From positions 62,001 to 126,000 of the forward strand of contig JANEZZ010001479.1 of assembly GCA_026122225.1 (NCBI GenBank): DNA of 64,000 bases, in the 5' to 3' direction. This document shows, in pieces, positions 1-64,000 of the stretch. Source of the stretch: Heloderma charlesbogerti. Lineage: Eukaryota > Chordata > Lepidosauria > Squamata > Helodermatidae. The position numbers were made by a program, and so were the translations under genes. The number at the start of each line of letters is the position of its first letter. The stretch's first letter is position 1. The notes below the pieces were generated by a model. It was given only the letters and a program-made list of their open reading frames with translations. It did no database searches and was not told the DNA's origin.

Positions 1-262
1 ACTAGATTCCATTGCATGCTATAAGATAAAAAGGTCTGTTATCAAATACTATACCCTGTTAATTATTGCATGCCAACCACCAAATGTTGGGTTCTTTGGA
101 AACTTATTAGGGGTTCTGTAATGAGAAGTACAGCTAAAAGACAACCTGCCAGCTCCCCTGATCTTCTGCAACTGAAAACCGTGTTGGATGACCCGCTTCA
201 GTACACTATGGACACTGCAAAGGCAGCACAGCTCTGTGTGAACTGGGCATGTGCTGTTGAAG
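1..262. other. unassigned sequence at window edge
   Basis: I see no recognised repeat or gene. Short open frames exist on both strands but show no protein motif and no exon-like signals. Confidence 0.4.
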
Positions 263-390
263 AGCCTTCCCCAACATGGTGCCTTCCAGATGTTTTGGAT
301 TACAACCCGCATCATACCTGACCATTGGCCATTCTGGCTGGGGCTAATGGGAGTTGTAGTCTGAAACACCTGGAGGGATGCTATTCTAGA
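263..390. repeat. palindromic dispersed repeat, copy 1
   Basis: The left arm (CCAGATGTTTTGGATTACAA) is answered by an inverted arm (GTTGTAGTCTGAAACACCTGG) around a TGGCTGGGG centre. The same foldback recurs at 26395, 30855, 46770, 49325 and 52650. It is non-coding and probably a small inverted-repeat transposon; no target duplication was found for this copy. Confidence 0.7.
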
Positions 391-1055
391 ATATGCCCCA
401 CAATCGTTTGCAATGTAGCAGGGATTCTGTGGCACACACACAGCTGTTTCTTGGCAGATGGCAGTGTGGAAAATGTTCTGTTGGCATGCTTGTTGTTATC
501 ACTGGTATGAGAAAACATGCCAACACAAGGTCTTGGGCAGTTAGCAAGAGGGTGGGCTCAGGCTAGTTCAATGGCTGGTCTGGGCTACTGGTTTCTAGGC
601 CCCTTCCTGTTAGAGTTGGGCACTCCTTCCTGTACCATTTCAGGCCATGGGTCCTGTCAATACCCTGCACTGCCTCAGTTGGGGTGAGGACTTCACATCA
701 CTGGGCATTGCTGGAACTTGGGTTGCAAGGTTCTACTATAGGTCAGATCTTTAGCAGGTAGGTCAGGTTTCTCAAGGAAGCAAGACAGTAAGATATCAGC
801 ACCACAGACAGCTCCAAGTGGTGCTAGGGGTGGAAGTCAGACACCGTTGCCTGTATGTTTCTCCAACAACAAGCAGGTAAAGACTGAGCCTTAACTAGGA
901 GTGTAGCTTCCTCTAGTCAGTCCCACCTCCACAATGAATGGGGCTTTGTCTCTCAAAGGAGTCTGGCCTGTTTTCGTCAACGGTGATGAAAGTGGGAGTG
1001 GCTGTGGCATGTGGGGATCCTCACGGCTGGAGTCCTCAGAGCCTGGGGATGGCAA
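391..1055. other. unassigned sequence
   Basis: About 665 bases with no recognised gene, repeat or RNA. Small open frames have no family features. Confidence 0.4.
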
Positions 1056-1297
1056 TGCCAGTGTAGTGTAGTGGCGAGAGTGACGGACTGGGAGCCGGGA
1101 GATCCGGGTTCTAGTCCCCGCTCGGCCATGGAAGCTCACTGGGTGACTTTGGGCTAGTCACAGACTCTCAGCCCAACCCATCTCACAGGGTTGTTGTTGT
1201 GAGGATACAACGGTGAGGAGGAGGATAACGTAAGCTGCCTTGAGTGAGGGAGAAAGGCAGGGTATAAATGCAATAAATAAATAAATAAATAAATAAA
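1056..1297 (+). mobile_element. tRNA-derived SINE of the Sauria type, near full length
   Basis: The head resembles a tRNA gene: an A-box-like GTGTAGTGGCGAGAGTGACGG is followed by the B-box-like GGTTCTAGTCC. The body carries the usual GAAGCTCACTGGGTGACTTTG and CTCACAGGGTTGTTGTTGTG blocks. The tail is GGGTATAAATGCAATAAATA with repeated AAAT units. This SINE class is known from squamates, so it is one of the main clues to the host. Related copies lie at 4650, 22564 and 36858. Confidence 0.85.
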
Positions 1298-1543
1298 TGC
1301 AACCTAATCAGGATGCAGGGAAGCTGATCTCTGTGGTCTTTACGGAGAGCTGGGTCCTGGGGAGGTGGAAGCCTTGTGACATCTTTCCTTGACTGAGTTC
1401 TCTCCTGGCACCAGTAACTCTGCAGCCTCAGTCCATGACACTTCCACACCACCCTTTTCCATTTCCAGCTGGGACTTAGGATCTCCTGAGCCCTGTGAGC
1501 TGTCTGGCTTCCTACCCAGTATGAGGAGTGTGTCACTTACACC
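1298..1543. other. unassigned sequence between SINE and DNA transposon
   Basis: No recognised feature. It contains the left 8-bp target copy CTTACACC (1536-1543) of the next element. Confidence 0.4.
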
Positions 1544-2231
1544 TAGGGATGTACGAAAGCCACTTACCGTTTTGCGGATTTGCTTCGCGGTGGGGGGGGA
1601 GGCGCTCTGTCCCTCCCCCCGGAATCCTGCCTGGCTGGCTCTGCTCCGCGGGGATTCCGCGGAGCCGCCATCTGGCTCCGCCCACAGCCGGACATCCGGC
1701 CGCTGGGCAGCAGGGACACAAATGGCGGTGGCCGTAGCCACAGCCGTTTGCATCCCTGTACTTAACCATGATAGGCTACATAAATATTTACATAGCCTAT
1801 CACGGCAATGTAAAAAAAACCACATACGCAAATGGCGGCGGCTACAGCGGCCGCCATTTGCGTTTGCTATTTTTTGCCGTTCTAGCCTACGTAAATATTT
1901 ACGTAGGCTAGAACGGTGAAAAATAGCGAACGCAAATGGCGGCCGCCGTAGCTGCCGCCATTTGCGTACGCTGCGCCCAGCTAGGAGACCAGCCACCCCT
2001 GCCCCCACCACAACTGCCCCCCGCAACTGCTGCCCCTGCCGCCGCACCTTCCGCCGCCGCACCTTCCACCGCCGCTGCCACTGCCGCATCCACCGCAGGT
2101 AAGCTTCATCCCGGAGGGTTCTGCAGGGCGGGTGGGGGGGCAAGAGGCCCTTCCGCCACGGATTCTGGGGGGCCGAATGCCAGTGCATTCGGCCTCACTG
2201 GAATCTGTGGCAGAATTCTCCACCATCCCTA
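1544..2231 (+). mobile_element. hAT-type hairpin-array transposon, copy 1 (non-autonomous)
   Basis: The element begins TAGGGATGTACGAAAG and ends CACCATCCCTA, and is flanked by exact 8-bp direct repeats CTTACACC (1536-1543 and 2232-2239), the duplication size of hAT transposases. Its 688 bp encode no transposase. The interior alternates GC-rich palindromes (GCAAATGGCGGC and complement) with AT-centred ones (CTACGTAAATATTTACGTAG). The left end has the GGATTTGC and GGCGCTCTGTCCCTCCCC blocks, the right end the CCGAATGCCAGTGCATTCGG hairpin. Open frames across it are by-products of CpG-rich repeats and palindromic symmetry, not genes. Confidence 0.9.
1847..1946. repeat. 100-bp nested palindrome inside hairpin-array copy 1
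   Basis: The centre lies between 1896 and 1897. The inner 40 bases (1877-1916) are a perfect palindrome, and symmetry continues with few mismatches out to GCGGCC at 1847 and GGCCGC at 1946. The arms carry GCCGCCATTTGCG and its complement, so neighbouring GC-rich and AT-rich hairpins belong to one larger foldback. Confidence 0.9.
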
Positions 2232-2239
2232 CTTACACC

Positions 2240-3204
2240 CTCAGCCTGCACCTGGGCCATGGCCAGTTCTCTCCTTTCCTCACAAGGTGCCCAGTCAGAA
2301 TCACCCCACCTGCAAAGCAGCCCCCCCTCTTGATAGCAGATCATCTTGACAAATTCACTTTCTAAACTTGGTATCTTTGATCAATCCCAATAAACATCCG
2401 CAATGAATTATTCATAAGGAGAATGGCTTCTTGGAGTGTTAGGGTGATTGTGCTCTCTGAATTAAAGATGGAAGCTATGCTATTTAAGAGAAAAGCAGGC
2501 TGTACGTGGAAAGGATAAAGTCCCTGGTTGCAAAAACCGACATATTTTCATTGCGCTGCCCTCCACGCCAAACCAATGCCTTGTCAAATGGCTTTGGATG
2601 TGATTTTCCGGTACTTGCATCTTAATGAACTGAGCAAGGAAGGGAGGAAATCAGTGACCGGGTGTGTGGTGTTCTGCAAGGACTGATTGATCGCACACAG
2701 GTTTGAAGTGCAGAACTGCATGTTATGAGTGACACAGGCAGGCCACCACAAGCCGTGCGCCAGTAACAAGTTCACAGCCTTCCCTCATAGGGGCATCATT
2801 TATTCTGTGTCATGATGTCACCACAGACGTCCATCTCCTGTATGAACCGACTTGTATACTTACATCATCAGGAGAGGGGCTGTTTCATGTTCCCTTCATT
2901 CAGAGGTGCCATCAGAGATGCCGGGAGGCACATCCTCAGAAGATTAAAATAGGGACAAACTTGTAACATCATTCGCTCTAATAGTGAGCCCAGGTGGTTG
3001 AGTGCCAACATGATTGGAGCCCAAAGCAGCTGAGCCCCCAACCCCAAAGGGAAGTGACAGCATGCTCAGGGGAGCCCTGAGGTATGCAAAAGTACATGTT
3101 TTTTTAAAGCCCAAGTAACCATCCCCTCCCGAAAACACCCCAATGAGGATGGGGCCTCCTGGAGCCTCGGAATATTGGATGTCAGAAAAGAAAAAAAGAA
3201 AATT
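2240..3204. other. mostly single-copy-looking sequence; possible conserved non-coding block at 2360-2790
   Basis: No repeat family is recognised. The 2360-2790 part is AT-balanced and contains GATCAATCC, GAATTATTCAT and GTTGCAAAAACC, which look like transcription-factor-type motifs. This is a weak inference, with no coding signal. Confidence 0.3.
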
Positions 3205-3384
3205 CAGTGGAGACTGGTGGCTCCGATGTCAGTGGGGCGGTGAATCCATGCCAGGTTTCAGTCACAACCAGTCAGAACTCTAAAGGAGGTATCCAAGGTG
3301 CTCCTTTAGAGTTCTGACTGGTTCTGACTGAAACCCGGAGTGGATTCACCACCCCACTGACATCGGAGCTTCCAGCCTCCACTG
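3205..3384. repeat. 180-bp foldback element, arms about 80 bp
   Basis: The left arm starts CAGTGGAGACTGGTGGCTCC and includes ACCAGTCAGAACTCTAAAGG. The right arm is its near-perfect reverse complement, ending GGAGCTTCCAGCCTCCACTG. Only about 15 bases separate the arms near 3290-3300. A more decayed copy is at 32855-33085, so it is a dispersed inverted-repeat family and not a local hairpin. Confidence 0.85.
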
Positions 3385-3389
3385 ATGGA

Positions 3390-4252
3390 TAGGGATATAT
3401 GAGGAATTCATTTCAGTTCATTTTTATCAGGATTTACCCAGTTTGCACTCTACAAACTCAGTGCGGACTTGGACGCAATTGAAGTCCGTCCATTTCCGAG
3501 CTTGCAGTGTGATTCGTGGGCTGAAAATATAGATGCGTTCGACAGCGTGCGTACCTTTGAAAAGCACGCATGAAAAATGCATACTTTTAAAATATGTGCA
3601 CAACACACTTTAATGAATGTGGGGATGTACAAATCCCCTACCTGCCAGTCCAGGGGGGGGTGTCCATGGGGTGGAGGAGGCGATCCGTTCCTCCCCCTGG
3701 AATCCTCACGGGCTGGCTCTGCTACGCGGCGATTCTGTGGAGCCGCCAGCCGGCTCTGAAGCGCCAGTGATACGGTTGCCATGCCGTATCGCTGGCTGAA
3801 GGGGACTACTGACCGCTACCACAAATGGTGTCCCGGACGCCATTTGCGTCCGTTAAGGTCTTAGTTTAAGGTAAACGCAGCCGTAAATGGCTGCATTTAC
3901 CTTAAACTAAGGCCTTTATGGACGCAAATGGTGTCCCAGACGCCATTTGTGTCCACAGTCAGTAGTCCCCTTCAGCCAGCGATATGGCATGGCGGCCTTA
4001 TCGCTGGCAATCCAGAGCCGGAGGAATTCTCCGTCATCCCTAAATGAATGGGAGAAAAATGCATACATTTCAAAGATGTGGACAACTGATGCATACACTT
4101 GGAAAATATGCATGAAATACGCACAGATGTTTATGCAAAAAGAGAAAAACAAAGCTCGCGATCTGATATGGACATGACACGGAACAAGCTTTGGACAACA
4201 AGAATTTGGACAACTTCGATGAGCTCAGGTTTTGCTGATTCGCACATCCCTA
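3390..4252 (+). mobile_element. small hAT-type element, TTTCAGTTCATTTTT family, interrupted
   Basis: The left part (3390-3611) and right part (4051-4252) match the uninterrupted relatives at 42860-43314 and 60957-61393: TTTCAGTTCATTTTTATCAG near one end and GATTCGCACATCCCTA at the other. It is split by the 423-bp hairpin-array copy 2. Flanks share ATGGAT, but an exact 8-bp duplication is not clear. No transposase is encoded. Confidence 0.8.
3620..4042 (+). mobile_element. hAT-type hairpin-array transposon, copy 2, nested in another element
   Basis: Ends are TGGGGATGTAC and GTCATCCCTA. Flanks are the exact 8-bp repeat AATGAATG (3612-3619 and 4043-4050). Removing the element and one repeat restores CTTTAATGAATGGGAG, which matches the uninterrupted relatives (TTTAATCAATGGGAG at 21177), so the empty site is visible within the window. 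The interior is one large foldback: GATACGG...GTATCGCTGGCTGAAGGGGA is mirrored by CCCCTTCAGCCAGCGATAT, with ACGCCATTTGCGTCC motifs and a centre near 3890. Confidence 0.93.
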
Positions 4253-4649
4253 TGGATGAGGCTCTGTTTCCTGACATCATCTGGCCCATGGGAGAAGGGT
4301 CTGGGGTATCAATCTGGCCCTCTGACCTAAAAAGGTTCCCTGCCCCTGCCCTAAAAGAATGGTGTCTATCTTGCTCCCACTCTCGCTTGCGTGCCAAACA
4401 GAAGGAGATTATAGTGCTTTGTGGTGCCATTGGAATCACCCACTCCAGACTGGGGCATGACTCACTTGTGGGTCCCAGCAGAAACCTAATTCTGTACACA
4501 CACTTCTGTGGATGCCCCTGTCAGGAGATGTTCCCCAATGCAGGGGAAGCATGTCCACCATGTATGCTCTTCTTGTTGAGGGACTGCAGAGTCCCCCCAG
4601 AAACAAGAGTTTGAAAGCCACTGCCTTGAAAGCCAACCAGATGAGATGC
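4253..4649. other. unassigned sequence
   Basis: No recognised repeat. A 171-residue open frame overlaps it but starts inside the transposon at 4099 and shows no domain, so I do not call a gene. Confidence 0.35.
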
Positions 4650-4767
4650 TCAGCCTCATTTTCACTTGCTCATCAGAAGGTGTAAGGATAATGTAAGCCG
4701 CCTTGAGTTCCTTGCGAGAGGGAGAAAGGCGGGGTATAAATGCAATAAATAAATAAATAAATAAACA
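4650..4767 (+). mobile_element. Sauria-type SINE, 5'-truncated tail
   Basis: The block GTAAGCCGCCTTGAGTTCC, then GAGAAAGGCGGGGTATAAAT and an AATA run, matches the 3' part of the SINE at 1056. The tRNA-like head is missing. Confidence 0.8.
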
Positions 4768-5194
4768 ATGACCAACGATTAAAAATGTTGCTTTGCATTC
4801 CAATGGTCAGAGTTCTATGCTTTTTAGACAGGTATTTTTTTAAATCAAGGGAAACGTGTAATGGAAATACGTATATTTATGCAGAGGTGTTTTGGCGACT
4901 GGAAGAATTTTTGTTAGCACTTACTGAAGAGGAAGATGTCGACTTGGCAACAACTCATTCAAAGCCCAACAAAAAGAACTTCCCCAAGGATTTAGAATTG
5001 TATCACACATTGACTTGAAAAACACCCATTGACTTTGTGTAGTTGAAATGGAATTCTACTGGGACACCATAGTATATTGATATATGTTTTTAATTGTGTA
5101 TTGTTATGTCCAATACTGACATATCTTTTTAAATGTCTGTTTTAAAACACTGATACTAAATACAATTGTGTATGTGTATTGGGTTTTGGTTGTA
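4768..5194. other. unassigned AT-rich sequence
   Basis: No gene or repeat recognised. Confidence 0.35.
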
Positions 5195-5560
5195 GTTGTA
5201 TTATTTATTAGCAATATTTATATACCGCTTAATATAATAAAATCCCTAAGCAGTTCACATATAAATAGTAAAAAAACAAATTTGAAACACATTATTAAAA
5301 ACAATTTCAACTGCAGTAGCCATACAAAGAGCAGTAAGATGGATCAGCATATGATTAATTGCAATTAATTATAAGCCGGAGAAGGCCTCGGTGAACAAGT
5401 GCATTTTCAGGAGGTGTTTGGAACCTACCACATTTTCTGCCTCCTGAACTGCATGGGGGAGGGTTTACCAGAGGTTTGGTGCCACCACAGAGAAGGCCAT
5501 GCGGGCTAGAGGGTCATTGGAACTTCCAGGCGCTCTAGGCAGCTGTCTCTATGGTCGTGG
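5195..5560 (-). mobile_element. LINE-derived 3' region (L2-like), copy 1
   Basis: TTTATATACCGCTTAATA near the start, an A-rich stretch with CAATTTCAACTGCAGTAGCC, then GCCGGAGAAGGCCTCGGTGAA and CCACAGAGAAGGCC follow the same layout as 8925-9330 and, inverted, 40425-40610. The class assignment (3' end of an L2/CR1-group LINE) is from memory of reptile repeats. Confidence 0.55.
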
Positions 5561-5969
5561 GGATTTATCCATGGAGCGCCCAAATTTATCTATGGAATGG
5601 CTGACAGATGACACTTAAGCTACCCCGGGGCCCTGCAGAGGGTAGGTAACAAAGGTGGGTAACTTGCCAATCGTGGACAGGAAAAATGCTCCCCACACAA
5701 CACGCAAACCCACCTTTCACATTTGGGAGCAACCCATGGGGGGTTACCAAGTCATCTGCCCCCAGCCACCACGTTTACTTTTCTTTTGCAGTGTTTTAGC
5801 AATGCACATTGATAATGCAGAAAGGGGAAAAACATGAACAAGCTGGGAGCTTTGGCGAGGGGCTATGTACAGACATTGGAAATAGAAAAATAAAGAAAGG
5901 ATAATGGTGGTTTTTGCAAAGCAGTAGTTCCACTTAGTGACCAGGTAGTTTGGAACTCAACATTTGAAT

Positions 5970-5971
<2 letters not shown>
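5561..5971. other. unassigned sequence
   Basis: Nothing recognised before the TG microsatellite. Confidence 0.35.

Positions 5972-6003
<32 letters not shown>
5972..6003 (+). repeat. (TG)n microsatellite
   Basis: About 16 uninterrupted TG units, adjoining the left edge of the LTR candidate. Confidence 0.95.
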
Positions 6004-6005
<2 letters not shown>

Positions 6006-6010
6006 GTATC

Positions 6011-6448
6011 TGTGACATTTTTGGGGTACCTAGAACTCCCCCCGCCCTCCTTAGAGTATGTCCGAGAATCAGCCTCTAAACTTTAGGTTGCAAAACAGTG
6101 TTTATTATCAATAAAACAAAATACAGCAAGAGGATGAGAGGGAAAACAAAGCAAGCATCAAAACAAAGCAACCTGCAAACTTACTGGTCTACCATTGCCT
6201 TGGCACAGATGATTCCCGCATACAGCTCCCAGCCTCTGGGGCTTATCTGGAGAGGCAGCCCTGATTCCATGCACCCCCCATATATTGAACCTGGCCCAGG
6301 GAGAGAAGCAAAGTACCTGCCTAATTAATAGAAAGCCCATAAGCGTATGACACCAATTACCCCCTCCTAAACAGGCCAAGATATCGCTCAAGGCTTAAAG
6401 ATACAGGCATCCGCCCAAGACCTGAATGCAAAACAACTCAGCATCATC
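6011..6448 (-). mobile_element. probable solo LTR, minus strand
   Basis: Read on the minus strand it has a TATA-like AATATATGG, an AATAAA signal in the TTGATAATAAACACTG region, and ends in GTCACA. The 5-bp repeat GTATC flanks it (6006-6010 and 6449-6453), the duplication size of many LTR elements. The inner start is not a clean TG, so the left end of the LTR in its own orientation may be off by two bases. No internal viral genes are present. Confidence 0.5.
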
Positions 6449-6453
6449 GTATC

Positions 6454-7783
6454 CTTCATATTTCTACCATTTCAGTATTCATTAACAGCAATTTCTAGTT
6501 CACTAGAATGGTTTCGACCTGAAAAAACAAAAGTGTGAACATATTCAGCACCGTGCTTAACCATAATATTTTGCATTTAGTGGCTTGAATCCAATGAAGT
6601 CCGCTGATGGAACTGCTCCCTTCAGCAGAACAGGAAAGGTCAATTTCCCCTCTTCCTGTGGCCCCCATATACCCCAAAGTTTGCTCCAGAGGGGAGGGGG
6701 AGGAGAGGGGGAGGAAGACGTCCCGTTGTGCAAGGGGATTTCTGCTTGCATGACACTGGATTTTGCAAATATATAGCATATCTGAAGGGTTCAGTCTCCT
6801 TCTCTATAGTCTTCACAACAGCCCTGCATGGTAGGCCAGGAGGAGGCCAGAACGGGTTGGAGAGGGGAAAACTGGATCTGCTGGGGGTGGTCTCAGGAGG
6901 TTGTGGATATGGAGGTCTCTGGGGAGACCTGGGAAGAATGGATGAATTCTGAAAAGGGAAGGTTTGTTAGAACTGTCAGGCTGGATGGAAACATACTGGA
7001 GATGAACCCAGATGACCTTACCTGACCCTATGGAGCCTTATTGTTTGTGGGCCCAGAAAATGTTTAGGAGGGGGGAGAAAGGAGGCAATAGCTCCCAGCC
7101 ACATCACAGCATCCAGAGAGCTTCCCAGCTGGATTCTCACTTGCACAGTCTAATCCATCCCAGCTCCAGTCCCTCAAGTCTCACCGTAGTAAGATAAACT
7201 TGCGAGCTCTGGAACCGCAGAGCGGTTTTTGCCTCTGCATCTCCCGTCCTGACCCTTTCCATCACGGCCTGACACTTCCCCTGTTTGCCGACGCCTCTGC
7301 CGTGATGGATAGGTCTGCTTCGGATGGGCCACTGACAGGAGATGCAGCCTGTGTGATGGATGGCCTGAGCTGGTGTTTATAGGAAGCTGATCGCTGGGAC
7401 TCTCGAGTGTAATTGATTTGTGCTTTCCTTGGCATTACTGCGGAGAGGGAAAATGGAATCCTCTCCTTCATGGAAGATAAGATCTGCCAACAGCTAGGAT
7501 ACCTAAATGTAACGTGCACATTCAGAGGGAGTTCACCTGCAAGTACAAGATGCTCAGGATGATGAGGTGGAAAGGCCTTCATGGCCTGCTTGCGAGACGC
7601 CCAGAAGCATCTTGTTGACCCCTTTGGGGGAACGAGAACACTGGACTGGATGGATCGGGCGGTCCATGTGTTCTTCAGGGATGGTCATCTGGGAGTCCTC
7701 TAGAAAAATTGCCATGTACCTTCTGAATGACCAATGCTGTCTTAGGAACCAGACGGTCATGATTCAAATATTTTAAAACAGGC
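6454..7783. other. unassigned sequence
   Basis: About 1.3 kb without a recognised repeat family, gene or RNA. Open frames up to 106 residues lack motifs. Confidence 0.35.
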
Positions 7784-8108
7784 TCAGGGGCCAAACTAAG
7801 AAGTCCAGCCTTCTGGGATTCCTCAAATGGCTGCTCCCCTTGCCCTGCCCTCACTGCCTTCCCCTGAGCATGAATTGTTTGTTGTTCCCCCGGCATTCGT
7901 GCAGTTGTTTCCTCATTCTAAAAGGTTGAAATGCCTCTCCTGAGGCTGTGTTACAGGCAGTAAGAGCTTTAGGCCAAAAAATGCTGTTGTATTTGCCCTT
8001 GCCCCTTTTGTCTTCAGCCCCTGCCTCTCTGGCCACTGGAATGCGGCCCCTGAGAACTTCTCCAAAATGGAATTCAGCTCACGGGCTGAAGGAGGTTCTG
8101 AACCTCTG
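7784..8108 (-). mobile_element. hAT-type element, CAGGGG-end family, minus orientation, one end decayed
   Basis: Read on the minus strand it begins CAGAGGTTCAGAACCTCC, then GAATTCCATTTTGGAGAAG, GGCCGCATTCCAGTGG and GAGAGGCATTTCAACC, the order seen at 34550, 35479, 38224 and 43391. The other end is eroded, so no target duplication can be assigned. Non-coding. Confidence 0.7.
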
Positions 8109-8592
8109 TGTTCAAATGACTGACGGAATAAAAAGGGTGCCTGTTGCTGACCATTCAAGGTAAGAACACACAGAGTTCACAGTCACAAGATGTGATGACA
8201 GTCTCCAGCTTAACAGAAGTAAAAAGACTCTACACATGACTGGAAGATGCCTATTGCTGGCTATTAGCTATGGCAGCTACATGTCTATGTCTGCACTCCA
8301 GATGCCAGGGATAAACACTTAAGGACACTGGTTGCTTTTATGTCTTGCTTGGGTACTAGATGTATCAGCATGTAGCTGCCCAGTGTTGGAACAAGAGGCC
8401 AGACAAGATGGCGTGATCTGGTACAGGGAGCTGCCCTATACCATAAAAGACTGTGCAGGGCCAGCCCAAGACATTTTGCTAGGGATGCTGGAGAAATTTG
8501 AGACGGACTAAAAGGAGCTTGGATTTCTGAGAATCCGACCTGTGGCATCCGCTGCAGAGCACCCCCCTGAGGCTGTGCGGAGTCCATGGACT
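8109..8592. other. unassigned sequence
   Basis: No recognised gene or repeat. Confidence 0.35.
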
Positions 8593-8797
8593 TTCGGATG
8601 ATTTTTTTTACTTTCCAGAAATTTACACATATATATCCGTAGGAAAATACGTACCTGCTGAGGAAACATTGAATGGAATGAGGGACAGTACAGTAAATGT
8701 TACGTACTGAGGTAAATTATGTCAATACTTACGGAAATACTTATGTATGTTTTTGCGGATTTTTCTGCATGACGAAAAAAATCATCCGCATCCGTCT
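8593..8797. repeat. inverted-repeat element with CGGATGATTTTTTT ends
   Basis: TTCGGATGATTTTTTTTACT at the left is mirrored by CGAAAAAAATCATCCGCATC at the right, and the interior pairs loosely (TACGTACCTG, TTACGTACTGAGG, AATACTTACGG). It is AT-rich and non-coding. I know of no named family for it. Confidence 0.6.
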
Positions 8798-8924
8798 GTG
8801 GGCAGATGATGGAACAAAAGGCCCCTGGCAACCCGCGAAACACAGATGGAGTGGATTTTCCACAGTCCACACATCTCTACATTTTACTGCCTGATGCAGA
8901 GCAGCAAATGTGTTCATTCCAAAA

Positions 8925-9330
8925 TATTTCTTGGCTGCTATTCAGGGCAGAAGTCCTCCCAGGGCAGCGTACAACAATAAAACACATAATAAAAAACAAT
9001 GCAGTATTAAAAATGGTAAAAACACAATAAAAACAGTGAAAACACAATGAAAAACAGGAAGAGCAACAAACCTTCTAGAAAACAACAAACACCAGCATAA
9101 AACAAAACCTTCAACAGACAACTGCAGTCATAACCCAGTCCGATAACCCATAATCAGGGGAAGGCCAGGGTAAAGTAGTAGGTTTTTTGGGCCTTCTTCA
9201 AAGCTGCAATGATGGGGCCTGGCAGACCCCAGATGACAGCTTATTCCAGAGATGTGGGGCCACTGTGGAAAAGGCCCTCTCCGCCTTTTGTCCCTGCCTG
9301 CCACTGGAATGTGGTCTGCAAGATCTTTAA
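8925..9330 (-). mobile_element. LINE-derived 3' region (L2-like), copy 2
   Basis: GGCTGCTATTCAGGGCAGAA and CCTCCCAGGGCAGCGTACAA are the reverse of the tail at 40540-40590 (GCCGCCTTGGGAGGGCTTCT). An A-rich run of AAAACACAATAAAAAC type follows, then GAAGGCCAGGGTAAAGTAGT. Same layout as 5195-5560. Confidence 0.6.
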
Positions 9331-9399
9331 TGAAATGGAGTTTGGCCTTGGGATGAAAGAGGTTCTGGACGCCTGGTCTGCACTGACCAGCAGCTGCTC

Positions 9400-9515
9400 T
9401 TCGGGGTTTCAGTCAAGGATCTTTCTCAGCCCTACCTGGTGATGCCACTGCTGGGGATTGAACCTGAGATCTTCTGCCCCCAAATCATGTGCTCTGCTAT
9501 TGAGCCCCTCCCCAT
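9400..9515 (-). mobile_element. tRNA-derived SINE (second family), fragment
   Basis: Minus-strand sequence with GGATTGAACCTGAGATCTTC (the inverted B-box-like GGTTCAATCC) and AGCCCTACCTGG matches the family whose full layout is at 14095 and 42810. Confidence 0.65.
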
Positions 9516-9578
9516 GGGAAGCTTTGATGGGATGATTTGGTAATGATGCCTCCTGTAAGAAAGGCAACTAGCAGAGAA

Positions 9579-9632
9579 TCATAGAATAGTAGGGTTGGAA
9601 GGGGCCTACAAGATCATCGCGTCCAACCCCCA
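9579..9632 (-). mobile_element. CR1 LINE 3' end, short fragment
   Basis: GAATCATAGAATAGTAGGGT is the reverse of the CR1 tail, and TTGGAAGGGGCCTACAAG follows as in the other copies. Confidence 0.85.
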
Positions 9633-10139
9633 AAACAGAAAAACAAAGGCAAAACAGAATGAGCATTTACCAGTCCCACATGCATGTGGGCTATCTTAGA
9701 ATAACCAAAGGAGACCACACTCCTCTTCAGTGAAAGAGAGAAAGACAGTTTTACTCACAAATATTCTTGCATATGCAATGCAGGTACAGCATAGAGTTTC
9801 AGAAGCGTTTGTTCGGCCCATTTTGTGTTCCGCTACATCAGCAGGAGCGAGAGGGCAAACACTTGTGCTCCCAGTAATGGAGGCAGTCAGAGAGAGAGAG
9901 ATGTGGGGGAGGAAGGGGAGGAGCAAAAGGAAGAAACCACAGGAAACCACAGGAAGGCTATAGAGATCTGAAGGCTAGTGGAGGTCAAAATTCCCATGCA
10001 CTAACTAACTGCACCACTGCTCTCTTGCCGTACCTTGTAGACGAGGCGGCTATTTTCCCAACAAGCCCAAAGAGCCACCACTGGGTGCAGTTTTCCAGCT
10101 CCCGGAATCATTACTCGGATGACTGTCGAAAACAGGATA
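9633..10139. other. unassigned sequence
   Basis: No gene seen. Contains an ACATGCATGT palindrome near 9679 and purine-rich stretches. Confidence 0.35.
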
Positions 10140-10400
10140 AGCGCTGGGGATGGAGGAACCATTACAATTAAAATGGTGCACAAACAGCCTCTCGAAATTT
10201 TCCACCCTATTCGTGGGCAGAGAAACTGGGGGAACAATTGCACTGAATTTCTCCAGCTGGGAGAGAAATTCTCCAACAGCTTCTCACCATTAGCCTGGGT
10301 TGTAGCACAGCTTCTTTCTTTGTTCCTGAAGGTTTTTTGGGCTGCCGCTGCAAGTAGCAACAGCATCAACTGTGTTGGCTGCCCCCCCCGCATCCTCCAC
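10140..10400 (+). repeat. unclassified dispersed repeat, member 1
   Basis: GTGGGCAGAGAAACTG, CACTGAATTTCTCCAGC, GAGAAATTCTCCAACAGCTT and a following GCAGC-rich stretch recur in the same order at 47500-47690 and in part at 58735-58835. No protein or RNA-gene signature is visible. Confidence 0.55.
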
Positions 10401-10843
10401 CATGCAGGCATGAGGGGGACAGCGTCGTATCCAGCTTCAGGGAAGAGGTGGAGCTGGTGCTGTGTCCAACGTTGTCCTCCAATTTCCTGAAAGTTTCCTT
10501 CCCTCGTTAAAGAGGCTTCCATTTTTCTACCTCGTTCTCCGGTGTTTTATAACTTATCTTGAGTTTATTTTGGTGGTGTTTTTGAGCTTAATCATTGTAA
10601 GGTAGCTGAGGGTGCTGTGTGTGTATTTTCTACTACATGTCTCCCCATTGCTCTGCAGCCTCCCAGGCTGCCTGCATTTCCTGATCTGAAAAAGCCCTAT
10701 GGGAGGAGTTAATTCATGCTGTCTTTCCATGGGCTTTCATTGAAGTGTGGGAAGCCAAGGAGGCTACAAGCTGCCAGTGAAATGATGGCATAATGAAAGA
10801 GAGGATACTTGTGCAAAGCCCTCAGCCACCTCACACATATGGA
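10401..10843. other. unassigned sequence
   Basis: No gene or recognised repeat. Confidence 0.35.
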
Positions 10844-11159
10844 TGTCAGGGTTGATACTGAGCCCATAGAGCCCCAGAGTAGTTCTGATTCTGAGGAGGA
10901 CCAACCACCCGTGGGAGAGGAGCTCGCTCATCTCTCACAAGCACAGCGGCAGGGAGAGAGTTCTCCTGCCTGCATTCCTGAGAGAGATAGTGACCCTGGC
11001 AGTGAGAGAGTGGGGGATGGGATCTTGCTGGACGCTCGGCGGAGACGGAGGGAGCGGTGCCTGATGGAGGGCGCCGAGAGGCGGCGCTCTGCCCGCTTGG
11101 CGCTAAAACAACGGTCGTGTCCTGAGGATCCCCGGGTAAGAGGGAGGACCTCTCCATAG
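10842..11159 (+). pseudogene. open frame embedded in the LTR, copy A (about 105 codons)
   Basis: The frame enters at the LTR edge and stays open to TAG at 11157-11159. The product is acidic and serine-rich in the first half (DSEED; DSDPGSERV) and strongly arginine-rich in the second (DARRRRRER; EGAERRRSARLA). The LTR copy at 44808 carries the same frame without gaps and with the stop at the same place. No ATG sits at the start inside the LTR, so in a complete element it could be the C-terminal end of an internal protein running into the 3' LTR. Function unknown. Confidence 0.45.
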
Positions 11160-11397
11160 CCCATAAGTTTAGAGTTTTCCCGCTCTTCCCCTTCAAACAG
11201 GGACCAACTGCCTTACCCGGAGCTTAGGCTACTCCGCTAACTACCCCAGCACGTTTCCTTGCTTAGTCGCTGGTGATTAGCATCTGAAAGAGTCATTAAG
11301 TTGTAACGGAATAAAGCCTTGGAAAGAACCCCTTTTGTCTGTGTCGTGAGTTGGCTATTGGAGGGGACTGCAAGAGGCAGCGAGAGCGCTCCTGACA
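10844..11397 (+). mobile_element. solo LTR, family 1, copy A
   Basis: It starts TGTCAGGGTTGA and ends GCGCTCCTGACA, with the TG...CA termini of LTRs. The polyadenylation signal AATAAA lies in GGAATAAAGCCTTGG near 11311. A second, inverted copy (44808-45347) matches along the full length, which confirms both ends. No clear 5-bp target duplication flanks this copy, and no internal region is present. Confidence 0.75.
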
Positions 11398-11584
11398 GCA
11401 GTAAACACAAGAACCCCAAACCCAACCCATGAGAGTTCCTTTGAATTTTTCTCTCTCTTTCGAATTTCTTTTTGAAACTTAATTTCTTTTCTATTAAATT
11501 TAATGAGAATGGTCAAAAATGTGGGAGAAATTTTCAGGACAGCACTAATTAGAATCAGTGTGATGTCTGGAACACTGCAGGGAG

Positions 11585-12350
11585 TCAGTATCTGTGGTGG
11601 TGAACCCGGGTAACTCCATGTTAGGCATAATTAGGAAAGGAATTGAGAATAAAACCACCAATACCATACTGCCCTTATGCAAATCTATGGTGCGACCCCA
11701 CTTGGAATACTGTGTCCAGTTCTGGTCCCCACACCTAAAAAAGGATATTGTAGAGCTGGAAAACGTGCAGAGTAGGGCAGCTAAAATGACCAAGGGGCTG
11801 GAGAATCTCCCCCATGAGGGAAGGTTACACAGCTGGGATTGTTTTGCTTGGAAAAAAGGAGGGTCAGGGGAGACACGATAGAGGTGTGCAAAATTATGCA
11901 CTGTGTGGAGAAAGTGGATAGGGAGGCATTTTTCTCCCTCTCTCACAATACTAGAACCCAGTGGGGTCGTCCCATGAAGCTGATTGGCGGGAGATTCAGG
12001 ACAGATAAAAGGAAGGATTTCTTCAAGCAGTGCAAGGTCAAACTATGGAATTCACTTCCACAAATGTGGTGATGGCCACCGATTTGGATGGCTTTAAAAG
12101 AGGATTGGACAAATTCCTGGAGGAGAGGTCTATCAAAGGCAACTCATTTTGATGGCTATATGCTACCTCCAGTATCAGAGACAGTCTGGCTATGTACACC
12201 AGTTGCTGGGGAACATGGGTTGGTGGGTGCTGCTGTACTCATGTCCTACTTGTGGGCTTCCTGTGGGCAGCTGGTTGGCCATTGTGTGCACAGAATACTG
12301 GACTAGATGGACCCTTGGTCTGTTCCAGCAGGGCTCTTCTTATGTTCTTA
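11585..12350 (+). mobile_element. CR1-group LINE fragment, second subfamily, copy 1
   Basis: The translated middle shows the C-terminal reverse-transcriptase-protein motif RPHLEYCVQFWSPHLKKDI, then RDKRKDF-type and NSLP blocks, in broken frames. The end, GGGCTCTTCTTATGTTCTTA, differs from the usual CR1 tail and recurs at 32365, 55660 and, inverted, 58205. It is 5'-truncated and dead. Confidence 0.8.
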
Positions 12351-13177
12351 CCCAGTGCCCTGCCACTGTTAGGTGGTGGGCCATCTTCCTCACCAATGGA
12401 ACCTTTGGGAAAATCTTCAGGAATGTGAGCGCATCTTGATCCATTTGCATCACTCAGATTCATGCACTGAACTTAAGAGACTTCACTGTTCTTTGGGGAA
12501 AGAATTGCAATCCTTCCACCCACCTGGGGTTCAAAGTTATGCTGCGTCATTTCTTCCCAAGTGGCCTAGTCCACAAGAACATGCTGCTCCCGGGAAATCC
12601 CCGTTGAAACCGTGTGTTCAGGCAGTTCCCATCTATTTCAGTTGGGTGTGTTTAGGATAGTTTCCCCCGGAATATGTTTACGGTGTTCATATGGAGACCC
12701 CAAGTCTCTCTGCATTTCATTTTCAACCCTGTCACTGCATCCAGGCAATATTAACACTTCCACTGATGTTCTCTATGTTTCCTTTGGCACCTGAAATCCA
12801 TTTCATTTGCGTATGGGGACCTGCTAGATTTTCACAGAAGGTAAAGGCAAATTCCTTGCCAACTTCTGTCCATTTTAATAGCCTATAGTTTTGATTAATT
12901 TTTTTTAATAGCACTGAACGATGGAAGGATTCCAGTTCACAATAAATTAAGCTTTTGGTGGTACAAATTTATATGGAGCATAAAGTTGTCCTTACATGTC
13001 AGAAATCTATTTCTTTCCCAACCATGTCTCTCCACAAAAGCAAAGTGCAGGGCGATTTATAGCAGTATGTTCACTTTGCTTCCAATCCATTTCCACAATG
13101 GCTTTGCTCCTTCATAAAAGTGGCAAGGTATTGGTGGATTGAACACCAGATCTGTGCAGGTTGGCACAAAACTGCAC
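12351..13177. other. unassigned sequence
   Basis: No recognised gene, repeat or RNA. Confidence 0.35.
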
Positions 13178-13789
13178 TGTCAGGGTTCCCCTTATGATTT
13201 GGATCCCCTGAGCAACTCCTTAAGGATCTCTTGCCTCCTTAAGAGTCCCATCCTCCTTCTTTTAAACTTTCCCTTCCCAGTAACATGGGATTTAGGCTGT
13301 AGATGTTGGGTGACTGACACTCTAGGCACAGGGTTTAACCACAACAGTTTAATGGTAAATTTAAAGCAAGTAATCACAACTATAGGCATTTACACAATAA
13401 AGCTGAGTGATACAAAAGGCCTTAAAGGAAAATAACAGTTGCAAAGTGCAAATTCCTTTACCCTAGCAGTACTTAGACTCCTCTAGGCTGAGCCTTCCTC
13501 CTCCCTCTTCAGGCTCTGGTCTCCTGACTCTGCGTTTACTGGTCTGGTCTTTCTGACTCTCTCTTTGTATACCCTCCCCCCCAAAACCGAAAGTACAGCT
13601 TCAAATCTGAAGAAATGAAACTTAACTGGGGAAGTGAAACTGAAACTTAGCTGGTTAAATGAAATTACTCCTCTCAGGGATACTCTCTCCCAACAGAAAT
13701 CCCACAGGCCTCTAAGCCTGACCATTTCCCTTTCCTTGCCTCTGCAGGCCTCAGATCTTCACATGGGCCGATGGATATGTCCTGGGACA
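13178..13789. mobile_element. possible solo LTR, second type
   Basis: Bounded by TGTCAGGGTTCC and TGTCCTGGGACA, so it has TG...CA termini, and it contains AATAAAGCTGAG near 13398. The flanks TGCAC and GTAAT do not match, so the call rests on termini and composition only. Confidence 0.35.
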
Positions 13790-14094
13790 GTAATAATAAT
13801 TTTGGGCTCTTCTTTGCTATAGCACTTACCTTATGCACACCAGTTTGCACCTGTTGCAGAGTAGGGCAACTCAAGGATTGTGTTCATTTCAAAATGAACC
13901 AACCCAATCTGCACCCAGACAAGGAGGGGACAACTTTGGGGGATCTGAGAGCCACTTCCTCCAGACCCCCTGCAGGCCGTACTCCTGTTGCTATACTGCT
14001 GAAATTTGGAAGCATGGTGGCAGCGCCCCCCCCCAATAATTGATGGGTTGCCACCAAATTTCAGCTGCAAAGTGCTACAGAGGGTTGGAAGTGA
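13790..14094. other. unassigned sequence
   Basis: No recognised feature. Confidence 0.35.
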
Positions 14095-14201
14095 CACATT
14101 TAGCTGAAAACCATTGTAGAGCACATATGTTGCATGCAGATGGTCTCAGGTACAATCTCCTGGCATCTCCAGGTAGGGCTGGAAACATTTCTGCTTGAAA
14201 C

Positions 14202-14959
14202 TAGGGATGTGGGAGAATTTCTCCATGAATCTCTGGGAGGCCGAATGCCAACACATTCGGCCCCCCGAAATTGGTGGAGAAACGGTCCGCCCCCCCTGCC
14301 CCCCCCGGGATGGGACTTACCTTTGTCGAATGTCCCTGGTGGCGGCGGCTCCTGGCGGTGGTTCGGCGGCGGCGGCGGCTGGTCTTCCGACCGGCTGCCG
14401 CCACCGCCATTTCCAAGTAAAACAACAACAACAACAACAACAAACGTGATAGGCTACGTAAAGATTTACGTAGCCTATCACGGCTAGATTTTCAAAAAAC
14501 ACTGTGATAGGCTATGTAAATGTTTACGTAGCCTATCACAGCTAGATTTTCAAAAAACACTGTGATAGGCTATGTAAATGTTTACGTAGCCTATCATGGC
14601 TGATTTTGGAAAAAAAAAAGCGCATATGCAAATGGCGGCGCCCATGGGCGCCGCCATTTGCGTACGTGCTTCCCCCCCGCAAAGTCAGCCATGATAGGCT
14701 ACCTAAACATTTATGTAGCCCATCAAGGCTGACTGCAGGGACGCAAACGGCAGTGGCTACGGCCGCCGCCATTTGCGTCCCGGCAGGAGACGAGATTCGC
14801 GGCCGGAGGGACGGGGCGCCTCCCCCCCGGCCAGAATTTCGGCGGGGAGGGATGGGGTGCCTCCCACCCTGCCCAGAATTTCAGGGGGAGGGACGGAGCG
14901 CCTCCCCCCCACCATGAAGCAAGCTGCGGGACCAGGTAAGGGACTTTCGTCCATTCCTA
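14202..14959 (-). mobile_element. hAT-type hairpin-array transposon, copy 3, nested in a SINE
   Basis: The order is reversed relative to copy 1: it begins TAGGGATGTGGGAGAATTTC with the CCGAATGCC hairpin side and ends GGGACTTTCGTCCATTCCTA. The exact 8-bp repeat CTTGAAAC flanks it (14194-14201 and 14960-14967). Removing it restores CTGCTTGAAACTCTGGAGAG, as in the SINEs at 15215 and 45420. The interior has three similar CTACGTAAA or CTATGTAAA palindromes spaced about 58-60 bp apart, a perfect 34-bp GC-rich palindrome and G/C-rich ends. No transposase. Confidence 0.93.
14628..14661. repeat. perfect 34-bp palindrome
   Basis: The half GCAAATGGCGGCGCCCA is followed directly by its exact reverse complement. 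It is the cleanest example of the GC-rich hairpin unit in this family. Confidence 0.97.
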
Positions 14960-15253
14960 CTTGAAACTCTGGAGAGCTGCTGTTGCCAGCCACCATTGAT
15001 AATACTGGGCTAGATGGACCCAGGGCCTGACTCAGCAGAAGGGAGCTTCTCTGTTCTTATGAAGCCTTGAATTGATCAAGCAATGATTTCCTTCCCATTT
15101 TTCTACTACTCGATGCGGGGTGGACTGTAGCTCAGCAATGGGGCTCATGCCTTGCATGAAAAATTCCCCAGATTAAATTCTAGGCATCTCCAGGTAGAGC
15201 AAGGGAAGACTCCTGTATGAAACCCTGGAAAGCTGCTGCCAGTCAGTGTAGAC

Positions 15254-16143
15254 TAGGAGTCACCAGCCTTTTTGGACCCGTGGGCACATTTGGGAATTTG
15301 AGAAACTGCTGTGGGCACCACCACAAAATTGCTCCCATGGAGGATGTGGCTTGCAACATAATAGCTGCTGTGGGGGGCTGACTAGTCAAAAGAGGTGGAA
15401 GAAGAGAAATAGTGAGGAGAGAGGCTGGGAGGGAGGGGGAAATAGCAAGGCAAAAGGATAGAGGGGAGAGAAAGAGCGAGGCTAGGAGGGGGGAGAAACA
15501 GCAAGGAAACAGTGTGGGGGACAGAAATAGTGAAGCTAGATGCTTGGAGTGGAGAGAAACAGCATGATAAAGAGGTGGGTGGGAGAGAAAGAGCAAGGCT
15601 AGGGGCTCGGAGTGGAGAGAAACAGCATGATAAAGGGGTGGGTGGGAGAGAAAAAGCAAGGCTAGGAAGGGAAAGAAAGAAGGCTAGGGATGGGGAAGGG
15701 AAGTAAATATCAAGGAAAGGGCTTGGGGGAGAGAAATAGTGAGGGCAGAGGCTGAGAGTGGAGAGAAACAGCAAGATAAAGGGCTGAATGGGAGAGAAAG
15801 AGCCAGGCTAGGGGCTAGGAAGGGAGAGGAATAGTGAGGAAAGGGACTGGGTGGAGAGAAATAGCAAGGCTAGGGGCTGGGGCTGGAGAGAGAGAGAGAC
15901 AGAGAGAGCAAAAGGGAAAGTTCTGTGTGGATGGAAGATTGCGTGGGGACAGGAAGTAACTCTTTCCTTCTTTTCCTACCTGCTGAACAGCTGATCAGTG
16001 GTTCAGGAACAGGAAGGAGAACCAGGACCCCAAACATTTTCACGTTTTTTGTTTTTTTAAAATACATTTTTGAAGGGGCTAGTGTGTGGAGAGCATTGCA
16101 GGCCCATTGGAGGTCTCCGCAGGTGTCACATTGGGGACCCCTG
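15254..16143 (+). mobile_element. hAT-type element (CAGGGGTCCCC ends) carrying a purine-rich minisatellite
   Basis: It begins TAGGAGTCACCAGCCTTTTT and ends ACATTGGGGACCCCTG, flanked by the exact 8-bp repeat GTGTAGAC (15246-15253 and 16144-16151). The left part has GGGCACATTTGGGAATTTGAG and GTGGGCACCACCACAAAAT, shared with 56260. The middle is a long GA-rich tandem array. The open frames on the minus strand through the array are repeat artefacts. Confidence 0.92.
15400..15890 (+). repeat. purine-rich minisatellite, irregular units of about 60 bp
   Basis: Variants of GGGAGAGAAAGAGCAAGGCT, AGGGGCTCGGAGTGGAGAGA and AACAGCATGATAAAGGGG repeat six or more times with indels. It lies wholly inside the hAT-type element, so it travels as internal cargo. 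Confidence 0.85.
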
Positions 16144-16387
16144 GTGTAGACAATACTGAGCTATATGGACCAGCGGTCTGACTCAGGACAAGGCAACTTC
16201 ATATCTTCATTAGGAGCCTCCGTAGCTCAGGGTCTGGATTTCTATTTTGGAGTTCGGACCCTACCTCTGCATTGTACTTCTTGAGCAAGTTATTATTTTT
16301 TTAGTCTCCCCTTTTTGCCATCTTGGAAATGAGTGTTTTGTGGCCAGTCATGCCTGCTGTGGCAGCCATTTTGTGAGAGCTCTCATG

Positions 16388-19300
16388 TTGTTGTTGTTCA
16401 GTCGTTCAGTCGTGTCTGACTCTTCGTGACCCCATGGACCATAGCACGCCAGGCCTTCCTGTCCTGCGCTCTCTCCCGGAGCGTGCTCAAGTTCATATTC
16501 ATTGCATCCATGATGCTATCTAGCCATCTCATCCTCTGCCGTCCCCTTCTCCTTTTGCCTTCAGTCTTTCCCAGCATCAGGGTCTTTTCCAGAGAGGCTT
16601 CTCTTCGCATTAGGTGGCCAAAATATTGGAGCTTCAGCTTCAGTATCTGTCCTTCCAATGAGCAGTCAGGGTTGATTTCCTTTAGGATGGACTGATTTGA
16701 CCTCCTTGCAGTCCAGGGGACTCGTAAGAGTCTTCTCCAGCACCACAGTTCGAAAGCATCAATTCTTCGGCGCTCAGCCTTCCTTATAGTCCAGCTCTCA
16801 CAGCCATACATTACTACTGGGAAAACCATAGCTTTGATTAGACGGACCTTTGTCGGCAAGGTGATGTCTCTGCTTCTTACTATGCTGTCTAGGTTTGCCA
16901 TAGCTTTCCTCCCAAGGAGCAAGCGTCTTTTAATTTCATGGCTACAGTCACCGTCTGCGGTGATCTTGGAGCCCAAGAAAGTAAAATCTGTCACTGCTTC
17001 CATTTCTTCCCCTTCTATATGCCAGGAAGTGATAGGGCCAGATGACATGATCTTAGTTTTTTTAATGTTGAGTTTCAAACCAGCTTTTGCACTCTCCTCT
17101 TTCACCCTCAACAAGAGGCTCTTGAGATCCTCTTCGCTTTCTGCCATTAGGGTGGTATCGTCTGCATATCGGAGGTTGTTGATAATTCTCCCGGCAATCT
17201 TAATTCCGACCTCTGATTCATCCAACCCGGCATTTCTCATGATGTACTCTGCATATAAGTTAAATAAGCAGGGTGACAATATGCAGCCTTGTCGTACTCC
17301 TTTCCCAATTTGGAACCAATCGGTTGTTCCATCTCTGGTTCTTACTGTTGCTTCTTGACCCTCGTACAGGTTTCTCAGGAGACAGGTAAGGTGGTCTGGT
17401 ACTCCCATCACTTTCAGAATTTGCCACAGTTTGTTGTGATCCACACAATCAAAGGCTTTAGCGTAGTCAATGAAGCAGAAATAGACGTTTTTCTGGAATT
17501 CTCTTGCTTTCTCCATGATGCAGTGAATGTTGGCGATTTGATCTCTAGTTCCTCTGCCTCTTCGAAACCCAGCTTGTACTTCCGGTAGTTCTCGGTTCGC
17601 ATACTGCTGAAGCCTAGCTTGTAGGATTTTGAGCATCACCTTGCTGGCATGTGAAATGAGCGCAATTGTGCGGTAGTTTGAACACTCTTTGGCGTTGCCC
17701 TTCTTTGGAATTGGAATGTAAACTGACCTTTTCCAGTCTTGTGGCCACTGTTGAGTGTTCCAGATTTGTTGGCATATTGAATGCAGCACTTTAACAGCAT
17801 CATCTTTTAGGATTTTAAATAGCTCGGCTGAAATACTGTCATCTCCGCTAGCTTTGTTGTTACTAATGCTTCCTAAGGCCCACTTGACTTCACTCTCGAG
17901 GATGTCCGGCTCAAGTTCAGTGACCGCACTATCATGGCTATCAGGGACATTCAGATCTTTCCTGTATAGTTCTTCTGTGTATTCTTGCCACCTCTTCTTA
18001 ATCTCATCTGCTTCTGTTAGGTCCCTGCCTTCTTTATCCTTTATCATGCCCGTCTTTGCACAAAACGTTCCCTTGAGATCTCCAATTTTCTTGAAGAGAT
18101 CTCTAGTCTTTCCCATTCTGTTGTTTTCTTCGATTTCTTTGCACTGTTCATTTAAGAAGGCCTTCTTGTCTCTCCTTGCTATTCTCTGGAACTCTGCATT
18201 CAGTTGGGTATATCTTCCCCTTTCTCCCTTGCTTTTCGCTTCCCTTCTTTCGTGAGCTACTTGTAAAGCCTCCTCAGACAGCCACTTTGCTTTCTTGCAT
18301 TTCTTTTTCTTTGGGACGGATTTCGTTGCTGCCTCCTGAACAATGTTATGGACCTCCGTCCATAGTTCCTCAGGCACTCTGTCTATCAGGTCTAATCCCT
18401 GAAATCTATTCCTCACCTCCACTGTATATTCATCAGGGATATGATTTAGGTCATACCTGAACGGTTTAGTGGTTTTCCCGACGTTCTTCAATTTAAGCCG
18501 AAATTTTGCAAGAAGCAGCTCATGATCTGAGCCACAGTCAGCTCCAGGTCTTGTTTTGACTGACTGTATGGAGCTTCTCCATCTTTGGCTGCAAAGGACA
18601 TAATCAATCTGATTTCGATATTGACCATCTGGTGACGTCCACGTGTAGAGTCGCCTCTTGTGCTGTTGGAAAAGAGTGTTTGCTATGATCAGCATGTTCT
18701 CTTGGCAAAACTCTATTAGCTTTTGTCCTGCTTCATTTTGTACACCAAGGCCATGCCTGCCTGTTATCCCGGTGATTTCTTGACTTCCTACTTTAGCATT
18801 CCAATCCCCTATGATGAAGAGGACATCTTTTTTTGGTGTTAGTTCTAGAAGGTGTTGTAGGTCTTCATAGAACCGATCCACCTCAGCTTCTTCGGCCTCA
18901 GTGGTTGGGGCATAGACTTGAATTACTGTGATGTTGAATGGTTTGCCTTGGATTCGTACTGAGATCATTCTATCATTTTTAAGATTGTACCCCAGTACTG
19001 CTTTTCCCACCCTTTTGTTGACGATGAGTGCTACTCCATTTCTTCTAAGGGATTCTTGCCCACAATAGTAGATATGATGGTCACCTGAATTAAATTCGCC
19101 CATGCCTGTCCATTTTAGTTCGCTGATTCCCAAGATGTCGATGTTCAATCTTGCCATCTCATGTTTGACCACCTCCAACTTACCTTGATTCATTGATCTG
19201 ACATTCCAGGTTCCTAAACAATATTGTTCTTTACAGCATCGGATTTTCTTTTCACCGCCAGACACATCCACAGCTGAGTGTCCTTTCGGGTTTGGCCCAG

Positions 19301-19607
19301 CCGCTTCACTCTTTCTGGCACTACTTGGAAATACCCTCTGCTCTTCCCCAGTAGCATATTGGACACCTTCCGACCTAAGGGGCTCATCTTCCGGCGTCAT
19401 ATCTTTTAGCCTTGTGATACATTCCATGGGGTTTTCTTGGCAAGAATACTGGAGTGGGTTGCCATTTCCTTCTCCAGCGGACCACATTTTGTCAGAACTC
19501 TCTGCCATGACCTGTCCGTCTTGGGTGGCCCTGCACGGCATAGCTTATGGCTTCACTGAGTTACGCAAGCCCCTTCGCCACAACAAGGCAGTGATCCGTG
19601 AAGGGGG
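16388..19607 (-). mobile_element. BovB: full-length BovB (RTE-clade) LINE, apparently intact
   Basis: About 3.2 kb on the minus strand, starting CCCCCTTCACGGATCACTG (19607 downwards) and ending GACTGAACGACTGAACAACA with AAC repeats. The copy at 49420 begins with the same CCCCCTTCA, which marks a true 5' end. The 10-bp repeat AGCTCTCATG flanks it (16378-16387 and 19608-19617). Both termini, the duplication and an unbroken reading frame suggest a recent insertion. It landed in an older repeat whose right end reads GTTAGGGACCCCTG at 19666. Confidence 0.95.
16398..19541 (-). CDS. BovB endonuclease-reverse transcriptase polyprotein, 1047 residues, open
   Basis: This protein copies the LINE's own RNA into the genome: an AP-type endonuclease nicks the target, then the reverse transcriptase primes from the nick. 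Endonuclease residues in order: TWNVRS (N113), SELKW (E141), YAPT (Y210), IGDWNAKVG (D246, N248), IDYVL (D313) and SDH (338-340). Reverse transcriptase: NNKASGDDS (561-569), PIPKKGNAKECSNYRTIAL (610-628), QAGFRRGRGTRDQ (656-668), FIDYAKAFD (690-698), GVRQGCILSPCLFN (748-761) and YADD (792-795). A C-terminal region with WCWRRLL follows. All catalytic residues are present with no stop or frameshift. The start is the first Met of the open frame; translation must begin before residue 113, but the exact start is uncertain. It may still be active. Confidence 0.93.
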   Translation of the reverse strand: MPCRATQDGQVMAESSDKMWSAGEGNGNPLQYSCQENPMECITRLKDMTPEDEPLRSEGVQYATGEEQRVFPSSARKSEAAGPNPKGHSAVDVSGGEKKIRCCKEQYCLGTWNVRSMNQGKLEVVKHEMARLNIDILGISELKWTGMGEFNSGDHHIYYCGQESLRRNGVALIVNKRVGKAVLGYNLKNDRMISVRIQGKPFNITVIQVYAPTTEAEEAEVDRFYEDLQHLLELTPKKDVLFIIGDWNAKVGSQEITGITGRHGLGVQNEAGQKLIEFCQENMLIIANTLFQQHKRRLYTWTSPDGQYRNQIDYVLCSQRWRSSIQSVKTRPGADCGSDHELLLAKFRLKLKNVGKTTKPFRYDLNHIPDEYTVEVRNRFQGLDLIDRVPEELWTEVHNIVQEAATKSVPKKKKCKKAKWLSEEALQVAHERREAKSKGERGRYTQLNAEFQRIARRDKKAFLNEQCKEIEENNRMGKTRDLFKKIGDLKGTFCAKTGMIKDKEGRDLTEADEIKKRWQEYTEELYRKDLNVPDSHDSAVTELEPDILESEVKWALGSISNNKASGDDSISAELFKILKDDAVKVLHSICQQIWNTQQWPQDWKRSVYIPIPKKGNAKECSNYRTIALISHASKVMLKILQARLQQYANRELPEVQAGFRRGRGTRDQIANIHCIMEKAREFQKNVYFCFIDYAKAFDCVDHNKLWQILKVMGVPDHLTCLLRNLYEGQEATVRTRDGTTDWFQIGKGVRQGCILSPCLFNLYAEYIMRNAGLDESEVGIKIAGRIINNLRYADDTTLMAESEEDLKSLLLRVKEESAKAGLKLNIKKTKIMSSGPITSWHIEGEEMEAVTDFTFLGSKITADGDCSHEIKRRLLLGRKAMANLDSIVRSRDITLPTKVRLIKAMVFPVVMYGCESWTIRKAERRRIDAFELWCWRRLLRVPWTARRSNQSILKEINPDCSLEGQILKLKLQYFGHLMRREASLEKTLMLGKTEGKRRRGRQRMRWLDSIMDAMNMNLSTLRERAQDRKAWRAMVHGVTKSQTRLND

Positions 19608-19617
19608 AGCTCTCATG

Positions 19618-19666
19618 ACATTCTCTCAAAATGTGCCCACGAACCCAGAAAGGTTAGGGACCCCTG
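19618..19666 (-). mobile_element. right end of an older CAGGGG hAT-type element, split by BovB
   Basis: The end AAAGGTTAGGGACCCCTG is the inverted CAGGGGTCCC terminus, followed by GGCTAGCA, which fits the nnnTAnnn target pattern. The interior part GTGCCCACGAACCC resembles the inverted start of 15254. The left boundary upstream of 16377 is not clear. Confidence 0.5.
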
Positions 19667-19855
19667 GGCTAGCAAAATGCACTGACTAACAATGATTTCC
19701 AAAGTGAGCACAGCATCTTCCACAGGAAACCAATCCTGCTTTTGCAAGGGCATCTTGAACTTCACCTTACACAGTTTGTAGTCTGCCTTTTCTCAGCACA
19801 TTTTCTGCGTAGAGACTCACTGCAGGGCTCAACTGGTAAGTTGGAACATTTCCAC

Positions 19856-20228
19856 TAGGAATGTGTGAGAATTTTGTTTCCATCCATTTAAGATTACAAC
19901 CTGCTCCACTTGCAACTCTAGATGAGATGAGAACCCAAGCGCATTCTGCAGGCAAAACTCACACATTCCATACCTTCCAATGCTCATTTGCAAAATGCAT
20001 GCTTTAGAAAAATGTGCACCTCAAAAACGCACATTTTCATCCTTTTGTCAATGGGGGAAAAATGTGCATTTGGGTGCACACTTTAAAAAATGCACAGCCC
20101 CGCTGCATACTTTTTCTGTTCAAATGCGGGGGGGAAAAAGCTCACTGTTTTGAATGGGAATGAGGCATGCTGAACTTCGAGGTGGAACTCGAAGAATCTC
20201 GATAAGCTTGCTGATTCTCTGATCCCTA
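19856..20228 (+). mobile_element. small hAT-type element, TAGGAATGTGTGAGAATTTTG family
   Basis: 373 bp with ends TAGGAATGTG and CTGATCCCTA. It is flanked by ATTTCCAC (19848-19855) and ATTTTCAC (20229-20236), matching at 7 of 8. The interior has AAAATGTGCACCTC, GTCAATGGGGGAAAAATGTG and, near the right end, GAGGTGGAACTCGAAGAA, also found at 61738. Non-coding. Confidence 0.85.
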
Positions 20229-20236
20229 ATTTTCAC

Positions 20237-21009
20237 CTGGATTTGTGCTGGGTATCTCACAGCCCTTTACAAAAAGCTTCTCGCCTCTCAAACATTTGCT
20301 CCCATATTAAGGTTTCCAGCTGATGCTTTTAATGGCAACTCGGCCACCCCTTTGTTCCAGAAAGCTGCCCTCTCAGAGAGAAACATGTCACTCCCCACTG
20401 TGCTGACACCCCCTTCTGATAAGTACTTTGCTTCCTTTGTGTCTCTCCGGAACAGTTTACAGGACCTTAAATAAACTCATGTCATCTGTGATCCTCAATA
20501 AATCTTCATTACCACACGCCTCAGCTGCTGCTCTAAAAATTTCTCCTCCACCCTAATAGTTCCCAAAGTGACCATCATTCTTGCTCAGGTCGAGAAGTTA
20601 ATAATATTTTATTTCCAATGGGTATGTTCAGCCCAGATTTTATTCCAAGTGAAGCTTTTAAAAAAGTAAATATCATCATTTTGTGATAGAGAAGGCATTT
20701 TTGGAAGGATTCTGAATGCAGTTTCTTCACTGAAGAGACTTCCTTTGTGATGGAGCAAAGTTCCTTGTTTGTGTAGGAACTGCCAAAGAAAAGAAGGATG
20801 ATAGAAGACAGTTCAGCATTGATGCTCCCAAGATGTTATTCACTCAAATTTCAATCCAGGTTTGGGGTGCTGAATTTCTTGGCCTCATTTCTAAAGTGGA
20901 ACCAATGCATTAGTAATCCCTCCTTAATTGGAATCTTTCTTCCCCTTCTCCTTCATGTTGGGGATACGCATGTGTGCTTAGATAAAACACTGCAAAAATC
21001 GCAATCTTG
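20237..21009. other. unassigned sequence
   Basis: No recognised gene or repeat; AT-rich with possible unique sequence. Confidence 0.35.
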
Positions 21010-21207
21010 GCTATGTATGAGAGCTATGTTTCAGTTCATTTTTGATCAGGATTTATCCAGTTTGCACCTCAATCTGCGGTCAAAGTGCATACATTTCTGC
21101 GCTTGCAACATGATCTCAGAACAAAAAAAATGCATTTGACAGCATGCGTACTTTTGAAAAATGGGCACAAACATACTTTAATCAATGGGAGAAGAATGCG
21201 CAGAAGC
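21010..21207 (+). mobile_element. small hAT-type element, TTTCAGTTCATTTTT family, truncated
   Basis: TTTCAGTTCATTTTTGATCA through TTTAATCAATGGGAGAAGAA matches the left half of the elements at 3390, 42860 and 60957. The right half is missing. This copy supplies the uninterrupted site used by copy 2. Confidence 0.8.
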
Positions 21208-21214
21208 GGCTCTC

Positions 21215-21330
21215 CAGGGTTGCAGGCAGGATTCTTTCCTAGCCCTACCTGGAGATTCTGCGGGGGATTGAACCTGGGACCTCCTGCATATCAAGTAGAT
21301 GCCCTGCCACTGAGCTATGGCCCTTCCACC
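21215..21330 (-). mobile_element. tRNA-derived SINE (second family), minus strand fragment
   Basis: GATTGAACCTGGGACCTCCT is the inverted B-box region and CCACTGAGCTATGGCCC the inverted A-box region. AGCCCTACCTGGAGATTCTG is the inverted body block. Confidence 0.75.
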
Positions 21331-22563
21331 CTGATCTGCCATGAAGTTCACTGGGTGACTGTTGAGGAACAGAATTGTCTTACATTTGTGGAGTCTGGGG
21401 AGTAAGTAGCATGTGTCTATGGAGGGCGGGAACTCCCATAATGCGGTCTGGAAATTCTACCTGACCAACCAAAACCTTGAGATGATCTGCCATGCATCTT
21501 CCAGGTGATTCCTACATGTACCTTGAAAAAACAGATGTTTCTTGGTGTGTGTGTGTGTGAAGAGAAAGAGCCAGATTTTGGCTGCATCATGATGCAGATT
21601 TTGGTACTGACAGATGCCTGGTCATGTCTGGATGAGTCTGGGCAAACCTTATGGTCAGGGACGACTTGTAGAAGGGAGCGGGGAAAGTTGGATTTGTCTG
21701 AAAAGGTGATGAGAAAAAATCATGGAGGAGAGACCCATCAATGACTGTTGGTCATGACAGTGAAACAGTAAACCTGGCAGAATGGCAGAAGACCATAACA
21801 TTCAGCTTGAGAGCTTCCTGGAGGTATCTCCAGTGGTTGGCCACTGTGGGAAAGAGGATGCTGGACTAGTGGGACCCACCTTGGTCTGATCCACAGGATG
21901 GCCAGGTGTCCTAGTTTACATAGGAGGGGCCATGGCTCCGTGGCAGAGCTCCTGCCTTGCCTGCAGGAGGTCCCAGATTTGCTGTTTGCATTTGGGGCTG
22001 TGATTAGGATGTGTTCACATGATTTGTGAACATAAACAAAATTCTCATTACATCCCTTGCAGAAAGTGTCCTGCATTATTTTTCTTGTCCACATTGATGG
22101 GGCTCTAGTGACACCAGGACAGTTTGATCTTGTAGCACCAGCCACAGACCAGGAAATTTATTCAGTATGTACAGCTACTGATTTTTTTTAAAGCAATCTC
22201 TGTTTTTCCTCTTGGCCATTGGCATCTCTCCTGCCAGCTGAAGAGAGGATAAAAATGGCTAGTGTCAGAACTGGAGAACCCGGAAAAGGTCAGAGTCATA
22301 TTTCAGGATTATCTTTTGGGGCTTTTTACCAAGATCAATATGTAGAAGCGTCCTTCTCGACATGATCACTACTCAAACATTTCTTGAAAGAAACTCGAAG
22401 GCCAACATTTTAATAAATAGTAGGGAGCCAGGTCTGAGATATTTGGGGCTGAGTTTTGCTTTCAGTTTCCAAGAGAGATGCTCCTGACATTCTGCCCATC
22501 GGAATTTCTTCCTGGATTTAAACACTCCAAATCCTGTTCTGATTTTCAAAGTGGAACTGATTG
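21331..22563. other. mostly unassigned; SINE head fragment at about 21925-21985
   Basis: CATGGCTCCGTGGCAGAGCT and CCTGCAGGAGGTCCCAG look like the head of the second SINE family. Nothing else recognised in 1.2 kb. Confidence 0.4.
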
Positions 22564-22800
22564 ATGCATGATTTATTTATTACATTGATATCCTACCTTT
22601 TATTTCAAGTAGCCCAAGGCGGCGTACATGATCGTCCTCCTCTCCATGATCCCCCCAACAACCCTGTGAGGTAGGTTAGGCTGAGAGTCAGTGACAGGCC
22701 CAAAGTCACCCAGTGAGCTTCATGGCCGTGTGGGGACTTGAACCCGGGTCTCCTGAGTCCCAGTCCAACACTCTAACCACTACACCACACTGGCTCTCCA
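22564..22800 (-). mobile_element. Sauria-type SINE, minus strand, near full length
   Basis: From the tail (TTTATTTATTACATTGATAT) through AAGGCGGCGTACATGATC, CCCTGTGAGGTAGGTTAGGC and GACTTGAACCCGGGTCTCC (inverted B box) to CTAACCACTACACCACACTGG (inverted A box). Same order as 36858-37085. Confidence 0.85.
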
Positions 22801-22823
22801 ATTACGGATGAAAGGAATTAAGG

Positions 22824-23990
22824 TACAGATGTTGCGGGAGTCCGAGAGGGGGGTGGAGCCTGGTGGACTCCCCCCGGCTTGGCCTCCTGGACTCTAGTCT
22901 GTGGACCACTGCGCTGCCCGACTCGGCGCTCTGAGTTGGGCAAGCACGGTGGTCCCCACTGGGCTGCCGAGCTGCCATTTTGAATAAAAATGGCAGCTCA
23001 TTCTTTTATGGTCATTTGGATAGGGACCATTTACGTCTGTAATCTTGAGTAGATGGCTGCTTTGCGCTGCCGTGTGCGTAAAAAGCCTGTCATGTAAAAC
23101 AGCAGGTCACAATTTTTACGCAAATACGCCTGTAATCTTGAGTAGATGGCTGCTTTGCGCTGCCATGTGCGTAAAAAGCCTGTCATGTAAAACAGCAGGT
23201 CACAATTTTTACGCAAATACGCCTGTAATCTTCAGTAGATGGCTGCTTTGCGCTGCCGTGTGCGTAAAAAGCCTGTCATGTAAAACAGCAGGTCACAATT
23301 TTTACGCAAATATGCCTGTAATCTTGAGTAGATGGCTGCTTTGCGCTGCCGTGTGCGTAAAAAGCCTGTCATGTAAAACAGCAGGTCACAATTTTTACGC
23401 AAATACGCCTGTAATCTTGAGTAGATGGCTGCTTTGCGCTGCCGTGTGCGTAAAAAGCCTGTCATGTAAAACAGCAGGTCACAATTTTTACGCAAATACG
23501 CCTGTAATCTTGAGTAGATGGCTGCTTTGCGCTGCCGTGTGCGTAAAAAGCCTGTCATGTAAAACAGCAGGTCACAATTTTTACGCAAATACGCCTGTAA
23601 TCTTGAGTAGATGGCTGCTTTGTGCTGCCGTGTGCGTAAAAAGCCTGTCATGTAAAACAGCAGGTCACAATTTTTACGCAAATACGCCTGTAATCTTGAG
23701 TAGATGGCTGCTTTGCGCTGCCGTGTGCGTAAAAAGCCTGTCATGTAAAACAGCAGGTCACAATTTTTACGCAAATACGCCTGTAATCTTGAGTAGATGG
23801 CTACTTTGCGCTGCCGTGTGCGTAAAAAGCCTGTCATGTAAAACAGCAGGTCACAATTTTTACGCAAAATGGGAGCCTTGCTGAGAGATCGGGTGGCCGT
23901 GCACTGCTGAGCGGGTGCCCACAGGGGCAGCCGGCTGGCAGGGGCCTGGTGAGTGGCGCAAGGTGGACTTGGGTGAGTTGCCCATCCCTG
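22824..23990 (+). mobile_element. hAT-like element carrying a nine-unit 93-bp array
   Basis: The right end CCCATCCCTG is the inverted CAGGGATG terminus; the left end TACAGATGTTGCGGGAG is a poorer match. Flanks are AATTAAGG (22816-22823) and AATTAGAG (23991-23998), matching at 6 of 8, and both fit nnnTAnnn. GC-rich ends surround the minisatellite, so the array appears to be transposon cargo. The weak left end keeps this tentative. Confidence 0.6.
23034..23868 (+). repeat. 93-bp minisatellite, nine near-identical units, each with a hairpin
   Basis: Units begin near AATCTTGAGTAGATGG and repeat every 93 bp. Each contains GCGTAAAAA and, about 30 bases later, TTTTTACGC, so every unit can fold. Differences between units are single bases (for example GCGC to GTGC at 23621). 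Because 93 divides by three, open frames of 279 codons on the plus strand and 211 on the minus strand run through; these are by-products, not proteins. Confidence 0.95.
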
Positions 23991-23999
23991 AATTAGAGA

Positions 24000-24560
24000 T
24001 TCCCTCTCCTTTTCTTCTCCTCTGCCAGAAGCCTCCAGTACCTCATTCCAAAGGGAACGAAAATCTAACAGCCATGGAGTTCTCCCTGCTCAGAGAACTG
24101 GGATGCAAAGACGTAATATTAGCCCACCACTGAGTTCCTAGCTTGCTTGGAACTCTGTGCTTGCTTCGCAGCCTCATCTTTGGCCCATTCAATTAAGAGT
24201 CCGTTTTCCCCCGTTGTTCAGAGGAGACCTTTCAGAACCCCCGAGGACATGTTGCCTGGGGCGCCCTGTGCTATCGCAGAGGCCTACTCGCGAAAGTCAG
24301 TCACTTTGGATTGTCTTTGCTCACAATAGAGCCTAATGAGAAAACATGCCACGATGATTATAGATAAAGGCAATTACTACGGCGTAATTACTTCCAAACA
24401 CAAGAGCTTTTGTCAGGCTCCTATGCAGCCTTGCCGCAGTATTCTACAGAGTTTTGGGTCCAATCTTTAATCTTGGCAGAGCCGCTCCAATGAGCTCTGG
24501 TTAAGGGCTGAGCAAAAGGGTTTAAAACATGTCTGAGAGGAAGGAATGGCCCCAGGGAAA
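24000..24560. promoter_or_regulatory. candidate conserved non-coding block (24150-24540)
   Basis: No repeat is recognisable here. The sequence holds dense homeodomain-like motifs (ATGATTATAGA, GGCAATTACTAC, CGTAATTACTT) and CAATCTTTAATCTTGGC. It is offered as a place to look for an enhancer; conservation was not tested. Confidence 0.25.
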
Positions 24561-25309
24561 TGTTGCGTGGCACTGCAAAAGTTTGCGTTATTACTTTATT
24601 TATACACCATGGGTGGAACTTTCAGATCACCTCCCATGACCTTGAGTTAAATGCTTTCCAAAGCAATCAGAGGGGATTATGGGAGATGCATGGCTGCTAC
24701 TGAAAACAACAGCCCTGAATCACCTCCTCCTCCTCCTCCTTTCTTCCTCGGTAATATGCAGCAAAAGGCTCTCTGGTAGTCCCCCTGCCTCCAATTCTTG
24801 GTGGTTCCTTGGCCATGGAGCATATCTGTCAGCAGCAGCAGGCAGGTACAAGCCACCATTTTACATTTCCCACAATGCAGTGGCATGTTGCTACGTCTGG
24901 ACATTTTGGGAAAATTGAAATGGCGTTTTGCAAAACCAGAGATCCAGTGCAGGGGCTCGAGGTAAATGCCCGTCCCGGTGGGCCCTGCCGGAGTGCTGAG
25001 GTCATGGTAGCCACTCACGGTGCTGGGGTCGGGCATCTTGCATGCCCTCTAGGTGCTGCGGACATGTGAGGTGACCATCGTCATGCTCTGAGTTTCCCTG
25101 TGCCTGTTTTGGCCAACAGCTCTCCTTCTCCCCACAAACATTCGGGGAAGACAGATGTGTATCGCGTTACGTGTAGTGGTCTGAGCACACATCCGCTGCC
25201 CTGGAAAGTGCAAATGCCTCAACATACAGAGCTTGGGTGTGTCCAAATAATTTCTGCTACTTTTAAAAAGCAATGCCTGTCCTCAACTTACATTATGATT
25301 TGCTTAGGG
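24561..25309. other. unassigned sequence
   Basis: Contains a short CTC repeat near 24723. No gene seen; small open frames lack motifs. Confidence 0.35.
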
Positions 25310-26140
25310 CAGTGGTGCAGAACCTGGTTTAGCCCCGTTGAATAATAGGAATGGGAATAGGAATAATAGTCTGCATGCTTCCAGACACTAGGGGGCAATA
25401 GAGAAAGTCCTGTAGCTTGATCGTTCCTGTTTCCTGCTTCCTCTTTCACTTCCTTCTTCCTCCTTCTTCCTCTCTGCCTCTGCAACAACCGCCATGCGGT
25501 CTCCCCAAAGAGGAATCAAGTAACCATATCTCATGCCTTCGCTCACTTACAGGCACACACCTAGAGTTGGGGGGTGCTTGTAGTTAAACAGTGTTAGATT
25601 GCCTTCTGTGACGATATGAAAGCACTAATAAAGTAAGTTGATTTACTTTAAACGTGAACTTCATCAAAACTGGCTCCAGGCTGTGTTTATTGCCTCCAAT
25701 ACTAAATGCTGTGTTGCCACGCTTTTTCTGTATAATGCAGCTCTGCCGTTAAGTCACACACAGACTCTCCAACGAGCTTGAGGGCCAAATTCCATTTTGG
25801 AGAAGACTTCAGGGGCCACATTCCAGTGGTGGGCAGGGTCAAAGGCAAAAGGGGCAGGGCCAGAGTACCCCCCTCCCCCAATAGAAAAAACAACAACATC
25901 CCAGCATGTTGAAGCTTAACGTTCTTACTGCCAGCAACTAGGCCTTAGGAGAGGCATTTCAACCTTTTAGAATGGGGGGAAACTGCACAAAAACCAGGAA
26001 ACCACCAAACAATTGGTGATTTGGGGAAAGGTGGAGGGGCCAGGGGAAAAGGGTGTGGACTTTTGGGGAACCCTAGAGGGCCAGATCGGGACCCCAGGAG
26101 GGCCAGATTTGCCCCCTGGGCCTGAGGATCTACATCCCTG
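25310..26140 (+). mobile_element. hAT-type element, CAGGGG-end family, with a 0.4-kb insertion
   Basis: It starts CAGTGGTGCAGAACCTGG and ends GGATCTACATCCCTG, flanked by GCTTAGGG (25302-25309) and TGTTAGGG (26141-26148), 6 of 8 identical and both with central TA. The family body (AGGGCCAAATTCCATTTTGG, GGGCCACATTCCAGTGGTG, GAGAGGCATTTCAACC) resumes at about 25780. Sequence 25335-25775 is foreign to the family and may be a solo LTR (AATAAAGTAAG near 25626), unclassified. Confidence 0.75.
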
Positions 26141-26275
26141 TGTTAGGGACTGCTGACTACTGCCCCATGTGGCAAACCACATCACTGCAGCTCAGTAAAG
26201 TACCAGGAACTGCTGAACACTGCCCATGTGCTGAGCCGCATCACTATAGCTTCTCAATGAAGAAGAACCTTCTAG
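26141..26275 (+). repeat. two-unit tandem repeat of about 62 bp
   Basis: GGGACTGCTGACTACTGCCC...CATCACTGCAG is followed by GGAACTGCTGAACACTGCCC...CATCACTATAG. Origin unknown. Confidence 0.7.
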
Positions 26276-26394
26276 AGTGACGACTTTGCCGAGGCTGGCC
26301 ATTGGCTCTTCCTGGGCAGGAAGAAGAATCAGATGGCTTCCTGTCTCAGTGGATCTAGTGGCCCCCCCCCCACTGCTCTGAGAGTCATCTTATT

Positions 26395-26479
26395 GCAGGG
26401 CTGGGGAACCTTGTAGTGTTGGACTACAGCTCCCATTTGCATGGCCAGTGGTCAGGGATGAGGGAAGTTGTAGTTCAGG
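26395..26479. repeat. palindromic dispersed repeat, copy 2 (partial)
   Basis: TTGGACTACAGCTCCCATTT and GGAAGTTGTAGTTCAGG are the two arms. Hairpin-array copy 4 inserted in the right arm. Confidence 0.65.
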
Positions 26480-27286
26480 TAGGGATGTTGGAGAATTCCA
26501 CCACAGACTCCAGTGAGGCCGGATTCTTTAGAATCCGCCCCCCCGGAGTCCATGGCAGAATGGCCTCCCCTCCCCACCACCCCCTAAAATCCCCCAGGGA
26601 ACGGACCTACCTGGCGGCTGATACAGCGGTGGTGGTGGATGCGGCGGCAGCGGCTCCAGCTCGTCTTCCGGCCACTGCCGGGCAGCTGCGGCCGCAAATG
26701 GCAGCCGTCGTAGCAGCTGCCATTTGCGTCCCTGCCTTTTGCCGTGATAGTAGCCTATCACGACTTAATGCAAGGACGCAAATGGCGGCCGCTGTGCCAT
26801 TTGCGTCCCTGCCTTTTGCCGTGATAGACTACATAAATACTTACGTAGCCTATCACGGCAAAAGGCAGGGGTACAAATGGTGGCCGCTACGCCGTTGGCA
26901 TCCCTGCTCTTTGCCGTAATAGGCTACGTAAGTATTTACGTAGCCTATCATGGCCTACGGCAGGGATACCAATGGCCGCCATTGTAGTGTAGTGGCCGCC
27001 ATTTGCATCCCTGCCTTTTGCCGTGATAGGCTACGTAAATACTTACGTAGCCTATCACGGCTTAATGCAAGGACGCAAATGGCGGCCGCTATGGCGGCCT
27101 CCATTTGCAGCCGCAGCAGCCCGGCAGTGGCCGGACGTTCAGCTGCGGCCGGCCCCAGCCAACGGCTCCACAGCCTTGCTGCAGAGCAGAGCTGGCTGGG
27201 GAAGATTCCGGGGAGAGGGACGGAGCACCTTCCCTCCACCGTTGAAGCCCCGGACCGGAACCAGATAAGGGATTTGTACATTCCTA
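26480..27286 (-). mobile_element. hAT-type hairpin-array transposon, copy 4
   Basis: 807 bp, reversed orientation as in copy 3. It starts TAGGGATGTTGGAGAATTCC and ends GGGATTTGTACATTCCTA. Flanks AGTTCAGG (26472-26479) and TGTCCAGG (27287-27294) match at 6 of 8. The interior has at least four AT-centred palindromes (CTACATAAATACTTACGTAG, CTACGTAAGTATTTACGTAG, CTACGTAAATACTTACGTAG and a collapsed one at 26748) alternating with GCAAATGGC hairpins. Predicted open frames here are repeat artefacts. Confidence 0.88.
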
Positions 27287-27669
27287 TGTCCAGGAACTTC
27301 TGGAGGGCCTCAGCCTCCTGATGGGTGTCTTGCTGGATTAGACCAAAGGTTTATCTAGACTTGCACTGTTTCCAGAGATGCCAGTTGAAGAGAGGGGAAG
27401 CTGAGAACCGGATAGATGGCCACAAAACCTGTGTCCGTCCTACGCATAATGACTTGGAGTTGTGTCAGGAAAGAGCTGACCTATGGCTTCTTGTTGTGGG
27501 GGACATCTGAGCTCTTTCAGGGGTGGGGGAAAGAACCTTCTGCACGTAAAACATGAGCTCTACCACCGAGCTGAGAGCCCTCCATTCACCACTTAGAAGC
27601 CCTGCGGGCATGCCCCTCAGCGACGTTAGCCCAGTCAGGCTATTTTGCCCACGCTTGCACACCAGAAGG
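27287..27669. other. unassigned sequence
   Basis: No recognised gene; CTGGATTAGACCAAAGG near 27333 hints at an old LINE or SINE tail. Confidence 0.35.
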
Positions 27670-27840
27670 GATGAATGACAGAAGATCTCAGGAGGCCTTG
27701 GCGCGGCACTGAAGCCAGGAGTATTTCTTTTGCTGTTGCCAAGTTAAATGGCTTTAAGATTAATCCTGGCATAAGTAATTGTTTACATTAAACTATTACG
27801 CTTAATAAATAATTAAGGAATCAGACAGAATGCTCCACTT
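27670..27840. promoter_or_regulatory. candidate conserved non-coding block
   Basis: AT-rich and repeat-free, with AAGATTAATCCTGG (paired/bicoid-type homeodomain motif), AAGTAATTGTTTACATTAAA (homeodomain plus forkhead-like TGTTTAC) and TAATAAATAATTAAGG within about 90 bases. Inference from motif density only. Confidence 0.25.
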
Positions 27841-28284
27841 GATGCCGGCAAGAACAAACAACGGGGAACCTGTGCCAGGCGAGGCCATATGTGTGGCAGC
27901 GAAATCAAACACATGCGCCTGTGCGCACGCATGCACACACTCTGCATCCCTTACTGCAGATGAACGCGCTCCACATTTCCCCTTCATTTCTGCAGAACGC
28001 GGCCGTGATGTTTTCTGGGCACCTGGAATCGTGTCTCCCGGAGAGAGAACCTGCAGGTGCAAGGATGAGAAAGGAAGCCACATGGATCACTCCATCCTGG
28101 ATGTTCTTCTTTACATTCTGTAAACAGGCTTTACAAAATTGAACGTGCAGCTGAGCGAGCTCAGCTAAATGGGGGACGTGCAAAGTGACGTATTCCCTCT
28201 GCCCCCCTGCAGTTGGGAAAGAGACTTGGCCAGTACCTTGTTCCAGAGAACGTTTATTCTTTTACAGTTAAGGGCACAATCCTA
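27841..28284. other. unassigned sequence
   Basis: No gene signature. Confidence 0.35.
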
Positions 28285-28748
28285 TTTCAGGGTTCAGAGG
28301 AGGGCAACAAAGATGATCAGAGGACTGGAAACAAAGCCCTATGAAGAGAGACTGAAAGAACTGGGCATGTTTAACCTTGAGAAGAAAAGATGGAGGGGAG
28401 ATATGATAGCACTCTTCAAGTCCTTGAAAGGTTGTCACAGAGAAGAAAGCCAGGATCTCTTTTCCATCATCCCAGAGTGCAGGACACGGAATCATGGGCT
28501 CAAGTGACAGGAAGCCAGATTCCGGCTGAACATCAGGAAAAACTTCCTGACTGTTAGAGCAATACGACAATGGGACCAGTTACCCAGGGAGGCGGTGGGC
28601 TCTCCCACACTGGAGGCATTCAAGAGGAGGCTGGACAGCCATCTGTTGGGGATGCTCTGACTTGGATTCCTGCCTTGAGCAGGGGGTTGGACTCGATGGC
28701 CTTGTAGGCCCCTTCCAACCCTACTATTCTATGACTCTATGACTCTAT
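28285..28748 (+). mobile_element. CR1 LINE 3' fragment
   Basis: 5'-truncated. The translation shows [25 protein letters not shown] sequence and the [20 protein letters not shown] block of the CR1 C-terminus, then the 3' end GGCCCCTTCCAACCCTACTA and TTCTATGAC repeats. Frames are broken after the [21 protein letters not shown] region. Confidence 0.9.
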
Positions 28749-28862
28749 GCATGTTTAGACAGGAAACCATCCTACAACTCCCAGCATTCCCCAGCCAGCA
28801 TGGCTGGCTGGGGAATGCTGGGAATTGTAGGACTTTTCTCTTTCTAACGATGCGTAGGATTA
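28749..28862. repeat. palindromic MITE with 30-bp perfect core
   Basis: CCTACAACTCCCAGCATTCC is mirrored by GGAATGCTGGGAATTGTAGG around the AGCCAGCATGGCTGGCT centre. The outer arms (ATGCATGTTTAGACAGGAAA and TTTCTAACGATGCGTAGGAT) pair less well. Terminal GGATTACACCC resembles other GCAATCCTA-ended repeats at 49172 and 63561. Confidence 0.85.
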
Positions 28863-29469
28863 CACCCTAACAGTCTTACACACTCTTCTTTTTGGAAAAT
28901 ACTAGCAACGATAATGTCGCTTTCCCACAATCTCAGACGATCTTTTGTTTTTCTCCCTCTTCTTAGCCAGGTGGTAAAGGCCATTTAAATGGCATTTTTA
29001 GACATAATTGGGGTGACCCAGTCGGCAGCATGTTACCATTGCTGGCACCAGGTTTCTGAGGGCAAGACACCCTCAATGCCCTCCCTCCCTAAGTGAGTCC
29101 ACCATCTCACTACCGTTGTCACCAGCTGCTTTTGGCCCTCCTCTTTTCTCCCATAGTTTCCACCATTTGCTTGCTTGACATGTGGGGATCCAGCGAGCAA
29201 GGAGGCAGGAGCATCTACTCCTCTTTCTCACCACCAGAGTGAAAGGCAGGCGAACATGCGAGTGTCATGACCGCCAGCTGGCCGCAGCTGGCAGCGATGA
29301 ATCTCTGGCTGATAACAGGGTCATCAACCTGTCCAAGGCTGGGGGAGAGAGAAGGCTGCTGAAGCAGGGATTTTTACCCGGGCAGCCGAATCCAAAGCGC
29401 TGTGGCAAAGAGAAGTCCGTTGTCCAGTCCGAGGTCCAAAACGCACAAGGGAACACGAGCAAGGCGGTG
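28863..29469. other. unassigned sequence
   Basis: No recognised gene or repeat. Confidence 0.35.
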
Positions 29470-29818
29470 GGTCAGGTGGACAGCCCTCTGTCAGGGATGC
29501 TCTGACTTGGATTCCTGCATTGAGCAGGGGGCTGGACTCGATGGCCTTGTAGGCCCCTTCCAACCCCACTATTCTATGATTCTATGAAGCTGGACAGCCC
29601 ATCTGTCAGGGATGCTTTGACCTGGATTCCTGCACTGAGCAGGGGGCTGGACTCGATGGCCTTATAGGCCCCTTCCAACCCCACTATTCTATGATTCTAT
29701 GAAGCTGGACAGCCCATCTGTCAGGGATGCTTTGACCTGGATTCCTGCACTGAGCAGAAGGCTGGACCCGATGGCCTTGTAGGCCCCTTCCAACCCTACT
29801 ATTCTATGATTCTATGAT
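29470..29818 (+). repeat. CR1 3' end present as a three-unit tandem array (about 115-bp unit)
   Basis: GGACAGCCC..CTGTCAGGGATGC, ATTCCTGCA(T/C)TGAGCAG, GGACTCGATGGCCTT and CTATTCTATGATTCTATGA occur three times in direct order, units starting near 29476, 29589 and 29704. Tandem CR1 tails are unusual. Confidence 0.9.
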
Positions 29819-30064
29819 TTCACCCTCCAAATCCTCTGGGGAGACTGTAGCTGGGCCTGGAAGCTCCCTGGGGGGCTCGGGGGCTCAGGCTCCTTCTGTG
29901 CTGGTCCCTTCCCCTGGGTCTGGAGTCTGCCATTCCCCTTCATCCTCGGAGGAGTCCGAGGAAGGCATGACAGCAGTGGTGAAAGGGAAGAGCAACTCCA
30001 GAGGGCTTCTGTCAGGGGACAGTTGCCCAAGCATGCCTACCCTTGACGTTGGCCCGCCTCCATA
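29819..30064 (+). other. unassigned; serine/glutamate-rich open frame
   Basis: An 84-residue open frame with SPSSSEESEEG resembles in style the acidic half of the LTR frames at 10842 and 45032, but no LTR ends are seen. It may be a fragment of a related LTR. Confidence 0.3.
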
Positions 30065-30560
30065 TTAAACCGATGCGCGAAGGAACTGCACTGGCTGCCT
30101 ATTTGCAACCGGGCCAGGTTTAAGGTTTTGTTGCTAGTACAGAAAGCCCTAAACATGTGGGACCTGGCTACCTGAGAGACCACCTTCTCCCCTATAGACC
30201 CATTCTTTCCTTGAGACCTTGGGTGAGGCCGTCCTGGTGGTGCCACGCACTCCTGCGGTGAGCTCCACAGTTGTTCGGAGCAGGGCATTTAGCGTAGGGG
30301 CACCCACTGTGTGCCAGAATCTTTCCCCTGAGATTAGACATGTGCCAGCTGTTGCTATCCTTAGGCACATGTTGAAGACAGATGTGTTTATGCAAGCTTT
30401 CCCTGTATAATTCAGCCTACTGTTTTAGGGATATAATACATTCTCTGTATTGGCATTATATGTCCATGTTTTTATTTGTGTACACCACTTCAAAATCTGT
30501 AGATGTAAGTGGTTTCAACTGTTGCATAAGATAGAAATGCAATAAAGATCAGGTTCGTAG
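30065..30560 (+). mobile_element. L2-like LINE fragment, 3' end
   Basis: Translated pieces give ELHWLPICNRARFKVLLLVQ and KALNMWDLAT, the conserved LHWLP...FKVLLLVYKAL block near the C-terminus of L2-type LINE proteins, followed by degenerate sequence with several stops. The 3' end is ATAGAAATGCAATAAAGATC. Dead copy. Confidence 0.75.
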
Positions 30561-30854
30561 CCTGGGGGTACTCCTAGATCCATCACTGTTGCTGGAGGCT
30601 TCAGTGGCCATGGCGGCTCGGAGTGCCTTTTGGTGATTCACAAGTGGCCACCCTGACTATGGTGTAGGGAGAAAGGGTTTAGCCTCCAGTGCTCCATGCC
30701 CAATTTGGGTCCTTCTGAAGCTCCTCTTTAAAAAAGAGATATGACACAACAGCAAATCACACCTTTACCATAAGACGTAGTTCTGTCCTGAGTCAGAGCA
30801 TTGGCTTATGTTGGTCTGATGTGGCTTACTTCAACAGGCAGCTGATCTCCAGTG
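30561..30854. other. unassigned sequence
   Basis: Nothing recognised. Confidence 0.35.
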
Positions 30855-30948
30855 CAGTCTTCCCAACAGGGTGCCCTCCAGATGTTTGGGGTGACAATCC
30901 CTGTTGGCCTTAGCCAGCATGGCCAATGGTGTTGTTAGTTGAATGAAG
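30855..30948. repeat. palindromic dispersed repeat, copy 3 (half)
   Basis: CAGGGTGCCCTCCAGATGTTTG and TAGCCAGCATGGCCAATGG match the left arm and centre of this family; the right arm is replaced by CR1-group sequence. Confidence 0.55.
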
Positions 30949-31138
30949 GACGGTGGGACATTCAGGGCAGATAAAAGGAAGTATGTCTTCACACAGCACG
31001 ATTTGCCACCACAGGGTGTGGTGATGGTCAACAACTTGGACAACTATAAAAGGAGATCAGACAAATTCATGGAGGAGAAGCTTATCAGTGGATACTTGTC
31101 ATGATCGCTGTATATTCCTTCCAGAATCAGAGACAGTT
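30949..31138 (+). mobile_element. CR1-group LINE, second subfamily, fragment
   Basis: GGGACATTCAGGGCAGATAA, GTGTGGTGATGGTCAACAAC and TTCATGGAGGAGAAGCTTAT match the interior of 11585-12350. Confidence 0.75.
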
Positions 31139-31490
31139 CGGGAGAGATGAATCTGTCAATTTTGGTTTCTTTCTGTTTCTAATTTTTCCAGTCTAAAGTT
31201 TGGTTCATCCCCAAATTTGGGAATTTTTAAAAAAAGTTCATATGAAAATGCATTTTGGTGCATATTTTTCCTAATACATGTGTTTCATATGGAATTTTGT
31301 CTTATACTTTTTATTGCAAGCAATGCTCCTAATACGATGCATTTTTAATGTTATTTTCACTAATATATCCACTTGGTTTGCACTTTCCCCTTACATATGC
31401 ATTTTTATATGCATTTTCTTATTGGAGAACTCCATTGCAAAACTCAATTCTCTCCCTCTGCCCCTCCAGCTCCTCTGAGGATTGGTGCTA
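31139..31490 (+). repeat. AT-rich repeat with recurring TGCATTTT motifs
   Basis: ATGCATTTTGGTGCATATTT, GATGCATTTTTAATG and ATGCATTTTTATATGCATTT recur. The style recalls the small hAT-type elements at 3390 and 19856, but no termini or duplication were found. Confidence 0.35.
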
Positions 31491-31639
31491 AACTCAGAGG
31501 GTGCAGGAAAGTTTGAAGGGGTAGCAGATGATGTCATCAATTGAAAAATCCAGGCATTTTGACCCTGTGAGCCTTGGCTCTGGTTACACCACCGGAAAGA
31601 AGGCAGCTTCTGATGTTGTTCTTATGATCATTAACTAAT

Positions 31640-32365
31640 GGGATTCACTAGCATACGTCGTGGTATATGGTATCCCCTTACAGAAATCTATGGTACAACC
31701 ATATTTAGAATATTGTGTACAGTTTCCGGTCACCACACCTAAAAAAGGATATTGTAGAGTTGGAAAAGGTGCAGAAAAAGGCAACTGAAATGATCAAGGG
31801 GCTGGAGCATCTTCCCTGTGAGGAAAGGTCACAACCTCTGGGATTGTTGAGCTGGGAAAAAAAGGCAAGTGAGGGGAGACGCGATAGAGGTGTACAAAAT
31901 TATGCCTGGTGTGGAGAATGTGGATAAGGAGACTCCCCCCCCAAAAAACACTAGAACCCAATGGGGTCATCCCATGATGGTTGATTGGTGGGAACTTCAG
32001 GGCAGATAAAAGGAAGGACTTCTTCACACAGCGCAGAGTCAAGCTATGGAAGCCACTTCCACAAGATGTGGTGATGGCCACCAATTTGGATGGCTTTAAA
32101 ATGGGGTTGGACAAATACATGGAGGAGAAGGCTATCAATGGCTGCTAGTCCAGATGGCTATATGCCACTTCCAGTATCAGACGCAGTATGCCTGTGTACA
32201 CCAGTTGCTGGGGAACATGGGCAGGAGGGTGCTGTTGAGCTCACATCCTGTTTCTGGGTTTCCTGTGGGCTGCTGTTTGGACACTACGTGAACAGACTGT
32301 TGGACTGGATGCGCCCCTGGCCTGATCCAGCAGGGCTCTTCTTAGGTTCTTCTGTACTGGCATAG
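31640..32365 (+). mobile_element. CR1-group LINE, second subfamily, copy 2
   Basis: Parallels 11585-12350 throughout: an ACCTAAAAAAGGATATTGTA block translating to HLKKDIVELEKVQKKATEM, a GACTTCTTCACACAGCGCAG block, and a GCAGGGCTCTTCTTAGGTTC end. Frames are broken. Confidence 0.85.
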
Positions 32366-32854
32366 GTGGCTTTCAAAGGGGTTTAGACAAATAGACAGAA
32401 GGTAGTTCTTACTGAATGGGATTTCCACGTTCACAGGCAGTACATCTCTGAAAATCAGTTGCTGGGGGATAAACCTTGTAGTCGGCGGGTGGGGAAGATG
32501 CTGCCTTCATGCTCTGTTGGCTGACTTCTCTCAGAGAAGCAACTGATTAATCACTGTGGGAAACAATGTTTCTGTCTTGTCTGCTGCCATTTATTAAAAA
32601 ACCAGTAGATAGATGTTTGCTTATGCATTCCCTATACTTCCACAATGGATCACGAGAAATTTCTCCTCCATTGAAACAGTCTCCTCCTTGAAGATGAAAA
32701 ACGGAAAATATTTAGTGGGGATGGTGGCGGCGGCAAGAGCAACAACCACAACCGTTAGCAGAGCTAAGATATTGAGCTACAAATCAGGAAGTTGCTGGTT
32801 TCAATTCTGCCTTTCCAATGAACAAGCCTCCGACAAGCCACTCTGTTTCAGCTT
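32366..32854. other. mostly unassigned; possible tRNA-like SINE head near 32755-32830
   Basis: GAGCTACAAATCAGGAAGTT and GGTTTCAATTCTGCC are weakly B-box-like. The rest is unassigned. Confidence 0.35.
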
Positions 32855-33085
32855 CAGCCTGCACCAAGGGAGGATGGTGGATTCAATTTCAGTGGGGCAG
32901 AGAGTCCACCCTGGGTTTTAGTTTCAACCAGTCAGAGGTCTAATGGAGCTATCCAAAGTGCTGGACCCTATCCCAAAATGGCTCCAGCACCTTAGATTGC
33001 TCCTTTAGACTCCTGGCTGGTAACTAAAACCCAGAATGGAATCTCTGCCCCACTGAAATCGGAACCACCGGCCTCCCCTGGTCTG
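32855..33085. repeat. decayed second copy of the 180-bp foldback family
   Basis: TTTCAGTGGGGCAGAGAGTC, AACCAGTCAGAGGTCTAATG and the inverted TGCCCCACTGAAATCGGAAC correspond to the arms at 3205-3384. Its loop is longer, and mispairing is greater, so it is older. Confidence 0.7.
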
Positions 33086-33145
33086 CACTCCCCCAGCAAT
33101 GTATGGGTTAATGATACTGAGCAACCTTGCATGGTTGTTGTAGAG

Positions 33146-33421
33146 CAGGGGTAGACAACAAGTGGACTTCCACCCTCCACTGGTGCCCTCCCCTCCAAAT
33201 CAGGGATTTTTGTTTTAAAAAATGTCATCCATAGGGGCTATGGAGTGCCTAAGGGGTCAAAATTACCATGTTTGCAAGCTGCATTTGACTTATTTAACAC
33301 TCCGTAGCTGCTACAGATGGAATTTTGAATTTTTTAAAAATCTGGCAGCAGTGTGTGTCTGTGGTCCACTGGGGGTGCATGTGAAAATGCTCCCTGGACC
33401 CCCCACAGTTGCCTATCCCTG
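33146..33421 (+). mobile_element. hAT-type MITE, CAGGGGTAGACAAC ends
   Basis: 276 bp with ends CAGGGGTAGACAAC and GTTGCCTATCCCTG, near-perfect inverted copies. Flanks TTGTAGAG (33138-33145) and TTGTGAAG (33422-33429) match at 6 of 8; the left copy fits nnnTAnnn. No coding capacity. Confidence 0.82.
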
Positions 33422-33429
33422 TTGTGAAG

Positions 33430-34549
33430 GATCATAGCTAGGTAATGCATGTGTAGCACTTTCAACATGCAAAAGCGCTATAGAAATATGTTGCCCTCCT
33501 TTAGTGCATCTCGAGTGTTTGTTCGCAGCCCTTCTTTATAATCTGTACTGCCCTGCACAGTTGCAAGAGGACAGAACAGGTTGAAGGCGGGGCAGGGTGC
33601 TAGTCCTCAGCATTCAAGCTGGAGGTAGACTGAGAGGGCTGAGGAAATGTCACTGCTGTCCCCTGAAGCTCCTTGAAGGAGCTGGGCAAAATGGACGAGA
33701 GAGAAGAGACCACTGCAAGGGAGCAAGAAAGCTTCAGCGGTGAAAGAGTCTGACTGTAACTTACCTGCAAATCAACCCTCATTTCTTAGCTGACACTAAT
33801 GCATCGATTCAATTTTGGAAACAAAGCTAGGGAATTGAGAAAATCCAGAGAGATACTCAGCTGAGGATGGTTTCAGAAGCCTCCCTTGCACACCTTTGCC
33901 CAAGGGCTTACTTAGAAGAGACAGAATCCAGTCCAGCCGGGCAGCTTCTCGGCTAATAAAGCTGTAATGGGTTGGGATGAGGATTTATCGTGCCACAAAG
34001 ACGTTTGTTCAATACTTTGAGTCAATGACCCCAATGTTGGCTTTGAACTATTGTTCAATTTGCTCAGGCTGCAGTTTTAAACAGGGATCCCACGATTAAT
34101 CAACAGCCCGGAATGGTGTGAATTGGTGGCGGGGAGGGGTGCCGAAGAGGCTTGGCTATACAGCTCCGGATTTCAAGTAATTAGAACAGTCAAATGTTGG
34201 GTGCTGCTAACACATCTCTGACCTGCTGGTGGATTATTTGTGACTGGGGGTTTCTTTTGCCCCTCTGCTTAGATTATTCAAGGAAAGAGAGTGTGCAAAG
34301 GGAGAAATACTCTCTAAAAAATAGCAGGGAAAATGGAGGAGGGAAGGGGGGGGAAATAGATTTGTTTCATACACTGTGTGTTCCACTCCCTTCCCTCTGT
34401 TTCCGATGCAAGTCTTCCTGTGCTGGCAGAGCTGAAGCCAAAACAGCACCACCCACACAGGGAGGTATCCGCAGACGTGAGATAATCCAGAAGGTTTGCA
34501 GATGCTCCAAAAATATGTAGGGAACACCTCCACCCCCAGCCCCATAAAG
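33430..34549. promoter_or_regulatory. largely repeat-free; candidate conserved block at 33920-34150
   Basis: The 33920-34150 part contains GGCTAATAAAGCTGTAATGG, GAACTATTGTTCAATTTGC (SOX-like ATTGTT) and CACGATTAATCAACAGC. No repeat family or gene recognised in the rest. Confidence 0.25.
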
Positions 34550-34882
34550 CAGGGGTGAAGATCCTCTTTCAGCTTGAGGGCAGATTGCCATGTAGAGAAG
34601 TTCTTGGGGGCTGCATTCCAGGGGTGAGTGGGGCCATAGACAAAAGGGGATGGCCCCAAATCCCCCCCCAGCATATTTTAGCTTAAAGCTCTCATTGCCA
34701 GCAACTAAGTCTTGGGAGAGGCATTTTAAAATTTTAGAATGGGGAAAAAACTGCATAAAAGCCAGGAAACCATCAAATAATCAGTAGTTGGGGAAAGGGT
34801 GGGGCCACAAGAAGGGGCATGGTTTTCTGGGAAACCCTGGAGGGTCAGATCTGGTACCCAGACCGGAGGTTCTGTGCCCCTC
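34550..34882 (+). mobile_element. hAT-type element, CAGGGG-end family, compact reference copy
   Basis: 333 bp starting CAGGGGTGAAGATCCTC and ending GGTTCTGTGCCCCTC, with the exact 8-bp repeat CCATAAAG on both sides (34542-34549, 34883-34890), central TA. It shows the undisturbed family order: AGTTCTTGGGGGCTGCATTC, GTGAGTGGGGCCATAGACAA, GAGAGGCATTTTAAAATTTT and GTGGGGCCACAAGAAGGG. Non-coding. Confidence 0.93.
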
Positions 34883-34890
34883 CCATAAAG

Positions 34891-35478
34891 ACTCAATGGC
34901 ATGGAATGTTGACTGAGCAGAAAGAAATGGGTAAGTGGATGGGAGGGGGAATGGAGGAGGGAGGAAGAGACACATCGATATAAAAAGTGTAGAAAGAACC
35001 GCCCTATTGTCTGGATAGGATGTTTCCTGTTTCACAGTGAAAAGCTATTTTAACAGTAATTACTGTTAAATTAGTGCTTCCGACATCCGTGAGCAATTGA
35101 GGGATGTCTTTCCTTTCGCACGGCAATTTTCCTGGCAAGGAGAGTGTTCCGGAGCTTTATGGTGGGTTTTGTACTCTGTGTAATAACAGGTGTACAGGGT
35201 GAGCATGGGGGAACGGGCCGGGCTAGAAACAGAGAATGGTAAACATTAAAGCAGCTCCACTTTTTCTTCAAAGCAACAGCGTGCTCTTTGAGCCCCAATT
35301 AAATTGCGTGCAGCCAGCACTTCACTAGCTAGGTGCAAAAGCTCAGGACTCTTTGTTGGCTGCATTTAAACGCTTCCATTATTCTTCACTTTGGAAAGGA
35401 AGCTAGCGGGGTCATCCCTGGTCCTGAAGAGGCAGATCTGCGCTACTGAACCATATGGACCAGAGCCTAGAGCAAAGG
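34891..35478. promoter_or_regulatory. possible conserved block around a 22-bp perfect palindrome
   Basis: A perfect palindrome, TTTAACAGTAA plus its complement, spans 35049-35070. Repeat-free sequence follows with GGCTGCATTTAAACGCTTCC. No coding signal; regulatory role is speculative. Confidence 0.25.
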
Positions 35479-35787
35479 CAGGGACCCTCTTTCAGCCCGA
35501 GGACCAAACAAATTCCATTTTTGGAGAAGGTCTCGGGGGCCGCATTCCAGCGGTGGGCAGGGCCGAAGGGAAAAGGGGCGGGGCCAAAATTACAAAAACC
35601 TACCAGCCTATTGTAGCTTAAAGCCGGTAAGTAAGGGAGCTCTGGGAGAGGCATTTCAGCCTTTTAGAATGGGAGGAAAATGGCACAGAGAATCCACCAG
35701 AGGACAAGTCAGGGGAAGGGGGCGTGGCCCTCTGAGGTAGCCCACAGGGCCATATTGGCACTCCAGTCAGATCAGATTGGACTCCTG
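35479..35787 (+). mobile_element. hAT-type element, CAGGGG-end family, decayed right end
   Basis: CAGGGACCCTCTTTCAGCC, GTCTCGGGGGCCGCATTCCA and GGCATTTCAGCCTTTTAGAA follow the family order. The right end reads GATTGGACTCCTG and its flank does not match the left well. Confidence 0.7.
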
Positions 35788-35939
35788 AGCTGGAGCTCAC
35801 AATCGCCCAGAAAGATGGTGTCGAGGAAAATGCACCGGAAGACAGCTGTATCTCGAGGAGTCGGGGTGAGGCGGCACAAATGATTCCTCCCATGCCTGAA
35901 TCTCCTGAACGGCCTTGAGAACCAGGCCCCCTTAAGGGT
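35788..35939. other. unassigned sequence
   Basis: No recognised feature. Confidence 0.3.
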
Positions 35940-36448
35940 TGTCAGGCCTCTTGGCCTGACTTTTGTTTTGTCTTCCAAGGTTAGCCGCTTGCTTAGAAAG
36001 GCACAACCTTGGAATACGGGAGGATCTCTGCATTGATGATGTTGGCTGCTGTCCGCTTGTCTCTAGCTTATCCGTGGGGTGGTACAGGAATCGGGAGACC
36101 TGAACATCAGACCACCACAACAGGTGATAGGGTGCTGTCCCAAACTGCACGTCGCCCAAGGAGATCTTAGGTATATATGTCCCCAAGGGGTTGTCACCCA
36201 GGCTGAGCTTCAGTGAGACCTGGACAGCAGAGGTGCTGTGTGCTGGCCGTTCACCTCGGGTCTCTCCGTTGCCGTTTCTCTGGACCTTCTGACAACAGAA
36301 AGGAGAAGGAAGCTATCTTGCTCTGCACTGGTATTGTACATTATCGTTTTGCCTGCTCCGTAAGCTTCTATCCTCCTGTGTATGTGTTGCTTCTGAATCC
36401 TAAAAAGAACCTTTGCCTCCTGGCAAAACGGATTGTCCTCTCTTTAAC
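35940..36448 (+). mobile_element. possible solo LTR, third type
   Basis: Starts TGTCAGGCCTCTTGGCCTGA and ends CTCTCTTTAACA. It has a TATA-like GGTATATATGTCCCC near 36170 and a T/C-rich stretch after it, as in an LTR promoter with downstream R/U5. No matching 5-bp flanks found. Confidence 0.4.
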
Positions 36449-36659
36449 ATGAGATTTAAAAAAACCCTCCTCTTCTCTACAGACATGCTGGTACAGGAAT
36501 GGTTCAGCCTCTGATCTGCATAAAACACTCAGATTTGGGGTTGGTCGCCCTCTAGTGCTATATAATGCAGTAGGGGATGGAGGAAGTTGTCCTTTAACCT
36601 TTCCAAAACCCTAAAGCTCCCTCCCTCCTGTGAGAGGTCTGCATAGCACCACGGGGCCC

Positions 36660-36850
36660 TGGTTGGTTTGTTTATTTATCACTGTCTTGCATTTATTTAC
36701 AATACGCATAAGCCATCTTTCATCACAAAGGGACGCCATGGCAGTTCACAATGTTACAATTAAATATGCAGCCCCAGTAATGGCATAAAACACAGGAGAT
36801 AAAAACAGCAGGTAAAAGCCTATCAGAGTTAAAAAGGCTTGGGTGAATAA
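36660..36850 (-). mobile_element. LINE-derived tail (L2-like), fragment
   Basis: TTGCATTTATTTACAATACG, GCCATGGCAGTTCACAATGT and an A-rich run resemble the arrangement at 5195 and 8925. Confidence 0.45.
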
Positions 36851-36857
36851 AAAGGAC

Positions 36858-37085
36858 TGATTTATTTGTTTCACTGATATCCTGCCTTTCCCCGCAAGGA
36901 GCTCAAGGCGTTGTATGTGAACCTCCCCTTCCTCTCCATTTTATTCACACAACTACCCTGTGAGGTAGGTTAGGCTGAGAGTCCATGACTGGCCCAAAGC
37001 CCCCCAGTGAGCTTCGTGCCTGAGTGGGGACTTGAACCCAGGTCTCCCCAGTCCAACACTCTAACCACTATGCCACACTGGCTTA
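36858..37085 (-). mobile_element. Sauria-type SINE, minus strand, near full length
   Basis: TTATTTGTTTCACTGATATC, CCCTGTGAGGTAGGTTAGGC, GACTTGAACCCAGGTCTCC (inverted B box) and CTAACCACTATGCCACACTGG are in the same order as 22564-22800. Confidence 0.85.
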
Positions 37086-37223
37086 GTTTTCACCTGGTGC
37101 CTAAAAGATAATGACATTTGTGCCCATGTGAGCCTTCTTGGGAAGGGCATTTCAGCCAGAAAAATCCTCTCCCTAGTTGACGTGGGACTCACCTTCAAAG
37201 TGGGAGGCACTCAGAAAAGGGCA
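37086..37223. other. short unassigned stretch
   Basis: No recognised feature. Confidence 0.3.
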
Positions 37224-37231
37224 TCAGCAGT

Positions 37232-37889
37232 TAGGGGTGTACGAAATCAACTAACCTTTCCGATCCGGGGCGTCTGCGGGGGGGGGGGGCGGGGAGGCGA
37301 TCTGTCCCTCCCCCCGGAATCCTCCCTGGCTGGCTCTGCTCTGCGGTGAGTCTGTGGAGCCGTGGTCAGGGTCCGTTTGCAGCCGGACTTCCGTCCGCTG
37401 CCGGGCTGCGGCCGCAAATGGCGTCAGGCATAGGGGATGCCATTTGTGTCCCTGCTTTAGCCGTGATAGGCTACGTAAATCTTTACGTAGCCTATCACGA
37501 AAAGAGCAGGGACGCAAATGGAGTAGCGGCTGCCATTTGCGTCCCCTGCTCTTTGACGTGATAGGCTATGTAAATCTTTATGTAGCCTATCGTGCGAAGG
37601 AACAGGGACGCAAATGGTGTATTTGTGTCCCTGTTCCTTCACTTAGCCTATCACATCAAAGAGCTACGCCGGCCGCCATTTGCGTCTGCAGTTCGTCAGT
37701 CCATCCAGCGATATGGCAATGGCGGCCGTATCGCTGGGGCTTCAGAGCTGGTGGCAGGCAGGATCCGCCGGCGAGGACTTCACGACAGAGGAGGAGGTAG
37801 GGGATCCGATCCTCCACAGACTTCGGGGTGCCAGATTCAATAGAATCCAGCCTCATTGGGGTCCGTGGAGGATTTCTCCAACATCCCTA
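37232..37889 (+). mobile_element. hAT-type hairpin-array transposon, copy 5
   Basis: 658 bp starting TAGGGGTGTACGAAATC and ending TTTCTCCAACATCCCTA, flanked by the exact 8-bp repeat TCAGCAGT (37224-37231 and 37890-37897). The left end has the G-rich tract and GGCGATCTGTCCCTCCCC. The interior has CTACGTAAATCTTTACGTAG and CTATGTAAATCTTTATGTAG palindromes and GCAAATGG hairpins. The right part GCGATATGGCAATGGCGGCC is shared with copy 2, so copies recombine or derive from one another in blocks. Confidence 0.93.
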
Positions 37890-37897
37890 TCAGCAGT

Positions 37898-38215
37898 AGA
37901 ATTGAAATTGTGGTCAGGTTAGGTAGAGGTGTAGGTGTTCCTCCAGGTGCCTGGATCCTTGAGCAGGCAGGAACACTCCTTGTACAGGGTGGCAGAGATA
38001 TACACTACATTATATTGTGGTCCCACTTGTTATAATACTGTTATCATTAATCACAACATAATGACACAGAGCCTGCTCTGAACTGCAGGTAATGTTTGAG
38101 GAAAACTTGGAGCCCAGCCTCGAGTCCTAACAAGTACACTGGCCTATTTAGGATAACCTGTGGGGTGCGGGCAGGAGGGAAAATTGACTTAGGGAAGAAT
38201 GGGGAAAGGCCCTTG
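37898..38215. other. unassigned sequence
   Basis: No recognised gene or repeat. Confidence 0.35.
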
Positions 38216-38223
38216 ATTTAGAG

Positions 38224-38978
38224 CAGAGGTGGGGGGAACCTCTTTTGCCCAAGGGCCAAATTCCAATCTGAGAAAGGTCTCTGGGCCTGCATTCTGTCTG
38301 TGGGCATGGCCAAAGTCTGAGGGGATAAGCCCCAAATGTGATGACTGCCAATTTTAAGCCTCCTCAGAAGTAGGCAGGACATGGCTTCTCTTTACTTTTG
38401 AGTATGCACACAGGGCTGAATCGCTCAGCCGCACTTTCAAGTAGCATCCCAAATGCCAAGCCTTTGGATGTCTAACCACACGTAAGGAGGATAAGCCTCT
38501 CCATATCTACTCACAAGTAAGCATGAGCAGCATGTCTGCTCACAAGTAAGCAGGACTGAATCACTCAGCAATGCTTTCAAACTGCATCCAAATGCCAAGC
38601 CTCTGCATGCCTGCTCAGAATTAAGCAGAAGGCACACACCTACTCACAAGTAACCAGAACAAGGCTCAGGAGTAAGCAGGGCTGAATTACTCAGCAGCTT
38701 CCTCCCCAGGCCCCACCCATTCTCTCATGCAGGGATAAGCTGTTCTATCCGATCAGCAGCTGATTGGAGATAAAAGTCTTTCCCTGCAGCACAGTGTCAA
38801 AGGCTCCCTTTCTTACCGTTCAGCAGGTAAAAGCTCTTGTTATGATCAGCCACTGATTGGAGATGAGAGCTTTCCCATGTAGGGAGAGGGAGCAGGGTCT
38901 GAGGGAGAAGCTTGCAGGCTGGATGGGGAAGCCCCGTGGGCCATATATGACCCACTGGCTGGAGGTTCCCCATCTCTA
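38224..38978 (+). mobile_element. hAT-type element, CAGGGG-end family, expanded interior
   Basis: It starts CAGAGGTGGGGGGAACCTC and ends GGAGGTTCCCCATCTCTA. Flanks ATTTAGAG (38216-38223) and ATTTAGAA (38979-38986) match at 7 of 8 with central TA. The interior (38370-38700) has a loose repeat of CTCACAAGTAAGCA and CTGAATC(A/G)CTCAGC blocks, absent from the compact copy at 34550. Confidence 0.85.
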
Positions 38979-38986
38979 ATTTAGAA

Positions 38987-39647
38987 CCTGTGGGCTCCAC
39001 CTTGGCCCCGCCCCAGGTTCATAAGCCCCACCCCTTTACCATCTGGCTCTGCCCCGGATGCATGGGCTCTTGGAAGTGGGTGTCATGTTAGACACTGAGC
39101 CCCAGCACTTGACCAGCTGACGACGGACTGATTTAGATGAACATTCATTCTGCTTTGCTGACTTTTGCTTAGTGACACACTTTTGGGGCTTCATCACACA
39201 ATTGTATCCTGCAATTGAGATGGCTCCTCCATGGAAGTTTGTGGGCTCTTTAGATGACACCGTGGCCCTGCCGTGGTCCTCCTGCACCAAACGCCCTTTG
39301 TTCCGTTTTTAAATAGATCGCAGATAATGAGCTATCAAATTACCCTGTTGTGTTCCTCTGTGAACACAACAGGGTTCACAGTTTCCTCTGTGAAAAGCTT
39401 CAGCTTCAGTTTCCTCTGTGAAAAGTGGAAAAGTGGCAAGAAGAGGAGTGAGATCAATGGAAGAGAATGGAAGACTCAGATACGCGGAGAAGTGGGGAAG
39501 GGGGAGAAGCACGTGTAAAGGGAGTCAGTGGTGATCCTTCATTTAAAATGGAAGCAGGAAGTCCTGTTTTAAATGCAGGATTTTAGGCTGGTGTAGAAAT
39601 GCCCCTAGTCTTCAGGATGAGGTGGGCTATACTATATATACAGGAAC
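38987..39647. other. unassigned sequence
   Basis: Contains local duplications of CAGTTTCCTCTGTGAAAAG near 39360-39430. No gene recognised. Confidence 0.35.
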
Positions 39648-39738
39648 ATGCTCTGACTTGGATTCCTGCATTGAGCAGGGGGTTGGACTCGATGGTCTTG
39701 TAGGCCCCTTCCAACCCTACTATTCTATGATTCTACAT
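39648..39738 (+). mobile_element. CR1 LINE 3' end, short fragment
   Basis: GATTCCTGCATTGAGCAGGG, GGACTCGATGGTCTTGTAGG and CTATTCTATGATTCTA. Confidence 0.9.
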
Positions 39739-40424
39739 TCCCGGGGAGTTTGCAATTTTCCCTCCTGCAAACAAAAAAATATTCCAGAATCCTGCTGACT
39801 TGATAGCTGGTGAGTGGAGGACGAAGTGCTCTGTTGTGATATAAACAGGATGCTGGTCAATTAATTTTACAGAGAGCTTTCAGGATATTACAACAAGCCT
39901 CCATACTGGCTACACACAGTGGGGGAGGGGGTTTAATGCTGCATCCTGTTTATTAATGGATGTTCCAGGAATGCACAAAGCTGCTAGAATGTAAGTATTT
40001 GAAATCCCTGACAGGCCAAAAAAAAAAAAATAAAGTTCTCACACTGGAAGTTGCCATCATAAGGAAGTCTTGCATCTCCCTTGTTTGCAAAAGACATAAA
40101 ATGTGTCACTTTGAACATTTAATTGTAACTTCCTTGGGATGTCTTCTCTTTGTCAGAGGGAAGGGTGGAGGGGGGTAAGACCGAAACAATGACATGAGCC
40201 ATTTGTGTGCCATTTAAAACAAACCAAGTTGCATTAGGTCACACAGCCAGTGCTTTTGAGAGGCTGCTTTTTCCAAGCAGTTAACTTGAACACTGAATTG
40301 GTGGCATGGATTTCTTTTAAAATAAATTTAATTGATGACATTTGCTGGTTAATAAGACCCTAGACCTGTAAATGTTATAGTCTCTTAGAGCATGGATGGG
40401 CAGACTTAAGGCTTGTGGAATCTA
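39739..40424. other. unassigned sequence
   Basis: No recognised gene or repeat; includes a 13-A run near 40021. Confidence 0.35.
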
Positions 40425-40610
40425 CTTGGTTTTTCACTTCATCACTGTTGGTTTTATTATTGGCTTTTATTGTTGTTTTTAATGTTTTTATATTTTTATC
40501 ACTTTTACTATTTTAATTGCTTTTAATGTGTTTTGTTGTTGTAAGCCGCCTTGGGAGGGCTTCTGCCCTGAAAGGCGGCCCAGAAATATTTTAAATAAAA
40601 TAAAATAAAC
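40425..40610 (+). mobile_element. LINE-derived 3' tail (L2-like), sense
   Basis: T-rich GTTTTTATTATT-like sequence, then GTAAGCCGCCTTGGGAGGGC, CTGAAAGGCGGCCCAGAAAT and an AAATAAAATAAAATAAA end. It is the reverse counterpart of 8925-9000. Confidence 0.7.
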
Positions 40611-41057
40611 CCTGAGACCCACCAATGAGAGCCAGGTATAAAATATTGGCCCAGAAAGGTGGACCTAGAACAGAACAAGGTGCCTCTGAGCACATGTTCA
40701 GCCCAGGAATTGGTTTCCAGAACTGGTTTCACACACAATTCTACTCTTGCTTTCCTCAAGGTTTCTTGCATAATTTAGGAGGAGAAAGGCTTTTCATTTT
40801 TGTTATTTTTTGGACAACTGGGAGTTAGATCTGCTTGGTGATCTGCTGCAAATCTTCTGGAGAGCTACCAGTAGATTCCCAATATACCTCCTTTCCACCC
40901 CTGTCTTAAGGTATTGAATATGTGCCTAGATCTGGAAGGTATGTTCTCCAACTCAGACTCCCTGGGGTCAATGGTTTAATCTGGGAACTGGGATTCCTGC
41001 TTTCTTGAACAGGTAATGTCATCTGGACTCAGATGGGGTGGAAGCAACATCCATTGA
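40611..41057. other. unassigned sequence
   Basis: No recognised feature. Confidence 0.35.
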
Positions 41058-41410
41058 GTCCACTACTACACAACCTTGCAGGCAGGAGGATGTGGTCACA
41101 CCAAACTCCTCAGACACAGAGGGTAAAAGGAAAGGTTCCTCCATTACTGACCCCTAGAGGGATGCCGCTTGCGCTGGCGTTTTCATGGAAGACTATAGCA
41201 GGGTGGTTTGCCATTGCCTTCCCCAGTCATGACTACCTTTCCCCCAGCAAGCTGGGTACTCATTTTACCGACCTCGGAAGGATGGAGGGCTAAGTCGACC
41301 TGAGCCAGCTACCCAAGACCCAGCTTCTGCTGGGATCGAACTCAGGTCATGGGGAGAGTTTCGGTTGCAATATTGCTGCCTACCACTCTGCGCCACACGA
41401 GGCTCTTGAC
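41058..41410 (-). mobile_element. tRNA-derived SINE (third family), minus strand, near full length
   Basis: On the minus strand the head reads GAGCCTCGTGTGGCGCAGAG with GTGGTAGGCAGC (A box) and GAGTTCGATCCC (B box). The body has CGAGGTCGGTAAAATGAGTA, CCCAGCTTGCTGGGGGAAAG and TGGGGAAGGCAATGGCAAAC. It is a well-preserved SINE and not a functional tRNA gene because the acceptor arms do not pair. Confidence 0.85.
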
Positions 41411-41659
41411 ACAGAGTGTACCCCCCCAAACAGTCCTCACTGCCCCCACACCATAGGAGCCAGGGACTGCAGCATCAGGCCATGGCCCTTTAAGAAACAA
41501 AGACAGAGACTCAGAGCAGATGGGGTTAACTGCAGGTCCAGACCACCCAGCCATCATAAGGCTTCAGAAGGCCTCTGCATGTTACTGAGACAACAGCTGT
41601 CCTTGAATGAGCACTTGCCACAGTGACCTGTCCAAGGTCCTGCAGGCCTGACCTGAATA

Positions 41660-41752
41660 ATAGAATCATAGAATAGTAGGGTTGAAAGGGGCCTATAAGA
41701 CCATCAAGTCCAACCCTCTGCTCAATGCAAGAATCCAAGCTAAAGTATCCCT
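41660..41752 (-). mobile_element. CR1 LINE 3' end, minus strand
   Basis: GAATCATAGAATAGTAGGGT, GACCATCAAGTCCAACCCTC and CTCAATGCAAGAATCC. Confidence 0.9.
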
Positions 41753-42809
41753 GTTTTGATCCCTATTGCCTGATGTGACTCTGCCCTTTCAATTGGAGCT
41801 ACAGCTTCAACTCAGTCTCCCCTAGGAGACTTGAGCTGAGCTAGGCAGAGGCAGAAGGCCAGACTCCCTAATTGTACCAGGCTCCCTAATTGTACCAGGC
41901 CTGCCCAACCAACGGGCTTCATACTACCAGCCAGTCACAAGAGCTCCTGCTCCAGTTCACAAAACGCACACAAACTGCACGCAAAAGTAGATATGGCTTC
42001 TCTTGCAAATCCATCAAAAAATCTCAGAGCTGAAGAAGAATTGAACTTAAGATCAGAAAAATGAGAAACCAACATTGACAGAAATCTGCCCAAATCTGTC
42101 CATCCCTCATTGGAGGTATCGCGGCCCAACACATCAGCCAGGCCCTGAGCATTTGCCTCCAATTTAACTTGCAGGATGTATTCTGTTTGCAAAATTTGGC
42201 TTTTCCGTCATGCAGGATTTAGACCCCTACGTCGGATACTGACTCCAGCTTGGTATCTTTGCTGCTGAACCATGGTGTGCACCCAGATTTTGATGTGAAA
42301 ACTGTAAACCTGGCCATCTCCTTTATGCCTTAGAAAGTGTCAAACTCCCGTTTAGCTGTTATTAACCTAATACATCACGGTGTCCTGGGGGCTGAGAAGG
42401 AGACAAAATAAAATCAATATGCGAGGGCTCAGAGGTTAAGGGAAACCATTGGGAAGTGTGCATTCCACTTACTGCTGAAGGGTTGTTCGAGGGCAACAAT
42501 TGCAGGCCAGAAAAATGGATGGTTCCAATAGATGTTCTCCCCAGAAAGTTGCACTGTGCAATTTTCAGAGGTCTTTCTAGGTCTTCTGTGCAGTCACCAT
42601 GAGGAGTGCTGTAAACTGCCATTCTGCCCTCAGGCAAACCATCTGTTTCTGTGCCAAACCACCCTGAGATATGATTTTTTTAAAACAATGTCATGTGGAT
42701 GATGATCAGTGATAGGTCAGGAAGTTAAAAAGTGCAATGCATAGGTTGTAACTGCAGTGAACCCAATGTGCAGAGTGTTTGGCATGATCCGGGGCCGAGT
42801 AAAGGCAGG
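41753..42809. other. unassigned sequence, about 1 kb
   Basis: No recognised gene or repeat. A short duplication CTCCCTAATTGTACCAGGC occurs twice near 41865-41901. Confidence 0.35.
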
Positions 42810-42859
42810 GGCTGCAGTTCAGTGGGAGAGTACATGGTTCTCAGGCGGAAGGTCCCAGG

Positions 42860-43314
42860 CAGGATGAATTAGACAATTATTTCAGTTCGTTCTTGATTAG
42901 GACTTACCCAGTTCATACCTTCCAGACCAAACATGGACTTGGATGCCATCTGTTGATGAAGTCTGTACATTTCCAAGGTCCCAGTGTGATTCATGGACCC
43001 CCAAAATTAAAAAAAAACAACACAAAAATTGGCCAACAGCATACATGTATTTGAAAAATGTGCATGAACAAGGTGTACTTTTGACAAATGTGTACAAACA
43101 TGTTTGAATCAATGGAAGAAGAATGTGTCTATTCCAAAGATGCACACAATTGATGTGAACCTTTGGAAAGATATGCAGAGAAATATGCACAAATTCTCAT
43201 GCAAAAAAAGAAAAGAAAAAGATCGCAATCCAATACGAACACAAGATGGAAAGAACGTTGAGTTGGAATTTGGAAAACTTCCACAAACTTGAGTTTTGCT
43301 TGTACGTACATCTA
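42860..43314 (+). mobile_element. small hAT-type element, TTTCAGTTCATTTTT family, nested in SINE
   Basis: 455 bp from CAGGATGAATTAG to GTACGTACATCTA. Flanks GTCCCAGG (42852-42859) and GTCACAGG (43315-43322) match at 7 of 8. The interior follows 60957-61393: CATTTCCAAGGTCCCAGTGT, ATTTGAAAAATGTGCATGAA and TTTGAATCAATGGAAGAAGA. Confidence 0.88.
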
Positions 43315-43390
43315 GTCACAGGTTCGATCCCCAGCATTGCCAGGTAGGGCTGTCTGAGACCCTGGAGAACCACTTGCAGTCAGTGTAGAC

Positions 43391-43661
43391 CATGGACGTT
43401 GAACCTCTTTTAGCCTGAGAGCAGAATTCTACTTTGGAGAAGTTCTCAGGGGCTGCATTCCGGCAGTGGGCAGGGTCAAAGGCAAAAGGGGAGGCCCCCT
43501 AAATACCAGCATATTTTAGTTTAAAGCTGTTACTGCCAGTAACTCTCCTGCTATGGCTGGATGAGGCTCAGCGTTAGGTTAAACTAAGGGGCAATCCAAA
43601 ACCAGGGTAATCCAAAAGCAAGTCAATAAGCAGGCAATGGTCAAAGGCACAGTTTTACAGG

Positions 43662-43703
<42 letters not shown>

Positions 43704-44420
43704 GTTCCATAAGAGAGCTCTGAAGAGCAGCCAAGGTCCAAACACAGATTACCCATTAGATAGAATACACAGTCCAAGAAGCAGAGGCAAGCAGGAGTCC
43801 AAGGTCAGTAGCATGAAGGTTCAATCACAGAGCAAGGTCAGGGGAACAAGGCACTGGAGCTGGTAGAAGACGTTGTTTCCAGCAATGGCAGGGCTGGCGC
43901 GGCAGGCTTGTATTGCCAGAGCTTCCTGAGCCCCACCCAGGGCTCAGCTGCAGTTTGCTTCAGGCCTTGCTCCTGAGGAGTCCCTTCCTCTCAAGAAGTC
44001 TTTCTTTCTGTTTGAGCACTTCTCCTTAAAGGAGCCCTGCTGGCCTGCTTCTTGAGGCGGCGATGATCTAGGGGGCTAGGTGGTTGCCCAGCCTCTGCCT
44101 CAGAGGCGGAACTCCCCTCCTCCTGTGAGGATGGAGCCATGGTCATCTCCCCAGTGGGCCCAGGCTCCCCCAGGTCTCCTTGTTGCTGGCCATCTCTGTG
44201 AGCTCTAGCTCATCCTCAGAGAGGGATTCCTCCAGTGGGGACATGACAGTAGCTAAGCCTTTAGAGAGGCATTTCAACCTCTTAGAATGGGGGAAAAATG
44301 TGAAAAAGCCAGGAAAAGATCAAGCAGTCAGTGGAGAAGGGGTGGGGCCAGTGGAAGGGGCCACCTGGGGAACCCTGGGTGGTTGGATTTGGCCTGCGGA
44401 GATGAGGTTCAACACCCCTG
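43391..44420 (+). mobile_element. hAT-type element, CAGGGG-end family, nested in SINE and itself split
   Basis: It starts CATGGACGTTGAACCTC and ends GGTTCAACACCCCTG, flanked by the exact 8-bp repeat GTGTAGAC (43383-43390 and 44421-44428). The outer parts match the compact copy at 34550; the middle 705 bases are a later insertion (43544-44248). Confidence 0.92.
43544..44248 (-). mobile_element. probable solo LTR nested in the hAT-type element
   Basis: On the minus strand it begins TGTCATGTCCCCACTGGAGG. The hAT-family sequence breaks at GCCAGTAAC and resumes at CAGTAGCTAAGCC, so the flanks are GTAAC (43539-43543) and GTAGC (44249-44253), 4 of 5 identical. The minus-strand start is acidic when translated (LEESLSEDELELTE), in the style of the LTR at 10844. 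A (GA)n run lies at 43664-43700. The other terminus is not a clean CA. Confidence 0.55.
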
Positions 44421-44480
44421 GTGTAGACAGTACAGTGCCAGATGGACCAGTGTTCCAACTCCATATAAGGTGTGGCAAAG

Positions 44481-44759
44481 CGCATGCAATTAGAACTGTG
44501 GTGAGTGGAGAGTGAATTGGTATCACAACATGTCAGCTTTCTGTGTCTACTAGCCAGGGGTGGCAGATGCAGAGGGGCAGAGAGCGGCAGCAAGGTGTTA
44601 GAGGAAAGAACTTCCTGGGCTGCCCTACATCTCTTAAGCAGGCCTGCTGCCCTCATGATGTCCTGTTATCAGCACTGAAGTTAGATTCCGTGCCAGTCAG
44701 GTTAGCTTTTGCACATGGAATAGGGTGAGGGTGGCATCTTTTCCTTCAGCACAGGCCAC
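44481..44759. other. short unassigned stretch
   Basis: No recognised feature. Confidence 0.3.
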
Positions 44760-44807
44760 AAAATGTTGAGCCAGCTCTGTGATGATCCATAGATCAGTGG
44801 TACAGCC

Positions 44808-45347
44808 TGTCAGGAGTGCTCTGGTGGCCTCTCCCAGTAGATTCCGATAGCCAACTCAAGACACAGGCAAAAGGATTTCTTTTCAAAGCTTTAATCCTTT
44901 TACAACTTAATGACTCTTTCAGATGCTGATCACAAGCGACTAAAGCAAGGAACAGCAGAGTGGCCTAAGCTTCAAGTAGTCAGTTGATCCCCGTTTGAAA
45001 GAGAGTCACTTGAAGACCCAGAACGTATGGGCTAGGGAGAGATCCTCTCTCTTTCCCTTGGGTCCATGGGAGGTGGCCACTGTTTGCGCGCCAAACGGGC
45101 ACTACGCCTCCTTTCCGCGCCCTCCGTCGCTCGTCGCTCCCTGTGTCTGCGTCGAGCGTCTAGCAAGCCCCCCTCCTGCACTCTCTCACTGCCAGGGTCA
45201 CTATCTATCTCAGGAATGCTGGCAGGAGGAATCTCTGCCAGGTGCTGAGCCTGTGAGGGATGAGCTGGCCCCTCTCCCATGGATTGCTTTTCCTCCTCAG
45301 AATCCAAACTGCTCTGAGGTTGTCTGGGCTCAGTTTCCACCCTGACA
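44808..45347 (-). mobile_element. solo LTR, family 1, copy B (minus strand)
   Basis: Plus-strand ends TGTCAGGAGTGC and TTTCCACCCTGACA are the inverted TG...CA termini of the LTR at 10844. It sits inside a SINE, which fixes both edges. Flanks CAGCC and TCGCC match at only 3 of 5. The same reading frame as in copy A lies inside. Confidence 0.82.
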
Positions 45348-45349
45348 TC
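45032..45349 (-). pseudogene. open frame embedded in the LTR, copy B
   Basis: The frame enters at the LTR edge (45349 downwards) and closes at 45032-45034, the same relative position as in copy A. It aligns with copy A without gaps over about 105 codons: shared blocks include DSEE, DSDPGSERV, LLDARRR and EGAERRRSARLA. Roughly six in ten residues agree by eye. No in-frame ATG near the start. Function unknown. Confidence 0.45.
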
Positions 45350-45547
45350 GCCCTTGCTTTGTATGCAGACGGTCCCAGGTTCAATTCCTGGCATGACCAA
45401 GCCAGCTGGGAAAGTCCCTGCCTGAAACCCTGGACAGTGCCGACTAGATGGACCAGTGGTCTGATAAGGCAGCTTCTGTAGTTCCTAAGAACCGTTGTGG
45501 ACCTTTTGCAGCACCACTGCTGAAGTCCCAAGTTCTTCCTGCTCAGT

Positions 45548-46417
45548 TAGGGATGTACGAAAGTCGCTTACGGTTTCGCGGATCTGCTTCACGGTGTGGG
45601 GGGGAGGCGCTCTGTCCCTCCCCCTGGAATCCTCGATGGGGAGGGAGGTGCTCCGTCCCTCCCCCCGGAGTCCTGCCTGGCTGGCTCCGCTCTGCGGGGA
45701 TTCCGCAGAGCTGCCGGCTGGCTCCACCCGCAGCTGGACATCCAGCCGCTGGGCAGCAGGGACGCAAATGGTGGCTGCTGTAGCTGCTGCCATTTGCATC
45801 TCTGTATTTAACCATGATAGGCTACGTAAATATTTACGTAGCCTATCATGGCAAAGTAAAAAAAAAAAAGTGTATGCAAATGGCGGCAGTTACGGCGGCC
45901 GCCATTTGCTTTCCTTATTTTTCACCATTTTAGTCTACTATTATGTAGACTATTACATAGACTATTACGGCGAAAATAAAGGGGAATGCAAATAGCGTAG
46001 TGGGCGCTATTTGCATTCCCTTTTGATTCGCCGTTTTAGCCTACGTAAATATTTACGTAGACTAAAACGGCAAAAAATAAGGAACGCAAATGGCGGCCGC
46101 TACACCGTTTTTTTTTTTTTACCCAGACATGATAGGCTACGTAAGTCTTTACGTAGCCTATCACATCTGGTTAAAAAAAACAAAAAAGACCAGACTGCAA
46201 ATGGCGGCCGTGGCAGCTGGTCGGAAGACCAGCTGCAGCTGCAGCCGCTGCTGGAGCCACCGCCGTCCGGAACATCTGCCCCAGGTAAGTCTCGTCCCAG
46301 GAGGGATCCGCGGGGGGGCGGGGGGGTGGGAGGCCGTTCTACCACGGGTTTCGAGGGCCCGAATGCCAGTGCATTCGGCCTCACCAAAATCCGTGGCGGA
46401 ATTCTCCGCCATCCCTA
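45548..46417 (+). mobile_element. hAT-type hairpin-array transposon, copy 6, longest
   Basis: 870 bp starting TAGGGATGTACGAAAGTCGC and ending ATTCTCCGCCATCCCTA, flanked by the exact 8-bp repeat TGCTCAGT (45540-45547 and 46418-46425). It has four AT-centred palindromes (centres near 45831, 45945, 46050 and 46145), alternating with GC-rich ones, and the CCGAATGCCAGTGCATTCGG hairpin near the right end. Compared with copy 1 the left end block is partly duplicated (GGCGCTCTGTCCCTCCCCC then GGTGCTCCGTCCCTCCCCC). Confidence 0.93.
45812..45851. repeat. perfect 40-bp palindrome
   Basis: CCATGATAGGCTACGTAAAT is followed directly by its exact reverse complement. It is the cleanest AT-centred hairpin in copy 6. 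Confidence 0.97.
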
Positions 46418-46425
46418 TGCTCAGT

Positions 46426-46769
46426 CAGAAGAAGCTGGCATGCCAAAATCTTGCCGGCTGCTGTTATCCAGTGCCACAAGGCTCCAATTTTCTTTTTTCC
46501 CAGCAGCATTAGCTTGATCAGAATAGCATTCTCCAAGGCTGTTACCTATATTGAACCTCCAGAAGCAGTCACCTGAACCTCCAGAAGCAGTCACCGTTGC
46601 CTTCTTACCCTGCTTGTAGACTTTCCAGAGATGTCTGTCTGGCCACTGTTGTAAACAGCATGGTGGGCCCATGTGGGCTGATTCATCAGGCTGGATACAC
46701 AACAGTTCCAGAATGAAAGGAAGATGTAACTTAACGTTACCCCTAATGGGTCTCTATATTACATTTGCT
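46426..46769. other. unassigned sequence
   Basis: Contains a tandem duplication of TTGAACCTCCAGAAGCAGTC near 46551-46592. No gene. Confidence 0.35.
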
Positions 46770-46895
46770 GAGCCCAGCCTTCCCCAACCTGGGCTCCTCC
46801 ATATGTTTTGGACTACAGGCCCCATCACCCCTGACTATTAGCCATGTTGGCTGGGGCTGATAGGAGCTGTAGTCCAAAATATTTGCAGGCCATCC
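46770..46895. repeat. palindromic dispersed repeat, copy 4
   Basis: CTCCATATGTTTTGGACTAC and GTAGTCCAAAATATTTGCAG are inverted arms around TGTTGGCTGGGGCTGATAGG. Confidence 0.75.
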
Positions 46896-47034
46896 GGTTG
46901 GTTGCCTTAGCCTGTCTTTGTGCCCTGTCCAACTTACGTGTGGGGATTGTCTTTCATATGGGGTGAGGGAACTGCATTCCCTCATCAAAGATTTCTCCCT
47001 TTCTCTTGCTCCATAAGTTAATAGATGGAGTGGT

Positions 47035-47431
47035 AGGAGAGACGGAAAGAACTGGGCATGTTTAGCCTTGAGAAGAGGAGACCGAGGGGAGATATGATAG
47101 CGCTCTTCAAGTCCTTGAAAGGTTGTCACAGAGAGGAAGGCCAGGATCTCTCCTTGATCATCCAGAGTGCAGGACACGGAATCATGGGCTGAAGTGACAG
47201 GAAGCCAGATTCTGGCTGAACATCAGGAAAAACATCCTGACTGTCAGAGCAATACGACAATGGAACTGATTCCCTAGGGAGGTGGTGGGCTCTCCCACAC
47301 TGGAGGCATTCAAGAGGAGGCTGGACAGCCATCTGTCAGGTCTGCTCTGACTTGGATTCCTGCATTGAGCAGGGGGTTGGACTCGATGGCCTTGTAGGCC
47401 CCTTCCAACCCCACCATTCTAGGATTCTATG
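47035..47431 (+). mobile_element. CR1 LINE 3' fragment
   Basis: AAAGAACTGGGCATGTTTAG, GTCACAGAGAGGAAGGCCAG, CTGGAGGCATTCAAGAGGAG and CCTTCCAACCCCACCATTCT. 5'-truncated, several frame breaks. Confidence 0.9.
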
Positions 47432-47439
47432 GTAGGGTG

Positions 47440-47890
47440 TGCAATTGGGGAAACACTGGGGAGTGAACACTCTTGCCCCCTTCCCCAGATGATTGTTTCA
47501 AGGTTTTGGATGGAGCTGTTTGCTAAGGGTCTCTTAAAGTTCTCGTCTGTACTTGTGGACAGAGAAATCAATGGGAGGGGACATTTCACTGAACTTCTCC
47601 AGAGGGAGGAGAAATTCTGCAACGGTTTCTGAGTGGTGGTGGGGGAAGGGTACAGCAGCAGCTGCGTTGGCAACCTGGTCACCATTTCATTCATTTGAAC
47701 ATTGTTCCAGCGCATTGTGCGGGGGGGGGGAAATGGTGGCCGTCACCCCAAAAATGGTGGCGAACGTTCGGAGACAATACTGCGAAGTGGCTTTCTTTGT
47801 CTAAGGGTGTGTGTGTGTGAGAGAAAAAGTCAAATCCCAGAATTTTCCTCTAGACGTGGAGCGTGTGTGTATAAAGCTTGTTTTTCAGAG
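47440..47890 (+). repeat. unclassified dispersed repeat, member 2
   Basis: CATTTCACTGAACTTCTCCA and GGAGGAGAAATTCTGCAACG match 10240-10290; AAATGGTGGCGAACGTTCGG and GGAGACAATACTGCGAAGTG match 60335-60375. Confidence 0.55.
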
Positions 47891-49171
47891 TAGGCCACTG
47901 CCCCTTGAATTAGGACCAGAAAGGCAGGGGTCTATGCTACCTACTGACCTGGGCCAGCCCTGGTACCGGCCTCCGTTTCTGATAGCATCAAATGAATAGC
48001 CAACTGATCAGAGGAACAAGACTAGAAAGGATTGATCTATGTAAAAACACGAGCAGAAATGTACTGTAACATGGGCCAGCTTGTTGAAAACCCAACACTT
48101 CTTTTCTTATCTAGCTCTCTCTCACACACACAGGGATTGCTCCCTGAAGTCCCAGTGGCTGGTGTAATTCAGTCTCATTTCCTTCTCTGGCACAATTAAA
48201 AACCTTTTTCCTAAAGACACCACAGCTGAACAGATTCAAAAGCTGCAACCCCCCCCTCCAGCTGAGTTACTCAATAATCTGCCTTCCTGTAGTCAACCAA
48301 AGCAACAATCACGGGGTCCTATTACACCTACTTGTGGGTGCTTTTGCGGTGTCAAACCTCTCCTGACACCATCCAAAAGAGAAAGAAAAGGTGAACCCAG
48401 TAATTACAGCACCACGGCGGTGGGATTTCTGCGGGGGCGAACTTCGTAGCCGGGTGCAATCAAAAGATTGGATCACTTTTGGTGACAGACTGAGAATTAA
48501 AACAAAGGCAGCTTCCAAAAATCGAGAATATCCAGTCCTCTAGAATTACAGGAACAAATGGCTTTGACAATTATAGCTTTTACAGACCTGCACCAGTGTC
48601 ACAGCACAAAATGAGGAAGGAAGATTATTTTGCCTGTTTTGAAATGCTTTGAATGTTATATTCTGTTGAGTTCATGTCGCATGGGGAAAATGGGGCAGAG
48701 AAATATCTACCCAGTGTCATTTTATTTAGTGTATGTTTCCCCCTATTTTCTAGTCTCTAACACTTGTAAATTGCTGTCCTTATTTTTGCCGTTGGTTAAT
48801 GCCTTATTAACGTTGTATTAGTGTGACTTGCTAGAACAGAATGGGGAATGGATGCATCTTTTCTCTAGTGAAGACGCATCTAAATTCATCCACATTAATC
48901 TTGTGTGCATATGACTGCAGCGTGCACCCGGCTATTTCAAGCCCTGGGCATGTGCTAAAATGTGGCCATGTTTCCAATGCTCAGAGTCTAGGGGAACGTC
49001 CTCCTGAGTTCATGTCCTCCATTCACATGCATATGCAAAATTGGATGTGTACATGTGTAATGATGAATGTGGGAAAGGAGGGATGTTTTCCAGAGGTGTG
49101 GCAATTGTACACACTGTGTTCCAACCATGTAGGGAATATGGAACTGGGAAGGCAGAGGTTTGGGAAGATTT
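47891..49171. promoter_or_regulatory. repeat-poor stretch, possible conserved block at 48000-48550
   Basis: No repeat or coding signal recognised. AT-balanced sequence with GGTGTAATTCAGTCTC and ACTCAATAATCTGCC. Candidate only. Confidence 0.25.
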
Positions 49172-49266
49172 ATGCTGCAACCCTATACACACTCACCTGG
49201 GAGTAAATCCCATCAGACTCCATGGGGCAGAATTCTCAGTAGATGTGCATAGGACTGCACTGTTAG
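49172..49266. repeat. small inverted-repeat element with GCAATCCTAT-like ends
   Basis: GCAACCCTATACACACTCAC at the left and TGTGCATAGGACTGCACTG at the right are inverted copies; CCTGGGAGTAAATCCCATC is the usual interior. Related ends occur at 28749 and 63561. Confidence 0.6.
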
Positions 49267-49324
49267 AAGAGTAACAGTTGAATAAACATCAGAAGCTATG
49301 CGCAGGGAGAGGCTCATCTCATCA

Positions 49325-49419
49325 TCAGCCTGGTGCCCTCCAGATCATTTGGACTACAGGTCCCATGAACCCCTGCAAGCATGGTCAATGGTCAGGGATT
49401 ATAGGGGTTGTAGTCCAAA
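49325..49419. repeat. palindromic dispersed repeat, copy 5, left part; right part resumes at 52635
   Basis: CTCCAGATCATTTGGACTAC and GGGGTTGTAGTCCAAA, interrupted by BovB. AGTCCAAAACATCTGAAGGG at 52635 continues it. Confidence 0.8.
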
Positions 49420-52400
49420 CCCCCTTCATGGATCACTGCCTTGTTGTTGCGAAGGGGCTTGTGAAGCCATAAGCTATGCTGTGCAGGGCCACCCAAGACG
49501 GACAGGTCATGGCTGAGAGTTCTGACAAAATGTGGTCCACTGGAGAAGGAAATGGCAACCCACTCCAGTATTCTTGCCAAGAAAACCCCATGGAACGTAT
49601 CACAAGGCTAAAAGAGATGACGCCGGAAGATGAGCCCCTCGGGTCGGAAGGTGTCCAATATACTACTGGGGAAGAGCAGAGGGAATTTCCAAGTAGCGCC
49701 AGAAAGTGAAGCGGCTGGGCCAAAGCCAAAAGGACACTCAGCTGTGGATGTGTCTGGTGGTGAAAAGAAAGTCTGATGCTGTAAAGAACAATATTGTTTA
49801 GGAACCTGGAATGTAAGGTCAATGAATCAAGGTAAGCTGGAGGTGGTCAAACATAAGATGGCAAGATTGAACTGCAACATCTTGGGAATCAGCGAACTAA
49901 AATGGACAAGCATGGGCGAATTTAATTCAGGTGACCATTATATCTACTACTGTGGGCAAGAATCCCTTAGAAGAAATGGAGTAGCACTCATCGTCAACAA
50001 AAGGGTGGGAAAAGCAGTACTGGGGTACAATCTCAAAAACGATAGAATGGTCTCAGTACGAATCCAAGGCAAACCATTCAACATCACAGTAATTCAATTC
50101 TATGCCCCAACCACTGAGGCTGAAGAAGCTGAGGTTGATCGGTTCTATGGAGACCTACAACACCTTCTAGAACTAACACCAAAACAAGATGTCCTCTTCA
50201 TCATAGGGGATTGGAACGCTAAAGTAGGAAGTCAAGAAATCACCAGGATAACAGGCAAGCATGGCCTTGGTGTACAAAATGAAGCAGGACAAAGGCTAAT
50301 AGAGTTTTGCCAAGAAAACACGCTGATCATAGCAAACACTCTTTTCCAACAGCACAAGAGGCGACTCTACACATGGACATCACCAGGTGGTCAATATCGA
50401 AATGAGATTGATTATGTACTTTGCAGCCAAAGATGGAGAAGCTCCATACAGTCAGTAAAAACAAGACCTGGAGCTGACCGTGGCTCAGATCATGAGCTGC
50501 TTCTTGCAAAATTTCGGCTTAAATTGAAGAACGTAGGGAAAACTACTAAACCATTCAGGTATGACCTCAATCATATCCCTTATGAATATACAGTGGAGGT
50601 GATGAATACATTTCAAGGATTAGACCTGATAGACAGAGTGCCTGAGGAACTATGGACAGAGGTCTGTAACATTGTTCAGGAGGCAGCAACTCAATCCATC
50701 CCAAAGAAAAAGAAATGCAAGAAAGCCAAGTGGCTGTCTGATGAGGCTTTACAAGTAGCTGAGGCAAGAAGGGAAGCGAAAAGCAAGGGAGAAAGGGGAA
50801 GATATACCCAACTGAATGCAGAGTTCCAGAGCATAGCAAGGAGAGTCAAGAAGGCCTTCTTAAATGAACAATGCAAAGAAATGGAGGAAAACAGTAGAAT
50901 GGGAAAGACTAGAGATCCCTTCAAGAAAATCGGAGATCTCAAGGAAACGTTTTGTGCAAAGATGGGCATGATAAAGGACAAAGAAGGCAGGGACCTAACA
51001 GGAGCAGATGAGATTAAGAAGAGGTGGAAAGAAGACACAGAAGAACTATACAGGAAAGATCTGAATGTCCCTGACAGCCATGATAGTGCGGTCACTGAAC
51101 TTGAGCTGGACATCCTCGAGAGTGAAGTCAAGTGGGCCTTAGGAAGCATTACTAACAACAAAGCTAGCGGAGATGACAGTATTCCAGCTGAGCTATTTAA
51201 GGTCCTAAAAGATGATGCTATTAAAGTGCTGCACTCAATATGCCAACACATTTGGAACACTCAGGAGTGGCCACAAGACTGGAAAAGGTCAGTTTACATT
51301 CCAATTCCAAAGAAGGGCAACGCCAAAGAGTGTTCCAACTACCGTACAATTGCGCTCATTTCACATGCCAGCAAGGTTATGCTCAAAATCCTACAAGCTA
51401 GGCTTCAGCAGCATGTGAACCGAGAACTACCGGAAGTACAAGCTGGGTTCCGAAGAGGCAGAGGAACTAGAGATCAAATCGTCAACGTTCGCTGGATCAT
51501 GGAGAAAGCAAGAGAATTCCAGAAAAATGTCTATTTCTGGTTCATTGACTATGCTAAAGCCTTTGATGGTGTGGATCACAACAAACTGTGGCAAATTCTT
51601 AAAGAGATGGGAGTACCAGACCACCTTACCTGTCTCCTGAGAAACCTGTACGAGGGTCAAGAAGCAACAGTAAGAACCAGACATGGAACAACCGATTGGT
51701 TCAAAATTGGGAAAGGAGTATGACAAGGCTGCATATTGTCACCCTGCTTATTTAACTTATATGCAGAGTACATCATGAGAAACGCCGGGTTGGATGAATC
51801 ACAGGTCGGAATTAAGATTGCCAGGAGAATGATCAACAACCTCAGATACGCAGACGATACCACCCTAATGGCAGAAAGCAAAGAGGATCTAAAGAGCCTC
51901 TTGTTGAGGGTGAAAGTGGAGAGTGCAAAAGCTGGTTTGAAACTCAACATTCAAAAAACGAAGATCATGGCATCTGGCCCCATCACTTCCTGGCATACAG
52001 AAGGGGAAGAAATGGAAGCAGTGACAGATTTTATTTTCTTGGGCTCCGAGATCACCACAGATGGTGACTGTAGCCATGAAATTAAAAGACGTTTGCTCCT
52101 TGGGAGGAAAGCTATGGCAAACCTAGACAGCTTAGCAAGAAGTAGAGACATCACCTTGCCGACAAAGGTCTGCATAATCGAAGCTATGGTTTTCCCAGTA
52201 GCAACGTACGGCTGTGAGAGATGGACTATAAGGAAGGCTGAGTGCCAAAGCATTGATGCTTTTGAACTGTGGTGCTGGAGAAGACTCTTGCGAGTCCCCT
52301 GGACTGCAAGGAGGTCAGATCAGTCCATGCTAAAGGAAATCAACCCTGACTGCTCATTGGAAGGACAGATGCTGAAGCTGAAGCTCAAATATTTTGGCCA

Positions 52401-52634
52401 CCTAATGCGAAGAGAAAACTCCCTGGAAAAGACCCTGATGCTGGGAAAGACTGAAGGCAAAAGGAGAAGGGGACGGCAGAGGATGAGATGGCTAGATAGC
52501 ATCACCGGTGCAATGAATATGGACTTGAGCACACTCTGGGAGAGAGTGCAGGACAGGAAGGCCTGGCGTGCTCTGGTCCATGGGGTCACGAAGAGTCGGA
52601 CACGACTTAACGACTGAACAACAACAACAACAAC
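49420..52634 (+). mobile_element. BovB: full-length BovB (RTE-clade) LINE, inactivated
   Basis: 3215 bp starting CCCCCTTCATGGATCACTGC and ending GACTGAACAACAACAACAAC. It is flanked by the exact 8-bp repeat AGTCCAAA (49412-49419 and 52635-52642). Full length and almost collinear with the minus-strand copy at 16388-19607. Confidence 0.95.
49476..52617 (+). pseudogene. BovB endonuclease-reverse transcriptase, three disabling changes
   Basis: Compared with the intact frame at 16398-19541, this copy has a 2-bp deletion near 49706, a TGA at 49774-49776 and a TGA at 51721-51723. Both stops replace CGA (arginine) codons, as expected from CpG deamination. Between stops the endonuclease (ISELKW, IGDWNAKVG, SDH) and reverse transcriptase (FIDYAKAFD, then YADD after the second stop) sequences are well kept. 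It cannot supply its own protein, but its RNA could in principle be used by the intact copy's protein. Confidence 0.93.
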
Positions 52635-52649
52635 AGTCCAAAACATCTG

Positions 52650-52797
52650 AAGGGCATAAGACTGGCAGAAAGTAGATCTCCAGGTGTTTTGGACTTCAGC
52701 CCCCAGCATTCCTGGTCATTGGCCATGCTGGCTGGGGTGGGTGGGAGTTGAAGTCTAAAACGTCTGGAGATCTACTTTCTGCCCACCCCTGTTCTAG
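52650..52797. repeat. palindromic element nested at the end of copy 5
   Basis: GCAGAAAGTAGATCTCCAGG is mirrored by CTGGAGATCTACTTTCTGCC, with GGTGTTTTGGACTTCAGCCC and GAAGTCTAAAACGTCTGGAG as inner arms. Confidence 0.8.
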
Positions 52798-52874
52798 AGG
52801 CCCCAGCTCATCGTGTTGCAGACGTCGCTGTTGCTGCACTTAGAGGGTGTGGTCCCAGGGCCTGGTCTGGAGGT

Positions 52875-53013
52875 GCATGAGGCGGCCACCTTGCTGAAGC
52901 TAAGCAGATCTGGATGTGGTCAGTGCTTGGAGGGGAGACCACCTGGGAACCCCATGGAGCTGCCTTAGTTCCATGATGGAAGAAAGGTGCGATATAAATG
53001 TAACAAATAATAA
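52875..53013 (+). mobile_element. 5S-rRNA-derived SINE with TATAAATG tail
   Basis: GAAGCTAAGCAGATCTGGAT, then TGGTCAGTGCTTGG and GGGGAGACCACCTGGGAACC, follow the internal promoter (boxes A and C) of vertebrate 5S rRNA with several substitutions. After it come a short unique part and GAAAGGTGCGATATAAATGT plus AATA units, close to the Sauria SINE tail. Confidence 0.78.
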
Positions 53014-53063
53014 TAGGCACAGTTGGGACATGCTTTCCTGTCTCCTCTTAGTCAGGTATTCCA

Positions 53064-53171
<108 letters not shown>

Positions 53172-53353
53172 GCAATGTAATGTAATGTGAAATTGTAAGG
53201 TGCAATTGCAATTGTAATGTGAAACATGTAAGTGCAATATATTGCAATTGTAACATGCAATATATAATGTGAAACTACAGCCTGTGAGTTCTACATTTCT
53301 TTAAAGTCTGTCTTCCATGTCTTCCTGTCTCCTCTTAGTCATGTATATCAAAC
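53172..53353. other. short repeats of TGTAATGTGAAA and GCAATTG motifs
   Basis: GTAATGTGAAA, TGCAATTGCAATTG and GCAATATATTGCAATTG recur between the two microsatellites. No gene. Confidence 0.5.
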
Positions 53354-53401
53354 TATGTATGTATGTATGTATGTATGTATGTATGTATGTATGTATGTAT
53401 T
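53354..53401 (+). repeat. (TATG)n microsatellite
   Basis: About 11 uninterrupted TATG units. Confidence 0.97.
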
Positions 53402-53985
53402 ACATTTCTATACTGCTCAATAGCTGAAGCTCTCTGAGCTCATCTGAGAAGCCAGTAGTCTGTTTAATTAAGCACCAAATCAGGGGAAATGATGGAACTG
53501 CCATTCCAGGTCAGGATACTAACAAAAAACCAATCCTTTTTTTTATTAGTATAGCTTTTATTAGTATAGCTTTTGCAATGCCAGGTACAAAAATAAGCCA
53601 ATACTAGACCCGGGTGTGAGCGCCTGTATCTCCCTCCTAAGGCGAGAGACATCAAGAGAGAAGCTCCGTGGCAATCCATACTTCACCCTTCCATTTAGAT
53701 TGATTAATTGACCTTTAAACATGTACCCAGAAAATAAATTGCTCAATAAAATAAATTATCCAGTGCTTTGTTGCTCTCAAAATCCACTTTTACTTGAGAA
53801 GGGGCTAATGAAGCATGGAAAGCATTGAAGAAATGACTAATGAAGGGAACAAACCTAATAAAGAATAATTGATTAGTCATTTGAAAAAGCCACAGGGCTG
53901 CACAGCAAAGCTGGCCTCCAACAGAAGGATAAACAGGGGCACTTCTGCTACTCAGTGATACTAGTGTAGCATATAACCAACTCCT
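53402..53985. other. unassigned sequence
   Basis: No gene or repeat family recognised; contains a direct duplication of TATAGCTTTTATTAGTATAGC near 53551-53575. Confidence 0.35.
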
Positions 53986-54050
53986 ATCTGTCCATCCATC
54001 CATCCATCCATCCATCCATCCATCCATCCATCATCTCTCTCTCTCCATCC

Positions 54051-54091
<41 letters not shown>

Positions 54092-54934
54092 CATCCATCA
54101 TCATCATCATCTCTCTCTCTCTTTCTCTCTCCATCCATATCTGTCTGTCTGTCCGTCTGTCCATCCATCCATCATCCATCCATCCATCCATCCATCCATC
54201 CATCCATCCATCCATCCATCATCTCTCTCTCTCTCTCCATCCATATCTGTCTGTCTGCCTGTCTGTCTGCCTGTCTGTCTATCTATCTATCTAGCCATCC
54301 ATCATCATCATCATCTCTCTCTCTCTTTCTCTGTCCATCCATATCTGTCTGTCTGTCCATCTGTCCATCCGTCCGTCCATCATCCATCCATCCATCCATC
54401 CATCATCTCTCTCTCTCTCTCCATCCGTATCTGTCTGTCTGTCCGTCTGTCCATCCGTCCATCCATCATCTCTCTCTCTCTCTCCATCCATATCTGTCTG
54501 TCCGTCTGTCCATCCGTCCATCCATCATCCATCCATCCATCCATCCATCCATCATCTCTCTCTCTCTCTCCATCCATATCTGTCTGTCTGTCTGTCTGCC
54601 TGTCTGTCTATCTATCTATCTATCTATCTATCCATCCATCATCATCATCATCTCTCTCTCTCTTTCTCTGTCCATCCATATCTGTCTGTCTGTCCATCTG
54701 TCCATCCGTCCGTCCATCATCCATCCATCCATCCATCCATCCATCCATCCATCATCTCTCTCTCTCTCTCCATCCGTATCTGTCTGTCCGTCCATCCATC
54801 CATCCATCCATCCATCCATCCATCCATCCTCTCTCTCTCTCTTTATCCATCCATCCATCCATCCATCCATCCATCCATCTCTGCCTGCCTGCCTGCCTGC
54901 CTGCCTGCCTATCTATCTATCATCATCCATCCAT

Positions 54935-54965
<31 letters not shown>

Positions 54966-54982
54966 CCCCCTTGCCATCCATC

Positions 54983-55050
<68 letters not shown>
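53986..55050 (-). repeat. 1.07-kb compound GATA/GACA/GGAT array with higher-order units
   Basis: On the plus strand blocks of CATC, TATC, TGTC, GCCT and TC alternate. A longer unit (CATCATCATCATC, then TC run, TTTCTC, TCCATCCATATCTGTCTG) recurs near 54096, 54300 and 54637, so whole blocks were duplicated. It ends in about 20 TATC units. Open frames on the minus strand (repeating MDGW or TDRQ) are artefacts. GATA/GACA arrays are the Bkm-type repeats known from snakes and other reptiles. Confidence 0.95.
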
Positions 55051-55051
<1 letters not shown>

Positions 55052-55399
55052 ATCATCTAATCCTCCACCTACTGACCAACCTACTTACCTACTTGTCTCT
55101 TGATTTTGTTTTAGCCAATTGAAGTTCTTCAGGTAAGTTGCAGAGCCATGCAAAAAGCAAATGTGAGGTGGTGGGTGGTGCTGGACAAAGCCAGAAGTCC
55201 AAGCTGGCGGAGGTCTTGGTCCAGAGAATCAGCCAGATAGGAAGCTTGCGGAAGGATGGACGGCTACCTGGCAGATGAGTTGTTCCAACATCCTCCATTC
55301 AACAACTGAGCCATCAATGTCAGTTGCTAGGCCAAGGTATTGGGTCCAGCATTTTTTGGCACTTTCAGGGCCAGGGGGATAGCATCCTCCCCATGGACT
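55051..55399. other. unassigned sequence
   Basis: No gene or repeat family recognised. Confidence 0.35.
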
Positions 55400-55662
55400 G
55401 TATAAATCTTCAGGTGGGGATGTTGCAGCACAAATTCATGGAGGATCAGGCTGTCAGTGGCTACTAGTTCTGATGGCTGTATGCTACCTCCAGTATCAGA
55501 GGCAGTATGCCTCTGTACACCAGTTGCTGGGGAACATGGGCAGGAGGGTGCTGTTGCACTCATGCCCTGCATGTGGGCTTCCCGAAAGCAGCTGGTTGGT
55601 GAATAGAATGCTGGACTGGATGGACTCTTGGTCTGATCCAGCAGGGCTCCTCTCATGTTCTT
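55400..55662 (+). mobile_element. CR1-group LINE, second subfamily, 3' fragment
   Basis: TTCATGGAGGATCAGGCTGT, GCTACCTCCAGTATCAGAGG, ACACCAGTTGCTGGGGAACA and GCAGGGCTCCTCTCATGTTC. 5'-truncated. Confidence 0.85.
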
Positions 55663-56239
55663 GCGTTCTCTTTTGTATAGGGATCAACTCAAATTTTGAT
55701 GAGGTGGCCACACAGCAACATCTCAAGGGGCGTTCCAGCCCCTCTTTTTGAAGGAGAGGATAGCCGGGTTGCTGAGCACAGCCAAGCCACCTCCTACAGA
55801 AGCATCTTGACATTTTTTTCTAGAGAGAAGAAAAGGTAAGGAAAAACCCTCAGCAACTTCATAGGAATTTAAGTCCACTCCTTCACCCAAAAGTGCTACC
55901 ACTTCCACCCCTTTCAATTTCACCCTTATAAACTTCATGGGTAAGGCAGGATTCACGATCATGGAATCACTGTAAGCTGAACTCACTTACAGAGCACTTT
56001 ATTGACCTTCATGCTCAATGTGCAAAGGTCTGACTGACAGCCTGGAGTGTGGGAATGTTGGGGGACAGGGCTTACATGTGCACCCATATCCACACTTTTG
56101 CCCTACATATGAGCAGGTGAATGCCTGCATTGGGCTTTTGTCATGTACAGATATGCAAGTCACATGCTGGATCAGTTCTCTGTGGGGGCCCCTTCTGTTG
56201 TGCTTGAGGCAAGCAGTTTAGGGCTCGTAGAGCTCAAGG
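55663..56239. other. unassigned sequence
   Basis: No recognised feature. Confidence 0.35.
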
Positions 56240-56259
56240 GGGCCTTGAAGGCCAACTAA

Positions 56260-56725
56260 CATAGGGGCCCTTTTTGGGCCATGGGTATATTTGCCAATTT
56301 GAGAAACTGTCCTGAGCACCAGCACAAAATGGCTGCCTTGGGAGGTGTGGCAAAGGAGAAGTAACGTGCCAAAAAAGATGTAGAATCATACAATCATAGA
56401 ACAGTAGGGTTGGAAGGGGCCTACAAGGCCATCGAGTCCAACCCCCTGCTCAATGCAGGAATCCAAGTCAGAGCATCCCTGACAGATGGCTGTCCAGCCT
56501 CGTCTTGAAGGCAAAGATGGGGGTCTGAGCCCCAACACATGAAACAACCCCTTTGAACCGACAGTTTTCAGCACCAACAGAAACCTATTTCACAGCAATC
56601 CCAGGTGCTCGTAAGAAAATGGGTTAATTTGAAACAAATTGGCAGGGGTTGGGCACCTTGGTGGGCCCCAAGGAAGGTGTCCGGAGGCACATGAGTGACC
56701 ACAGGAACCATGTTGCCTACCCCGG
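56260..56725 (+). mobile_element. decayed hAT-type element related to 15254, interrupted by CR1
   Basis: TAGGGGCCCTTTTTGGGCC, GGGTATATTTGCCAATTTGA and GAGCACCAGCACAAAATGGC parallel the left end of 15254-16143. The right part GGGCACCTTGGTGGGCCCC and GTTGCCTACCCCGG suggests the far end. Flanks are not matched. Confidence 0.5.
56381..56512 (-). mobile_element. CR1 LINE 3' end with 7-bp flanking repeat
   Basis: TAGAATCATACAATCATAGA through CTGTCCAGCCTCGTCTTGAA. AAAGATG lies on both sides (56374-56380 and 56513-56519), which marks a short, heavily 5'-truncated insertion. Confidence 0.85.
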
Positions 56726-57333
56726 ACTGCTTCCTCAGAACCCAAAGGAATGGGAGGGAGAGGCTGTTTGCTGTTTTAGGACTGAGGAGTCTTCTGTCTC
56801 CCGGAGTAGTTCTTTCCTAGGATCTGAGGGCTTGCAGGAAGGAAACTCAACTGTTTGGGGAACTGGATACATCTATGGCCAAGGCTAGGGCTTTTTCTCA
56901 AGACCCCCCTGCCTGACAGTTGGAGATTTCAATACCTCCCATGTTCTGTCACCAGATCCCACCTGAAACAGCTGCTTCCACATGGGGGTGGGTCTGATGG
57001 GATTTGTAGTCTGTAAAGGAACCTGTCCAGCTGAGATATGGGGGAGGAATGATCACTGCCACTCACAAGAAGCTCCTGGTCATGGGAGCAGCCTGAGGGT
57101 GCCGTCGGGTTTGTGATTCAGGGGGACCCCATCCCGAAGCCCTCCTGCAAGCTGCTGCTGAAGAACACACCTCCATGGATTCATTTACCCAAGAGGAGGC
57201 AGAGAAACCACCAAAATCTCTACATCACCCCTCATCAAAGCTCAGGATCACCAGTTTTCTGGCATCCTTGGAGGCTGGTGGTTCCCCTCTCCAGAAAGTG
57301 TTTTTCACTTCCCGCCACCCACATTTGCTTCTA
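56726..57333. other. unassigned sequence
   Basis: No repeat or gene recognised. Confidence 0.35.
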
Positions 57334-57787
57334 ATCAAAGCTATGGTTTTCCCAGTAGTAATGTATGGCTGTGAGAGCTGGACTATAAGGAAGGCTGAGC
57401 GCCGAAGAATTGATGCTTTCGAACTGTGGTGCTGGAGAAGACTCTTAGGAGTCCCCTGGACTGCAAGGAGCTCCAATCAGTCAATCCTAAAGGAAATCAA
57501 CCCTGAGTGCTCATTGGAAGGACAGATGCTGAAACTGAAGCTCAAATATTTTGGCCACCTAATGCGAAGAGAAAAGTCACTGGAAAAGACCCTGATGCTG
57601 GGAAGGATTGAAGGCAAAAGGAGAAGGGGACGGCAGAGGATGAAATGGCTAGATAGCATCACCGATGCAATGAACATGAACTTGAGCACGCTCTGGGAGA
57701 GAGTGGAGGACAGGAAGGCCTGGCGTGCTATGGTTCACGGGGTCACGAAGAGTCGGACATGACTGAACGACTGAACAACAACAACAC
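57334..57787 (+). mobile_element. BovB: BovB LINE, 5'-truncated 3' fragment
   Basis: Only the last 450 bp are present, from CTAATCAAAGCTATGGTTTT to GACTGAACAACAACAACA. The translated C-terminus (VMYGCESWTIRKAERRRIDA; WCWRRLL) is still open to TGA at 57760-57762. It has no endonuclease or catalytic reverse transcriptase motif. The open frame begins upstream in unrelated sequence at 57175. Confidence 0.92.
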
Positions 57788-58204
57788 CCCAAGCTCTCAG
57801 TGGGCATGCCACGAGGCTAACCAGCATTGTTAGAGTGAGGCCCTTGGTATCCAAACATGACCACTGTAGTTATGACTGGAGCATCCCCTACGGAGCCAAG
57901 CTTGAGAAGGACGCCTCCTATTTCAGACCTCAGTAGGTACTGGACCACAGATACTTTGCTGGCTTCTTAGCCTTCGTCTGGAATGCAGATTCTCTGTCCA
58001 AGGTGCAATTCTGTCCCTGCCTTCCTGGACTCCTGGCTCAGTTGTGCCATGCTCTTTCCTACCTGTACATATCTAAACCAGCCTGGACTACAGGGTCTCT
58101 CAAGAGCCATGCCCCGCAATGGGCAGTGGTGGCTACTCTGCCAGCCTCCGCTTCCAACTGGATAGGGACTGTCCCTTTATGTAGCTCTGGGAGCCCAAGA
58201 TAAG
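57788..58204. other. unassigned sequence
   Basis: No recognised feature. Confidence 0.35.
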
Positions 58205-58510
58205 AACATCAGCACATAAGAAGAGCCCTGCCGGATCAGACCCAGGGTCCATCTAGCCCAGCATTCTCTTCCCACAGTGGCCAACCAGCTGCCAACGGGA
58301 AACCCACAAGCAGGACACAAGTGCAACAGCACCCTCCCACCCATGTTCCCCAGCAACTGGTGTACATGGGCTCACTGCCTCTGGTACTGGAAATAGCGCA
58401 TAGCCATCAGGACTAGTAGCCATTGATAGCCTTCTCTTCCAGGAATGTGTCCACCCCCCTTTTAAAGCCATCCAAATTGGTGGCCATCACCACATCCTGT
58501 GGTATGGGTT
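58205..58510 (-). mobile_element. CR1-group LINE, second subfamily, 3' end, minus strand
   Basis: AACATCAGCACATAAGAAGA and GGTCCATCTAGCCCAGCATT are the inverted end; CCCAGCAACTGGTGTACATG and GGTGGCCATCACCACATCCT the interior. Confidence 0.85.
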
Positions 58511-58659
58511 ACAAACCTGCAAAATAGAGGCGCACGGAAGAGATACGGTGACTGGTCCGGGAACACCTATTGCAGTGATGAAACTGAGGGTGTCTGGACC
58601 TGATCTGTGCCTAGGGGGGTGCAAGGGAGCCACTACCTTGAGTCTTCGAAAACAGACTC

Positions 58660-58837
58660 AAAACCCTCTTCTTGGGGGTGTGTGTGTGTGTGTGTATTGC
58701 AAATGGGTTCTTGAAATTCTCCACCCTTGGGAGGGAGGCACTATTTTACTGACTTCCTCCAGGAGAGGAGAAATTCTTGGGGGTGGCCATCACCATTAGC
58801 AGTGGTAGCAGCACAACCATTTTTTGGGGGGTAAGTT
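58660..58837. repeat. unclassified dispersed repeat, member 3, with (TG)n
   Basis: A TG run at about 58679-58695, then CCACCCTTGGGAGGGAGGCA and AGGAGAGGAGAAATTCTTGG resemble 47580-47640. Confidence 0.45.
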
Positions 58838-60119
58838 CATAGAATCATAGAATCATAGGGTTGGAAGGGGCCTAAAAGGCCATCGGGTCCAACCCTCTGC
58901 TCAATGCAGGAATCCAAGTCAGAGCATCCCTGATAGAAGGCTGTCCAGCCTCACCTTGAACGCCTCCAGTGTGGGAGAGCCCTCCACCTCCCTTGGTCAT
59001 GGGTTCCATTGTCGTATTGCTCCAACAGTTAGGAAGTTTCTCCTGATGTTCAGCCAGAATCTGGCTTCCTGGAACTTGAGCCCATGATTCTGTGTCCTGC
59101 ACTCTGGGATGATCGAGAAGAGATCCTGGCCTTCCTCTCTGGGACCACCTTTCAAGGACTTGAAGAGCACTGTCCTATCTCCCCTCAGTCTTCTCTTCTC
59201 AAGGCTAAACATGCCCAGTTCTTTCAGTCTCTCCTCACAGGGCTTTGTTTCCAGTCCCCTGATTATCTTTGTTGCCCTCCTCTGAACCCTCTCCAGTTTG
59301 TCTGCATCCTTCTTCAAGTGTGGTGCCCAGAACTGGACACAGTACTCCAGATGAGGCCTAACCAGTGCTGAGTAGAGGGGAACTAGTACTTCCCTGGATT
59401 TGGAAGCTAGACTTCTATTAATGCAGCCCAAAATGGCATTTGCCTTTTTTGCAGCCACAGCACATTGTTGGCTCATATTCAGCTTGTGATCGACAACAAT
59501 TCCAAGATCTTTCTTGCTTGTAGTGTTGTTGAGCCACCTATCCCCTATCTTGTAACTGTGCATTTGGTTTCTTTTTCCTAGGTGCAGAACTTGGCATTTA
59601 TCGCTATTAAATGTCATTCTGTGTTTTCTGCCCAGCACTCCAGTCTATCAAGATCCCTTTGAATTTTGTTTCTTCCAAAGTATTAGCTATCCCACCCAAT
59701 TTTGTGTCATCTGCAAATGTGATCAGCATTCCCTGCACCTTCTCTTCCAAGTCATTAATAACAATGTTGAAGAGCACCGGGCCCAGGACTGAGTCCTGTG
59801 GTACCCCACTCGTTACCTCTCCCCAGTTTGAGAAGGTCCCATTGATCAGCACTCTTGGAGTCCGATTCTGTAGCCAACTGTGGATCCACCGGATCGTTGT
59901 TTCATCTAGCGCACTTTCAGCTAGTTTGCTCATCAGGATATCATGGGGCACATTGTCGAAAGCTTTGCTGAAGTTGAGGTATATTATGTCTACAGCATTC
60001 CCACAGTCCACAAGGGAGGTTACTTGATCAACAAATGAGATCAGATTCAAAATGAGATCAGCAGTTGTTTCTGCTGCTGTGTTGGCAGCCTGACCCCCAT
60101 TTTGCATCCCCCACAACAC
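58838..60119 (-). mobile_element. CR1 LINE, longest copy in the window, reverse transcriptase remnant
   Basis: 1.28 kb on the minus strand, 5'-truncated. The upstream part translates to reverse transcriptase motifs: YLNFSKAFDNVPH, TSGVPQDSVLGPVLFN and TFADDTKL (FADD box). A frame change near 59610-59640 leads to MTFNSDKCQVLHLG, SRPHLEYC-type RPHLEYCVQFWAPHLKKDAD and KELGMFSLEKRRLRGDR. The 3' end lies at 58838 (inverted GAATCATAGAATCATAGGGT). The missing 5' part (endonuclease) and the frameshift make it dead. Confidence 0.92.
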
Positions 60120-60139
60120 CCTGATCTCGTGATCACCTG

Positions 60140-60305
60140 ATGTGACGCGCCCAATCTTGTCTGATCTCAGAAGCTAAGCAGGGTCAGCCCTGGTTAGTAC
60201 TTGGGTGGGAGACCGCCTGGGAATCAGGCTTCCTGCATGGAGCAGGGGGTTGGACTCGATGGTCTTGTAGGCACCTTCCCACCCTATGATTCTATGATTC
60301 TATTC
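60140..60305 (+). mobile_element. 5S-rRNA-derived head joined to a CR1 3' tail
   Basis: CCAATCTTGTCTGATCTCAG, AAGCTAAGCAGGGTCAGCCC, TGGTTAGTACTTGGGTGGGA and GACCGCCTGGGAA follow vertebrate 5S rRNA closely, including the internal promoter. At 60220 the sequence switches to CR1 3' end (CCTGCATGGAGCAGGGGGTT, GGACTCGATGGTCTTGTAGG, ATGATTCTATGATTCTATTC). The join makes a SINE-like unit with its own promoter and a tail CR1 machinery could use. It is not a functional 5S gene: the 3' third is absent. Confidence 0.82.
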
Positions 60306-60309
60306 TGGG

Positions 60310-60421
60310 GCTGGGGCAGGATAGCAGCTACCATAAAAATGGTGGAGAATCTCTGGAGACAACTCTGTGAAGTGCCTACCCAGCATGATGGTGAGAAAAA
60401 AAGTCTTAGCAGAAATTTTGA

Positions 60422-60425
<4 letters not shown>
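60310..60425. repeat. unclassified dispersed repeat, member 4
   Basis: ACCATAAAAATGGTGGAGAA and GGAGACAACTCTGTGAAGTG match 47740-47790. Confidence 0.5.

Positions 60426-60479
<54 letters not shown>
60426..60479 (+). repeat. (TC)n microsatellite
   Basis: About 26 TC units. Confidence 0.97.
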
Positions 60480-60482
<3 letters not shown>

Positions 60483-60948
60483 CTACCCGTTTATATGAAA
60501 AATAAGTGAATGATGAAACAGAGAGATGTCTGAAACTGTGTAGTTAAACATTTTGGCTTCTGCCTTCCTCAGTAACACTGTTGGGAATTTGGATGAACAC
60601 TTTCAGCCAGGTTCAAAGAACACTCAGGAGGCAATAATTCAAAGGAGTGTGGCATGTACCAGAGATTTGATTTTGGAGAAATAAACACTTTTAGATATAG
60701 CTGCTTCATCAGGCACTTATTTTTTTAATAGATATTTATTGAGAGTTTGGCAGTATCCATTGAGCAGACCCTACTTGGGTATAGTGCCTATAACAATTTG
60801 CATATGGCCTAAAGGCGCATTCCCCATCTGCTTGCTTTCCATAGCACATTTGAATTGGAGAAGAGGAAGCCCCCTTTGCAGCTTACTCCAAGCTCTGGAT
60901 ACTGACCCAGAGGCAGAACAGGAGAACATGAGTCAGAAATCGCATGGG
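60480..60948. other. unassigned sequence
   Basis: No gene or repeat family recognised. Confidence 0.35.
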
Positions 60949-60956
60949 GGGTGACA

Positions 60957-61393
60957 CAGGAATGGATGAGAAATTCGTTTCAGTCCATTTTTGATGAGGA
61001 TTTTGCCCAGTTTGTATGTTCCAGACTGAACATGGACTTAGGCACAGTCTGCAGTCGAAGTCCATACATTTCTGAGCTTGCAATGTGTTCCACAGACCCC
61101 CCCAATGCATCTGACAGCATGCACACATTTGAAAAATGTGCATGAAAAATGCGTCCTTTTGAAAAATGTGCACAAAAGCGCTCCGATCAACGGAAGGATA
61201 ATGTGTATATTTCAAAAATGCGCACAGTTGATGCATACATCTGGAAAAATACACACAAAAACAGAGACAGATCTTCATGCAAAAAGAAAGGAACAAAGCT
61301 CGCAATGAGATACAGACTTGGGTCAGAACCAGCTTGGAAATGGAATTCAGAAAACTTCGGTGAGCATGGGTTTTGCTGATTTGCACATCACTA
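60957..61393 (+). mobile_element. small hAT-type element, TTTCAGTTCATTTTT family, uninterrupted copy
   Basis: 437 bp from CAGGAATGGATGAGAAATTC to GATTTGCACATCACTA. Flanks GGGTGACA (60949-60956) and GGGTGCAA (61394-61401) match at 6 of 8. It is the best full-length guide to the family: CAGTCTGCAGTCGAAGTCCA, TTTGAAAAATGTGCATGAAA and GAACAAAGCTCGCAATGAG. Open frames across it lack motifs. Confidence 0.85.
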
Positions 61394-61556
61394 GGGTGCA
61401 AGAGGGGGAAGATCTGTAGGTGAGCAGATAAAAGACCAGCTCAGGCATAGTTCATAGTGGTGAAGAAGAACTATGAACTGTTAGCCTAGAACTCATGTGT
61501 TCCCAGCCAGCTCTCTAGGGGAGCAGCCTTGAGTCACTTATCTTCCATCGCCAGAG

Positions 61557-61785
61557 GTACCAAATGAGAATGTTGTTTTGCTTCATTTTTGACATGAGGT
61601 TGCCGCATTCACACCTTTGAACATGAACACATTTTTTTCCAGAGAAGCATTTCCATGCTTTAGTCTATGGGGGAAAGTGTGCATTTGAGTGAAAAGAAGA
61701 ACAGATCATAATTGAAAATGGGGGCAAGGTGGACTGAGCTTTGAGGTGGAACTCGGAGAACCTCGGCTACTCAAGTCTAGTTGAT
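61557..61785 (+). mobile_element. small hAT-type element, relative of 19856, decayed
   Basis: GTCTATGGGGGAAAGTGTGC, ATTTGAGTGAAAAGAAGAAC and GAGGTGGAACTCGGAGAACC correspond to the 3' half of 19856-20228. Ends are not recognisable. Confidence 0.6.
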
Positions 61786-62765
61786 TCTCCCACTGGTACC
61801 AAAAGGCCCACTGAGAGAACAGAGAATGTCAAACAACTGGGAATACAAAATGGCCAAGAACAGAGCATGTTCTCCCCGTGGGTGGGCTGGGGGCAGAGCT
61901 GGAGTGGCCTTCAGGGCTTGCATAACTATTTATTAAGGCTGGGCAGTATCACCCCACTTCACGGGACCACTTGTCCTCTATGTAGGGAGGAACATTATCA
62001 GCTGGGGCTATTGGAACAAGCAGTACTATGCATCTGGTGGGTGCCAGTCTGGGGAGAGCTGCACTAAAAATGTCCTCTGCTAAGCAAAGTATGGTTATCT
62101 TGAAGCAGTGAAGCCGTAACGTAAGTGGGCTGTTTGGAATTGCTATTCTTCTTTTAATTTGTCATTTACAAGAGTCTGGTAAATTAAAAAATGAGCAAAG
62201 AAATCCCCCTCTCTCATTCCATGCTTGTGGAATGGGCTCCTCAGGGTAGGAACTATTTGGTGCTTCTTGTTTTCAGCATCCATAAAACCCTTTATCGTGC
62301 TGAAAAATTATTCCTTAATTTTTATGGGCTTCTCGCTAAGGCTCTTGACGCTGATGGATAGTTCTATATCCTTGCCTCTCCTTGGAGTTTGCTGTGAGTG
62401 GATATTGTTCCCTGGGTGGGAAATAAAGGTAGGAAAGTGTCCATATTTAATTTACTGCTTGCAATAACCAGAGTTTTATCAACATTCCACCAACAAATTA
62501 TTCTTATTGTCAACTTCCTTTTGCCTGGAGCTGGGATGCTGAAAAGAAAATTGTGTTTTCACAAAACATGCATCATGAGATCACCTGGACCAGTGAGCGG
62601 CTGGAGATGGAAGTGATGTATGCAGTATTTGGCCTCATTGAGAATGAACAGCAGGAAGAAGCAACTTTCTAGGAAAAACCATTTTGTGATTTCCCCCAAG
62701 CAAGGATGATCTGTGCAGCAAAAAGCAAGCAGAGGGGGCTGTGGCTTCAAGGCATGTGATGCAAT
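61786..62765. other. unassigned sequence, about 1 kb
   Basis: No recognised gene or repeat; possibly unique sequence around 62090-62560. Confidence 0.35.
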
Positions 62766-62769
62766 CATT

Positions 62770-62890
62770 TCGCAGAAGTTAAGCTGGTCTGGGCCTGGCC
62801 ATTTCTTGGATGGGGGACCTCCTGGGGATCCCCTGTTTACTGTTTGGCATGGAAGAGAGGTGGAATATAAATGCAATTAATTAATGAAGC
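62770..62890 (+). mobile_element. 5S-rRNA-derived SINE with TATAAATG tail, second copy
   Basis: GCAGAAGTTAAGCTGGTCTG, GGCCTGGCCATTTCTTGGAT and GGGGGACCTCCTGGGGATCC follow the 5S internal promoter. The tail GAGAGGTGGAATATAAATGC with ATTAATTAA matches the type at 52875. Confidence 0.75.
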
Positions 62891-62895
62891 ACCGC

Positions 62896-63520
62896 ATAGA
62901 ATCATAGAATATTAGGGTTGGAAGGGGCCTACAAGGCCATCAAGTCCAACCCCATGCTCAATGCAGGAATCCAAGTCACAGCAGCTCTGACAGATGGCTG
63001 TCCAGCCTCGTTTTGAATGCCTCCAGTGTGGGAGAGCCCATCACCTACCTGGGTAATGGGTTCCATTGTCGTCTTGCTGTAACAGTCATGAACTTTTTCC
63101 TGATGTTCAGCCGAAATCTGGCTTCCTGTAACTTGAGCCCATGATTCCGTGTTCTATACTCTGGGATGATGGAGAAGAGATCCTGGCCTTCCTCTCTGTG
63201 ACAACCTTTCAAGGACTTGAAGAACTTGAAGGACTATCCTATCTCCCCTCAGTCTTCTCTTTTCAAGGCTAAACATGCCCAGTTCTTTCCGTCTCTCCTC
63301 AAGGGCTTTGTTTCCAGTCACCTGATCATCTTTGTTGCCCTCCTCTGAACCCTCTCCAGCATCCTTCTTCAAGTGTGGTGCCCAGAACTGGACACAGTAC
63401 TCCAGATGAGGCCTAACCAGTGCTGAGTAGAGGAGAACTAGGACTTCCCGGGATTTGGAAGCGATGCTTCTATTAATGCACCCCAAAAGAGCATTTGCCT
63501 TTTTTGCAGCCACATCACCT
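62896..63520 (-). mobile_element. CR1 LINE 3' fragment, minus strand
   Basis: From the inverted tail GAATCATAGAATATTAGGGT to GCATTTGCCTTTTTTGCAGC. Translation gives RPHLEYCVQFWAPHLKKDAG and KELGMFSLEKRRLRGDRIV, like 58838-60119, with small indels. 5'-truncated and dead. Confidence 0.92.
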
Positions 63521-63560
63521 CAATCTTATGGATCATTTTTATGGCAGGAAGAAAGCTTTA

Positions 63561-63929
63561 GGGCGCAATCCTATCCAGATAGGCAGCCGCCCCCAAACTC
63601 ACCTATCCAAAGCAGGGCAGGAGGAGCACGGAGGGCATCGCTCCCTCTGCACTTCTCCTGCCCTGCATTTTTGGCTAGACAGCCGATTGCGGCTGTCTAG
63701 CCACAGCAGGATGGAGCTGGGAAGGAGAATGTGCCTTACAGGCATTTCCACCCTCCCTGCCCTGGAACGCCCCACCCGTGCTCCTCTTGCTACTCCGAGG
63801 CAGCGCAGAAGTGGGGGGAGGCAGGTTCTCTGGGAACCAACCTCGGAGCGCGTGATCCAAGGTCAGTTCCTGGATAACATGATATCCTATGGTCACCTAG
63901 CCACTGCCTAGAGGCCATAGGATTGCTCC
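63561..63929. repeat. inverted-repeat element with GGGCGCAATCCTAT ends
   Basis: AGGGCGCAATCCTATCC at the left and CCATAGGATTGCTCCCT at the right are inverted copies with few mismatches. The GC-rich interior has a perfect 13-bp-stem hairpin. No coding capacity and no clear target duplication. Confidence 0.7.
63673..63702. repeat. perfect hairpin, 13-bp stem, ATTG loop
   Basis: GGCTAGACAGCCG, ATTG, then the exact reverse complement. It lies near the left-centre of the 63561 element; no T-run follows, so it is not a terminator. Confidence 0.95.
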
Positions 63930-64000
63930 CTCCACTGACTCCAGTCTATGGGGCAGATTATGGAGATGCAGCTCCATTCAAGTTTACACAGAGCCAGTGT

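What the first reader, a model, noticed from the sequence alone, without database searches (positions are those of the whole stretch)
1544..2231. A hAT-type transposon family whose cargo is a chain of alternating palindromes
Seen directly: six copies (1544-2231, 3620-4042, 14202-14959, 26480-27286, 37232-37889, 45548-46417) share TAGGGATG-type ends and 8-bp flanking repeats: exact CTTACACC, AATGAATG, CTTGAAAC, TCAGCAGT and TGCTCAGT, plus AGTTCAGG/TGTCCAGG at 6 of 8. Eight-base duplications and these short inverted ends fit the hAT superfamily. Unlike ordinary MITEs the interior is a series of hairpins of two alternating types, so a half-unit of roughly 50 bp is repeated head-to-head and tail-to-tail. 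I know of no described family with this build, but could not search.
Basis: partly seen in the sequence, partly recalled or inferred. Interest (0 to 1): 0.92.

Follow-up and report, generated by a model that had tools for sequence, protein, structure and literature searches.

The report
Palindrome-chain hAT transposons with splice donors
A reptile-like genome holds tens of thousands of short jumping-DNA copies built from chains of mirror-image hairpins, apparently moved by a large parent transposon found in the same genome, and most examined copies carry an outward-pointing RNA-splicing start signal at each end.

Summary
All six window copies end in TAGGGATG-type termini; five have exact 8-bp duplications and one 6 of 8. 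Of 29 window and genome copies kept, 20 have exact duplications. Interiors are chains of two palindrome types with centres about 51 bp apart, between one "A" and one "B" end. The 2.3-Gb genome has 82,398 A ends (28-mer, up to 3 mismatches; control 0).

A candidate autonomous partner was found: 9,387 bp, exact duplication CACAACAC, an 879-aa open frame with BED and hAT domains, and a 3' end made of the same palindromes and A end. Its 5' end occurs 144 times. So these are non-autonomous hAT elements.

Unexpectedly, both ends carry a near-consensus 5' splice donor (AGGTAAGT) facing outward: at least 9 bits in 25 of 29 A ends and 24 of 29 B ends, inward strands 0 and 1. It is in 88 of 100 A ends listed without asking for it. 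Hairpin arms match in type in 104 of 105 cases.

Membership in hAT is secure. The chain as a transposase-binding array, and the donors as working splice sites, are inference. Repbase and Dfam could not be searched.

The parts
1544..2231 (+). palindrome-chain hAT element, copy 1 (A end left, B end right), TSD CTTACACC
3620..4042 (+). copy 2, short divergent member (A left, B right), TSD AATGAATG; interior mostly one palindrome, arms 3750-3882 and 3889-4021 at 84%
14202..14959 (-). copy 3 (B left, A right), TSD CTTGAAAC
26480..27286 (-). copy 4 (B left, A right), TSD AGTTCAGG/TGTCCAGG 6 of 8
37232..37889 (+). copy 5 (A left, B right), TSD TCAGCAGT
45548..46417 (+). copy 6 (A left, B right), TSD TGCTCAGT
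1825..1968 (.). copy 1: long internal palindrome made of half-units, arms of 72 bp, 67 of 72 matching
1764..1806 (.). copy 1: example of a B-type palindrome
   Evidence: (family D6)
2096..2104 (+). copy 1: B-end outward donor CAG|GTAAGC (11.1 bits)
1562..1570 (-). copy 1: A-end outward donor, altered ACG|GTAAGT (10.3 bits)
3636..3644 (-). copy 2: A-end outward donor CAG|GTAGGG (9.0 bits)
14315..14323 (-). copy 3: B-end outward donor AAG|GTAAGT (12.5 bits)
14933..14941 (+). copy 3: A-end outward donor CAG|GTAAGG (11.6 bits)
26605..26613 (-). copy 4: B-end outward donor CAG|GTAGGT (10.1 bits); its A-end site reads CAGATAAGG (lost)
37250..37258 (-). copy 5: weak A-end site AAG|GTTAGT (8.4 bits)
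37794..37802 (+). copy 5: weak B-end site GAG|GTAGGG (8.0 bits)
46282..46290 (+). copy 6: B-end outward donor CAG|GTAAGT (12.6 bits); its A-end site reads ACCGTAAGC (lost)

Best explanation
These are non-autonomous (MITE-like) hAT elements, most likely mobilised by a roughly 9.4-kb autonomous hAT transposon of the same genome. Shown: 8-bp duplications; one A and one B end; a candidate autonomous element with a BED plus hAT transposase frame whose 3' end carries the same palindromes and A end; 82,398 A ends against 144 autonomous-type 5' ends. Inferred: the transposase assembles on the ends through its BED finger, and the palindromes are an expanded array of inverted subterminal binding sites inherited from the autonomous 3' end, lengthened by inverted duplication, which would help short copies compete for transposase (about 45% likely as the role of the chain). 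Shown as sequence only: 21 of 29 copies have a strong 5' splice donor facing outward at both ends, so in either orientation a transcript crossing such a copy meets one near its downstream edge. Inferred: it is bound by U1 and affects host transcripts, or lets transcripts begun in the CpG-rich element splice outward (about 50% that it acts as a donor at all).
For: TSDs 20 of 29 exact. Candidate autonomous locus C235:52195-61581, TSD CACAACAC exact; second locus C2152:192574-202686, TSD ATTTGTAT exact, read from its two flanks (its middle was not fetched). Transposase: Dimer_Tnp_hAT 1.3e-16 and zf-BED 6.8e-05; Hermes structure 3.6e-15. 55 of the 100 listed 5' ends (144 in all) have a scored transposase hit 2-16 kb downstream on the same strand, 0 on the opposite strand. 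Copy counts. Arms same type 104 of 105; in mixed copies 70 of 71 against a within-copy shuffle maximum of 57. Donors.
Against: No transposition, binding or RNA data; autonomy is inferred. The B half of the short elements (palindromes, donor) is not in the two autonomous-type copies as far as read: their 5' ends match the B model weakly (13.5 and 13.2 bits), and the 9,387-bp element has only one AGGTARGT, at 9362 on the plus strand, none on the minus strand. So a source of the B half is missing. A at target position 7 is not enriched (6 of 20). The donor matrix is recalled human data and the best site per end was taken. Four of 29 A ends and 5 of 29 B ends score below 9 bits, among them A ends of window copies 26480, 37232 and 45548.
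Confidence: 0.8

Rival explanations
1. The conserved AGGTAAGT is not a splice donor but a transposase site: the BED finger of Hermes binds AAGT, with a quasi-palindrome at bases 11-27 of its left end, and here AAGTCACTT sits at bases 14-22 of the A end.
For: Position and motif match the Hermes passages (PMC10368747); the transposase has a BED finger; 61 of 100 A ends carry AAGTnACTT.
Against: Of the 39 of 100 A ends without AAGTnACTT, 31 still have a donor of 9 bits or more, some at shifted distances (22, 25, 28 bp). The B end has the motif without that palindrome, 81-174 bp inside. Changes seen are mostly those a donor tolerates: A or C at -3, A or G at +4, T, G or C at +6. Another protein with the same core cannot be excluded, and both roles could overlap.
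Confidence: 0.3
2. The palindromes are kept for RNA: transcripts fold into hairpins feeding small-RNA or editing pathways, which spares or silences the family.
For: Folding z-scores of -13 to -33 on both strands of the six window copies; arms of each palindrome are of matched type.
Against: DNA palindromes fold as RNA whatever they are kept for. Arms are far from perfect (3.1 mismatches in 20). No RNA data.
Confidence: 0.2
3. The chain is a mutational by-product (hairpin template switching or inverted duplication) without function, carried along by ends that transpose well.
For: Variable chain length and order; nested palindromes with arms up to 140 bp; median identity of only 74% to the nearest sampled copy, while the flanking duplications differ at 8 of 208 sites in the 26 copies with one (counted).
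Against: 28 of 29 copies have B palindromes (20 of the 29 were chosen by a B-arm 15-mer) and the autonomous 3' end has palindromes too, which suggests a use.
Confidence: 0.3
4. An ordinary hAT MITE family that repeat databases already hold under some name.
For: Abundant hAT MITE families are well known (recalled); Repbase and Dfam could not be searched.
Against: Nothing matching appeared in the listings of the ten paper searches, which do not cover repeat databases.
Confidence: 0.25

Closest known systems
Ac/Ds of maize (hAT), especially Ds1
   Same: TAGGGATG-type terminus (recalled) and splice donors near the ends: Ds1 has 3 donors and 2 acceptors, all within 35 bp of the termini (passages of PMC5432752)
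   Different: here near-consensus donors at both ends, facing outward, no conserved acceptor shown, and a palindrome chain inside
Hermes (hAT, house fly)
   Same: transposase similarity 3.6e-15; BED finger binding short subterminal repeats, two of them in a quasi-palindrome (passages of PMC10368747)
   Different: Hermes repeats are scattered AAGT-type motifs; here longer alternating palindromes of two kinds
hAT-6_XT and its 800-bp derivative (turtles, fishes, frog)
   Same: vertebrate hAT with a short non-autonomous derivative (passages of PMC11008031)
   Different: palindromes and splice donors are not mentioned in the passages seen; sequences were not compared
Foldback-type elements (Galileo PMC4168063, Tm1 PMC3169594; listings only)
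   Same: inverted repeats dominate the element (recalled)
   Different: other superfamilies; here the terminal inverted repeats are short and the palindromes internal
Introners (PMC9860276; listing only)
   Same: many short mobile copies with splice sites (recalled in part)
   Different: introners make introns; here only donors were found conserved, facing outward

Membership tests
hAT superfamily | 8-bp target-site duplication | tested here: met
   20 of 29 exact, 26 of 29 at 6/8 or better; both autonomous-type loci exact
hAT superfamily | target pattern nTnnnnAn (recalled) | tested here: inconclusive
   20 exact duplications: T at 2 in 14, A at 7 in 6; the two together 20 of 40
hAT superfamily | short terminal inverted repeats | tested here: met
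   TAGGGATG at both ends, little further identity
hAT superfamily | transposase with RNase-H-like core and hAT dimerisation domain in an autonomous relative | tested here: met
   PF05699 1.3e-16, BED 6.8e-05; Hermes 3.6e-15 in two aligned stretches (which residues are catalytic is recalled)
hAT superfamily | excision with hairpin-type footprints | not testable with these tools
   no empty sites compared, no live assay
MITE | short, non-coding, high copy, ends shared with an autonomous element | tested here: met
   423-1231 bp, 82,398 A ends; A half shared with the autonomous 3' end, B end only in its first bases
MITE | A+T-rich interior (usual, recalled) | tested here: not met
   GC 0.52-0.61 in 29 copies
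Foldback elements | long terminal inverted repeats making up the ends (recalled) | tested here: not met
   A and B ends differ beyond the first bases
Introners | supply the splice sites of a new intron | tested here: inconclusive
   donors strong; best acceptor of at least 10 bits in 11 of 29 and 13 of 29 strands against 5.5% of base-shuffled controls, many of them poly-T tracts; no RNA

The most novel reading that the evidence does not exclude
A mobile bidirectional first-exon cassette: the CpG-rich palindrome chain with ATGGCGGC (YY1-like, recalled) sites acts as a two-way promoter, and both ends splice outward into host DNA, so that transposition has scattered tens of thousands of potential outward-splicing promoters or U1 docking sites through one vertebrate genome.
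Probability: 0.25. Interest if true: 0.88.

Novelty: new variant of a known kind. Interest (0 to 1): 0.66.

Why it matters
It ties a very abundant vertebrate-genome transposon family (an estimated 3% of the genome) to a probable parent with long open transposase frames, so the role of subterminal palindromes in hAT mobility can be tested directly. If the outward donors work, it would be an unusual case of a DNA transposon that spreads splice sites facing both ways into host genes, of interest for new exons and for how genes tolerate insertions.

Tried and rejected
Rejected or led nowhere: (1) Satellite or tandem array: copies are dispersed with target duplications. (2) Foldback family: ends are short and unlike each other. 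(3) Structured RNA family: Rfam gave only a 5S-like hit elsewhere in the window. (4) Peptides of the element in predicted proteins: a 124-aa translated reading frame found none among 26 candidates at E up to 1. (5) Conserved acceptors: inconclusive. (6) A search of phage records gave no match, as expected. (7) The internal CATCCCTACTACACAC after the transposase stop is not an end, since the nine aligned copies go on alike beyond it (L049 differs by one base there). (8) Whether short elements nest in the autonomous one more than by chance: four cases, too few to say. (9) A genome-wide count of the B-donor context did not complete and was left undone.

Limits: the 29 copies are not random (20 chosen by a hairpin 15-mer); the 100 strings are the first listed of 16,185 and have intact outer and inner anchors. 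Taking the best-scoring site inflates donor scores somewhat; inward strands and interior got the same treatment. Shuffles keep base composition only. The estimate of 3% of the genome is 82,398 times the median copy length of 807 bp and assumes full-length copies.

Full report
What is in the window. The six places are as described. Each has one end that I call A (mostly TAGGGATGTACGAAA...) and one that I call B (TAGGGATGnnnGAGAATT...), and 8-bp duplications, five exact and one 6 of 8. The window is eukaryotic and looks squamate: it holds an open BovB-like LINE frame of 1,048 aa (family by recall), and the five best-scoring relatives of the partner's transposase are from lizards and geckos (P0001-P0005).

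Genome-wide. The window lies in a 2.302-Gb assembly of 3,246 contigs. The hairpin 15-mer GATAGGCTACGTAAA is there 114,539 + 114,314 times (reversed control 0 and 2), and the first 28 bases of the A end, up to 3 mismatches, 41,208 + 41,190 = 82,398 times (control 0 and 0). Of 29 copies kept (31 pairs printed, two dropped), 20 have exact 8-bp duplications and 26 at least 6 of 8. In those 26 the two flanks differ at 8 of 208 sites, which suggests young insertions. Yet the median identity to the nearest other sampled copy is 74% (best local match of at least 250 bp; 28 copies had one), so the source elements seem very diverse. Mean CpG observed/expected is 0.91 against 0.33 for the whole window.

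The chain. Palindrome centres of the two kinds, where adjacent, lie a median of 51 bp apart (119 intervals), so the half-unit of about 50 bp holds. Alternation is not strict: B-B neighbours at 58 bp are common, and nested palindromes with arms up to 140 bp occur. B palindromes (105 in 28 of 29 copies) fall into three arm types that I defined by six central bases. The two arms of one palindrome are of the same type in 104 of 105 cases (shuffles at most 72), and in the 17 copies with more than one type in 70 of 71 (within-copy shuffles mean 40, maximum 57). Mean mismatches are 3.10 of 20 within a palindrome, 4.47 between palindromes of one copy and 4.36 between copies; shuffled partners give 4.35, lowest 3.88. 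So arm types change on both sides together, as inverted duplication or hairpin-templated repair would give (inference).

The candidate autonomous partner. A search for the hAT dimerisation domain gave 150 scored matches of 871 candidates, 17 of them in open frames of 870-908 aa. Three-prime flanks of 12 were fetched (one cut short by a contig end) and nine aligned. Then two loci were read, one whole and one at both sides. C235:52195-61581 is 9,387 bp between exact CACAACAC duplications, its last two bases reading AA instead of TA. C2152:192574-202686 lies between exact ATTTGTAT duplications and carries a nested short element. Both begin TAGGGATGTCAGAGAAATTCTC, and both end in a palindrome chain and the A end with AAGGTAAGTGACTTTC. 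The 879-aa frame, stop to stop, has a BED finger and the hAT C-terminal domain and aligns with Hermes in two stretches. Sixty proteins are related at E up to 0.001 among the 7,997 candidates scored, the best 41% identical over 98% of the searched part, from Sceloporus. The 5' end (31-mer, up to 3 mismatches) occurs 74 + 70 = 144 times (control 0 and 0); of the 100 listed, 55 have a scored transposase match 2-16 kb downstream on the same strand, none on the other (only the 150 scored of 871 candidates could be matched). On the opposite strand, near the 3' end, lies an open frame with a Myb/SANT-like domain (PF13837, 5.4e-09), 96% identical as protein in the second locus, its last codons overlapping a GTAAGT. 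The A half of the short elements is thus shared with the autonomous 3' end; the B end is shared only in its first bases.

The outward donors. Aligning the ends showed a conserved ACTTACCT reading inward at both, that is AGGTAAGT reading outward. With a recalled human donor matrix (maximum 12.64 bits), the best outward site has a median of 12.48 bits at both ends. It is at least 9 bits in 25 of 29 A ends (22-24 bp from the tip) and 24 of 29 B ends (81-174 bp), in both ends of 21 copies, against 0 and 1 of 29 on the inward strands and 1 and 2 of 29 on the interior strands. In the 9,387-bp element AGGTARGT occurs once on the plus strand, starting 26 bp from the end, and not on the minus strand. 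To avoid picking copies by the motif, I searched for the outer 14 bases, 22-44 free bases and GGGGAGGCGC: 8,019 + 8,166 places (control 0). Of the 100 listed, 88 have an outward donor of at least 9 bits, none on the other strand. The 12 misses include three with GC for GT, two with AT for GT, several just under 9 bits, and deletions.

Donor or transposase site. Hermes binds AAGT through its BED finger, with a quasi-palindrome at bases 11-27 of the left end (passages of PMC10368747). AAGTCACTT at bases 14-22 of the A end would fit. But 39 of the 100 A ends lack AAGTnACTT and 31 of these keep the donor, some at shifted distances (57 of the 61 with it have the donor). The B end has no such palindrome, and the changes seen are mostly those a donor tolerates. 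I therefore prefer a splice donor, without excluding another binding protein or a double role. Near-terminal donors are known from Ds and Ds1 in plants (passages of PMC5432752), in other arrangements.

How it may work. Shown: hAT-type ends and duplications, a matching candidate autonomous element, copy numbers, matched arms, conserved outward donor-like sites. Inferred: the palindromes multiply inverted binding sites near the end and so favour the short copies; the donors either spare host genes by holding U1 near the element's downstream edge or send transcripts outward. ATGGCGGC, like a YY1 site by recall, is present 3.28 times per copy on average (28 of 29 copies; base shuffles 0.05), and CpG is rich, which together would fit a two-way promoter. 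No RNA data bear on this.

Known or not. No database of eukaryotic repeats was available. Ten paper searches gave no family with this build in their listings; beyond listings I saw passages of three papers and one abstract. Verdict: a real, very abundant, MITE-like hAT family with a candidate parent, unusual in its palindrome chain and in the outward donor-like sites at both ends.

Noticed in passing
C235:60203-60661 (L062:1304-1762, minus strand) and L064:1293-1754: Second gene in the autonomous hAT: an open frame with a Myb/SANT-like DNA-binding domain on the strand opposite to the transposase, its last codons overlapping a GTAAGT (possible exon end); 97.8% identical DNA with an in-frame 3-bp gap in the second locus.
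   Followed up: partly
L050, L051, L059 and L063 (nested element L063:1325-2286): Four sampled stretches at autonomous hAT copies hold a B end of the short elements (L051 and L059 by HMM, L050 by eye, L063); the one in L063 is complete, flanked by CAGCGGCC/CAGTGGCC.
   Followed up: partly
window 16386-19556 and 49461-52629: Two 95-96% identical copies of a LINE in opposite orientation 30 kb apart; the first has an open frame of 1,048 aa resembling BovB (name recalled).
   Followed up: no
window 60125-60241: 5S rRNA-like sequence just above the Rfam cut-off (38.9 against 38 bits), overlapping a member of a CR1-like repeat family at 60202-60316 (CR1 by recall); possibly a 5S-derived SINE or a fusion.
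   Followed up: no
window 22939-23982: 93-bp tandem repeat, most copies 98% alike, with open frames of about 285 aa on both strands.
   Followed up: no
window 3205-3384: Another hairpin repeat with CAGTGGAG...CTCCACTG ends, between copies 1 and 2; looks like a different short inverted-repeat element.
   Followed up: no
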